Shown piece by piece: positions 1-37,521 of a stretch of DNA of 37,521 nt. This stretch comes from an uncultured bacterium. Its GTDB lineage: Bacteria; Cyanobacteriota; Vampirovibrionia; Gastranaerophilales; Gastranaerophilaceae. The position numbers and the translations under genes were made by a program. The DNA is taken from positions 1 through 37,521 of the forward strand of contig CASEVT010000067.1 of assembly GCA_949291445.1 (NCBI GenBank), read 5' to 3'. The notes under the pieces were generated by a model. It was not told the origin of the DNA, ran no database searches, and saw only the letters and a list, made by a program, of their open reading frames with translations. Position 1 is the first letter of the stretch. Each line of letters starts with the position of its first letter.

Positions 1-122
1 GATGCAAAAAACATTATTGTTATATCCTGCATTTGGGTAAATAACACTACCATTGCAATAACTGCAACTGTAAATATTAAATTTTTTCTGCTTATGTGTT
101 TTTCAAATAAAGAGCTAAACAT
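1..122 (-). CDS. N-terminus of a membrane protein, possibly MFS transporter (partial, cut by left edge)
   Basis: Only the first 40 codons are visible. The ATG at 122 follows an AAAGGA ribosome site. The peptide begins MFSSLFEKHISRKN and then runs into one long hydrophobic helix (about residues 14-30) followed by QMQDITIMFF. A charged start, then a helix ending in a D-x-T-I pattern, is how the first helix of drug-exporting MFS proteins usually looks, which would fit the exporter fragment just upstream. This family guess rests on a short stretch and is weak; an RND-type exporter is another option. It is the last visible gene of a minus-strand run whose upstream members are broken, but its own visible part has no stop. 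An intervening mini reading frame (147-185, MKKLLEIKLIIP) has a strong AAGGAGG site and may be the relic of another gene start. Confidence 0.45.
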   Translation of the reverse strand, partial: MFSSLFEKHISRKNLIFTVAVIAMVVLFTQMQDITIMFFA

Positions 123-212
123 ACATTTCCTTTCATATTATTTTGATTAGGGTATAATTAATTTGATTTCGAGTAATTTTTTCATATCCTCCTTTTATAA
201 TTTTATCGTTTT

Positions 213-413
213 TTAAAATAGATTTTTTTCATCGTTATTATGCGCAAAAATAATTCTATTTTGAATTTGATTACTATTTAAAATTTTATGACCTCAGTCA
301 TTAATTTTTGATTGAATTTCTTGTTCATTTATCAAATCTTGCTCACTAGCAAAAACAAAATTAAAAAAAATAGTTAATAACAACATTGAAAATAACATAT
401 TAATAATTTTCAT
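213..413 (-). pseudogene. Remnant of an exported-protein gene, interrupted by an in-frame TGA
   Basis: An AAAAGGA site 7 nt before the ATG at 413 starts a clear signal peptide (MKIINMLFSMLLLTIFF, ending FVFA-S). After 39 codons there is an in-frame TGA at 294-296, and the same frame then continues for 26 protein-like codons to TAA at 213-215. TGA ends other intact genes here (for example at 14445-14447), so recoding is unlikely and decay is the simpler reading. The part after the stop (GHKILNSNQIQNRIIF) faintly recalls the start of M48-type metallopeptidases, which often read G-x-K-I/L-L-x-x-N...I-x-F. That resemblance is only my impression. The gene lies 17 nt downstream of the truncated exporter and was probably in its operon. 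Confidence 0.5.
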
Positions 414-430
414 TTTTTATCCTTTTTGTA

Positions 431-1513
431 CTAAGTTAACTCTTTATTTTTATTCGTTTTCATAAGAAATATTAATATAATAATTGCAAGTCCTAAAACA
501 GCGTATATCCTAAAAGAATCAATATATGCCCATAGTCTAGATTGTCGTATTAATTCATCATATATAATTTTTTGCCCCATCAAATTTGCAGTGTTCAAAT
601 CTGTACTTTGAGCAAAATTAGCAGCATAAGCAGATAACCGCTCAAGATAAACGCTGTTTGACTCGGTTAAATTTTTTACCAGCATAAATTGATGTATTTG
701 TGAAAATCTGGAAATAAAAGTAGCAACTAAAGATGTACCTATGGCACTGCCAATAGTTTTGATAAAATTTTGTAATCCGCTGGCATCAGACATTTCATTA
801 GGCGGTACTGTTAAGCAAGAAAATGAAACTAAAGGAATCATTGCTATAGTCATACCAATACCAAATAAAATATTAGGTATAAATATCGAACTTTGCGATA
901 TCTGCAAATTAATATCACCCAATAACCAGCTGCCGATTGATAATAACAGAACTCCCGCCGATGCAAAAAATCTTACATCCAATCTTATTTGTAAATATTT
1001 ATTTAAAAACAAACCAATCATACAACCAATCCCCCTTGGCATCATGGATAATCCGCTGGTGTACGCGTCATATCCCATCATATTTTGCATAAATTGAGGA
1101 ATCATAGCCAAAGACCCAAGTAATATTGAATTCATTACGGTTATGCAGATAGTACCCATGGCAAAATTCCAATTGGACAGGACATTAAGCCTTACAAGAG
1201 TTTCTTTACCCTTAATTTGAGATATGATAAAACCGATTAAGCCAATAACCCATATTATAGTCAATCTGCAAATAAATGTTGAGTTAAACCAATCTTCATC
1301 ATTCCTTTTATCCATCATTATTTCAAATGCCACAGCAAACATAATTAAAAATATTAGTCCCCACCAATCTGTTTTAACACCTTGCTGTTTTTGAGCATAG
1401 GGAGGATCCACGAGCATAGTTTTTGCCATAGCAACAATAAGTGCACCAACTGGTATATTCATAAAAAATATCCAATGCCAAGAATAGTTCTCAGTTATCC
1501 AACCAATTTTTGT
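431..1513 (-). pseudogene. DHA2-family MFS drug exporter, N-terminal third missing
   Basis: The frame encodes the last two thirds of an EmrB-like 14-helix exporter. From an ATG at 1462 it gives 343 residues, but family-like sequence extends upstream (GWITENYSWHWIFF, then MNIPVG, the usual loop and helix before residue ~180 of EmrB) until a TAA at 1514-1516. About 170 residues including the first five helices are absent: only 84 bp separate this point from the marR stop codon, so they were deleted, not just frameshifted. The C-terminal half matches the intact exporter at 33858-35435 in pattern (MGYDAYTSG versus MGYTAMLSG; LVKNL; QSRLWAYID versus QSKLMAYVD), so the two are paralogues. Loss of the N-terminal bundle should abolish transport. 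Position and strand suggest it once followed the marR gene in one transcript. Confidence 0.8.
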
Positions 1514-1538
1514 TTACTGCAGTTTTATCCATACCGAT

Positions 1539-1598
1539 ACCTGTTGAATTTTCAACACCATATAATAACATATTATATGTGTAGAATTTTCAACAGGT
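1539..1598. repeat. 60-nt imperfect hairpin between broken marR and exporter
   Basis: Arms ACCTGTTGAA (1539-1548) and TTCAACAGGT (1589-1598) are exact inverse complements. Pairing continues with a few mismatches through 1551-1558 with 1579-1586, and an AT-rich inner stem closes around 1567-1571. The left arm also contains a small palindrome, TGTTGAA-TT-TTCAACA (1542-1557). It sits where the 5' part of the exporter gene should be. It could be a relic of a small mobile repeat, a deletion scar, a transcription terminator, or an operator. The sequence alone does not separate these. Confidence 0.6.
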
Positions 1599-1600
1599 AA

Positions 1601-2080
1601 TCAAAATTTTATATTCTGCTTTTTCTTTATTTTATCAATTTGCTTAAAAAGTTTTAGACTTATATCGTTTAATTCTTCAATATCTTGTTCGGTAAACATC
1701 TTTAAAGCTTCTTGCAGGAGTATATCACGAGATTCTGCATAAATATTTTCACCTTTATGTGTTATATAACTTTTGACGGCGATAATCTGCTTTGATTTTG
1801 TTTTTTGCTCTCTGGATATATAACCGTTATTTTCAAGATCAGATAGTAATTTGCTTACATAATTTCTTTGAATAGAAATTTTTCGGGCTAAATCCCCTTG
1901 AGTAATGCCCGGATTCAATAAAATCTGCTCTAGTAATAAGTATTCATTATGACTTATTTTAATTGAAAATTATTTATGAGTAATTCTTATAAATTCTTTT
2001 ATTACCTTAGCAAAACATTCTGCAGCATAAATTACGGATTCGTTATATGCTGCATATTGTTTACTTTTTTGTTTATCCAT
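1601..2080 (-). pseudogene. MarR-family regulator interrupted by one in-frame TAA
   Basis: Reading from the ATG at 2080 gives MDKQKSKQYAAYNESV... to ...FIRITHK, then TAA at 1970-1972, then in the same frame FSIKISHNEYLLLEQ and the full winged-helix domain (GITQGDLARKISIQRNYVSKLLSDLENNGYI...) to the TGA at 1601. Without the stop the product would be 158-159 residues, the normal MarR size, with both dimerisation helices and the recognition helix. One codon change therefore separates this from an intact gene. A promoter-like TTGTAA-17-TATATT precedes it. A shorter product from an internal TTG at 1918 would lack the N-terminal dimerisation helix. MarR proteins usually repress a neighbouring exporter, and here the exporter is broken too. 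Family call is firm; whether any product is made is open. Confidence 0.85.
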
Positions 2081-2109
2081 TTGTAACTATTAATTCCTAC
2101 GCCTATAGA

Positions 2110-2138
2110 AATATATCTTATATAAGTATAAATTACAA
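2110..2138 (-). promoter_or_regulatory. Probable promoter of the marR relic
   Basis: On the minus strand, TTGTAA (2133-2138) and TATATT (2110-2115) are separated by exactly 17 nt, about 30 nt ahead of the ATG at 2080. Both boxes fit the sigma-70 consensus at most positions. Confidence 0.5.
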
Positions 2139-2295
2139 TTATTTAAATACAAACGCATAATAATAGATGAAAGCTCTATTTAAAGTTAGATTATCAATCC
2201 GCCAGTCATTTACAGAACCAGCTAAAAAACTTAATTCAGGAACTATTAGCAAACAACTTATTACAAGAACAATTCTAAACTGCCGCAGCAAACAA

Positions 2296-2811
2296 TTAAA
2301 AGTAAATTAAATTAGGGTTATTTGATTGAGCACTCCATACGCGATCATCAACGTATTTTTTAAATCTATTTGCCTTATCAATAGCATCCACCTTGAAATT
2401 GTTAGCAATACCCTTAATCATTACTACGGGAGTATAATTATCAAGCATCTCATTGGCTGCTTTAAAAAATAATTTCATCTCATTATCAGCAGCACACTTA
2501 GTACACAAATTCAAAAGAAATATATGCAAATTAGAAATATCTTTTTTGCTAAGCGGATTTTCTGTGTCAGCAAACTTAGTATTCGGAAACAATTCACTGG
2601 AATAGACAAGACGATGAGTCTTGCCATCAGCAGAAAAAAGATCCACCATTGTAGTTGGTTCAGTGTTTGAATGAATTTTTTCAAATAGTTTATTAAACTG
2701 CTCAAACTTAGAATTGTTTTTCTTAAAGATATCAACCCGTACACGTTCAGCTAAATTGGGAGATAAACGCATTTTAAAATTGAATAAAGAACTGTTATTG
2801 TCCACTTTCAT
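2296..2811 (-). CDS. Uncharacterised 171-residue protein
   Basis: I do not recognise this protein. The start at 2811 is chosen because GGAGGG lies 5 nt before that ATG; an in-frame ATG at 2862 would add 17 hydrophobic residues but has no such site. The product begins MKVDNNSSLFNFKMRLSP, a short Asn/Ser-rich opening before a Phe-Lys pair, similar in style to other unknown proteins in this window. It is soluble, charged and mixed alpha/beta in composition, with a Cys pair at LNLCTKCAADNE and no signal peptide or membrane helix. It is divergent from the amino acid permease gene, with 91 bp between the two starts. Its stop lies beyond the decayed efflux locus and it shows no damage. Likely cytoplasmic; function unknown. 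Confidence 0.7.
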   Translation of the reverse strand: MKVDNNSSLFNFKMRLSPNLAERVRVDIFKKNNSKFEQFNKLFEKIHSNTEPTTMVDLFSADGKTHRLVYSSELFPNTKFADTENPLSKKDISNLHIFLLNLCTKCAADNEMKLFFKAANEMLDNYTPVVMIKGIANNFKVDAIDKANRFKKYVDDRVWSAQSNNPNLIYF

Positions 2812-2902
2812 AATTACCCTCCAATGATAATTAAATAAGAAAATAAAATATTTTGCTATCATAAACTTATTTATAAATCATTTTTATAATAGTCTGTATA
2901 AT

Positions 2903-4255
2903 ATGAGCAAGGATTTTAAGAGAACACTATCATTAACAGATTCAATATCAGTAGTATCAGGCTCAATGATAGGATGCGGAATATTCATAGTCTCGGCAGA
3001 CATATCAAGACAAGTACAATCAGGTTTCTTATTGATACTCGTATGGATGTTGGCAGGGTTCATAACATTATGCGGTGCACTTTCGTTTGCAGAATTAGCA
3101 GCAAATATTACTGAAGAAGGAGGTCAATACGTTTATTTAAAAAAAATTTTTAACGAGAAAATAGCGTTTTTATACGGCTGGACAACATTTTTAGTCATAC
3201 AAACAGGCACCATAGCTGCAGTTTGCGTTGCATTTTCCAAATTCCTCGGAATTCTGCTCCCTTGCATAAACACACACACTTTTGTGATAAATTGCGGATT
3301 CATAAAACTGACCACACAACAAATTTGCGCACTAACAACGGTTGTTCTTATAAGTTTTTTAAATTCAAGAGGAATAAAACACGGAGTAATAACCCAGAAT
3401 ATATTTACGGTAACAAAAGTTCTATCGATTATTGGAATAATAACAGCAGGCTTATTTTTCGGCTTTAACTGGCATACAATCCACCAAAATGTACATATGC
3501 CAATAAGCATAAATATGCACTTAATAAATACAATTGCAACCGCGATAGTAGGTGCATTGTTTGCGTCAATAACCTGGAACAACATAACCTTTATAGCCGG
3601 AGAAATAAAAGAACCGACAAAAAATATCCCCAAAGCACTAGCATACGGTTCAGGACTGGTAGTACTGCTTTACCTGCTGATAAATACGATATATCTGGGC
3701 GTATTGCCGCTGGAATCAATTCAAAACGCACCTGAAGAAATTGTAGGGGCACAACTTATGTCTGCAATCTTCGGTACAGCCGGCAAAAATATAACAGCGC
3801 TAATAATAATGATTTCAGCCTTCGGTTGCGCAAACGGTATGATCTTGGCAGGTTCAAGAGTTTACTACAAAATGGCGAAAGACAGAGCATTTTTTAGACC
3901 GCTTGCAGCAATCAACAGAACAACAAAAGTTCCGGTAAACTCGCTTTGGGCACAATGTTTGTGGATATGTATTCTGATACTTTGGGGCAACTACACACAG
4001 CTGCTGGATTTTGTAATATACGCATCACTAATCTTCTATATAATAACAACAGCAGGACTGTTTGTTTACCGCGCAAAGCACAAAAAACTAAACTTTCGCA
4101 TAAGTAATTTATACCCGATAAGCTTCATAGTTCTGGCAACATACATAGTAATCTGCCTTTCAATTTACAAACCGCTATATACAATCCCCGGGCTGCTAAT
4201 AACACTGGCAGGGATCCCGGTGTTCCACATCTGGAAAAATAGCAGTGTAAACTAG
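2903..4255 (+). CDS. APC-family amino acid permease
   Basis: A 450-residue integral membrane protein with about twelve hydrophobic helices. Helix 1 contains GSMIGCGIFI (about residues 20-29), the broken helix that binds the substrate backbone in APC transporters, and FAELAAN...GGQYVYL follows in the usual place. The overall pattern (including WNNITFIAGEIKEPTKNIPKAL) resembles the LAT/AdiC branch, so import or exchange of an amino acid is likely; the substrate cannot be read from sequence. No Shine-Dalgarno site precedes the ATG; a TATAAT at 2885-2890 ends 12 nt before it, so the mRNA leader would be only about 5-7 nt. Its TAG stop shares CTA with the stop of the convergent gene at 4252. Confidence 0.9.
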   Translation: MSKDFKRTLSLTDSISVVSGSMIGCGIFIVSADISRQVQSGFLLILVWMLAGFITLCGALSFAELAANITEEGGQYVYLKKIFNEKIAFLYGWTTFLVIQTGTIAAVCVAFSKFLGILLPCINTHTFVINCGFIKLTTQQICALTTVVLISFLNSRGIKHGVITQNIFTVTKVLSIIGIITAGLFFGFNWHTIHQNVHMPISINMHLINTIATAIVGALFASITWNNITFIAGEIKEPTKNIPKALAYGSGLVVLLYLLINTIYLGVLPLESIQNAPEEIVGAQLMSAIFGTAGKNITALIIMISAFGCANGMILAGSRVYYKMAKDRAFFRPLAAINRTTKVPVNSLWAQCLWICILILWGNYTQLLDFVIYASLIFYIITTAGLFVYRAKHKKLNFRISNLYPISFIVLATYIVICLSIYKPLYTIPGLLITLAGIPVFHIWKNSSVN

Positions 4256-4740
4256 AATCTACCGCCACCCCAGGCTAACGGGAAAAATCTATCAACAAAA
4301 TCATCAAGAGGATCATATTCCTCAACATATTTTGTCGCTTTTTTAATCATATCTTCAGCAATAACACTGGAATCTTCGCGTCTTTTTAACCAGTCGTTAT
4401 AATAAAACCAACCACGCCCATGCAAACGACGCTCAGGCTCAACTGTGATAGCAAAACGTTTTTCGTACTTTCTGAACCAACCGCCCAGAACCTTATGCGG
4501 AATATATTGAAAAATAAGTTGAACATTCGCATCAAGTTCATCCATTGCGGGCTTTATTTTGTCATAAGTATTTAAAATAATTTGACGCTCATGATTAGAA
4601 ATTTTTTTGCCGGCATATTCAATTGAACTGATTATGCTTTCTTTTGTCGTAATTAAAGTACCAAAATTAGGACTTTGCGGTTTCTTATATTTATTACCGC
4701 TTACATTGTAATTCGAATTTGTAACCAAAGATACTCTCAT
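4252..4740 (-). CDS. Uncharacterised 162-residue protein with N-terminal NFG motif
   Basis: Not recognised. It opens MRVSLVTNSNYNVSG, then SPNFGTLI at residues 23-30, followed by a predicted helical region and a basic, aromatic middle (GGWFRKYEKRF...GRGWFYYNDWLKRRED). It ends in FFPLAWGGGRF. No signal peptide or membrane helix is visible. An AAAGGA site precedes the ATG with a longish gap. The first nine residues resemble those of the neighbouring gene product (MKVASVTNS), which suggests a shared N-terminal element and not a common fold, because the rest differs. Its stop overlaps that of the convergent permease gene. It lies 35 nt downstream of the next gene on the same strand and may be its operon partner. 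Confidence 0.75.
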   Translation of the reverse strand: MRVSLVTNSNYNVSGNKYKKPQSPNFGTLITTKESIISSIEYAGKKISNHERQIILNTYDKIKPAMDELDANVQLIFQYIPHKVLGGWFRKYEKRFAITVEPERRLHGRGWFYYNDWLKRREDSSVIAEDMIKKATKYVEEYDPLDDFVDRFFPLAWGGGRF

Positions 4741-4775
4741 GTCTACATTCCTTTATAATTTATAATTAAATAAAA

Positions 4776-5552
4776 TTATTTAGCATACTTAACAGGTTTA
4801 TGAACCAAATTTGTGAAAGAATCATCACCAGCGTTATTTAACGCGACAGACGAATCATCTTCCGCACCAACCTGAGAAGAGGTTGAATCAGGGGTATTTT
4901 TATTTATATTATCATTTGTTTTATTTATGTCAAGATTATCCTCATTTTTATGCTTAATTTTTTCTTCTCTGCTTTCGAGAATCTTCTTAAAATATCCGGC
5001 AAGCGGCGTAGACAAGAAAGGAACTATCATACGTTTAGCAATAATTTGTGTAACTACCAATACGGCAATTACGCTGAAACCGCCCTTCATACCCTTATTT
5101 AATCCCTTAAGTGCCTTTTTCAAGCCTTCTTCGTTAGCAGAAACCTTAATTGATTCAAGAACCTTATTAACTTCAGCCAAAACTTTTTGTGAATTTTTCG
5201 AATCGATCTTAAATCCGCCCTTAAACATTTTATCAAACCACTCACCGGAGTGTTTGTTAACAAATAACCCGAGCGTAAGCTGAGTTATAACGTTCAAAAT
5301 ACCATTTGCAAGATCTATTCCGGCAACAAATTTTCTGTTATCCTCAGGAATTTTTTTGTTATTATAACTCTGAGTAGTATAATAATAACAATTTACAGCA
5401 TCTTTTGTGGTAGTAGAATACAAAGCCAGAGTTTTAGCAATATCAGTAGGATTTTCCGGCATTGCAATATTACCCCACCTGCTTTCCATAATTCTGTTAC
5501 CGAGATTTTTGAGACCATTTTGAATAGAGTTAGTAACGGAGGCGACTTTCAT
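4776..5552 (-). CDS. Uncharacterised 258-residue membrane-associated protein, partner of the 5552-7111 gene
   Basis: Not recognised. The N-terminus is MKVASVTNSIQNGLKNLGN. Two hydrophobic stretches stand out: a weaker one near residues 85-100 (GILNVITQLTLGLFV) and a stronger one near 158-185 (GFSVIAVLVVTQIIA...FLSTPLAGYF). The final 60 residues are polar and Asn/Asp/Ser-rich, probably disordered. The ATG overlaps the stop of the upstream gene (TAATG) with GGAGG 8 nt ahead, so the two are translationally coupled and probably made in fixed ratio. Membrane association and joint function with the 519-residue partner are inferences from this layout. There is no signal peptide. Confidence 0.8.
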   Translation of the reverse strand: MKVASVTNSIQNGLKNLGNRIMESRWGNIAMPENPTDIAKTLALYSTTTKDAVNCYYYTTQSYNNKKIPEDNRKFVAGIDLANGILNVITQLTLGLFVNKHSGEWFDKMFKGGFKIDSKNSQKVLAEVNKVLESIKVSANEEGLKKALKGLNKGMKGGFSVIAVLVVTQIIAKRMIVPFLSTPLAGYFKKILESREEKIKHKNEDNLDINKTNDNINKNTPDSTSSQVGAEDDSSVALNNAGDDSFTNLVHKPVKYAK

Positions 5553-7111
5553 TATTTAACCTCCTTATCATTTTCAATTTTTTGAGCAGGTAAAGTGCCG
5601 TTTATTTGAGCATAGACTTGTGCCTTAGCTTTTTTCTTAGCGAGACACAACTCAGGGAAGAATAATTCCATAAATCTGCGATAAGCCCAGTTCAAAAGTC
5701 CGCAGGTAAATGGTAAAATAGCAAGACCATATATCAATCCGCTAAGTTTTTTAGCGTTGGCAAAAACGCCTTCTCTCCTGTTAATCTCTGCCAATAACCA
5801 TCTTTTAACCTTAACACTTGTTCTGACTGCTTCAATAGTAGGACCATGGTGTCGAATTTCCTTTAAAGATTTGCCTTCAATCTTTTGAATAGCCCTATTC
5901 AAAACCTTAGCAGTATTGGTATCAGAAGAAGCTGCACGTTCACGAAATTCAGCAATCTTAGAATTTATCAGTTCAATCTCAGCTTCTTTTATCTTGGCTT
6001 CTTTATCAGCCATATCAATTTTTACATCGTGATAAATATTTTTCTTTACTTTGGTGAATTTTTCTTTCATATCATCAAGAGCTTGAGACACTTCCCACTT
6101 AACAAGAGTTTCTTCTTCCATAATTCCGTTCACTTTGTTTATGGCATGCTCTTGTGCTCTTAAATTCAAAGTTTTTTGAAAATCTTTATAACTTTTACCT
6201 AAAGATTTCAAAGCAGATTTAATCTTTTTAGGCAAATACTCTTTATCGGATTCAGGGACAGACGGTGCATCCAGAAGCATACGATATTTTTCCTTAGGAT
6301 TTTCTGCCATATAATCCATTTTTATCTTATAAAGAGATTTATCATCCGGATTCAAGCCGAATTCCTTGAGGACTGATGCGAAAACATCCTTAGCAGCATC
6401 TTCCAATTCTTTTGGTTTAACGAACTCTAAAGGTTTAATTTCTGAGAGTTTTGTCGGATGCGCAAACTCAACCATCTTGCCGTTTGAATCGTAAAGAGGA
6501 GCGACGGTAATCGGCATCCCTTTGCTTGCCAATTCACGCAATTTATCTCGTCTTGCATAGAACAATTGATTTCGTTTTTCGTTGATAATATCCTCTAAAT
6601 ATTCATCCTTAGTTCTACCGTTGAGAATTTTTTCAAAGTCAAGGGCTTTTTCAGCGGCAATTTGTCTTTGATGTTTAAATTCAGTCTTAGCATAAGCGTT
6701 CAAAAGAGCCTTTGGCGGTTTATAACTCAAATCAATTCTTCTAATTGCACCGGAAGCTGCCAACAAGTCCATACCGTGGTTAAAAATCGTCATAGCTGGA
6801 AGCTGAACACTCAAAGCAAGCACTGCAGAAAGAGGTTGTCGCAACGCAGAATAAGCTTTAACTTTCGGATCTTCATCAGATAACGGATTGAATCTTATAA
6901 AAACAGGAGCAACAGCCGCCGTACCGACAGCAGTAACGATGTTGTTCAAATGTTCACCGTTATTCTTATTAAGCATTACAAAATACTTCTTTGTACCATG
7001 CACCTGCGACTCGAGAGCTCTCTTAATCTGACCGTCAATGATATAATTGCCGAAACTTTGTCGTCTTTGGCTCCTTAAACCCACATTATTTAAATTGTTA
7101 CGAACTTCCAT
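5552..7111 (-). CDS. Uncharacterised 519-residue membrane-associated coiled-coil protein
   Basis: Not recognised. It begins MEVRNNLNNVGLRSQRR, then SFG at 19-21. Hydrophobic segments lie near residues 57-73 and 94-111, and a third near 455-475 (LSGLIYGLAILPFTCGLLNW). Between them is a long charged region, with likely coiled coil around 320-400 (KEKFTKVKKN...KIKEAEIELINSKIAEFRERA). The topology suggests a protein anchored by both ends with a large helical middle domain. It is coupled by a TAATG overlap to the 258-residue membrane gene and is divergent from ftsZ across 337 bp. That position makes an envelope or division role worth testing, but nothing in the sequence proves it. AAGG lies about 10 nt before the start. 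Confidence 0.8.
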   Translation of the reverse strand: MEVRNNLNNVGLRSQRRQSFGNYIIDGQIKRALESQVHGTKKYFVMLNKNNGEHLNNIVTAVGTAAVAPVFIRFNPLSDEDPKVKAYSALRQPLSAVLALSVQLPAMTIFNHGMDLLAASGAIRRIDLSYKPPKALLNAYAKTEFKHQRQIAAEKALDFEKILNGRTKDEYLEDIINEKRNQLFYARRDKLRELASKGMPITVAPLYDSNGKMVEFAHPTKLSEIKPLEFVKPKELEDAAKDVFASVLKEFGLNPDDKSLYKIKMDYMAENPKEKYRMLLDAPSVPESDKEYLPKKIKSALKSLGKSYKDFQKTLNLRAQEHAINKVNGIMEEETLVKWEVSQALDDMKEKFTKVKKNIYHDVKIDMADKEAKIKEAEIELINSKIAEFRERAASSDTNTAKVLNRAIQKIEGKSLKEIRHHGPTIEAVRTSVKVKRWLLAEINRREGVFANAKKLSGLIYGLAILPFTCGLLNWAYRRFMELFFPELCLAKKKAKAQVYAQINGTLPAQKIENDKEVK

Positions 7112-7448
7112 ATTCTAGCCTTTTAACACTTCCATATTAAATAACAATTGCACATGAAAAAATTTGCGTTTTTAACTCTTTATTATTAACATTTATTAAC
7201 AAATGAACCATTAGACAAATATTAATTTTTATTAAATTAAAAAATGAATTTAGCAAAAAAATTTTTTCAGACATTTTAGACATAACACAACAAAACCGAA
7301 AAATAAAGAAAACAACATACAATATTAAAATAGTTAAAAATTTTTGTTATTTTTCTTTACTATTGGATTTATTTAAAATAGTATTGTACAGTAGAGTATA
7401 GATAAATATAAAAGTCACAAAAGTAATAGAATAAAAGAGGGTCAATCA
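7112..7448. other. 337-bp AT-rich divergent intergenic region upstream of ftsZ
   Basis: No convincing gene. It is very AT-rich and must carry the promoters for ftsZ to the right and the two-gene membrane cassette to the left. The only longer reading frame inside (7137-7322, minus, TTG start) is a Phe/Ile/Leu-rich by-product of T-rich DNA. The ftsZ promoter candidate is listed separately. Confidence 0.6.
7384..7412 (+). promoter_or_regulatory. Probable ftsZ promoter
   Basis: TTGTAC (7384-7389) and TATAAA (7407-7412) are 17 nt apart, giving a leader of about 30 nt that contains GAGGG, 8 nt before the GTG start at 7449. Confidence 0.55.
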
Positions 7449-8636
7449 GTGGACAATATAGGACCAGATATTTTTGGTAAAAAAGAATTTAAACAAGATG
7501 ATTATGAAGTACCGGCATTATCTAATGCTGCAGATATAAAAGTAATAGGAGTAGGCGGTGGCGGCGGAAATGCAGTTAACCGAATGATAAAAGCCGGTTT
7601 GAACGGGGTGAGCTTCTGGGCAATGAACACTGATAACCAAGTTTTGGAAATGTCCGCAGCTGAGAACAAGATCAGATTGGGCGGAAAATTAACAAACGGT
7701 TTAGGTGCAGGCGGAGATCCCTCAGTTGGTGAAAAGGCTGCAGAAGAGACCAGAGACCAAATTGTACAAGCACTTGACGGTGCCGACATGGTATTCATCA
7801 CAGCCGGTATGGGTGGCGGTACAGGAACGGGAGCCGCACCGGTAGTTGCAAAGATTGCAAAAGAGCTCGGCGCATTAACAATAGGTGTCGTAACAAAACC
7901 GTTCAGCTTTGAAGGAAAAAGAAGACTTAATCAGGCATTGCAAGGGCTTGAAAAGTTGAAGGAAACGGTTGACGCACTGATTGTAATACCAAACGACAAA
8001 TTAATCGAAGTTGTAGAGCGCAGAACTACGATGAAAGAGGCATTTCAAGTAGTAGACGAAGTACTTTTAAGAGGCGTTCAAGGTATTTCAGACATCATCA
8101 CAGTTCCCGGACTTATAAATGTAGACTTTGCTGACGTAAAAGCAGTTATGCAGTCCAGCGGTTCTGCCTTGATGGGTATAGGAAGAGGCTCAGGTGAAGG
8201 CAGAGCAATGGAAGCAGCTAAACTTGCCATTAATTCACCATTGCTGGAAACATCTATCAACGGCGCATCCGGTATCATCATGAACGTAACCGGCGGTTCG
8301 GATATGACATTGCACGAAGTAACCGAAGCAGCACAAGTTATTCACGATGCAGTAGCAGAAGATGCAATCGTAACATTTGGCTCTGTTATTGACGATAGAA
8401 TTCAGGGTGAAATCCAAATTACAGTTATTGCAACAGGTTTTGAGATGAAGACTCCGGATATTCCTGCGAAAAAAGATGCCACCAAAGCACTTAGTGCAGT
8501 TGACTTTTTCTCGGCTTCATTCAATTCACAGCAACAACATAATCAACCTAAGCCGGCAATTACACCGGTACAAAAAAGTACTTCTCAATCAGACTTGATG
8601 AGCATTATTGACATACCACCGTTTTTACAAAAGTAA
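7449..8636 (+). CDS. ftsZ: Cell division GTPase FtsZ
   Basis: A 395-residue tubulin-like GTPase that polymerises into the division ring. Visible landmarks are the N-terminal nucleotide-binding loop ([15 protein letters not shown]), the tubulin signature [11 protein letters not shown] (about residues 119-129), the [22 protein letters not shown] region with the T7-loop catalytic aspartate, and the C-terminal peptide DIPPFLQK that binds FtsA/SepF-type membrane tethers. A short linker of about 50 residues separates core and tail. The sequence reads closest, by eye, to cyanobacterial FtsZ. The start is GTG with GAGGG upstream; it is followed by a good terminator, so it appears to be a single-gene unit. 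No ftsA or ftsQ is adjacent, unlike the usual dcw cluster. Confidence 0.98.
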
Positions 8637-8655
8637 AAATTAATGTATAAACAAC

Positions 8656-8683
8656 AAAAAGAACTCGAAAGGGTTCTTTTTTT
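8656..8683 (+). terminator. Rho-independent terminator of ftsZ
   Basis: An 11-bp stem (AAAAAGAACTC with GGGTTCTTTTT, one T-G pair) capped by a GAAA tetraloop at 8667-8670 and continuing into a run of T. It begins 19 nt after the ftsZ stop. Confidence 0.9.
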
Positions 8684-8773
8684 GTTACAAATTATGTACC
8701 ATGTGAACAGAGATGACAAATTATTTCAGTTTAACGATTTTATAAACATATAAGGCAGGCAAAAAATTTCATC

Positions 8774-11608
8774 ATGATGATCAATACAAATACAAGAGTT
8801 GGGGACACATACCCTAACTTTATACAAAAAGATAAAACAAAGCAGAAACCAACAGCTATTGCAAACACAGAGCAAAAAGGAATTGCATTTTCATCGAAAA
8901 TTGCAACCGATGCAATAAAAGCCCGGCTTGGAGTAAAAACCCCGATTCCGTATACACATATTGGGAAATATACGATTGAAAATGCAGGAACAGTAGATCT
9001 ATACAAACTTGCAAACGGGCAACGAGTAGCAATTTTGCCCAAAAAAGGACCAACCGTAATAAAATCATATTTCAATGTCGGCTCAATGAATGAACCGGAT
9101 GAAATTCGCGGGGTAAGTCATTTTGTCGAACATATGGCATTCAATGGAACAAACAACCTTGAAGCAGGAGAGTTTTTTAAGATAACAAATGATATGGGTG
9201 CAATCACGAATGCATCAACAAGTTTTTCGATAACAGACTATTACATTTTTTCACAACTACTTGATGAGAAAGATTTGGAAGAATCAATAAGAATCCAAGC
9301 GGAAATGTTGCAGAATCCGAAATATTCGCCAGAAATGATAGAGAAAGAAAAAGGGCCGGTAACTTCAGAAATAAGTATGGTTGCAGACTCGCCTGAAAAT
9401 GTAGCACTGAATAACTGTATTAAAAACTTGTTCCAAATCGAGACATCATCGCCGGATCTGGTTGCGGGAAGAATCAGTAATATCAAGAACATGACAAGAG
9501 AAAAGGCTTATGGCTACTACAATACATGGTACACACCGGATAATTGTGTAACAGTAATAACAGGAGAAGTTAAACCGGAAGAAACGATTAATTTAGTTGC
9601 AAAACACTTCAACAGCAGAAAAAAAGGGACTCCTGAGTTGAGGCAACATGAGGAACTAAACCCGATAACTAAATCTGTAAGAAAAGACATAAGAATGCCA
9701 AATGCACAGACAACAACGATTGCAATCGGTCTAAAAGGTCCAATAAACGCAGCGAATAAAGATTACATAGTCATGCAAATTTTGTTAAACAGCTTACTTG
9801 GAAACAAATCCTCAAGAATAAGCACTAAATTGGACAAATTGCAGACAGCCGCAACCTTCAGTGTTGAGAGAATGGGGAACAGACCTAATGATCCTAAAGC
9901 AATATTCATCATGGGACAAGCCACTCCTGCAAAATCAGAATTTTTAATCAAAACTGTTTATGACGAAATAAACAAGTTAAAAACTGAACCAATTACGGAA
10001 GAAGAGCTAGAATCAGCAAAAAACGCCTTAAGACTAGCATTTTCCAGCTTGTGCGAAAATTCTCAAATGTTAAACAACCTAATAGCAACCTCTTTAATTA
10101 ACCACGATCAAAATCTTGATTATGCAAAAGATTATTTAAAAATATTAAATTCAATTACAACAAAAGACGTACAAAATTTTGCAAACAATTTTCTTGATCT
10201 GAATAAAGCATCGATCTCACTTGTGCACCCGCAAAAAATAAGTGATGAAATGATGAGTAAATTTTACAATGTCGCAAACTCAAATCAGAATCAGATAAGT
10301 TTCAAAGGGAACATAGAGAAAAAAGGTCTCGACACGACAAAAATCAAGCAATACAAACTTTCAAATAATCTACAATTGACACTAAATCCAAACAAAACTG
10401 ATTTGACGAGCATAAATTTAACACTGGATACAAAAATTCCTGCAGCAACAAAACCAACAGTACCTGCATTGCTGTCAATAATGCTAAATATGGGAACAAT
10501 AAATAAAAACCATAAAGAATTTTACACGGAACCAAATAAAAAGGGAATGGACATAAAATTCAATTCTAGCTTCAACACAACGTCAGTACAAATCAATAGC
10601 TTATCAAAAGACACATCCTATGGTATAGATCTGGCAAAAGAAGTTTTAACGACGCCAAGATTCACGGAGTCGACACTTGAATATGCAAAAAATATGTTAA
10701 AAGAAAGCCTTTTGAATACACCAGAGACTGCGGCAGATATATTGTTAAATGAAATGTTTCCAAATTCACCGCAATTTGTGAGAAAAAAAGAACTTCTCTC
10801 GTCAATAGAAACAACTACACTAAACGACATAATCGGATTCTACAACTACATCTTACAAAATGCACAAGCAAACGCAACAATAACAGCCCCGACTGAATCC
10901 AATAAAATGCTTAACAATGAAATAATTCAAAAGTTTTCAACAGGATTTCCTGCATTCAAACCACAAAAAATAGCTCATTTTAACACATATATCCCCGTTC
11001 AAGAAGCTAAAACGATATTAAATACGGAAGAAAGAAACCAAGCTGACATAGTTAAAGCATACAAATTCAAAACCAATTACAATCCCAAGGATCACCTAAC
11101 AATCTCATTATTAAACACAATTTTGGGAGATGGTCCATATTCAAGATTGTTCAACGATCTTAGAGAAAAACAAAAATTAGCATATCGTGTTGAGTCAACA
11201 GTAGACTACAACGGAGATACCGGCATATTAGCACTGGGAATCAAAACAACAACAGATAATAAGGCAGAAGGTATAATTGAGTATGAAAATGTAAAAAAAT
11301 CACTAAACGGATTCGACACGCATATCAGAAAAATCTGCACTGAAAAAGTAACCGACGAAGAACTGGAAGCTGCAAAAAGACGTCTAAAAACAAAAATTTT
11401 AAATGCGATAGAAACATCCCCCGGACAAACAGGTGTACTGGCAAGTTCACAAAACAGCTATTATTCAATAGACTCAACAACAAAAAGTCTCAAACTAATA
11501 GATGAAATTACAGCCAATGATATATACAACGCAGCAAACTATATATTTAATTCAAACCCAATAACATCAATACTCGCAAGTAAAGATACAATAGCAAATT
11601 TCAACTAG
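8774..11608 (+). CDS. M16-family zinc peptidase (insulinase/pitrilysin type), 944 residues
   Basis: Two tandem M16 halves in one chain. The first carries the inverted zinc motif HFVEH (residues 116-120) and a downstream glutamate, probably E199 in TSEIS, as third ligand. The second half (from about 540) keeps the fold but no HxxEH, and contains the usual GDGPYSRLFNDLREKQKLAY substrate-grip segment. Such proteins degrade peptides inside a closed chamber. The first ~75 residues are an Asn/Thr/Lys-rich extension without a signal peptide or lipobox (MMINTNTRVGDTYPNF...GIAFSSK), so export by the Sec route is not supported, although many bacterial M16 enzymes are periplasmic. A weak AAGG lies about 18 nt before the ATG; a start at 8777 is equally possible. 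The TAG stop overlaps that of convergent gmhA. Confidence 0.93.
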   Translation: MMINTNTRVGDTYPNFIQKDKTKQKPTAIANTEQKGIAFSSKIATDAIKARLGVKTPIPYTHIGKYTIENAGTVDLYKLANGQRVAILPKKGPTVIKSYFNVGSMNEPDEIRGVSHFVEHMAFNGTNNLEAGEFFKITNDMGAITNASTSFSITDYYIFSQLLDEKDLEESIRIQAEMLQNPKYSPEMIEKEKGPVTSEISMVADSPENVALNNCIKNLFQIETSSPDLVAGRISNIKNMTREKAYGYYNTWYTPDNCVTVITGEVKPEETINLVAKHFNSRKKGTPELRQHEELNPITKSVRKDIRMPNAQTTTIAIGLKGPINAANKDYIVMQILLNSLLGNKSSRISTKLDKLQTAATFSVERMGNRPNDPKAIFIMGQATPAKSEFLIKTVYDEINKLKTEPITEEELESAKNALRLAFSSLCENSQMLNNLIATSLINHDQNLDYAKDYLKILNSITTKDVQNFANNFLDLNKASISLVHPQKISDEMMSKFYNVANSNQNQISFKGNIEKKGLDTTKIKQYKLSNNLQLTLNPNKTDLTSINLTLDTKIPAATKPTVPALLSIMLNMGTINKNHKEFYTEPNKKGMDIKFNSSFNTTSVQINSLSKDTSYGIDLAKEVLTTPRFTESTLEYAKNMLKESLLNTPETAADILLNEMFPNSPQFVRKKELLSSIETTTLNDIIGFYNYILQNAQANATITAPTESNKMLNNEIIQKFSTGFPAFKPQKIAHFNTYIPVQEAKTILNTEERNQADIVKAYKFKTNYNPKDHLTISLLNTILGDGPYSRLFNDLREKQKLAYRVESTVDYNGDTGILALGIKTTTDNKAEGIIEYENVKKSLNGFDTHIRKICTEKVTDEELEAAKRRLKTKILNAIETSPGQTGVLASSQNSYYSIDSTTKSLKLIDEITANDIYNAANYIFNSNPITSILASKDTIANFN

Positions 11609-12186
11609 AAAGCACCAAATAAGCGTCTTTCAACAATTGCACATATAATATGCCCGAACATAATATGTGCTTCTTGTATCTTTGAAGTCTCAAAAGTGGG
11701 AACCTTTAAAGTAATATCTGCAATATCAGAAATCATAGAAATTTTCGCACCGGTAAAACCAATAGTATGAATATTTTTCTTCATAGCTTCCATCATGGCA
11801 TTCACGACATTTTCAGAAGCACCGGATGTAGATATTCCAACCAAAACATCACCGGCCGACCCAAGTGCCTGAACCTGACGCGAAAATATAAACTCAAAGC
11901 CGTAATCATTGCCAACAGCAGTAATCAATGAAGTATCTGTGCTCAAAGCGATTGCAGGAAGAGGATTGCGTTCAACCTTAAACCGACCCACAAACTCTGC
12001 AGCAATATGTTGAGCATCAGCAGCACTGCCACCGTTACCGCAAAGCAAAATCTTATTACCGGATTTAAGTGCATTTACGATCACTGAAGAAACATCCTCA
12101 ATTTGAGTAAGTATCTTCTCATTCTCAAGGATGTTTCTTCTGATCTCTACAGTATCTTTTATGTAATTTCTTACAAAATCAGACAT
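11605..12186 (-). CDS. gmhA: Phosphoheptose (sedoheptulose 7-phosphate) isomerase
   Basis: A 193-residue SIS-domain protein. It matches GmhA in length and in motifs: LLCGNGGSAADAQHIAAEFVGRF, ISTSGASENVVNAM for the phosphate loop, and FETSKIQEAHIMFGH with the catalytic Glu and His near the C-terminus. The enzyme converts sedoheptulose 7-phosphate to D-glycero-D-manno-heptose 7-phosphate, the first step to ADP-heptose for the inner core of lipopolysaccharide, so it implies a Gram-negative-type envelope. GAGG lies 5 nt before the ATG. It starts 7 nt after the OmpH-like gene and is probably cotranscribed with it, which groups two outer-envelope functions. Its stop overlaps the M16 gene stop. Other heptose genes are not in the window. 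Confidence 0.95.
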   Translation of the reverse strand: MSDFVRNYIKDTVEIRRNILENEKILTQIEDVSSVIVNALKSGNKILLCGNGGSAADAQHIAAEFVGRFKVERNPLPAIALSTDTSLITAVGNDYGFEFIFSRQVQALGSAGDVLVGISTSGASENVVNAMMEAMKKNIHTIGFTGAKISMISDIADITLKVPTFETSKIQEAHIMFGHIICAIVERRLFGAF

Positions 12187-12193
12187 TTAACCT

Positions 12194-12634
12194 CTATTTA
12201 GCAGCATTAAGAACCTTGATAATTTGGTCAGAAATATCAACAGTACCGTATAAAGCATTATTGTTAGTTAAAATCAAAGAGTAAGCTCCTGATTTACCAA
12301 CTTTATCAATAGCAGCTTTCACATCAGCTTCGATAGTACGCAAAGCATCAACTTTTTTCTTTTGCAAAGCATCAACCTTAACTTGCAACTCTTTGTTATA
12401 TTTATCTTCTAAAGATTTTTTTTCAGCATCGGTTTTAGCAGAAACAACACGTTTTTGAGCATCTAAAACAAATACTCTGATATCAGCCTCTTCTTTTTGA
12501 AGATCAGCATTAATCTTAGCTGTAGTAGTATAGCTGCGAAGCACCTTGTCCAAGTCCACAGAAGCATATTTTTCAGCAGCAAAGGCAGGTGCCATCATTG
12601 TAAACATAGCCAATAAAACTAAAATTTTTTTCAT
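12194..12634 (-). CDS. OmpH/Skp-family periplasmic chaperone-like protein
   Basis: A 146-residue protein with a classic signal peptide (MKKILVLLAMFTMMAPAFA-A), then KYASVDLDKVLRSY, the conserved opening of the Skp/OmpH fold, a long charged coiled-coil hairpin (about residues 40-105), and a C-terminal strand segment (AYSLILTNNNALYGTVDISDQI) that closes the trimer core. In other bacteria Skp holds unfolded outer-membrane proteins in the periplasm. Length is slightly below the E. coli protein (161 with signal). It is followed after 7 nt by gmhA. The upstream site AGAGAG is weak. Homologues of this family vary widely, so function as a true Skp is inferred from fold only. Confidence 0.85.
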   Translation of the reverse strand: MKKILVLLAMFTMMAPAFAAEKYASVDLDKVLRSYTTTAKINADLQKEEADIRVFVLDAQKRVVSAKTDAEKKSLEDKYNKELQVKVDALQKKKVDALRTIEADVKAAIDKVGKSGAYSLILTNNNALYGTVDISDQIIKVLNAAK

Positions 12635-12687
12635 TTAAATCTCTCTTTCTTCTAAGTTACTAGCGTAATAACTAATTCTACATAAAA

Positions 12688-13053
12688 TTATTTATAGGTA
12701 CCTTTTAAAGCATTCCAATCTTTTTTAAGTTGTTGAACACCTTGTTTACGAGCTTGTTGTCTTTTTTTAGCCTCTTCTTGTTGTTTTTTCAGAGCTTCTT
12801 GACGTGCTTTTTGTTCTTCTTGTTGTTTTTTCTTAGCTTCTTCAAGTTTTTTTTGAGGCTCAGTTAATTTTTTGTTCAATTCTGCAGCTTTTTCATCTTG
12901 TTTTTTGAAGAAATTATTTTGCTTATCAATAAACTCCTGTCTTCTTTCCTGTCTTTTTTGTTCCCAAGTTGAAACATTGGAAGTTGCAGCAAAAGAACAA
13001 GCTGATGAAAGTGCAAATGCTGCTATAAAAGTAACTGCATAGAATTTTTTCAT
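12688..13053 (-). CDS. Secreted Lys/Gln/Glu-rich coiled-coil protein, 121 residues
   Basis: Starts with a signal peptide (MKKFYAVTFIAAFALSSACSFA-A) and then is almost entirely charged helix, with repeated EEAKKKQQEE and KARQEALKKQQEE blocks over about residues 60-105. The Cys at 19 does not sit in a good lipobox. Translation should be strong: AAGGAGGG lies 5 nt before the ATG, and a TATAAT is found about 25 nt further up. I cannot assign a family; low-complexity coiled coil makes homology unreliable. It lies upstream of the OmpH-like gene on the same strand (53 nt gap), so a periplasmic structural or chaperone-accessory role is a reasonable guess only. Confidence 0.8.
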   Translation of the reverse strand: MKKFYAVTFIAAFALSSACSFAATSNVSTWEQKRQERRQEFIDKQNNFFKKQDEKAAELNKKLTEPQKKLEEAKKKQQEEQKARQEALKKQQEEAKKRQQARKQGVQQLKKDWNALKGTYK

Positions 13054-13131
13054 ATAACCCTCCTTTATTTATTTTGATATTATAACATATTAAAACAAAT
13101 AAAAATACATCATATGACATATTCTAAACAA

Positions 13132-13305
13132 TTAAATAATATCTTCAGGCAAATAAATTTGAATAATATCCAGTTTATTTCTTATTTGTTCATAGGAATT
13201 AGCGCCTGAAACAGCGTTTTGGTACTCACGCACAACGGATATAATATCGTCAGTAGACATTCTAATCATTCTGCGCCCGTACAAATTTTCCATAATTTCT
13301 GCCAT
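13132..13305 (-). CDS. Small uncharacterised protein, 57 residues
   Basis: The frame encodes MAEIMENLYGRRMIRMSTDD followed by a helical stretch (IISVVREYQNAVSG, SYEQIRNKLDIIQIYLP). Amino acid use looks protein-like: charged and hydrophobic residues alternate as in amphipathic helices, unlike the Phe/Lys runs from random AT-rich DNA. A TATACT box lies about 20 nt before the start and a weak AGG sits 6 nt ahead. No family recognised; soluble; no signal peptide. It fills most of an otherwise empty gap of 527 bp between the coiled-coil gene and the radical-SAM-like gene. Confidence 0.5.
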   Translation of the reverse strand: MAEIMENLYGRRMIRMSTDDIISVVREYQNAVSGANSYEQIRNKLDIIQIYLPEDII

Positions 13306-13580
13306 ATACAACCTACACTTTCTAGTATATTAAACGGCAAAAAAAATTTTTTCTTTATTAAGATCATTGATCTGGCTTAGAAAACGACATTCAAATTAGA
13401 AAAAGCATGCAATATAAGAGTACAAAACGCAGAAGGAGTAGCGCAAATCTTAAGAAATAAGACATCAACAACTAGAGTAGTTAACTTGGACAAATACAAC
13501 TGAGAATATATTTATACATCTGTGTAATTTATTAACTTTATCTTTGCAACTAGAATTTCAATAAAATCAAAGGAGGAAAA
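13306..13580. other. Intergenic stretch with a possible gene relic at 13381-13503
   Basis: No intact gene. On the plus strand, codons 13381-13503 read KTTFKLEKACNIRVQNAEGV then AQILRNKTSTTRVVNLDKYN and stop at TGA. This looks protein-like but has no start codon, and a TAG (13378-13380) precedes it; the same frame upstream of that TAG reads FFIKIIDLA. It may be the tail of a decayed gene. The last ~60 bp hold the leader of the next gene with its strong AAAGGAGG site. Confidence 0.3.
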
Positions 13581-14447
13581 ATGTATAACTCAATAATACA
13601 GGCAGAATGCGTAACATTGAAAGAACTGAATCACTTATTCATCGACCTAGAATACAAAAAAGTGTTAAACAAAAATCTAAATCTATACAGAAGTCGAAGT
13701 TACAATCAAAAAAATAAAAAATACCTTCAATACGACGAAGTTAAAGAAGCGCTAAAACTGATGGATAAATCGAAATTAAAATACATCTATCTGGTAGGAA
13801 AAGATCCTCTTACGCACAGTGATTTTAACCAGATATTAAGGCTAAGTTTGACCTACGCACCGGTAACAATATATTCAGACGGGAACTGCATAAATGACAA
13901 AAAAGCAAGATTTCTGAAACGAGTGGAAGACGAAGGAACTAATGAAATAATATTCAAAATATTTATCAATCACTATGATGAAAAAATAAACGATGAAAGA
14001 GCCACAAGAGGCTCATACAGAAAAGCAATCCATGCAATTAACTCGCTTAACAAATACGGATTTAATCCGATACTGGCAATTTTAAAATCAAAAGAAGATA
14101 ATGAAACTGAACTAAAAGAAGGTTTTAAGGAGCTTGGAAAAAAGTTCAAGTTTGAAACAGAAGAAATAAATTTTTGTATAATCCCACAAGTCAAATCGAA
14201 CAATACAGAAGAGCCAACCCAACCCGAAAATACAAACTATGAAAACATAGAGCTTGACTGCAAAAGCAGCAGGCTATTGACCAAAAACGGAGTTTACACT
14301 TGTCCGATACTGGCAAATGATTACAGGGGACGCAGCGGAGCAAACCTAAAAGACTTTAGTAAAAAATGCTACCTTGAGACAGCAGAATGCAGACAATGTA
14401 TCGCTCATGCAACGAACATTTTCACGAATAACTGGATAACAGACTGA
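13581..14447 (+). CDS. Radical-SAM-like protein lacking the CxxxCxxC cluster motif
   Basis: A 288-residue protein with the order of a radical-SAM barrel plus a C-terminal cysteine region. The strand and helix pattern KYLQYDEVKEALKLMD, YIYLVGKDPLTHSDFNQILR, VTIYSDGNCINDKKARFLKRV and GSYRKAIHAINSLNKYGFNPI matches typical family text, where VGKDP would be TGGEP. But the three cysteines that hold the 4Fe-4S/SAM cluster are gone: the expected site (about residues 28-41) reads VLNKNLNLYRSRSY. Five cysteines remain near the C-terminus (C227, C241, C263, C270, C273), spaced like a SPASM-type auxiliary cluster. The frame is intact and has an ideal AAAGGAGG site, so it is probably expressed. A non-catalytic binding or partner role is inferred. 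It ends directly against the convergent small gene at 14448. Confidence 0.75.
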   Translation: MYNSIIQAECVTLKELNHLFIDLEYKKVLNKNLNLYRSRSYNQKNKKYLQYDEVKEALKLMDKSKLKYIYLVGKDPLTHSDFNQILRLSLTYAPVTIYSDGNCINDKKARFLKRVEDEGTNEIIFKIFINHYDEKINDERATRGSYRKAIHAINSLNKYGFNPILAILKSKEDNETELKEGFKELGKKFKFETEEINFCIIPQVKSNNTEEPTQPENTNYENIELDCKSSRLLTKNGVYTCPILANDYRGRSGANLKDFSKKCYLETAECRQCIAHATNIFTNNWITD

Positions 14448-14708
14448 TTAGTTATTCGGGTTAAAAAATTCGCTAATCATATTCCATATGCCGTTTGAAG
14501 AAGACTCTTCCTTTGAAAGACAGCTGATAACTTCAGTTTCAGGATCATAATTTTGTTCCCAGATATTAGCGGACTTCACAGAAGAATTTTCAGAACCGTT
14601 AACAGCAGAAGGACTTTGCGGTACATAGGCACCTCTTGTCTTACTAACATAATTGTATTTTGCAAACGGATTGTAGTAGTTTGCCGGATTTATCATGTTG
14701 CTATTCAT
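14448..14708 (-). CDS. Small uncharacterised Asn/Ser-rich protein, 86 residues
   Basis: Not recognised. It opens MNSNMINPANYYNPFAKYNY, then VPQSPSAVNGSENSSV, and ends IWNMISEFFNPNN. Composition suggests a largely disordered chain with a short amphipathic C-terminal helix and one cysteine. No clear ribosome site precedes the ATG. Its stop abuts the stop of the radical-SAM-like gene. Its N-terminal Asn/Tyr-rich style resembles other unknown proteins in this window. Whether it is a real gene rests on composition and close packing. Confidence 0.55.
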   Translation of the reverse strand: MNSNMINPANYYNPFAKYNYVSKTRGAYVPQSPSAVNGSENSSVKSANIWEQNYDPETEVISCLSKEESSSNGIWNMISEFFNPNN

Positions 14709-14806
14709 ATTATTTTTTATACGGACGAAATTTCAAATGTCATAATTTGAAAATGATAAGTTTACAAAACTTAACCTAAAACAAAAAACGTAAAAAACAC
14801 AAGCAA

Positions 14807-15199
14807 CTATTCATAAATCGAGTACTCTTTAGACTCAGCCTGCCAATCATCTTGATCAACCTTGAAGGCGTGGGACCAAAATTTTTCAATAGCATAAGTT
14901 TCACGCTCTTCACGGTGCAAAACATGAACAATAACATCTCCATAATCAAGAAGATTCCATCTATTTTTTAAATCATTTTCCTCACCGCAAGGAATCCTCT
15001 CGAAAAGATGCTTAACACGTTCGCGAACATTTTCAGTCAACGCCTTAACCTGAGTATTGGTATCAGCGGAACAAATAACGAAATAATCAGCAAGGACAGA
15101 AACATTGCTAATATTCAAAATAGAAATATTATCTGCTTTTTTATCATCCAATATTCGAGCAATTATACTGGCTAACTTGTACGAAGTAATATCTTGCAC
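14807..15199 (-). CDS. rsfS: Ribosomal silencing factor RsfS
   Basis: A 130-residue DUF143 protein. It binds uL14 on the large ribosomal subunit and blocks subunit joining when nutrients are short. Recognisable segments are DDKKADNISILNISNVSVLADYFVIC, the serine/asparagine region SADTNTQVKALTENV, and the C-terminal NRWNLLDYGDVIVHVLHREERETYAIEKFWSHA, which is the most conserved part of the family. The start is GTG at 15199 with AAGGAGG 5 nt upstream. It is 26 nt downstream of the mechanosensitive-channel gene on the same strand, so the two may share a transcript. The usual neighbours nadD and yqeK are not seen here. Confidence 0.95.
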   Translation of the reverse strand: MQDITSYKLASIIARILDDKKADNISILNISNVSVLADYFVICSADTNTQVKALTENVRERVKHLFERIPCGEENDLKNRWNLLDYGDVIVHVLHREERETYAIEKFWSHAFKVDQDDWQAESKEYSIYE

Positions 15200-15225
15200 A
15201 ATACCTCCTTATATTACAGATTTTA

Positions 15226-16065
15226 TCACGAATCGAGATGTTGTAAATAAACAGTCCGTTGAGGAAATGGAATTTCAATTCCTGCCGCATCGAATTTTTC
15301 TTTATAGAACTTGTTAAATCCTCTACCGACAGCCCATTGAAAACGTGGTCTAGTCTTATACCTAGCCTTAATCACAACTGAAGAATCACCTAATTCATCA
15401 ACCCCAAGAATCTCCAACGGTTCAAAAATATTATTCTTATACTCATCCAGCTCGCGAAAAAGCACATCAGCTTCTTGAAGAGTTTGAAAGACCTTATCCA
15501 GATTCTCTTTATAAGCGACACAAATATCAAACATATAATAGGAAAAATCCCTAGTCATATTAGTAACAATATCAATCATACCATTTCTGATATAATGAAC
15601 ATTGCCGGAAATATCACGAAGCACAACAAGTTTAATATCCAGTTTTTCAACGGTACCCAGCTTGCCGGCAATCTCAACGACATCACCGACACGCAGCTGT
15701 CCTTCCAAAATCAGGCTTAAACCGGTTATAACATCCTCAACAAACCTTTTTGAACCAAAACCGACTGCAACACCGACAATACCGGCAGCAGTTAAAATCG
15801 GTCTTATATCAATACCGAGCCTGTTCAAAGCGTACATTACGGCAAATCCGATAAGAATTGTATCAACAACAGACTTAATGATAAGTTTAATAGTATTTAC
15901 CTGTTTAACAAATTCAAAATCATCGTTGTATTTTTTGATTTTTTCAGAAAATCTGTCAATAACAACATTTATAATCTTCAAAAAGAAGACAAAAATGAGT
16001 ATTTCAACAGAAACAATAAAAAATTTATTCTTAACTATGGACAATAAAAAATCTATATTGAACAT
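15226..16065 (-). CDS. MscS-family mechanosensitive channel
   Basis: A 279-residue channel with the standard three-helix MscS plan: helix 1 near residues 14-36, helix 2 near 62-85, and the pore helix TAAGIVGVAVGFGSKRFVEDVITGL, followed by the beta domain (VGDVVEIAGKLGTVEKLDIKLVVLRDISGNVHYIRNG) and the C-terminal alpha/beta cage. It should open under membrane tension to release solutes in osmotic downshock. The start at 16065 is chosen because GGAG lies 7 nt upstream and the length matches E. coli MscS (286). The frame stays open further: an ATG at 16185 would add a fourth hydrophobic segment but has no ribosome site, and T-rich DNA alone can give such residues. Confidence 0.9.
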   Translation of the reverse strand: MFNIDFLLSIVKNKFFIVSVEILIFVFFLKIINVVIDRFSEKIKKYNDDFEFVKQVNTIKLIIKSVVDTILIGFAVMYALNRLGIDIRPILTAAGIVGVAVGFGSKRFVEDVITGLSLILEGQLRVGDVVEIAGKLGTVEKLDIKLVVLRDISGNVHYIRNGMIDIVTNMTRDFSYYMFDICVAYKENLDKVFQTLQEADVLFRELDEYKNNIFEPLEILGVDELGDSSVVIKARYKTRPRFQWAVGRGFNKFYKEKFDAAGIEIPFPQRTVYLQHLDS

Positions 16066-16228
16066 AAAAACTCTCCCACATGTACATTCCAAGTTTAAGA
16101 AATAATAAAAAAACATGCAAGAATTTAGGATAATAAAAAGAAATAGTGCGCTAATTAAGAACACTTTAAGTTTTTCTTTGAGCATAGATAATAAGAATAT
16201 GAAGTAAAAATTTATAAGGAGACAAGGC

Positions 16229-17752
16229 ATGGATAACAGAGTATTGTTGTGCATAATGGACGGATGGGGAATAAACAAGAATGGATGTCCCAAAGACGCA
16301 ACATTGAGTGCAAATACACCTAATTTTGATAAATTTAAAAAAGAAGAAAAATACACAGAAATATATGCAGACGGAGAGCATGTAGGATTGCCGGAAGGAC
16401 AAATGGGTAACTCTGAGGTCGGACATTTGAACCTTGGTGCAGGCAGAATTGTCTATCAAGAATTAACAAGGATAAACAAAGAAATTAAAGACGGGGAATT
16501 TTATAAAAACCCTGAATTTTTAAAAGCAATAAAGCATGTAAAGGAGAATAACTCGTCATTGCATCTTTTTGGATTGGTTAGCACAGGCGGGGTACACAGT
16601 TCACTGAACCATGTATTTGCATTGATAAAACTGGCAGCAGACCAAGGATTAAAGAAAGTTTACGTACATGCATTTTTGGACGGACGTGACACACCGCCAC
16701 AGAGTGCAGTTGAATTTTTAGCACAACTAGAAAACGAATTGAAGAAATACAATTTACCGCAAATTGCAACAATATCAGGTCGATACTACGCAATGGACAG
16801 AGACAATCGCTGGGACAGAATAGAAAAAGCGTACAATTGTCTTCTTTTGTGCGAAGGCAATAAGGCTGAATCATCGGAAAAAGCAATTAAATCTTCATAC
16901 GAAGAAGGAATCACCGATGAATTTGTTATTCCGACCTGTATAACCGGTGAAGAATCAAGAATTAAAGATAATGATTCAATAATATTCTTCAACTATCGAC
17001 CCGACAGAGCTCGTGAAATAACTAAGGCAATAATGTACAAGGACTTTGACGGATTTACGAGAAAAGTTGTAAGAAATAACCTTTATTACGTAATGTTTAC
17101 GCAATATGACGAAACATTTACATACCCTGTTGCATTTCCGCCGCAGAAATTGACGAATATACTGGGAGATGTACTTGATGCAAACGGTATTAAGCAGTTC
17201 AGAACAGCAGAAACAGAAAAATATGCTCATGTAACATTCTTTTTTAATGGTGGAATAGAAGAACCCAATAAACTTGAAACAAGAAAATTAATCGCATCAC
17301 CCAAAGTAGCTACCTATGACTTGCAACCGGAAATGAGCGCAGATATGGTGTGCGAAGAAGTGCTCAAGGCACTTGATAATCCGGAATACAAATTTATTCT
17401 TGTGAACTTTGCAAACCCTGATATGGTAGGTCATACAGGAATATTTAATGCAGCAGTTAAAGCAATAGAGACAGTAGATAAATGTGTTGGTAAAATTGCT
17501 CAAAAAGCAAAAGAAAAAGGAGTTGTAATGCTACTGACAGCAGATCACGGAAATGCAGAATGCATGGAAGACCCACAGACACATAAACCTTTTACTGCCC
17601 ACACAACCAATCCCGTTCCATTTTTAGTCATAAATGACCCGAGTGTAGAACTAAAAAGTACAGGCGCACTCTGTGATGTAGCTCCTACTGTGCTCAAAGT
17701 ACTAAACATTCAACAGCCACCAGAAATGAGCGGAACTTCACTTATCAAATAA
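16229..17752 (+). CDS. gpmI: 2,3-Bisphosphoglycerate-independent phosphoglycerate mutase
   Basis: A 507-residue cytoplasmic enzyme of glycolysis and gluconeogenesis that interconverts 3- and 2-phosphoglycerate through a phosphoserine. MDGWG near the start supplies the first metal-binding Asp, and MGNSEVGHLNLGAGR holds the catalytic Ser62. HAFLDGRDTPP, SGRYYAMDRDNRWDR and FFNYRPDRARE are substrate-domain signatures; FANPDMVGHTG and TADHGNAE supply the remaining Mn ligands. Length and motif order are complete. AAGGAGA lies 7 nt before the ATG. It is divergent from the MscS-type gene, and no other glycolytic gene is adjacent. An AT-only stem followed by ten T at about 17776-17799 may end its transcript. 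Confidence 0.98.
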   Translation: MDNRVLLCIMDGWGINKNGCPKDATLSANTPNFDKFKKEEKYTEIYADGEHVGLPEGQMGNSEVGHLNLGAGRIVYQELTRINKEIKDGEFYKNPEFLKAIKHVKENNSSLHLFGLVSTGGVHSSLNHVFALIKLAADQGLKKVYVHAFLDGRDTPPQSAVEFLAQLENELKKYNLPQIATISGRYYAMDRDNRWDRIEKAYNCLLLCEGNKAESSEKAIKSSYEEGITDEFVIPTCITGEESRIKDNDSIIFFNYRPDRAREITKAIMYKDFDGFTRKVVRNNLYYVMFTQYDETFTYPVAFPPQKLTNILGDVLDANGIKQFRTAETEKYAHVTFFFNGGIEEPNKLETRKLIASPKVATYDLQPEMSADMVCEEVLKALDNPEYKFILVNFANPDMVGHTGIFNAAVKAIETVDKCVGKIAQKAKEKGVVMLLTADHGNAECMEDPQTHKPFTAHTTNPVPFLVINDPSVELKSTGALCDVAPTVLKVLNIQQPPEMSGTSLIK

Positions 17753-17850
17753 TAAGATTTGTAAACAGTGTAATTAAATACGCAAATATTTTTTTTTTCA
17801 AACTTAAATCAGTATCACAAAATATACCACAACAACAAAGGAGAAAATTA

Positions 17851-18153
17851 ATGTCAATTACAGGTATCGGCAGAGATTTTATACCATCTCTGAAAGAATT
17901 AGAAAAAAGAGCAACACAAGCAAAATTTATTCCTAGTACAGCACCAATACAAGATGCCGCTAAATCAGCATTAAAAGTAGTAGAAGAATTACCAAAAGCT
18001 GTAGAAAGATATACATCGCCTTTCAATGTTACGAATGAATCAGCTGCAGAAATCAATAAATTAAAATCAGTTGCAGCAGATAAACTCTACTTCAATAATG
18101 CAATGAAAACTCGTGCCGACTGGGAATCTGTTAGCATTGAAGCAAAAAAGTAG
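17851..18153 (+). CDS. Small uncharacterised protein, 100 residues
   Basis: Not recognised. A strong AAAGGAG site 7 nt before the ATG and clean codon use support it as real. It begins MSITGIGRDFIPSLKELEKR and is mostly helical, with Ala/Lys/Glu-rich segments, no cysteine, no signal peptide and no membrane helix. It is likely a small soluble protein. It stands alone between gpmI and the corrinoid-protein genes, which have their own promoter just after it, so cotranscription with acsD is not required. Confidence 0.75.
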   Translation: MSITGIGRDFIPSLKELEKRATQAKFIPSTAPIQDAAKSALKVVEELPKAVERYTSPFNVTNESAAEINKLKSVAADKLYFNNAMKTRADWESVSIEAKK

Positions 18154-18171
18154 CAAAAAATCAGTAATTGA

Positions 18172-18200
18172 TTGACACAATTGCAATTAATTTTTAAGAT
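18172..18200 (+). promoter_or_regulatory. Strong promoter for acsD-acsC, predicted leaderless start
   Basis: TTGACA (18172-18177, perfect) and TAAGAT (18195-18200) with a 17-nt spacer. Only 6 nt (AGGTCT) separate the -10 box from the ATG at 18207, so transcription should begin at or next to the start codon. There is no room for a conventional ribosome binding site. Confidence 0.75.
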
Positions 18201-18206
18201 AGGTCT

Positions 18207-19106
18207 ATGAACACAGACCTATCTTTTAGTAATTACGAAATAAAGAAAAAAATAAGAACAGTAAAAGTCGGCTCCGTAAAAATAGGAGATGATTCGTCAT
18301 TCCCATTTCTAATAGAAAACGCCAATACAACGAAGCCGATTTTTGCAATAGAAATTCCATTTTTGCAAGACAATATCTATCCGGATTTTCTATATGAGCA
18401 ATATGGCACAAAGGATTTCTACAAAATACTTGATAAACTGCAAGAAACAAAAGCAGATGTAATCTCGATAAAGTTTAATACACAGGAAGAAGGACTCGAT
18501 ACCCTGCTGCAGATGCTACCTGCGGCATTTAGCCGTATAAACGAAATAAACAAAAAACGACTGATTTTAAGAGGAGCAAACAACACCCAAATCGACAAAA
18601 TACTCCTGCCCAAACTGTCAGCACTGGCGAAAAACGAGTCAATAATAGCCTTTGCAGATGAGTTCAGCTACGAAGAGATTGTGCCATCCATAGTAGAAAG
18701 AAATCATATACTGGTTTTAAGATCGCCAATAGACATAAATCTGGCAAAGGAATTGAATATACTATGTACAGACAAAGGACTTTCACCTGACAGAATCATA
18801 ATCGATCCTGATATGGGAGGACTGGGATACGGAATAGAATACGGTTACAGCATTATAGAAAGGATCAAGCAGGCAGGATTTGACGGAGACACAATGTTAA
18901 ACATGCCAATAGCTGCATTCATAGGCGAAGAGTCATACAAGGCAAAAGAAGCAAAAAGTGATAAATTTGACAAAAACTGGGGAGATTTTAACCAGAGAGC
19001 AAAACTCTGGGAGCTATCTGCCGCATCAGCAATTGTAACAGCAGGAGCAAACCTTATAGTTGTGTGGAATACCGAAACAATAGACACTTTGAAAGAGATT
19101 ATATAA
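18207..19106 (+). CDS. acsD: Corrinoid iron-sulfur protein, small (delta) subunit, AcsD/CdhD-like
   Basis: A 299-residue TIM-barrel protein of the acetyl-CoA synthase delta family. Diagnostic text includes VKVGSVKIGDDSSFPFL at the start, IDPDMGGLGYGIEYGYSIIERI in the middle, and PIAAFIGEESYKAKEA then WELSAASAIVTAGANLIVVW near the end. With AcsC it forms the heterodimer that carries a cobamide; the delta barrel caps the corrinoid during methyl transfer. The acsC ATG follows its stop with no gap, as expected for a 1:1 complex. No acsA, acsB or acsE lies in the window, so the normal Wood-Ljungdahl context is missing. The start ATG coincides with the predicted transcription start. Confidence 0.88.
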   Translation: MNTDLSFSNYEIKKKIRTVKVGSVKIGDDSSFPFLIENANTTKPIFAIEIPFLQDNIYPDFLYEQYGTKDFYKILDKLQETKADVISIKFNTQEEGLDTLLQMLPAAFSRINEINKKRLILRGANNTQIDKILLPKLSALAKNESIIAFADEFSYEEIVPSIVERNHILVLRSPIDINLAKELNILCTDKGLSPDRIIIDPDMGGLGYGIEYGYSIIERIKQAGFDGDTMLNMPIAAFIGEESYKAKEAKSDKFDKNWGDFNQRAKLWELSAASAIVTAGANLIVVWNTETIDTLKEII

Positions 19107-20324
19107 ATGGATTTAACAGGACTACAAATATTCAAATATCTTCCTGCAGCAAAAAAAGCTGCAGAATCTAATTGTAAAAAATGCGGATATCCAACCTGTA
19201 TGGCATTTGCACTAAAACTTGCAAAAAAGCAAGCAGATATTGAAAAATGCCCATTTGTCCCCCAAGAACTTACAGAAAAATTCATAGAATCAACAAAGGT
19301 ACAACAACACGAAATAGAAATTTCTGAAAACCTGAAGACAGGCGGCGAAAATGTCATGTTCCGTCACGACAAAACATTTGTAAACAGAACAGTTTTAGCG
19401 ATTAAGCTTGATACAAAGGACAAAGATTTCGAAAGCAAACTTGATGAAATTAAAAATTTTAATATAACAAGAGTAGGCGAAACATTCAAAATTGATGCAA
19501 TCTGGCTTGAAAACGCGACAGAACAAGCTATAGAAAAAATAAACCCCATCCCTATCCTAAACTCGCAAAATGCGAAGTACAAAATAATATCAGGCAGCAC
19601 AATTGAAGAACTTGCACAAAACTCAGCAACCTCAGATGCAAAACAGAAAATTCTAAACCTAAACATAGACAAAAAATCAACAGCACAAGTAATAGAAGAG
19701 CTCACACAAATAAGAAGACAAGCAGTGATTAATCGCTATGAACCGCTTACATACCCTGTTTTAGTAAAATTAACAGACAAAGAATCAAGCCTGAACAGAA
19801 CCTGCGCGCTGGCATCAATGCTAATATGCAGATATGCAAATGTAATAGTCTTAGACAATTTTAATCCTGCACTTCTGAGCACACTGCTAACACTCAGACA
19901 AAACATTTACACAAACCCCCAAAAACCGCTTCAAGTAGAATCGAAAGTTTATGAGTTTAACGAGCCGGATGAAAATTCCATTGTGCTTATGACGACAAAT
20001 TTTGCACTAACATATTTTGCGGTTGCAAATGAGCTGGAATCTATGCCATTCAGCTCATATTTAATAGTTACACCCTCAGACGGAATGAGCGTTCTAACCG
20101 CTTGGTCGGCAGATAAGTTTAATGCGCAAATAGTTGCAAAAATGATGTCTGAAATAAAGCTTGAGGAAAAAGTAAAGAACAAAGAAATAATAATTCCGGG
20201 ACTGCTGTCGCACATGAAAGAAGAATTGGAAGAAGCGCTTCCGCAATGGAAAATTGTTGTAGGAACGATAGAAGCTGTACAACTCTACGACTTCATAAAA
20301 AACAGAGAACAAGACAGCTACTAA
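19107..20324 (+). CDS. acsC: Corrinoid iron-sulfur protein, large (gamma) subunit, AcsC/CdhE-like
   Basis: A 405-residue protein. The N-terminal cluster domain keeps all four ligands, C23-x2-C26-x4-C31-x16-C48 (NCKKCGYPTCMAFALKLAKK), which holds a 4Fe-4S cluster used to reactivate oxidised cobalamin. A central barrel follows, then a C-terminal corrinoid-binding region (MTTNFALTYFAVANELES, VTPSDGMSVLTAWSADKF, EIIIPGLLSHMKEELEE). Moorella AcsC is about 446 residues, so this one is somewhat short, mainly in the middle. The retained ligands argue for a working methyl carrier. The methyl donor and acceptor are unknown here; a methionine-forming role like that described for Dehalococcoides is a possibility. 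Its TAA stop overlaps the tmk stop. Confidence 0.88.
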   Translation: MDLTGLQIFKYLPAAKKAAESNCKKCGYPTCMAFALKLAKKQADIEKCPFVPQELTEKFIESTKVQQHEIEISENLKTGGENVMFRHDKTFVNRTVLAIKLDTKDKDFESKLDEIKNFNITRVGETFKIDAIWLENATEQAIEKINPIPILNSQNAKYKIISGSTIEELAQNSATSDAKQKILNLNIDKKSTAQVIEELTQIRRQAVINRYEPLTYPVLVKLTDKESSLNRTCALASMLICRYANVIVLDNFNPALLSTLLTLRQNIYTNPQKPLQVESKVYEFNEPDENSIVLMTTNFALTYFAVANELESMPFSSYLIVTPSDGMSVLTAWSADKFNAQIVAKMMSEIKLEEKVKNKEIIIPGLLSHMKEELEEALPQWKIVVGTIEAVQLYDFIKNREQDSY

Positions 20325-20932
20325 ATAAAATCATCAATAATAGACTTAACACTTTCAAAAACGACATCGACCGGGGGATTTGCATCAACAACCTTGACAC
20401 GCAAAGGTTCAGATTTTGCAATCTGCAAGTAGCCGTTTCGAACGCGGGCATGAAAATCAATCCCCTCAGACTCCAATCGATCTTTTTGTGCACCAACTCT
20501 CTGTTGGGCAATTTCAGAATCAACATCAAAAACAATAGTTAAATCCGGCAGCAAAGAATCGGTAGCAAGGTTGTTCAAATACTGAATTTGAGATATATCG
20601 ACCCCTTTACCGTAGCCCTGATAAGCAACGGTAGAATCGGTATACCTGTCACACACAACAATTTTTCCTTGCTGAATAGCAGGTTTAATGACAGTATCAA
20701 CATGCTGAGCGCGATCCGCAAAAAACAGAAAAGACTCACACTTAGAAGACACAAAGCCGTCGTAGTGAAGCAAAATTTCTCTTAATTCAAGTCCCAATTG
20801 AGCCCCACCGGGTTCTCTGGTGAGCAACACATCAGCCCCCATATCACGAAGATATTGAGCAATCAAATTGAGCTGTGTGGTTTTTCCGCAGCCGTCAGCA
20901 CCTTCAACTGTAATAAACAGACCTTTTTTCAT
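20321..20932 (-). CDS. tmk: Thymidylate kinase
   Basis: A 203-residue P-loop kinase that phosphorylates dTMP to dTDP. It has the ATP loop EGADGCGKTTQ (residues 8-18), the LTREPGGAQLG substrate motif, FFADRAQHVD, the DRYTDSTVAYQGYGKG block with the DRY catalytic signature, and a lid region (VGAQKDRLESEG). Length and motif order are complete. It begins 2 nt after the serS stop (no ribosome site of its own is obvious), so translation is probably coupled to serS. It is convergent with acsC, with which it shares stop-codon bases. Confidence 0.97.
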   Translation of the reverse strand: MKKGLFITVEGADGCGKTTQLNLIAQYLRDMGADVLLTREPGGAQLGLELREILLHYDGFVSSKCESFLFFADRAQHVDTVIKPAIQQGKIVVCDRYTDSTVAYQGYGKGVDISQIQYLNNLATDSLLPDLTIVFDVDSEIAQQRVGAQKDRLESEGIDFHARVRNGYLQIAKSEPLRVKVVDANPPVDVVFESVKSIIDDFI

Positions 20933-20934
20933 AA

Positions 20935-22200
20935 CTAAATTTTATCAAATCCCGTGTACTTATGAAGCGGAGCAGGAATCAAAACAGAACCGTCTTCTTG
21001 TTGAAAATTTTCAACAATAGCTGCAAAAGTTCTACCCACAGCAAGCCCAGAACCATTCATAGTGTAGCAATAATTAACTTTGCCGGTAGATTTACTTCTG
21101 TATTTCAAACCGGCTCTTCTCGCTTGAAAATCACCAAAAACTGAGCAACTTGAGATTTCTTTATAGTTATTGTAAGAAGGCATCCAAACCTCCAGATCAT
21201 AGCATTTTCTGGCAGAAAAACCGATATCGCCGGAAGAAAGCTCAACTCTACGGTAAGGTAAACCTAATATTTCCAGAGCCTCCTCAGCATCACGAGTAAG
21301 TTTTTCGTGTTCTTCAGGAGCTTGCTCGGGTGTAGTCAACTTAACCAACTCAACCTTGTTAAACTGGTGAACACGAATCAACCCTCTTGTATCCTTACCG
21401 GCAGAACCCGCTTCTCTTCTAAAACAAGGAGTATAAGCCGTCATACAACGGGGCAAGTCATCTTCAGACAGAATCTCGTTTGAATAAATATTGGTAACAG
21501 GAACCTCAGCCGTCGGAATAAGATACAAATCCTCATCCACACACTTATACATATCCTCGGCAAATTTAGGAAGCTGACCGGTACCGGTCATTGCAGCGGA
21601 ATTAACCAATACAGGAGGCAAAATTTCTTCATAACCGTGTTTAGAGGTATGTAAATCTAAAAAGAAGTTTATGATAGCACGCTCAAGTTGAGCACCCTTG
21701 TTTTTATAGATATAAAAGCGAGATTGAGAAATTTTCACTCCTCGCTCGAAATCAACAATATTTTTATCTGTAACAATGTCCCAGTGCGGTTTTTGTTCAA
21801 AAGTCGGTTTAACAACATCGCCAACCACTTTCACAACACGATTATAATCTTCATTAGGACCGATAGGAATATTTTCATCTGGAATATTTGGAATATTTAG
21901 CAGCAACTGTTTTTGTTTAGCATCCAGATTATTCTCAGATTCTTCAAGCTCCTTAATTTTTTCTCCGAGCAGACGAACCTCATTTTGAATAGAATCAGTA
22001 TCGAGACCCTGTTTTTTCAATTCACCGATTTTTTGTGATTCAGATTTTCTTTTTGCGCGAAGCTCATCTGCAGCAGTTTGAACTTTTCTGCGCTCAACAT
22101 CGATTGCCAAAACCTCATCTACAGACAAATCAGGATTTCTTCTCTTTAACAATTCATTAATTTTTTCAGGGTTTTCTCTAACTAATTTAATATCCAACAT
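20935..22200 (-). CDS. serS: Seryl-tRNA synthetase
   Basis: A 421-residue class II synthetase. The start at 22200 gives MLDIKLVRENPEKINELL, which is the standard opening of SerRS; an in-frame ATG at 22224 would add eight residues outside the family pattern. Residues ~30-100 form the antiparallel coiled-coil arm that grips the long variable arm of tRNA-Ser. Motif 2 appears in CFRREAGSAGKDTRGLIRVHQF and motif 3 in NGSGLAVGRTFAAIVEN; TAEVPVTN and SGDIGFSARKCYDLEVW line the active site. It leads a serS-tmk operon. Confidence 0.98.
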   Translation of the reverse strand: MLDIKLVRENPEKINELLKRRNPDLSVDEVLAIDVERRKVQTAADELRAKRKSESQKIGELKKQGLDTDSIQNEVRLLGEKIKELEESENNLDAKQKQLLLNIPNIPDENIPIGPNEDYNRVVKVVGDVVKPTFEQKPHWDIVTDKNIVDFERGVKISQSRFYIYKNKGAQLERAIINFFLDLHTSKHGYEEILPPVLVNSAAMTGTGQLPKFAEDMYKCVDEDLYLIPTAEVPVTNIYSNEILSEDDLPRCMTAYTPCFRREAGSAGKDTRGLIRVHQFNKVELVKLTTPEQAPEEHEKLTRDAEEALEILGLPYRRVELSSGDIGFSARKCYDLEVWMPSYNNYKEISSCSVFGDFQARRAGLKYRSKSTGKVNYCYTMNGSGLAVGRTFAAIVENFQQEDGSVLIPAPLHKYTGFDKI

Positions 22201-22287
22201 GATTAAAAACCGTCCTATATACACTACATATCCTAATTTTAGTAAAAACGCATTGAAAAATCCAGAAAATTTATTAAAATATAATTA

Positions 22288-22860
22288 ATGTTCAAACAAT
22301 TACTAAAAGCAGTTTTTATAATAACAATAGCAGCAGCAGTCACAATGTCTGCAAGTTCGGAAACGAACTTGCGTGACTACAAAGCAATTTCACTGGTTAA
22401 AGGTTCGTTTTTAAAAGCGGTAAGTTTAAGGGAAATATCAACATCAACGGCAAAAGTTGGAGATATAGAATATTTCATCAATCCCGAAGATGTATACATC
22501 GGTGAAACTAACGTAATCCCGAAAAATTCCATCTATATAGGTAAAGTGGAAAGCGTTACCGAAGCGGTGGAAGGTGTAAATGCAGCAATGAAAATAAAAA
22601 TTATAAAGCTAAAAACAACAAAAGATGTAGTATACGACATGGACGCATATGTTTATTGGAAAGGTACAACAACAATAGGCGGAGATCTGGCTCAATCAGA
22701 ATTTTACGTAAAAATGCCCCACTACACGACGTCAATGCCCAAAGGAGTCTTACAACTTGTTCCAACAAGTATCAGATACTTTGGCGAACCAAGAGCAATA
22801 AAAGCCGGCGAGGAAGTTACTTTCATTATGAACAAGAATATCCCACTCTACGGAAATTAG
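22288..22860 (+). CDS. Exported uncharacterised protein, 190 residues
   Basis: Starts with a signal peptide (MFKQLLKAVFIITIAAAVTMSASS) and continues as a beta-rich domain (GDIEYFINPEDVYIGE, IPKNSIYIGKVESVTEAVEGVNAAMKIKI, VYDMDAYVYWKG). No cysteine or lipobox follows the signal, so it is probably a soluble periplasmic protein. I do not recognise the family. No ribosome site is visible; a TTGAAA-16-TAAAAT promoter (22253-22280) ends 7 nt before the ATG, so this transcript may also be leaderless. It is divergent from serS and 151 bp upstream of ssb. Confidence 0.8.
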   Translation: MFKQLLKAVFIITIAAAVTMSASSETNLRDYKAISLVKGSFLKAVSLREISTSTAKVGDIEYFINPEDVYIGETNVIPKNSIYIGKVESVTEAVEGVNAAMKIKIIKLKTTKDVVYDMDAYVYWKGTTTIGGDLAQSEFYVKMPHYTTSMPKGVLQLVPTSIRYFGEPRAIKAGEEVTFIMNKNIPLYGN

Positions 22861-22945
22861 TGTTATTCCCCCATCAAATCCAAAAACTAAAGAAAAAAGA
22901 TTGCATAAAATATTCTGTACAAACGTAACAATTTAAAATATATAA

Positions 22946-22975
22946 TTGTTATTAAGGATGATTTTAAAATATAAT
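22946..22975 (+). promoter_or_regulatory. Probable ssb promoter with overlapping inverted repeat
   Basis: TTGTTA (22946-22951) and TATAAT (22970-22975), spacer 18 nt. The -35 box overlaps the right arm of the inverted repeat AACAATT-N10-AATTGTT (22927-22950), a possible operator. An AAAGGG site precedes the ssb ATG. Confidence 0.55.
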
Positions 22976-23011
22976 GAATTGAAGCGTAATGACAATAAAG
23001 GGATTTAATAA

Positions 23012-23341
23012 ATGGTTAACTCAGTAGTATTAGTCGGAAGAGCCGGTCAAGATCCGGAAATGAAATACTTTGAATCAGGAAAAGTCAAGACGACCTTTTC
23101 ACTCGCCGTAAACAGATGGGATTATAAAACGAAGGAAGAAACAACAGACTGGTTCAACGTAGAATTGTGGGACAAATTGGCAGAAGTAGCCGGTGAATAC
23201 GTAAAGAAAGGCAAACAGGTTGCAATAGACGGAAGACTGGCAAGCAGCAAATGGACAGACGCAACAGGCAACCCCAGAGAAAGATTTTTTATTCGAGCAA
23301 CAAATCTAAGACTTTTATCAGCAGGAAAAGCACAGGAATAA
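23012..23341 (+). CDS. ssb: Single-stranded DNA-binding protein, short tail-less form
   Basis: A 109-residue OB-fold protein. MVNSVVLVGRAGQDPEMKYFESGK, FSLAVNRW, DWFNVELWDKLAEVAGEYVKKG and DGRLASSKW are the standard SSB core. It ends soon after the fold (RLLSAGKAQE) and has neither the Gly/Pro-rich linker nor the acidic DDDIPF tip that recruits repair and replication partners in most bacteria. This short layout, and the wording YFESG...ELWGK/DK...AEVAG, is typical of cyanobacterial SSBs. It leads a likely operon: the next gene starts 4 nt after its stop. A second, tailed SSB elsewhere in the genome would not be surprising. Confidence 0.95.
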   Translation: MVNSVVLVGRAGQDPEMKYFESGKVKTTFSLAVNRWDYKTKEETTDWFNVELWDKLAEVAGEYVKKGKQVAIDGRLASSKWTDATGNPRERFFIRATNLRLLSAGKAQE

Positions 23342-23344
23342 TCG

Positions 23345-24652
23345 ATGTTCGTATCTAATAATATAGGCATAGTGGCGGACGATCTGACAGGTGCAGATGA
23401 TACAGCGTTGCAATTTCACATAAGAGGCGCAAACACCCAGATCATACTTGACTACACAGTTATGCCGGAGAACAAACTAAGCACCCAGACATGGGCAATT
23501 TCTACAGAGACAAGGAATCTGGATGCCGAAACCGCAATATTGAGGACAAAAGAAGCAACAAAAATGCTAAGAGACAACCTCAATGTGGAATACTTTTACA
23601 AAAAAATGGATTCGACTCTAAGAGGCAATATTGCGGCAGAATGTCTTGCAATGCTTGAAGTATTGGAATGGGATGCGGCAGTAGTCATTCCCGCATTTCC
23701 TCAAGAAGGACGCGTAACGATAGGCGGATACCATCTGTTAAAAGGAGTTCCCATAGAAAGAACTGAAATGGCAAGGGATCCGCTATTCCCGATATATGAA
23801 TCACATATTCCGACAATTCTTGAAAAACAACTTGATGAAGAACACCATGACCTTATAGGACAGTTGGAATTAAGAACAATAGTTAAAGGTGCAGGTCCAA
23901 TATTACAAAAACTAAACGAGCTTATTTCAAATGGAAAAAAACTCATTGTTGCCGATGCCATGTCGACAACAGACATTGAGCAAGTAGTACTTGCAATGGA
24001 GAAAAGCAGCTATAATATATTACCCTGTGGTTCAGCCGGCTGCGCACAGGTACTGGGGAACATCTGGCTCCCTGAAACAAAAAAGGAACAAGTAATTAAC
24101 TCAATCCCCAAAATGCCCAAACTAATAGTATCAGGAAGTGCAACACAAATTACTGCCGCACAAATACAGAAACTTTCGGATAGTGATGACATAGAAAATA
24201 CCTATTTCATCTCTCTTAAGCTGGAAGACATACTGAAGGGCGTAAGCGAAGAAATAGTCGAAAGAATCTCAAAGAATCTGGTGAAAGATAATGTAGTAGT
24301 AGTTCACACATCAGATCTAACAGTTGATTCAAAGGTATTGGGGCAAATATTGTTTGAAAATGAACTTTCGAAAGTTCAACTTCTTTCAAAGATTTGTGAC
24401 TATCTGGCAACACTTACTAAAAAAGTTATTTTCGATAAAGACGTAATCTTATTAACAATAGGCGGAGACACCTCATTCAGATGCTGCAAATCGATTGGAA
24501 GCAACAACTTGCAGGTAATTGATGCGGTATGTCCTGCAATACCTTTGTGTATGGACATTAAAGCCCAATGGATTGTTACAAAATCAGGCAACGTCGGTAA
24601 CGCAAACACATTAATCGATATTTTGAAGTATTTTGAAAAACATGAAGAATAG
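23345..24652 (+). CDS. DUF1537 four-carbon sugar-acid kinase family protein
   Basis: A 435-residue two-domain kinase. The N-terminal domain shows GIVADDLTGADDTALQF, KKMDSTLRGNIAAE and IPAFPQEGRVTIGGYHLL followed by ARDPLFP; the C-terminal nucleotide domain has LTIGGDTSF and the closing KSGNVGN. Characterised members (OtnK, DtnK) phosphorylate D-erythronate or D-threonate at O4. The following gene overlaps it by 11 nt and is PdxA-like, the same pairing used for D-threonate breakdown to dihydroxyacetone phosphate. The kinase substrate here is inferred from that pairing. The sugar-acid dehydrogenase, aldolase and transporter that often go with it are absent. The start is 4 nt after ssb. Confidence 0.88.
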   Translation: MFVSNNIGIVADDLTGADDTALQFHIRGANTQIILDYTVMPENKLSTQTWAISTETRNLDAETAILRTKEATKMLRDNLNVEYFYKKMDSTLRGNIAAECLAMLEVLEWDAAVVIPAFPQEGRVTIGGYHLLKGVPIERTEMARDPLFPIYESHIPTILEKQLDEEHHDLIGQLELRTIVKGAGPILQKLNELISNGKKLIVADAMSTTDIEQVVLAMEKSSYNILPCGSAGCAQVLGNIWLPETKKEQVINSIPKMPKLIVSGSATQITAAQIQKLSDSDDIENTYFISLKLEDILKGVSEEIVERISKNLVKDNVVVVHTSDLTVDSKVLGQILFENELSKVQLLSKICDYLATLTKKVIFDKDVILLTIGGDTSFRCCKSIGSNNLQVIDAVCPAIPLCMDIKAQWIVTKSGNVGNANTLIDILKYFEKHEE

Positions 24653-25571
24653 TTTACCAATAGTTATTACAACAGGTGATTACAACGGTATTGGACCGGA
24701 AATAATAACAAAAGCACTAACAAAAATACCGCAAAAGGCTGATAAAATCATAATAGCAGGCGATAAAAGGCTGTACCCTCAAAGCATAACTGACAGATAT
24801 AGATTCATAGAAGTACCGATGACAACCGAATTGATTTATGGCAAAGAAACAAAAGAAAGCGGCGAATTTAGCTTTCAATGCCTAAAAAAAGCCTGTGAAC
24901 TTGCAAAGAACAACAAAATATCAGGAATAGTCACCGCACCTGTATCCAAAAATGCATTACACCTTGCCGGTCACAACTTTTCAGGACAAACAGAAGTAAT
25001 TGAAACATTTTTAGCAGAAAATGGACAAAAAGCAGAAATGTTGTTTGTTGCAAAAGACTTTAGAGTCTTACTGTTAACCAGACACATTGCGCTAAAAGAC
25101 GTAAAAATTACCCGAAACCTGATTTTAGAAAAAGTAAAAAGATTAAACACCGTGTTAAAAAGAGATTTTCAAATAGCATCACCTAAACTGGCATTATGCG
25201 CACTAAACCCGCATGCAGGCGAGAACGGGATACTTGGCAAAGAAGAGATAACAGAAATCAAACCTGCAATTAAAGAGCTTAAAGAAAGAGGAATAGATAT
25301 TACCGACCCAATGCCTGCGGATACACTTTTTGTGAGTGCGGCGAGGGCAATTCTTGAAAATAAGCTGCAACAATATGATTGTTACATTGCTTGCTATCAT
25401 GATCAAGGTTTAATCCCTATGAAAGTACTGGCGATGGATGCAGCCGTAAACATGACAATAGGATTGAATATAATAAGAACCTCACCCGCGCACGGAACGG
25501 CATACGACATTGCAGGGCAAAATATTGCAGATGAATCAAGTATGTCAGCAGCAATCAGCCATTTTATTTAA
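24642..25571 (+). CDS. pdxA: PdxA-family 4-phosphate dehydrogenase (PdxA or PdxA2)
   Basis: A 309-residue enzyme. The family oxidises and decarboxylates 4-phosphohydroxy-L-threonine (vitamin B6 route) or, as PdxA2, D-threonate 4-phosphate. Metal ligands are present in LTRHIAL, LNPHAGENG and CYHDQGL, and TSPAHGTAYDIAG closes the NAD site. The usual substrate-binding GHTE reads GQTE (115-118), so the active site histidine is replaced by Gln. That change, and coupling to a DUF1537 kinase, favours a PdxA2-like catabolic role over B6 synthesis, but neither is proved. The ATG at 24642 is chosen; a TTG nine bases upstream is also in frame. It overlaps the kinase gene by 11 nt. Confidence 0.9.
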   Translation: MKNSLPIVITTGDYNGIGPEIITKALTKIPQKADKIIIAGDKRLYPQSITDRYRFIEVPMTTELIYGKETKESGEFSFQCLKKACELAKNNKISGIVTAPVSKNALHLAGHNFSGQTEVIETFLAENGQKAEMLFVAKDFRVLLLTRHIALKDVKITRNLILEKVKRLNTVLKRDFQIASPKLALCALNPHAGENGILGKEEITEIKPAIKELKERGIDITDPMPADTLFVSAARAILENKLQQYDCYIACYHDQGLIPMKVLAMDAAVNMTIGLNIIRTSPAHGTAYDIAGQNIADESSMSAAISHFI

Positions 25572-25582
25572 ATTATCCGGCG

Positions 25583-25616
25583 CAAACAAAAACCCGGCGA
25601 TAAACTGAGCGCCGGG
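25583..25616 (-). terminator. Rho-independent terminator for the minus-strand TPR gene
   Basis: Read on the minus strand: CCCGGCG, a 10-nt loop, CGCCGGG, then TTTTTGTTTG. The 7-bp all-GC stem and the following T-run point left, away from the TPR gene at 25726. On the plus strand there is no T-run, so pdxA termination here is less certain. Confidence 0.8.
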
Positions 25617-25725
25617 AAATAGCTGGATCGTGTCTGGGTAATTAAATGTTATATATAATTAATACCCTAAATATCACCTTTAGGATATTACCCACCTGTA
25701 CTATATTACCCATTAAACGGTAAAC
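25617..25725. other. Short AT-rich stretch with several inverted repeats
   Basis: Between the terminator and the TPR stop codon lie a hairpin CCTAAA-7 nt-TTTAGG (25666-25684), extended by AATA/TATT, and a scatter of GGGTAAT/ATTACCC copies in both orientations. No reading frame. It forms the 3' untranslated part of the TPR transcript and may fold. Confidence 0.4.
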
Positions 25726-26349
25726 TTATTTAGACATAAGTTCTTCGTAAAAAGTCAAAGCTTCACGGGCACGTTTTTCATTCTTAAGCATTTTATATGT
25801 ATAAGCTATATTGTAGTAAAAAGTAGGTTCTTGAGAATTGTATTTAATTGCATTAGCAAAATAGTATCTGGCGAGCCGGTAATTTTTTTTCTTCAAATAG
25901 CAGCAACCCAGATTGTAATACGCATATGAAAAATCCTCTTTGTACTTAATCGCTTTTCGGTAACTATCCATAGCAAGGTTAATATTTCCGTTTTCAAAAT
26001 GGATATTACCAAGATTATAATATGCCTTATAAAACTTAGAATCCGCTAAAAGAGAACGTTGAAGATACAAAAAAGCATCCATACTCTTATTGTTATCTAA
26101 AGCAATATTGGACATCAGCAACCAATCTTCAGCATTTTTCTCGGCATCAGGAATTTTAGAAAGAATATCCATACAGCTTGAAAGATTATTAGTGTTGTAA
26201 TACAACCTCATTTGCTCACGCAAATCAGTCAAACTACTCTGTTTAATATCTTCCTTAATATCTGTATTCAAAACACTCGGCTTCTGCTCACACCATGCCG
26301 GAACACAAATCAACGAAATAACTATCAATACATAAACTAATCTATACAT
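25726..26349 (-). CDS. Exported tetratricopeptide-repeat protein, 207 residues
   Basis: The start at 26349 gives MYRLVYVLIVISLICVPAWC, a signal peptide, with CVPAWC-EQK near its end; cleavage after the Trp-Cys or a loose lipobox is possible. Three to four TPR units follow, the clearest being YKAYYNLGNIHFENGNINLAMDSY and FSYAYYNLGCCYLKKKNYRLARYYF. TPR domains bind partner proteins; here the partner would be periplasmic. The promoter TTGTTA-17-TATAAT ends 6 nt before this ATG, so the mRNA appears leaderless, which also fixes the start (an upstream in-frame codon at 26409 would lie before the promoter). A good terminator follows, making it a single-gene unit. Confidence 0.88.
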   Translation of the reverse strand: MYRLVYVLIVISLICVPAWCEQKPSVLNTDIKEDIKQSSLTDLREQMRLYYNTNNLSSCMDILSKIPDAEKNAEDWLLMSNIALDNNKSMDAFLYLQRSLLADSKFYKAYYNLGNIHFENGNINLAMDSYRKAIKYKEDFSYAYYNLGCCYLKKKNYRLARYYFANAIKYNSQEPTFYYNIAYTYKMLKNEKRAREALTFYEELMSK

Positions 26350-26355
26350 AACAAG

Positions 26356-26384
26356 ATTATAAGCTAATAAATAAGATTTAACAA
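26356..26384 (-). promoter_or_regulatory. Promoter of the TPR gene, predicted leaderless start
   Basis: On the minus strand TTGTTA (26379-26384), 17 nt, TATAAT (26356-26361), then 6 nt and the ATG at 26349. Same geometry as the acsD promoter. Confidence 0.7.
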
Positions 26385-26509
26385 ATAAACAGTTAAATAG
26401 ACTCACCAAATAAAACGAAGTGTAAAAAAATATTAAAATTAAAATTGATTTAGCAAATTAAATACTTATATTGTTTTTTATAAATATAAGCAATAAGAAA
26501 AATCGTGAT

Positions 26510-26680
26510 ATGGCAAAAGAGAAGGAAAATAGCTTTTACAACATATTGGAAGCTAATTTTACGGCATTCAATCTGGCAGTTAAGGCTAAGCAGATCAAAA
26601 GTGAATACAACCTTAAGTCTAAGATAAATGCGCTAATGTGTTTTATCAACAGTTCTAATGCAAGCATGGTAAATTCATAA
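26510..26680 (+). CDS. Possible small protein, 56 residues
   Basis: Frame MAKEKENSFYNILEANFTAFNLAVKAKQIKSEYNLKSK... ending NASMVNS. Composition is that of an amphipathic helical protein. An in-frame ATG at 26471 would add 13 residues in very AT-rich DNA and seems less likely. No ribosome site is visible and no family is recognised, so this is a tentative gene. It is divergent from the TPR gene. Confidence 0.4.
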   Translation: MAKEKENSFYNILEANFTAFNLAVKAKQIKSEYNLKSKINALMCFINSSNASMVNS

Positions 26681-26857
26681 CTTGACAGTTTCTGTTTCAA
26701 ATAAACAAATTAGTGAGAAACAAGGTAACTGTGAAATTAAGGGACTAAAGCACAAAAGAAGGCAAACAAGGTTAAACTGACGGAACAAAAGTTCCGAGGA
26801 TGGTTTTGCAAAAAAGCTATAAACAACGTAAATTTATGGCAATACACCAACAGCTAA
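26681..26857. other. 177-bp gap with pairing potential, possible structured RNA
   Basis: No reading frame of note. Inverted repeats are ACAGTT/AACTGT (outer) enclosing TGTTTC/GAAACA at about 26685-26732, and a compact hairpin CGGAAC-AAAA-GTTCCG near 26780-26795. A TTGACA lies at 26683-26688. GC content is higher than in neighbouring gaps. I could not match it to 6S, SRP, RNase P or tmRNA landmarks. Confidence 0.3.
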
Positions 26858-28099
26858 CTAAAAGTAAAAGCCATCCGCTTTCATGCGCTCAATAACTTCT
26901 CTGAGCTTGTCATCCTCAGCGACAGCAGAAATTCTAAACCAGCCCTCACCACTATCGCCGAAAGCATTACCCGGAACAGCAACTACACCGGACTTTTCCA
27001 ACAAATCATCGGTAAACTGTTTTGAAGAATTATATCTGTTCGGAATAGGCAACCACAAATAAAAAGTTGCAGAAGGAACTTTACAGTCAGGTATATCCCA
27101 CCCCAAAGTTCTTAAACCGTCAACAAGAATCATTTGCTTAATTTTAAAAGATTCACAAGCACTACTAATATACTCATCACCCTGAACAGAGTTTAAAACC
27201 TGAGCACCTGCATACTGAACAGCCTTAAAAAGACCAGTATCAATGGTAGATTTAAGTTTACCAAAAGCCTTTACTGCCTGAGCATTGCCGCATACCCACC
27301 CTAACCGCCAACCGGTCATTGCATAGGGCTTTGAAAAACTGTAGAATTCAACAGCAACATCCTTTGCACCTTCAACCTCCAATACACTATGAGGAAGATT
27401 GCTCGCGTCAAAATACATATCACAATATGCAGCATCGCTGATGAGACAGATTCGTTTTTCACGACAAAAATCCACGACTTTTTTCAAATATTCAATATTG
27501 CAAACAACTCCCAACGGATTACTGGGATAATTGATAATAAGAGCCTTAACCCTTCTTTGATCATACCCTTTTTGAGCAAGCTCATCCCAAACGCTATAAA
27601 AATCGGGCATATAATTATTATCAGAAGAAAGCTCAACAGGATATGCAAGTCCTCCGCTAACCTTAACCATTTCTTTATAAGTAGCATATCCGGGATCCGG
27701 AATAAGGATTATATCCTTGGTTTTAGGATCGTCAGAGGGATTACAAAGGGCACGGGCGAAATTTGCCAGCCCCTCTTTAGAACCGATAAGCGAAAAAATT
27801 TCACTACTTGGGTCCAAATCGACCCCAAACCGATTTTTCATTCGTTTAGCCACAGCCTCAAGAAAAAACGATTCTCCCTTAGGTGACGAATATGTATTTA
27901 TCTGCGGTATGGAAAAAGACTCTTTCAACTTGTCAATAACGAACTGAGGTGGCGGTTGAACCGGAGCACCCATAGACAACATAATGGGAGCTCTGCCTTT
28001 AGCTTCTAATTCGGATTTAAGCTCAGCAACACGCTGTTTAATCTGAAACATAATATAAGTTTCTAAATTTTGAACGTAATTATTAAAGAGTTCCTTCAC
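26858..28099 (-). CDS. dapL: Class I/II aminotransferase, LL-diaminopimelate aminotransferase-like
   Basis: A 413-residue PLP enzyme. The PLP lysine is K257 in YSFSKPYAMTGWRLGW; INYPSNPLG carries the ring-contacting Asn region, and the C-terminal RISAV holds the carboxylate-binding Arg. The text SLIGSKEGLANFARAL and LIPDPGYATYKEMV is characteristic of LL-DAP aminotransferases, which make LL-diaminopimelate for lysine and peptidoglycan in cyanobacteria and plants. A related aspartate- or alanine-type aminotransferase cannot be excluded. The GTG start follows AAGGAGG, which lies within the last codons of folE2, and begins on the base before the folE2 stop codon (no gap), so the two are coupled. 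Confidence 0.8.
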   Translation of the reverse strand: MKELFNNYVQNLETYIMFQIKQRVAELKSELEAKGRAPIMLSMGAPVQPPPQFVIDKLKESFSIPQINTYSSPKGESFFLEAVAKRMKNRFGVDLDPSSEIFSLIGSKEGLANFARALCNPSDDPKTKDIILIPDPGYATYKEMVKVSGGLAYPVELSSDNNYMPDFYSVWDELAQKGYDQRRVKALIINYPSNPLGVVCNIEYLKKVVDFCREKRICLISDAAYCDMYFDASNLPHSVLEVEGAKDVAVEFYSFSKPYAMTGWRLGWVCGNAQAVKAFGKLKSTIDTGLFKAVQYAGAQVLNSVQGDEYISSACESFKIKQMILVDGLRTLGWDIPDCKVPSATFYLWLPIPNRYNSSKQFTDDLLEKSGVVAVPGNAFGDSGEGWFRISAVAEDDKLREVIERMKADGFYF

Positions 28100-28897
28100 T
28101 TATCCTCCTTTTGCTTCAAGCTGATATGCCCAAGCCTCATGATTGTGAATACTTTCAATAGACTCAACTTCCACTTCATAGTATTTAATAATCGGATTAT
28201 TTCTAAACATAATAACAATATCCCGAAGTACATCCTCAACGAATTTTGGATTGTCGTAAGCCGCCTCGGTGACGAATTTTTCATCCTCACGTTTTAATAT
28301 AGAATACAACTCACAAGAAGCATTTTTTTCAATATCCCTAATCAAATCTTCAAGCCAAATGTGAGAAGAATCATCATAACTGACAATCACCTTAATCAAA
28401 GCACGTTGATTATGAGCGGAATAAGAAGAGATCTCTTTAGAACAAGGGCATAAAGTAGTAACAGGAACCCTGACCCCGAGAAAAAACTTATATTCTTGAT
28501 CGGTAAGCATGCCCTCAAAAGAACAGTCATAAGCCAATAAAGATTTTTGTTTAGAAACAGGTGCCGTCTTTTCGATAAAATACTTGAAAGAGAATTTAAC
28601 CTCAGCCGCCTTAGCATCTAAACGTTCTTTTACAGCCTCAAGACACCCTCTGATATCGACACCGAGAAGTTCTTTTTCTCGCCACTCGTTAAGAATCTCC
28701 ATAAAACGGGACATATGAGTACCCTTATAAGAGCTATCCAAAGAAGCAGAGATTTTAACTCTGGCAGAAACAACCTGATTTTCAGCATTTTTACGCTGAA
28801 TAATCAAAGGGAGGTCAACATTTTTGATGCCGACTTTTTGAATCTCAATGCCCCTTTTATCAAAAAGGTTTTGTACATCTCTTAAGTGACTTTTCAT
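28100..28897 (-). CDS. folE2: GTP cyclohydrolase FolE2 (type IB)
   Basis: A 265-residue tunnelling-fold protein that converts GTP to 7,8-dihydroneopterin triphosphate, the entry to folate (and queuosine) synthesis. VPVTTLCPCSKEIS holds the catalytic Cys150, SAHNQRALI the zinc-site His, and SYKGTHMSRFMEIL and ESIHNHEAWAYQ are further family blocks. FolE2 works with Mn, Fe or Zn and often serves when zinc is scarce. It is the middle gene of a three-gene minus-strand operon: the tandem-repeat protein gene ends 2 nt before it and the dapL-like GTG follows its stop directly. No own ribosome site is clear. Confidence 0.95.
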   Translation of the reverse strand: MKSHLRDVQNLFDKRGIEIQKVGIKNVDLPLIIQRKNAENQVVSARVKISASLDSSYKGTHMSRFMEILNEWREKELLGVDIRGCLEAVKERLDAKAAEVKFSFKYFIEKTAPVSKQKSLLAYDCSFEGMLTDQEYKFFLGVRVPVTTLCPCSKEISSYSAHNQRALIKVIVSYDDSSHIWLEDLIRDIEKNASCELYSILKREDEKFVTEAAYDNPKFVEDVLRDIVIMFRNNPIIKYYEVEVESIESIHNHEAWAYQLEAKGG

Positions 28898-28899
28898 AG

Positions 28900-29229
28900 C
28901 TATTGTTGATTATCCGCATCAATAGAATTCTGTTCAAGAGACAAAAGCAACTTAAGTGCAGCCATGCGTTGCATTTTAGGAGGCGCAAGCCTTAGCATTT
29001 CAATTGCCTTAATCATGACAGGATCATTGTCATACCAGCGATTACCCTTACCCTGATACTTGGTAATAGTTTCATAAAGCCTTTCAATAACATCGGCAGC
29101 AACTTGTTCCTGCAACTTAAGAATATAATCCGCAGCCTCCGCACGAGTATCACTGGGCTGCAATCTTAACAATTCAAGTGCCTCTTTTAAAATCGGATCC
29201 TTATCATACCAACGTCTAGCTTCACTCAT
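28900..29229 (-). CDS. Uncharacterised protein built from two RWYDxDP repeats, 109 residues
   Basis: The protein is an internal duplication: residues 6-42 and 64-100 align without gaps (RWYDKDPILKEALELLRL against RWYDNDPVMIKAIEMLRL, both followed by P...R..AA...L..LEQ). Each unit should form two or three helices; a linker with a coiled-coil look joins them. I do not recognise a family. GAGG lies 8 nt before the ATG. It is the first gene of the operon with folE2 and the dapL-like gene, spaced 2 nt from folE2. Soluble, no cysteine, no signal peptide. A binding or regulatory role is a guess. Confidence 0.8.
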   Translation of the reverse strand: MSEARRWYDKDPILKEALELLRLQPSDTRAEAADYILKLQEQVAADVIERLYETITKYQGKGNRWYDNDPVMIKAIEMLRLAPPKMQRMAALKLLLSLEQNSIDADNQQ

Positions 29230-29257
29230 TAACGTATCCTCTCATCATTACTGAACA

Positions 29258-29299
29258 ATTATAAACGGATTCAATTTTATTGTCCAATTTGTTTATAAT
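29258..29299. promoter_or_regulatory. Interlocked divergent promoters between the folE2 operon and gltD-like gene
   Basis: Minus strand: TTGGAC (29282-29287), 18 nt, TATAAT (29258-29263). Plus strand: TTCAAT (29270-29275), 18 nt, TATAAT (29294-29299). Each -35 box lies within the other promoter's spacer, so polymerase can probably occupy only one at a time. Confidence 0.5.
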
Positions 29300-29342
29300 A
29301 TAATTAAACACACAAAGAAATATCATGGAGTATAAGTAAATT

Positions 29343-30722
29343 ATGGAGAAGATTGAAAGACAGCACCCGAAAGAGCAAGATCCCAACATCAGAAGAACAA
29401 ATTTTGATGCGGTAGAAGAGAATTTAACAGACGAACAGGCAAAACTGGAAGCCTCAAGATGCTTGCACTGCAAAAATGCAAAATGCGTAAAAGGATGTCC
29501 TGTAAACATCCAGATTCCGGACTTTATTGCAGCAATAAAAGAAGGTAACTTGGAAAAAGCTGGGGACATAATAAGACAAACAAGCATGCTCCCGTCAGTA
29601 TGCGGAAGAGTATGTCCGCAGGAGCGCCAATGTGAAGGCAATTGCATACTCGGAATAAAAGGTAAACCTGTCGCAATCGGTGCGCTCGAAAGATATGTCG
29701 GCGATAAAACAAATGCAAAAATGAATCAAATAAAACCTTGCGGCAAGAAAGTTGCAATAGTAGGTTCAGGTTGCGCAGGAATCACAGCAGCCGCAGATTT
29801 GAGACAACTTGGATACGACGTAACAGTCTTTGAAGCACTGCATAAACTCGGCGGAGTTTTAAGATACGGTATACCTCCTTTCAGACTTCCAAGAACAGTT
29901 TTGGACAGAGAATTGACATCATTAAAAAATATCGGTGTCAAATTCCATACCAACGTAATTGTGGGAAAATCCATTACACTAAACCAACTTAAACAAGAGG
30001 GTTACGATGCAATCTTCTTGTGCTCCGGCGCAGGCTTACCTAAAATGCTCGGAATCCCCGGAGAAAACTTGAACGGTGTTTACAGTGCCAATGAATTTTT
30101 AACAAGAGTTAACCTGATGCAAGCAAATAGAGAAGACACCCCCACACCGCTTAAGACAGGAGTAAAAGCTGCAATAATAGGTGGCGGAAACGTTGCCATG
30201 GATGCGGCAAGAACAGCTGTAAGAGTAGGATATAAAGAAGTTTATATCTTATACAGAAGAACGGAAGCGGAATTGCCTGCAAGACTAGAAGAAATCAGAC
30301 ACGCAAAAGAAGAAGGTATCATATTCAAACTTCTGCATGCACCTGTTGAAATATATAACAAAGACGGATACGTAAACGGAATGAAATTTGAAATAATGGA
30401 ACTTGGTGAGCCTGACGAAAGCGGCAGACGCCGTCCGGTCGGAACTGGTAAATATGTTGATGTTGACGTAGATACAGTCATCGTAGCACTCGGAACAGGT
30501 CCAAATCCTATTATCCAAAAATCAGCGGAACACGAAGGGCTTGACTTGGAAACTAACAACAAAGGCTACATAATCGTTGATGCAGAAACAGGAAAAACAT
30601 CAATCCCCGGAGTGTTTGCCGGTGGTGACGTTGCGCCTGTCGGAGAATCCAACGCTATTAACGCAATGGGTGCAGGAAAACGGGCTGCAAAAGCTATTGA
30701 TGAGTACTTAAAATCACTTTAA
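29343..30722 (+). CDS. gltD: GltD-type NADPH-dependent flavoprotein (glutamate synthase small subunit-like)
   Basis: A 459-residue electron-transfer flavoprotein. Two N-terminal 4Fe-4S motifs (CLHCKNAKCVKGCP; CGRVCPQERQCEGNC) are followed by the FAD site VAIVGSGCAGITAAADLRQLGYDVTVFE, the GVLRYGIPPFRLP block, the NADPH site AAIIGGGNVAMDAARTAVRVG, and the C-terminal FAD loop GVFAGGDVAPVGESNAINAMGAG. In glutamate synthase it passes electrons from NADPH to the large subunit. No gltB neighbour is seen. The same architecture occurs as NfnB and as stand-alone reductases, but no NfnA-like gene is adjacent. GGAG lies 13 nt before the ATG, and a strong terminator follows. Confidence 0.9.
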   Translation: MEKIERQHPKEQDPNIRRTNFDAVEENLTDEQAKLEASRCLHCKNAKCVKGCPVNIQIPDFIAAIKEGNLEKAGDIIRQTSMLPSVCGRVCPQERQCEGNCILGIKGKPVAIGALERYVGDKTNAKMNQIKPCGKKVAIVGSGCAGITAAADLRQLGYDVTVFEALHKLGGVLRYGIPPFRLPRTVLDRELTSLKNIGVKFHTNVIVGKSITLNQLKQEGYDAIFLCSGAGLPKMLGIPGENLNGVYSANEFLTRVNLMQANREDTPTPLKTGVKAAIIGGGNVAMDAARTAVRVGYKEVYILYRRTEAELPARLEEIRHAKEEGIIFKLLHAPVEIYNKDGYVNGMKFEIMELGEPDESGRRRPVGTGKYVDVDVDTVIVALGTGPNPIIQKSAEHEGLDLETNNKGYIIVDAETGKTSIPGVFAGGDVAPVGESNAINAMGAGKRAAKAIDEYLKSL

Positions 30723-30755
30723 TACTCAACGAAAAATAACTTAACCCAAAATTAT

Positions 30756-30789
30756 AACAAGAGGCCGGATATCCGACCTCTTGTTTTTT
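30756..30789 (+). terminator. Strong Rho-independent terminator after the gltD-like gene
   Basis: AACAAGAGG and CCTCTTGTT pair perfectly around an inner CGGATATCCG palindrome, followed by TTTTTT. It ends at the stop codon of the convergent outer-membrane factor gene, so its T-run overlaps that coding end. Confidence 0.92.
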
Positions 30790-32164
30790 AGATGTGTTCA
30801 ACAATTTTATATAAATCTTGACCGCCAACAGCCTTATAAAGTCCAATAGAGCTAATCAAACAATTAATCTTGCTAACGACCTCATCTTTTTGAGTTAACA
30901 ATTGACGCTGTTTTGCGTATAAAAGTTCAAGATCCGAAGCCGCACCAATCTTTTGTTTCTTATCGACAAGCTCATATACTTGATTTTCATACCTTAAACG
31001 TTCATCACAATCTTTGTAATTTTTTTGAGCATTATTGCTGGCACTAAGTGCATCATTCAATTCTTGAAATGAAGTCAAAATAGTCTTTTCATAGACTTGA
31101 AAAGCCTCATCATACTCAAGTTTTCTCAACTTCATTACATTCCATTTTCTGGCTCCGTCAAAAATATCCAACTGAGGCAAAATTCCCGCAGCAGCCATTT
31201 GAGCAGGAGAACTGAATAATTTATTAAACTGGTAAGCATTGAAACCTAGTTGCCCCCAAAGCACAAATTTCGGCAAAAAATCACGCTTGGCAGCCTTTAC
31301 ATTGTACCCCACACGTTTAATATTAGATTCAGCGCTCAAAAAATCCGGACGCTGGGTAATAACGTCTGAATCAAAATGATTTGGCAGATTATCTAACAAC
31401 TGCAAATCATCATACTCAGCATGACGAATTTCAGCCGCAGGCTCATTTGATAGATAAACCCTCAACTGATTTTCAACAACATCACGTTTATCAATCAAAT
31501 TGTTCAACTCTTCCTGAAAATAAGTTAACGCTTTTTGTTCATTCAATACCTCATTCTTAGAACATAGCCCGTTATCAAATTTAATCTGAGTTTTCTTCAC
31601 AATAGTTTTTTGCAAATCCAATACTTGAGTTTGAATATCAATAAGCTTATCCAAACGAATAAAATTAAAATAATCAGCAGCAAACGACGATGTCAAAGCA
31701 ATATAACTTGCTCTTTCATCCTGTTTAACCATATCAAGTTGTTTTTCAATGCTTTTAGTACGAAAGCGATTAACACCCCAAATATCAATTTCATAGCTCA
31801 TAGTGAGCGGCAATTGCAATTCACTTTGCTTAAAATCTTTTATCTGTAAATTTCCAAAATACAAATCACTAGACTTGAAATTTCTGTTCAAATATCCGTC
31901 AAAAGAAAGATGAGGAAGTTCATTAGCAAAAGACAACTTCACAAGTCTTTCACCCTCTTTAACTTTCAAAGTTGCAATTTTTAAATCATGGTTCTTCTCA
32001 TAAACAGTTCTTAAATACTCTGACAATAAAGGGTCATTATATCTATCCCACCATTCAAGATTTAAATATACCTTATTATTGACAGACGGCTCATTTTTAT
32101 TTGCCGCACAAGCAATTTGCGCAACAAAAACCAACAATATTAATGTTATTAATAATTTTTTCAT
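30788..32164 (-). CDS. TolC/OprM-type outer-membrane efflux protein
   Basis: A 458-residue outer-membrane factor. The start at 32164 gives a signal peptide (MKKLLITLILLVFVAQIACA); GGAAG lies 7 nt upstream. The frame stays open another 69 codons but runs through the operator and the marR start. WWDRYNDPLLSEYLRTVYEKNHDLKIATLKVKEGERLV is the usual first periplasmic helix; a second copy of the fold (RPDFLSAESNIKRVGYNVKAAKRDFLPKFVLWG) follows, as expected from the internal duplication of TolC proteins. The Cys at the end of the signal does not fit a good lipobox, so signal peptidase I cleavage is more likely. It is divergent from marR-emrA-emrB and completes a tripartite pump. Confidence 0.92.
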   Translation of the reverse strand: MKKLLITLILLVFVAQIACAANKNEPSVNNKVYLNLEWWDRYNDPLLSEYLRTVYEKNHDLKIATLKVKEGERLVKLSFANELPHLSFDGYLNRNFKSSDLYFGNLQIKDFKQSELQLPLTMSYEIDIWGVNRFRTKSIEKQLDMVKQDERASYIALTSSFAADYFNFIRLDKLIDIQTQVLDLQKTIVKKTQIKFDNGLCSKNEVLNEQKALTYFQEELNNLIDKRDVVENQLRVYLSNEPAAEIRHAEYDDLQLLDNLPNHFDSDVITQRPDFLSAESNIKRVGYNVKAAKRDFLPKFVLWGQLGFNAYQFNKLFSSPAQMAAAGILPQLDIFDGARKWNVMKLRKLEYDEAFQVYEKTILTSFQELNDALSASNNAQKNYKDCDERLRYENQVYELVDKKQKIGAASDLELLYAKQRQLLTQKDEVVSKINCLISSIGLYKAVGGQDLYKIVEHI

Positions 32165-32184
32165 TTCGGCACTTCCATTATTTT

Positions 32185-32212
32185 TTCTTGTGTTATTATA
32201 ATAACACAAGAA
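32185..32212. promoter_or_regulatory. Perfect 28-bp palindromic operator over divergent promoters
   Basis: The half-site TTCTTGTGTTATTA is followed at once by its exact inverse complement. Its centre contains a TATAAT on each strand (plus 32197-32202; minus 32195-32200), so both -10 boxes lie inside the palindrome. It lies 34 nt before the marR ATG and 20 nt before the outer-membrane gene ATG. MarR dimers bind such palindromes; occupation should silence both directions. Binding by this MarR is inferred from position. Confidence 0.85.
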
Positions 32213-32246
32213 GAATTTATAACAAGAATTTTTTAAGGAAGTACAC

Positions 32247-32702
32247 ATGCCGCAAAACTTTTTAAACAAAAAAGTGTTATTTACGCTAATGGCAACAGGA
32301 CTAATGTCAAAAGTGGCAACCCTACAAATGTTTGCGCATAACGAATTTGATATAACACCAGAACAATACATGGTACTGGCATTGTTAGATGAGCAAGGAG
32401 AATTGTATCAAAGACAAATATGCGAAATGAGCTACAAGGACCGCCCAAACATAACCAGAATAATTAACATTCTCGAGAATAACGGGTTAGTAAAAAGAAT
32501 ACCTGACGTAAACGGCAGAAAAGTTTTGAAAGTACACGTAACAGAAAAAGGAAGAATAATACACGCAAAAATTAAGCCATACGTAATAAAACTAAGAGAT
32601 GAAATGGTAAAAAACATACCTGTAAAAGATCTTGAACTTTGCCAAAAAGTACTTGGACAAATGCTTGATAACTTAGAAGGCAAAGTAAAATTACAGATAT
32701 AA
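32247..32702 (+). CDS. MarR-family transcriptional regulator of the efflux module
   Basis: A 151-residue intact MarR protein: N-terminal dimerisation helix, then the winged helix-turn-helix (DITPEQYMVLALLDEQGELYQRQICEMSYKDRPNITRIINILENNGLVKRI, residues ~35-90) with the wing PDVNGRKVLKVHVTEKG, and a long C-terminal helix pair. Proteins of this family usually repress their own operon until a small phenolic or drug ligand binds. AAGGAAG lies 6 nt before the ATG. It is first of marR-emrA-emrB and divergent from the outer-membrane factor gene, with a perfect palindrome between. It differs clearly from the broken MarR at 1601-2080. Confidence 0.93.
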   Translation: MPQNFLNKKVLFTLMATGLMSKVATLQMFAHNEFDITPEQYMVLALLDEQGELYQRQICEMSYKDRPNITRIINILENNGLVKRIPDVNGRKVLKVHVTEKGRIIHAKIKPYVIKLRDEMVKNIPVKDLELCQKVLGQMLDNLEGKVKLQI

Positions 32703-32749
32703 ATTCTAATAAATATAAAAGCCGACAACAAAAAGAGAGGACACTATAT

Positions 32750-33856
32750 ATGAGCAAACCTGATAATATTAACGAGAAACCACAGGAAGAAATAAAAAAA
32801 GCACCAGAAGCCGAAGAAATAAACGAAGGAGACACAAGGCCGAGTTATGCCAAAAAGAGAGTAATTGTCCCGACAATAACAGCAATAATCTTTTTGATAG
32901 CAGGCATCTATTTCATGATTCACTCAATCCACTTTCAAGAAACAGACGATGCGTTTGTTGAAGGGCACATAATATCGGTAGCACCAAGGGTATCAGGACC
33001 GGTAATAAAATTACTGGTAGATGACAACCAGCCCGTAAAAAAAGGTGATTTAATACTGGAGATCGACCCGAAAGATTATGAAGTCGCACTGGCACAAAAA
33101 GAAGCAAAATTAGCCGAAGCAAAGGCAGGACTGAACATAGCGGAAAAAGAAATTAACCACGCACAAGCAGGATTAAAACAATCAACAGAAGACATAACAT
33201 CAACCGCATCAAAACTCGATTTTGCACAAAAAGACCACAAACGCTACACAGACATGTATAAAGAAGGCATCTCATCAAAACAAGAATATGACAACAGCAA
33301 AACAAATCTGACAGTAGCTGCAGCAAACCATAAGGCAGCACAAGAAAGACAAAAAGCATCCGAGTCACTGTTACAATCTTCAAAAGCGAAAAAAACAGCA
33401 TCAGAAGCAGAAATAAAAAGACTGGAAGCCGAAGTCCAAGAAGCGAAATTAAATCTTTCATACACAAAAATCTACGCTCCTCAAGACGGTTTGATAACAA
33501 ACCGTTCAGTAGAACAAGGGAACTACGTACAAGTAGCACAGCCCCTCTTATCAGTTGTCCCTGAGAAAGTATGGATAATAGCGAATTTTAAAGAAACACA
33601 GCTTACAAACATGCGTCCCGGACAACCTGTTGAAATCAAAATAGATACCTACCCGTCCAAAAGATTTAAAGGCGAAGTAAACAGTATTCAAAGAGCAACC
33701 GGAGCAAAAGCGAGTTTATTTCCGCCAGAAAATGCAGTCGGCAGCTACGTAAAAATAGTACAACGAGTCCCTGTAAAAATAGTATTTAAAGAAGATATTT
33801 CAAACTATAACATTGTCCCCGGGATGTCAGTAGTACCGGAAGTAAAGGTAAGATAA
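32750..33856 (+). CDS. EmrA/HlyD-type membrane fusion protein
   Basis: A 368-residue periplasmic adaptor anchored by one N-terminal helix (about residues 44-64, VIVPTITAIIFLIAGIYFMI). ETDDAFVEGHIISVAPRVSGPV is the standard EmrA lipoyl half, then a long coiled-coil hairpin (about 100-230) rich in Ala, Lys, Glu and Gln, the second lipoyl half (IYAPQDGLITNRSVEQGNYV), and a beta-barrel domain (WIIANFKETQLTNMRPGQPVEIKID). It links the inner-membrane exporter to the TolC-type channel. GAGGA lies about 9 nt before the ATG. The exporter gene starts 1 nt after its stop. Confidence 0.95.
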   Translation: MSKPDNINEKPQEEIKKAPEAEEINEGDTRPSYAKKRVIVPTITAIIFLIAGIYFMIHSIHFQETDDAFVEGHIISVAPRVSGPVIKLLVDDNQPVKKGDLILEIDPKDYEVALAQKEAKLAEAKAGLNIAEKEINHAQAGLKQSTEDITSTASKLDFAQKDHKRYTDMYKEGISSKQEYDNSKTNLTVAAANHKAAQERQKASESLLQSSKAKKTASEAEIKRLEAEVQEAKLNLSYTKIYAPQDGLITNRSVEQGNYVQVAQPLLSVVPEKVWIIANFKETQLTNMRPGQPVEIKIDTYPSKRFKGEVNSIQRATGAKASLFPPENAVGSYVKIVQRVPVKIVFKEDISNYNIVPGMSVVPEVKVR

Positions 33857-33857
33857 A

Positions 33858-35435
33858 GTGAGTATAACAGCCGAATCACAAGTACATGACAAAATAGCAG
33901 AACAGGAACATACAGCACAGCCAGTTCCGTTATGGCTGACGGCGTTTACAATACTATTTCCGACAGCATTTGCCATGCTGGCAACATCAGCAACAAACGT
34001 TGCAATCCCACATATAGCAGGCTCATTCGGTTCAACACTCGATGAAGCAAACTGGGTTATTACAAGTTACATGATAGCAAATGCAATATTGATACCGCTA
34101 ACAGGCTGGCTTGAAAACATGATGGGGCGAGTAAATTTCTTAAAAGTTTTTATTACAATTTTCACAATCGGATCCATAATTTGTGCCTTTGCACCGAGTT
34201 TAAATTTTCTGGTTTTAGGAAGAATTGTGCAAGGTATAGGCGGAGGTCCAATGATGCCGATATCACAGGCAATCTTAATAGCGGCATTTCCTTTTGAAAA
34301 AAGGGGACAAGCAATGGCTTTATTTGCGCTTGCAGTAATGGTTTTTTCAATATTAGGTCCGAGTTTCGGCGGTTTTATTGTGGATAATTCAGCCTGGCAA
34401 TGGATTTATTTAATAAATATACCGGTAGGAATCTTTTCTGTAATACTGGTGCATTGCAACATTGAAGAAGTTGTACAACGAAAAAAACCGGAGAAAGTTG
34501 ATTTTGTAGGGCTAGTTGCATTGGTAATATGGTTATTTTCAATGCAGGTAGTACTGGATAAAGGACAACAATACGATTGGTTTGATACAACTTGGGTTTG
34601 TTGGCTCACAGGTATATCTGTTTTTTCATTCATATTTTTTGTAGTTTGGGAGCTTGAATGTAAAAATGCAATAGTAAATTTCAGAGTATTCAAAGACAAA
34701 AACTTTTTTATAGGAACAATTTTGGGTTCAAGTGTAAATATGATTATCTACGTAACAATAGTACTATTGCCGCAATTTTTACAAAGCTTGATGGGATATA
34801 CAGCAATGCTCAGTGGATTTTCGCTTGCCCCAAGGGTAATATCCTGCGTTGCAATGCTTGCAATAATAGGCAAGATGGTAGAAAAAATTGACAACAGAAT
34901 ACTTATCGCAATTGGGTTCATATTCCTTGCAACATCAACATTTATGTACGCAAATCTGAATCTGTCAATCTCATTTTCATACGTAGTAATTCCAAACGTC
35001 ATAATGGGTGTAGGTGTAATACTGGTTTTCATCCCAGTATCGGCACTGTGTCTTGGAACATTACCCAAAACAGAACTTTCAAATGGTGCAGGATTGCACA
35101 GTTTATGCAAATGTGTTACAACAGCATTCGTTATATCAATGTCATCAACACTGGTGGCAAGACTTTCTCAATTGCATCAAACTTATCTCGTCAAAAACCT
35201 GTCGAACTATAATATAATATTTCAGCACAAAATGAGCCTTATGACCCACAAATTTATGGCACTATACCCATCAATAACGGCATCACACAAGGCAGGCGGA
35301 GTGTTTTATAAACAACTGCTTACACAATCAAAATTGATGGCATACGTAGATGTGTTTGAACTTTTTGCATTAATAGCGATACTTTTAGTCCCGTGGGCAT
35401 TCTTCTTAAATGTTAATTTTAAAGATCAAAAATAA
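33858..35435 (+). CDS. EmrB-type DHA2-family multidrug exporter (14 helices)
   Basis: A 525-residue proton-driven exporter. Complete family landmarks: MLATSATNVAIPHIAGSFG in helix 1 (the conserved L/T-D/N-x-x-I-V-N-V-A-L-P position), WVITSYMIANAILIPLTGWL, GRIVQGIGGGPMMPISQAIL, the motif C region LGPSFGGFIVDNSAWQWIYLINIPVG, and a second half with MGYTAMLSGFSLAPR. A short cytoplasmic N-terminal tail of ~35 residues is polar. The start is GTG with AAAGGT upstream, 1 nt after the adaptor stop, so the pair is probably cotranslated. It is the intact paralogue of the truncated exporter at 431-1513. Confidence 0.95.
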   Translation: MSITAESQVHDKIAEQEHTAQPVPLWLTAFTILFPTAFAMLATSATNVAIPHIAGSFGSTLDEANWVITSYMIANAILIPLTGWLENMMGRVNFLKVFITIFTIGSIICAFAPSLNFLVLGRIVQGIGGGPMMPISQAILIAAFPFEKRGQAMALFALAVMVFSILGPSFGGFIVDNSAWQWIYLINIPVGIFSVILVHCNIEEVVQRKKPEKVDFVGLVALVIWLFSMQVVLDKGQQYDWFDTTWVCWLTGISVFSFIFFVVWELECKNAIVNFRVFKDKNFFIGTILGSSVNMIIYVTIVLLPQFLQSLMGYTAMLSGFSLAPRVISCVAMLAIIGKMVEKIDNRILIAIGFIFLATSTFMYANLNLSISFSYVVIPNVIMGVGVILVFIPVSALCLGTLPKTELSNGAGLHSLCKCVTTAFVISMSSTLVARLSQLHQTYLVKNLSNYNIIFQHKMSLMTHKFMALYPSITASHKAGGVFYKQLLTQSKLMAYVDVFELFALIAILLVPWAFFLNVNFKDQK

Positions 35436-35519
35436 TAGCCAAAACCTGTACTATTTGATCCAAAAGAGTGTTTATTATAAATTATCTTTATATGGATTTA
35501 AGTTAGGGAAAGAGTAGAA

Positions 35520-37304
35520 ATGATAACAAAAACATCAATGAAAACACACTACAATGAGACATTAAGCATAAAAAATATAAATGAAACAGTGACACTAGCA
35601 GGCTGGGTATCAGCGGTAAGAGATTTAGGCGGAATTATATTTGTGGAATTGAGAGATAAAACAGGGTACTTCCAGCTAGTTGCAGATCCACAAATTAATC
35701 CGGAAGTACATAAAGTGTTTTCAAAATTAAAAGATGAATATGTAATACAAGCAACTGGCAAAATAACAAAACGTCCGCCGGAGACTTATAACGAAACTCT
35801 GGCAACCGGAGAAATAGAAATTTATCCTGAACAAGTAGAAATATTTTCAGAAGCAAAATTGTTGCCATTTGAGTTATCGAGTGAAGACACCAAAGAAGAT
35901 ATCCGCTTAAAATACCGTTATCTTGATATAAGAAGACCAAGTATGGTAAAAAATTTGAAATTAAGACATGACATAGTTCGTGCAATAAGAAATTACATGA
36001 ACGACTCAGATTTTATGGAGATAGAAACTCCGATCTTGATCAATACGACACCGGAAGGAGCAAGAGACTACCTCGTACCAAGCAGAGTACAGGAAGGAAA
36101 GTTCTATGCACTGCCACAATCACCACAAATATTCAAACAACTGCTTATGGTAGGAGGTTTGGAGAAATATTATCAAATAGCACGTTGCTTCAGAGATGAA
36201 GACTTGAGAGCTGACAGACAACCGGAATTTACACAAGTCGATATAGAAATGTCATTTGTAAATCAGGATGACATAATAGAACTTACAGAAGGACTAATAA
36301 AAGAAGCATTTAAGGCTGCCGGAGTGGATATTAACCCTCCGTTCACAAGAATTACATGGCAAGAAGCGATGGACAGATTTGGTTCAGACAAACCTGACGC
36401 ACGATTCGGATTAGAATTGTTTGATATATCAGACATACTGTTAGATTCAACATTTGAACCGGTTAAAGAAACATTGAAAAACGGCGGTATAGCAAAGGCT
36501 ATAAAAATCCCTGGAATTGCAGGTTATTCAAGAAAAGAAATGGATGATGTCCGAGCAATGGCAATATCATTTGGCGCAAAAGGACTGGCCTGGATAACAT
36601 ATATGGAAGACGGAACGGTAAAATCACCAATCCTGAAATTTTTAACGGAAGAACAAATAACAACACTCCAAAATCGTGCAGAAGCAAAACCCGGAGATAT
36701 AGTATTTTTCGTGGCTGATAACCCTAAAACGACCTATGACGTAATGGGAAGGTTTAGACTATTCTTCGGTCAGAAGTTAAATTTAATAGATGAAAACAAA
36801 CATTCGCTATTGTGGGTAGTAGATTTTCCGATGTTTGAATTCAGTCAGGAATTCAATAAAGTTCAGGCAATGCACCATCCGTTCACATCACCGAACCTGG
36901 AAGATATAGACAAGATGGAGACGGAACCGCTAAAATGTCGTTCAATCGCATATGATATAGTATACAACGGAACAGAATTGGGTGGCGGAAGCGTCAGAAT
37001 ACATTCATCAGAAGTGCAACAAAAGGTATTTAAAGTATTGGGATTAACAGAAGAAGAAGTAGAACAGAAGTTCGGTTTTATGCTAACAGCATTCCAATAC
37101 GGAACCCCGCCGCACGCAGGATTGGCAATAGGGTTGGACAGACTTGTGGCACTTTTAGCAAAACAAACTTCGATCAGAGAAGTCATAGCATTTCCTAAAA
37201 ATTCCGCAGCGAAGTGCCTTATGACAAACGCACCTGCTAATGTATCAGAAGAACAGCTTCAAGAATTACATTTGAAATCAACAATAAAACCACCATTACA
37301 TTAA
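35520..37304 (+). CDS. aspS: Aspartyl-tRNA synthetase, bacterial type
   Basis: A 594-residue class IIb synthetase. Domains in order: N-terminal OB-fold anticodon domain (TLAGWVSAVRDLGGIIFVELRDKTG), catalytic core with motif 2 ARCFRDEDLRADRQPEFTQVDIEMSF, the bacterial GAD insertion (about residues 290-420), and motif 3 GLAIGLDRLVALLAKQTSIREVIAFPKNSA. Length is typical of the bacterial form. The ATG at 35520 is used because AGGGAAAGAG lies just before it; a second in-frame ATG 18 bases later matches the common family start (MKTHY) but has no ribosome site. Whether it also charges tRNA-Asn cannot be read from the sequence. It is followed 1 nt after its stop by a NUDIX gene. Confidence 0.97.
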   Translation: MITKTSMKTHYNETLSIKNINETVTLAGWVSAVRDLGGIIFVELRDKTGYFQLVADPQINPEVHKVFSKLKDEYVIQATGKITKRPPETYNETLATGEIEIYPEQVEIFSEAKLLPFELSSEDTKEDIRLKYRYLDIRRPSMVKNLKLRHDIVRAIRNYMNDSDFMEIETPILINTTPEGARDYLVPSRVQEGKFYALPQSPQIFKQLLMVGGLEKYYQIARCFRDEDLRADRQPEFTQVDIEMSFVNQDDIIELTEGLIKEAFKAAGVDINPPFTRITWQEAMDRFGSDKPDARFGLELFDISDILLDSTFEPVKETLKNGGIAKAIKIPGIAGYSRKEMDDVRAMAISFGAKGLAWITYMEDGTVKSPILKFLTEEQITTLQNRAEAKPGDIVFFVADNPKTTYDVMGRFRLFFGQKLNLIDENKHSLLWVVDFPMFEFSQEFNKVQAMHHPFTSPNLEDIDKMETEPLKCRSIAYDIVYNGTELGGGSVRIHSSEVQQKVFKVLGLTEEEVEQKFGFMLTAFQYGTPPHAGLAIGLDRLVALLAKQTSIREVIAFPKNSAAKCLMTNAPANVSEEQLQELHLKSTIKPPLH

Positions 37305-37305
37305 T

Positions 37306-37521
37306 ATGGATAAATTTTTTGAAAAGACACTATCTTCAAACAAAATATATGATGGCAAGATATTTGAGATATTAAGTGATAAAGTAGAGCTATCAGACGG
37401 TTTAGTGCGTCCGAGAGAAGTAGTTGTACACCCCGGAGGAGTGGTTGTAGTAGCCCAAAAAGACGAAAGCGTTTTGATGGTAAAACAATACAGATATCCC
37501 ATTCACTCGACCCAATTTGAA
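37306..37521 (+). CDS. NUDIX hydrolase, ADP-ribose pyrophosphatase-like (partial, cut by right edge)
   Basis: The first 72 codons of a gene whose ATG follows the aspS stop after one base. MDKFFEKTLSSNKIYDGKIF, then VELSDGLVRPREVVVHPGGVVVVAQ and VLMVKQYRYPIHST are the standard N-terminal text of NudF-type ADP-ribose pyrophosphatases. The NUDIX box itself would lie just past the window edge, so catalytic residues are not visible. Close spacing suggests cotranscription with aspS. There is no own ribosome site. Confidence 0.85.
   Translation, partial: MDKFFEKTLSSNKIYDGKIFEILSDKVELSDGLVRPREVVVHPGGVVVVAQKDESVLMVKQYRYPIHSTQFE

Follow-up and report, generated by a model that had tools for sequence, protein, structure and literature searches.

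We report that a protein of 288 amino acids from an uncultured bacterium of the order Gastranaerophilales (genus g1, family f1) retains the barrel of a radical SAM enzyme and a C-terminal four-cysteine site, although every radical-cluster and SAM-contact motif tested has been lost. The gene lies at 13581-14447 on the + strand of the window, that is, of the whole 37,521-nucleotide stretch of DNA analyzed. The same losses are found in 30 distinct orthologues that form a single clade, referred to here as the inactive clade; orthologues with intact motifs are called active. The explanation we prefer, and consider probable though well short of certain, is a natural conversion in which a radical SAM enzyme became a non-radical protein that carries an auxiliary Fe-S (or metal) site and acts by binding or regulation. 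Very probably, the protein of the inactive clade has taken on a new, non-radical job.

Results

The reading frame begins with ATG and was assigned from its Pfam match, family genomes, dN/dS, and fold matches. Pfam Radical_SAM (PF04055) matched the protein at 1.1e-8 (35.9 bits, cut-off 29.5), with the match starting at profile position 21, so that the cysteine loop is missing from it. Two AF2 models made from the clade's own sequences had mean pLDDT values of 63.9 and 66.6, with the barrel mostly at 75-90. For both models the first structure matches were radical SAM proteins (BlsE, SkfB, MoaA, anSMEcpe, and NifB), and the top Foldseek and VIA matches were also radical SAM structures (VIA Z 9-9.5). 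Because these came first, the original prediction was right to read a radical-SAM fold from the sequence, and the check that it proposed, structure prediction, did not bring up another fold. Both the profile and the models indicate the partial (beta/alpha)6 barrel of radical SAM enzymes. Sequence matches to solved structures (beta-lactamase, CD8) had E values of 0.036 and worse and were taken as chance.

By fold and motif spacing, the protein is placed beside the twitch radical SAM enzymes. In NCBIfam, the window protein and its relatives, active and inactive, all matched NF049973 (Rv1681 family) best, at 38 to 80 bits; the window protein itself scored 38.1 bits against a curated cut-off of 380, which leaves it outside that family. 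Its matches to Rv1681 and SPASM families in NCBIfam were weak and below cut-off. TIGR04347 did not match the window protein, and active orthologues scored at most 49 bits where the cut-off is 525. Since the defining catalytic features fail in the window protein, as detailed below, classifying it among the radical SAM enzymes would be a mistake.

The gene is present as a single copy in 183 of 191 genomes of the family and is core to the order Gastranaerophilales, where 113 of the 117 sampled genomes, from seven families, carry one copy. A search of 69 genomes from other orders of the class gave no match at a threshold of 1e-20, and no relative was found on plasmids. Two near-complete genomes of the order (G036 and G193, 99%) are without any match to the gene, indicating that it is dispensable at times. 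The orthologue alignment comprised 127 distinct sequences: 96 of the active type, the 30 of the inactive clade, and one further sequence, L075. Both CxxxCxxC and G[GA]EP are present in the 96, which include every sequence of the six other families and most genera. Given intact motifs in all six of those families, we conclude that the active form is ancestral.

The inactive clade consists of genera g1, g6, and g33 or their close relatives and was recovered with support of 100/100 and a stem of 1.61. Identity is 60-80% within the clade and about 45% between inactive and active orthologues. In a tree of PilMN, an independent gene, the same three genera again form one clade (support 1.000, stem 0.58), and thus one vertical loss explains all three. 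L075, from the only sampled genome of genus g31 (G031, match on the - strand), is also without CxxxCxxC, reading VDLRKKRP there, and keeps E75 and P76 (GTEP). It sits on a very long branch and shares 1 of about 27 new residues of the inactive clade. An AU test did not reject a single origin for this loss and that of the main clade (p 0.228). Despite this, the near absence of clade-new residues favors independence, and G031 is probably a second, independent loss, although a genome that is 63% complete and alone in its genus carries little weight.

In the inactive clade, the loss extends well beyond the cluster cysteines. SAM contacts were placed by spacing onto SkfB (C117/121/124, GGE160-162, Ser211, and Arg223), in which the GGE motif and the Ser and Arg of the ribose motif contact SAM, Arg223 at its carboxylate and ribose (PMC6231123), and the spacing of these motifs in active orthologues agrees with SkfB. 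Among active orthologues, C28, C32, C35, and E75 are present in 100%, S128 in 94%, and R141 in 98%; in the inactive clade all of these are lost. The former radical-SAM cluster loop (residues 25-50, 13653-13730, +) has V28, N32, and L35 in place of the cysteines, and CxxxCxxC was found in none of the 30 members of the clade. The former GGEP SAM-binding motif (residues 73-76, 13797-13808, +), for which the SkfB role is known (PMC6231123), is now GKDP, with GKNS, GKNA, or GKDC as its counterparts in relatives. Position 128 (13962-13964, +), the ribose-motif Ser that corresponds by spacing to SkfB Ser211, is Phe here, and the Arg at position 141 (14001-14003, +), which corresponds to SkfB Arg223, is gone. 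In addition, N100 of active orthologues has become D. The replacement of CxxxCxxC and the change of GGEP to GKDP had both been noted in the original prediction; the alignment bears this out and adds that neither the GGE motif nor the Ser and Arg of the ribose motif remain. An active orthologue or paralogue was not found elsewhere in the genome of the window protein, although at least 13 further radical SAM genes with the cysteine motif are present there.

The emptied loop has been rebuilt. Throughout the inactive clade it carries the invariant basic motif YRSRSFNQKNKKYLQ, in the form YRSRS(F/Y)N(Q/H)K, and its mean net charge is +6.5, compared to +2.9 in active orthologues. It is also the slowest-evolving region of the protein, with the lowest pN (0.058) of the five regions compared in the clade. 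We think that a partner protein or an anionic ligand most likely docks at the basic loop; what is bound there is not told by loop conservation, and this counts against the conversion. The residues that are invariant or nearly so and new to the clade comprise C10, Y25, K27, R37, S38, R39, N42, Y48, Q50, D62, D100, C103, and others. Kept by active and inactive proteins alike are H79, N83, R87, N105, K107, K108, E134, D138, R231, G237, D247, R249, and G253. Thus the SAM site was given up in its entirety and remodeled at its entrance, with the auxiliary module rigidly held.

The new cysteines raise the question of whether the protein is still a radical or SAM enzyme whose ligands have migrated, for example to C10, C103, and C263. 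C10 occurs in 30/30 and C103 in 29/30 members of the inactive clade, versus 11% and 0% of active orthologues, and a review of pseudoenzymes raises the possibility that catalytic residues migrate (PMC10211241). However, the GGE Glu, the ribose Ser, and the SAM Arg were lost in the same clade, which leaves no known SAM contact, and cysteines at two or three scattered positions do not make a known radical cluster site. We therefore consider migration of the ligands quite improbable.

Several observations indicate that the gene is maintained for a function. A strong Shine-Dalgarno sequence, AGGAGG, lies upstream of the start at 13571-13576 (+), and an SD-like sequence, mostly GGAGG and in a few cases degenerate, precedes the start in all 30 members of the clade, in line with the excellent translation signals claimed earlier. 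The reading frames are intact in all 30 sequences, and every one of the 16 genomes sampled from the inactive genera has retained the gene. The dN/dS ratios within the clade ranged from 0.066 to 0.116 (median 0.084, 17 comparable pairs), compared to 0.068 for active pairs; because dS is high (0.6-2), these ratios are approximate. The original prediction had proposed asking whether close relatives share the loss under purifying selection, and they do, across three genera and at a dN/dS near 0.08. It had also held that relatives with an intact CxxxCxxC would make this a single decayed copy. More distant orthologues do have the motif; nevertheless, the loss is conserved across three genera, so this is no lone decayed copy.

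Loss of the catalytic residues, in a draft genome of 134 contigs, would be what one expects of a decaying copy or an assembly artefact that has no function. This explanation is already refuted by intact frames in 30 distinct sequences from independent genomes, together with the low dN/dS, full retention, and SD-like sites throughout, and we give it practically no credence. A pattern common to 30 distinct sequences also excludes chance.

The C-terminal part of the protein (residues 225-288, 14253-14444, +) is a putative twitch-like auxiliary-cluster module. C227, C241, C270, and C273 are invariant in 127/127 orthologues, active and inactive alike, and each of the 126 sequences in which the spacing was measured showed CX13C-X28-CX2C (13/28/2). 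The original prediction had listed C227, C241, C263, C270, and C273 as a retained set. Four of these are indeed ancestral; C263 (14367-14369, +) is instead an extra cysteine specific to the inactive clade, present in 87% of its members and 3% of active orthologues. The broader claim, that the auxiliary region was kept when the main cluster was lost, stands, since the auxiliary-cluster cysteines persist though the SAM motifs do not. One auxiliary Fe-S cluster is probably still bound at this site. Some features of the module weigh against the conversion: it is of low confidence in both AF2 models, Pfam gave no SPASM match, and CX9GX3C-X28-CX2C, the invariant form in the 126 sequences, falls one residue short of the twitch consensus C-X9-15-G-X4-C ... 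C-X2-C (GX3C, not GX4C).

Four cysteines can also bind zinc, and the CX13C...CX2C pattern fits this metal, so that the protein could be a plain binding protein with a structural zinc (or other metal) and no Fe-S cluster. The organisms are anaerobic gut lineages, which argues against zinc. So does the occurrence of the same pattern and spacing in the 96 orthologues that still have the radical cluster motif, where a twitch four-Cys [4Fe-4S] cluster is the natural reading, as in BtrN, whose auxiliary [4Fe-4S] cluster is fully ligated by four cysteines (PMC6231123). On balance, we regard a zinc site as unlikely.

If an Fe-S cluster is present, the protein might instead carry electrons for some other enzyme, possibly a radical SAM enzyme, with the barrel as only a docking surface. 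The invariance and fixed spacing of the four auxiliary cysteines are consistent with such a role, the other cysteine-motif radical SAM genes of the genome would be possible partners, and radical SAM auxiliary clusters can mediate electron transfer between molecules, as with PapB (PMC10470005). However, fully ligated auxiliary clusters of the BtrN type lie below -660 mV (PMC9012708), making them poor carriers, and the slowest-evolving part of the protein is the rebuilt loop rather than the cluster module. An electron carrier seems to us doubtful, if by a shade less so than a zinc site, and we continue to favor a converted protein that binds or regulates.

The genomic neighborhood was compared between active and inactive loci. 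Inactive loci have the gene on its own, transcribed divergently from a small family-wide gene for 57 amino acids (13135-13305, - strand, in the window). The loci compared revealed no conserved operon neighbor, partner, or substrate that is particular to the inactive clade, which counts against both the conversion and the electron carrier. The 57-amino-acid protein is conserved but has no Pfam match, is present in 94/117 Gastranaerophilaceae genomes, and is divergent from the pseudo-radical-SAM gene only in some genera. A role as precursor peptide or dedicated partner was considered for it and rejected, because its gene occurs across the family and in most genera is located elsewhere. Convergent with the gene is an ORF of 86 amino acids (14448-14708, -), which has no Pfam match and within the genus was seen only here and in L031.

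In many active genomes, including those of families f2, f3, and f4, the gene lies 3' to PilO/PilMN genes and is mostly convergent with them; inactive genomes keep PilMN at another place. Given this orientation and the separate location of PilMN, the type IV pilus was not accepted as the ancestral pathway and is kept as a lead only. At five inactive loci inspected, there was no replacement radical SAM gene beside PilO. In one subgroup of f1, the active gene is downstream of a ComF-like gene, a name that is our own reading of the sequence, and of a gene for a 109-amino-acid protein. The latter (L060, 2587-2913, +, and relatives) lies between the ComF-like gene and the active radical SAM gene at about 40 active loci, has no Pfam match, and is a candidate partner of the active enzyme. 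Elsewhere in the window, at 18207-20324 (+), two adjacent genes match CdhD (corrinoid-protein subunits of CO dehydrogenase/acetyl-CoA synthase), and the second of them also has an FeS domain. Unless the organism has a Wood-Ljungdahl-type or methyl-transfer pathway, one would not expect such genes in a Gastranaerophilales genome from the gut.

Discussion

We propose that the protein descends from an order-wide, single-copy twitch-domain radical SAM enzyme, and that the common ancestor of the three genera gave up SAM binding and radical chemistry altogether while the barrel and the four-cysteine site stayed. The emptied cluster loop became the strongly basic loop, which most likely meets an anionic ligand or a partner protein, and the four-cysteine site probably carries one Fe-S cluster as a structural or redox-sensing element. 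Such a protein would work through binding, in the role of a regulator or scaffold. Its job could be a non-catalytic one that the ancestor already had beside catalysis, or a new one.

A bolder proposal, to which we assign somewhat less than an even chance, concerns the whole order: non-catalytic, Fe-S-dependent sensing or scaffolding may always have been the indispensable part of this gene, with one clade, and perhaps G031 in its turn, having discarded the radical half and remade the SAM site into a basic loop for ligand binding. If true, this would supply a natural before-and-after pair, with an auxiliary cluster working without a radical SAM cluster. In SPASM and twitch proteins the role of the auxiliary Fe-S cluster is normally confounded with that of the radical cluster; here evolution has removed both the radical cluster and the SAM site but left the auxiliary cysteines and their spacing in place, and a comparison of inactive with active orthologues would tell whether the auxiliary site has its own function. 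For annotation pipelines, matches above the Radical_SAM cut-off can be non-radical proteins. The gene may also point to a core process of Gastranaerophilales not yet known.

The idea of the original prediction that such a protein would be a new type of scaffold, chaperone, or regulator is too strong, because a haloarchaeal pseudo-SAM/SPASM family, TIGR04347, is already named in NCBIfam. It is a precedent for an rSAM/SPASM-type protein that presumably, judging from the family name, has no radical cluster. It belongs to a different phylum and, as far as scored, is not the same family, so the losses arose separately. NF049973 (Rv1681), the best NCBIfam match, is not the family of the window protein either, given a score so far under its cut-off. 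A limited literature search found no papers on radical SAM pseudoenzymes.

Compared to the twitch enzymes BtrN, MoaA, and SkfB, the window protein is alike in its barrel fold, and its C-terminal four-cysteine pattern is nearest to the fully ligated [4Fe-4S] site of BtrN. It differs in that the cluster cysteines, the GGE Glu, and the ribose Ser and Arg are absent, in its length of only 288 amino acids, and in its rebuilt basic loop. E. coli QueE, a regulator of cell division, is a precedent for a radical SAM protein with a function independent of catalysis, as its catalytically dead R27A variant still regulates division (PMC11142719). QueE keeps its catalytic residues, unlike the window protein. 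Further precedents from the laboratory are the BtrN C16A/C20A/C23A and MoaA C24S/C28S/C31S variants, in which the three radical-cluster cysteines are gone, the radical cluster is absent, and the auxiliary cluster is kept (PMC9012708). Those variants were engineered, whereas the loss in the window protein is natural, clade-wide, and under selection.
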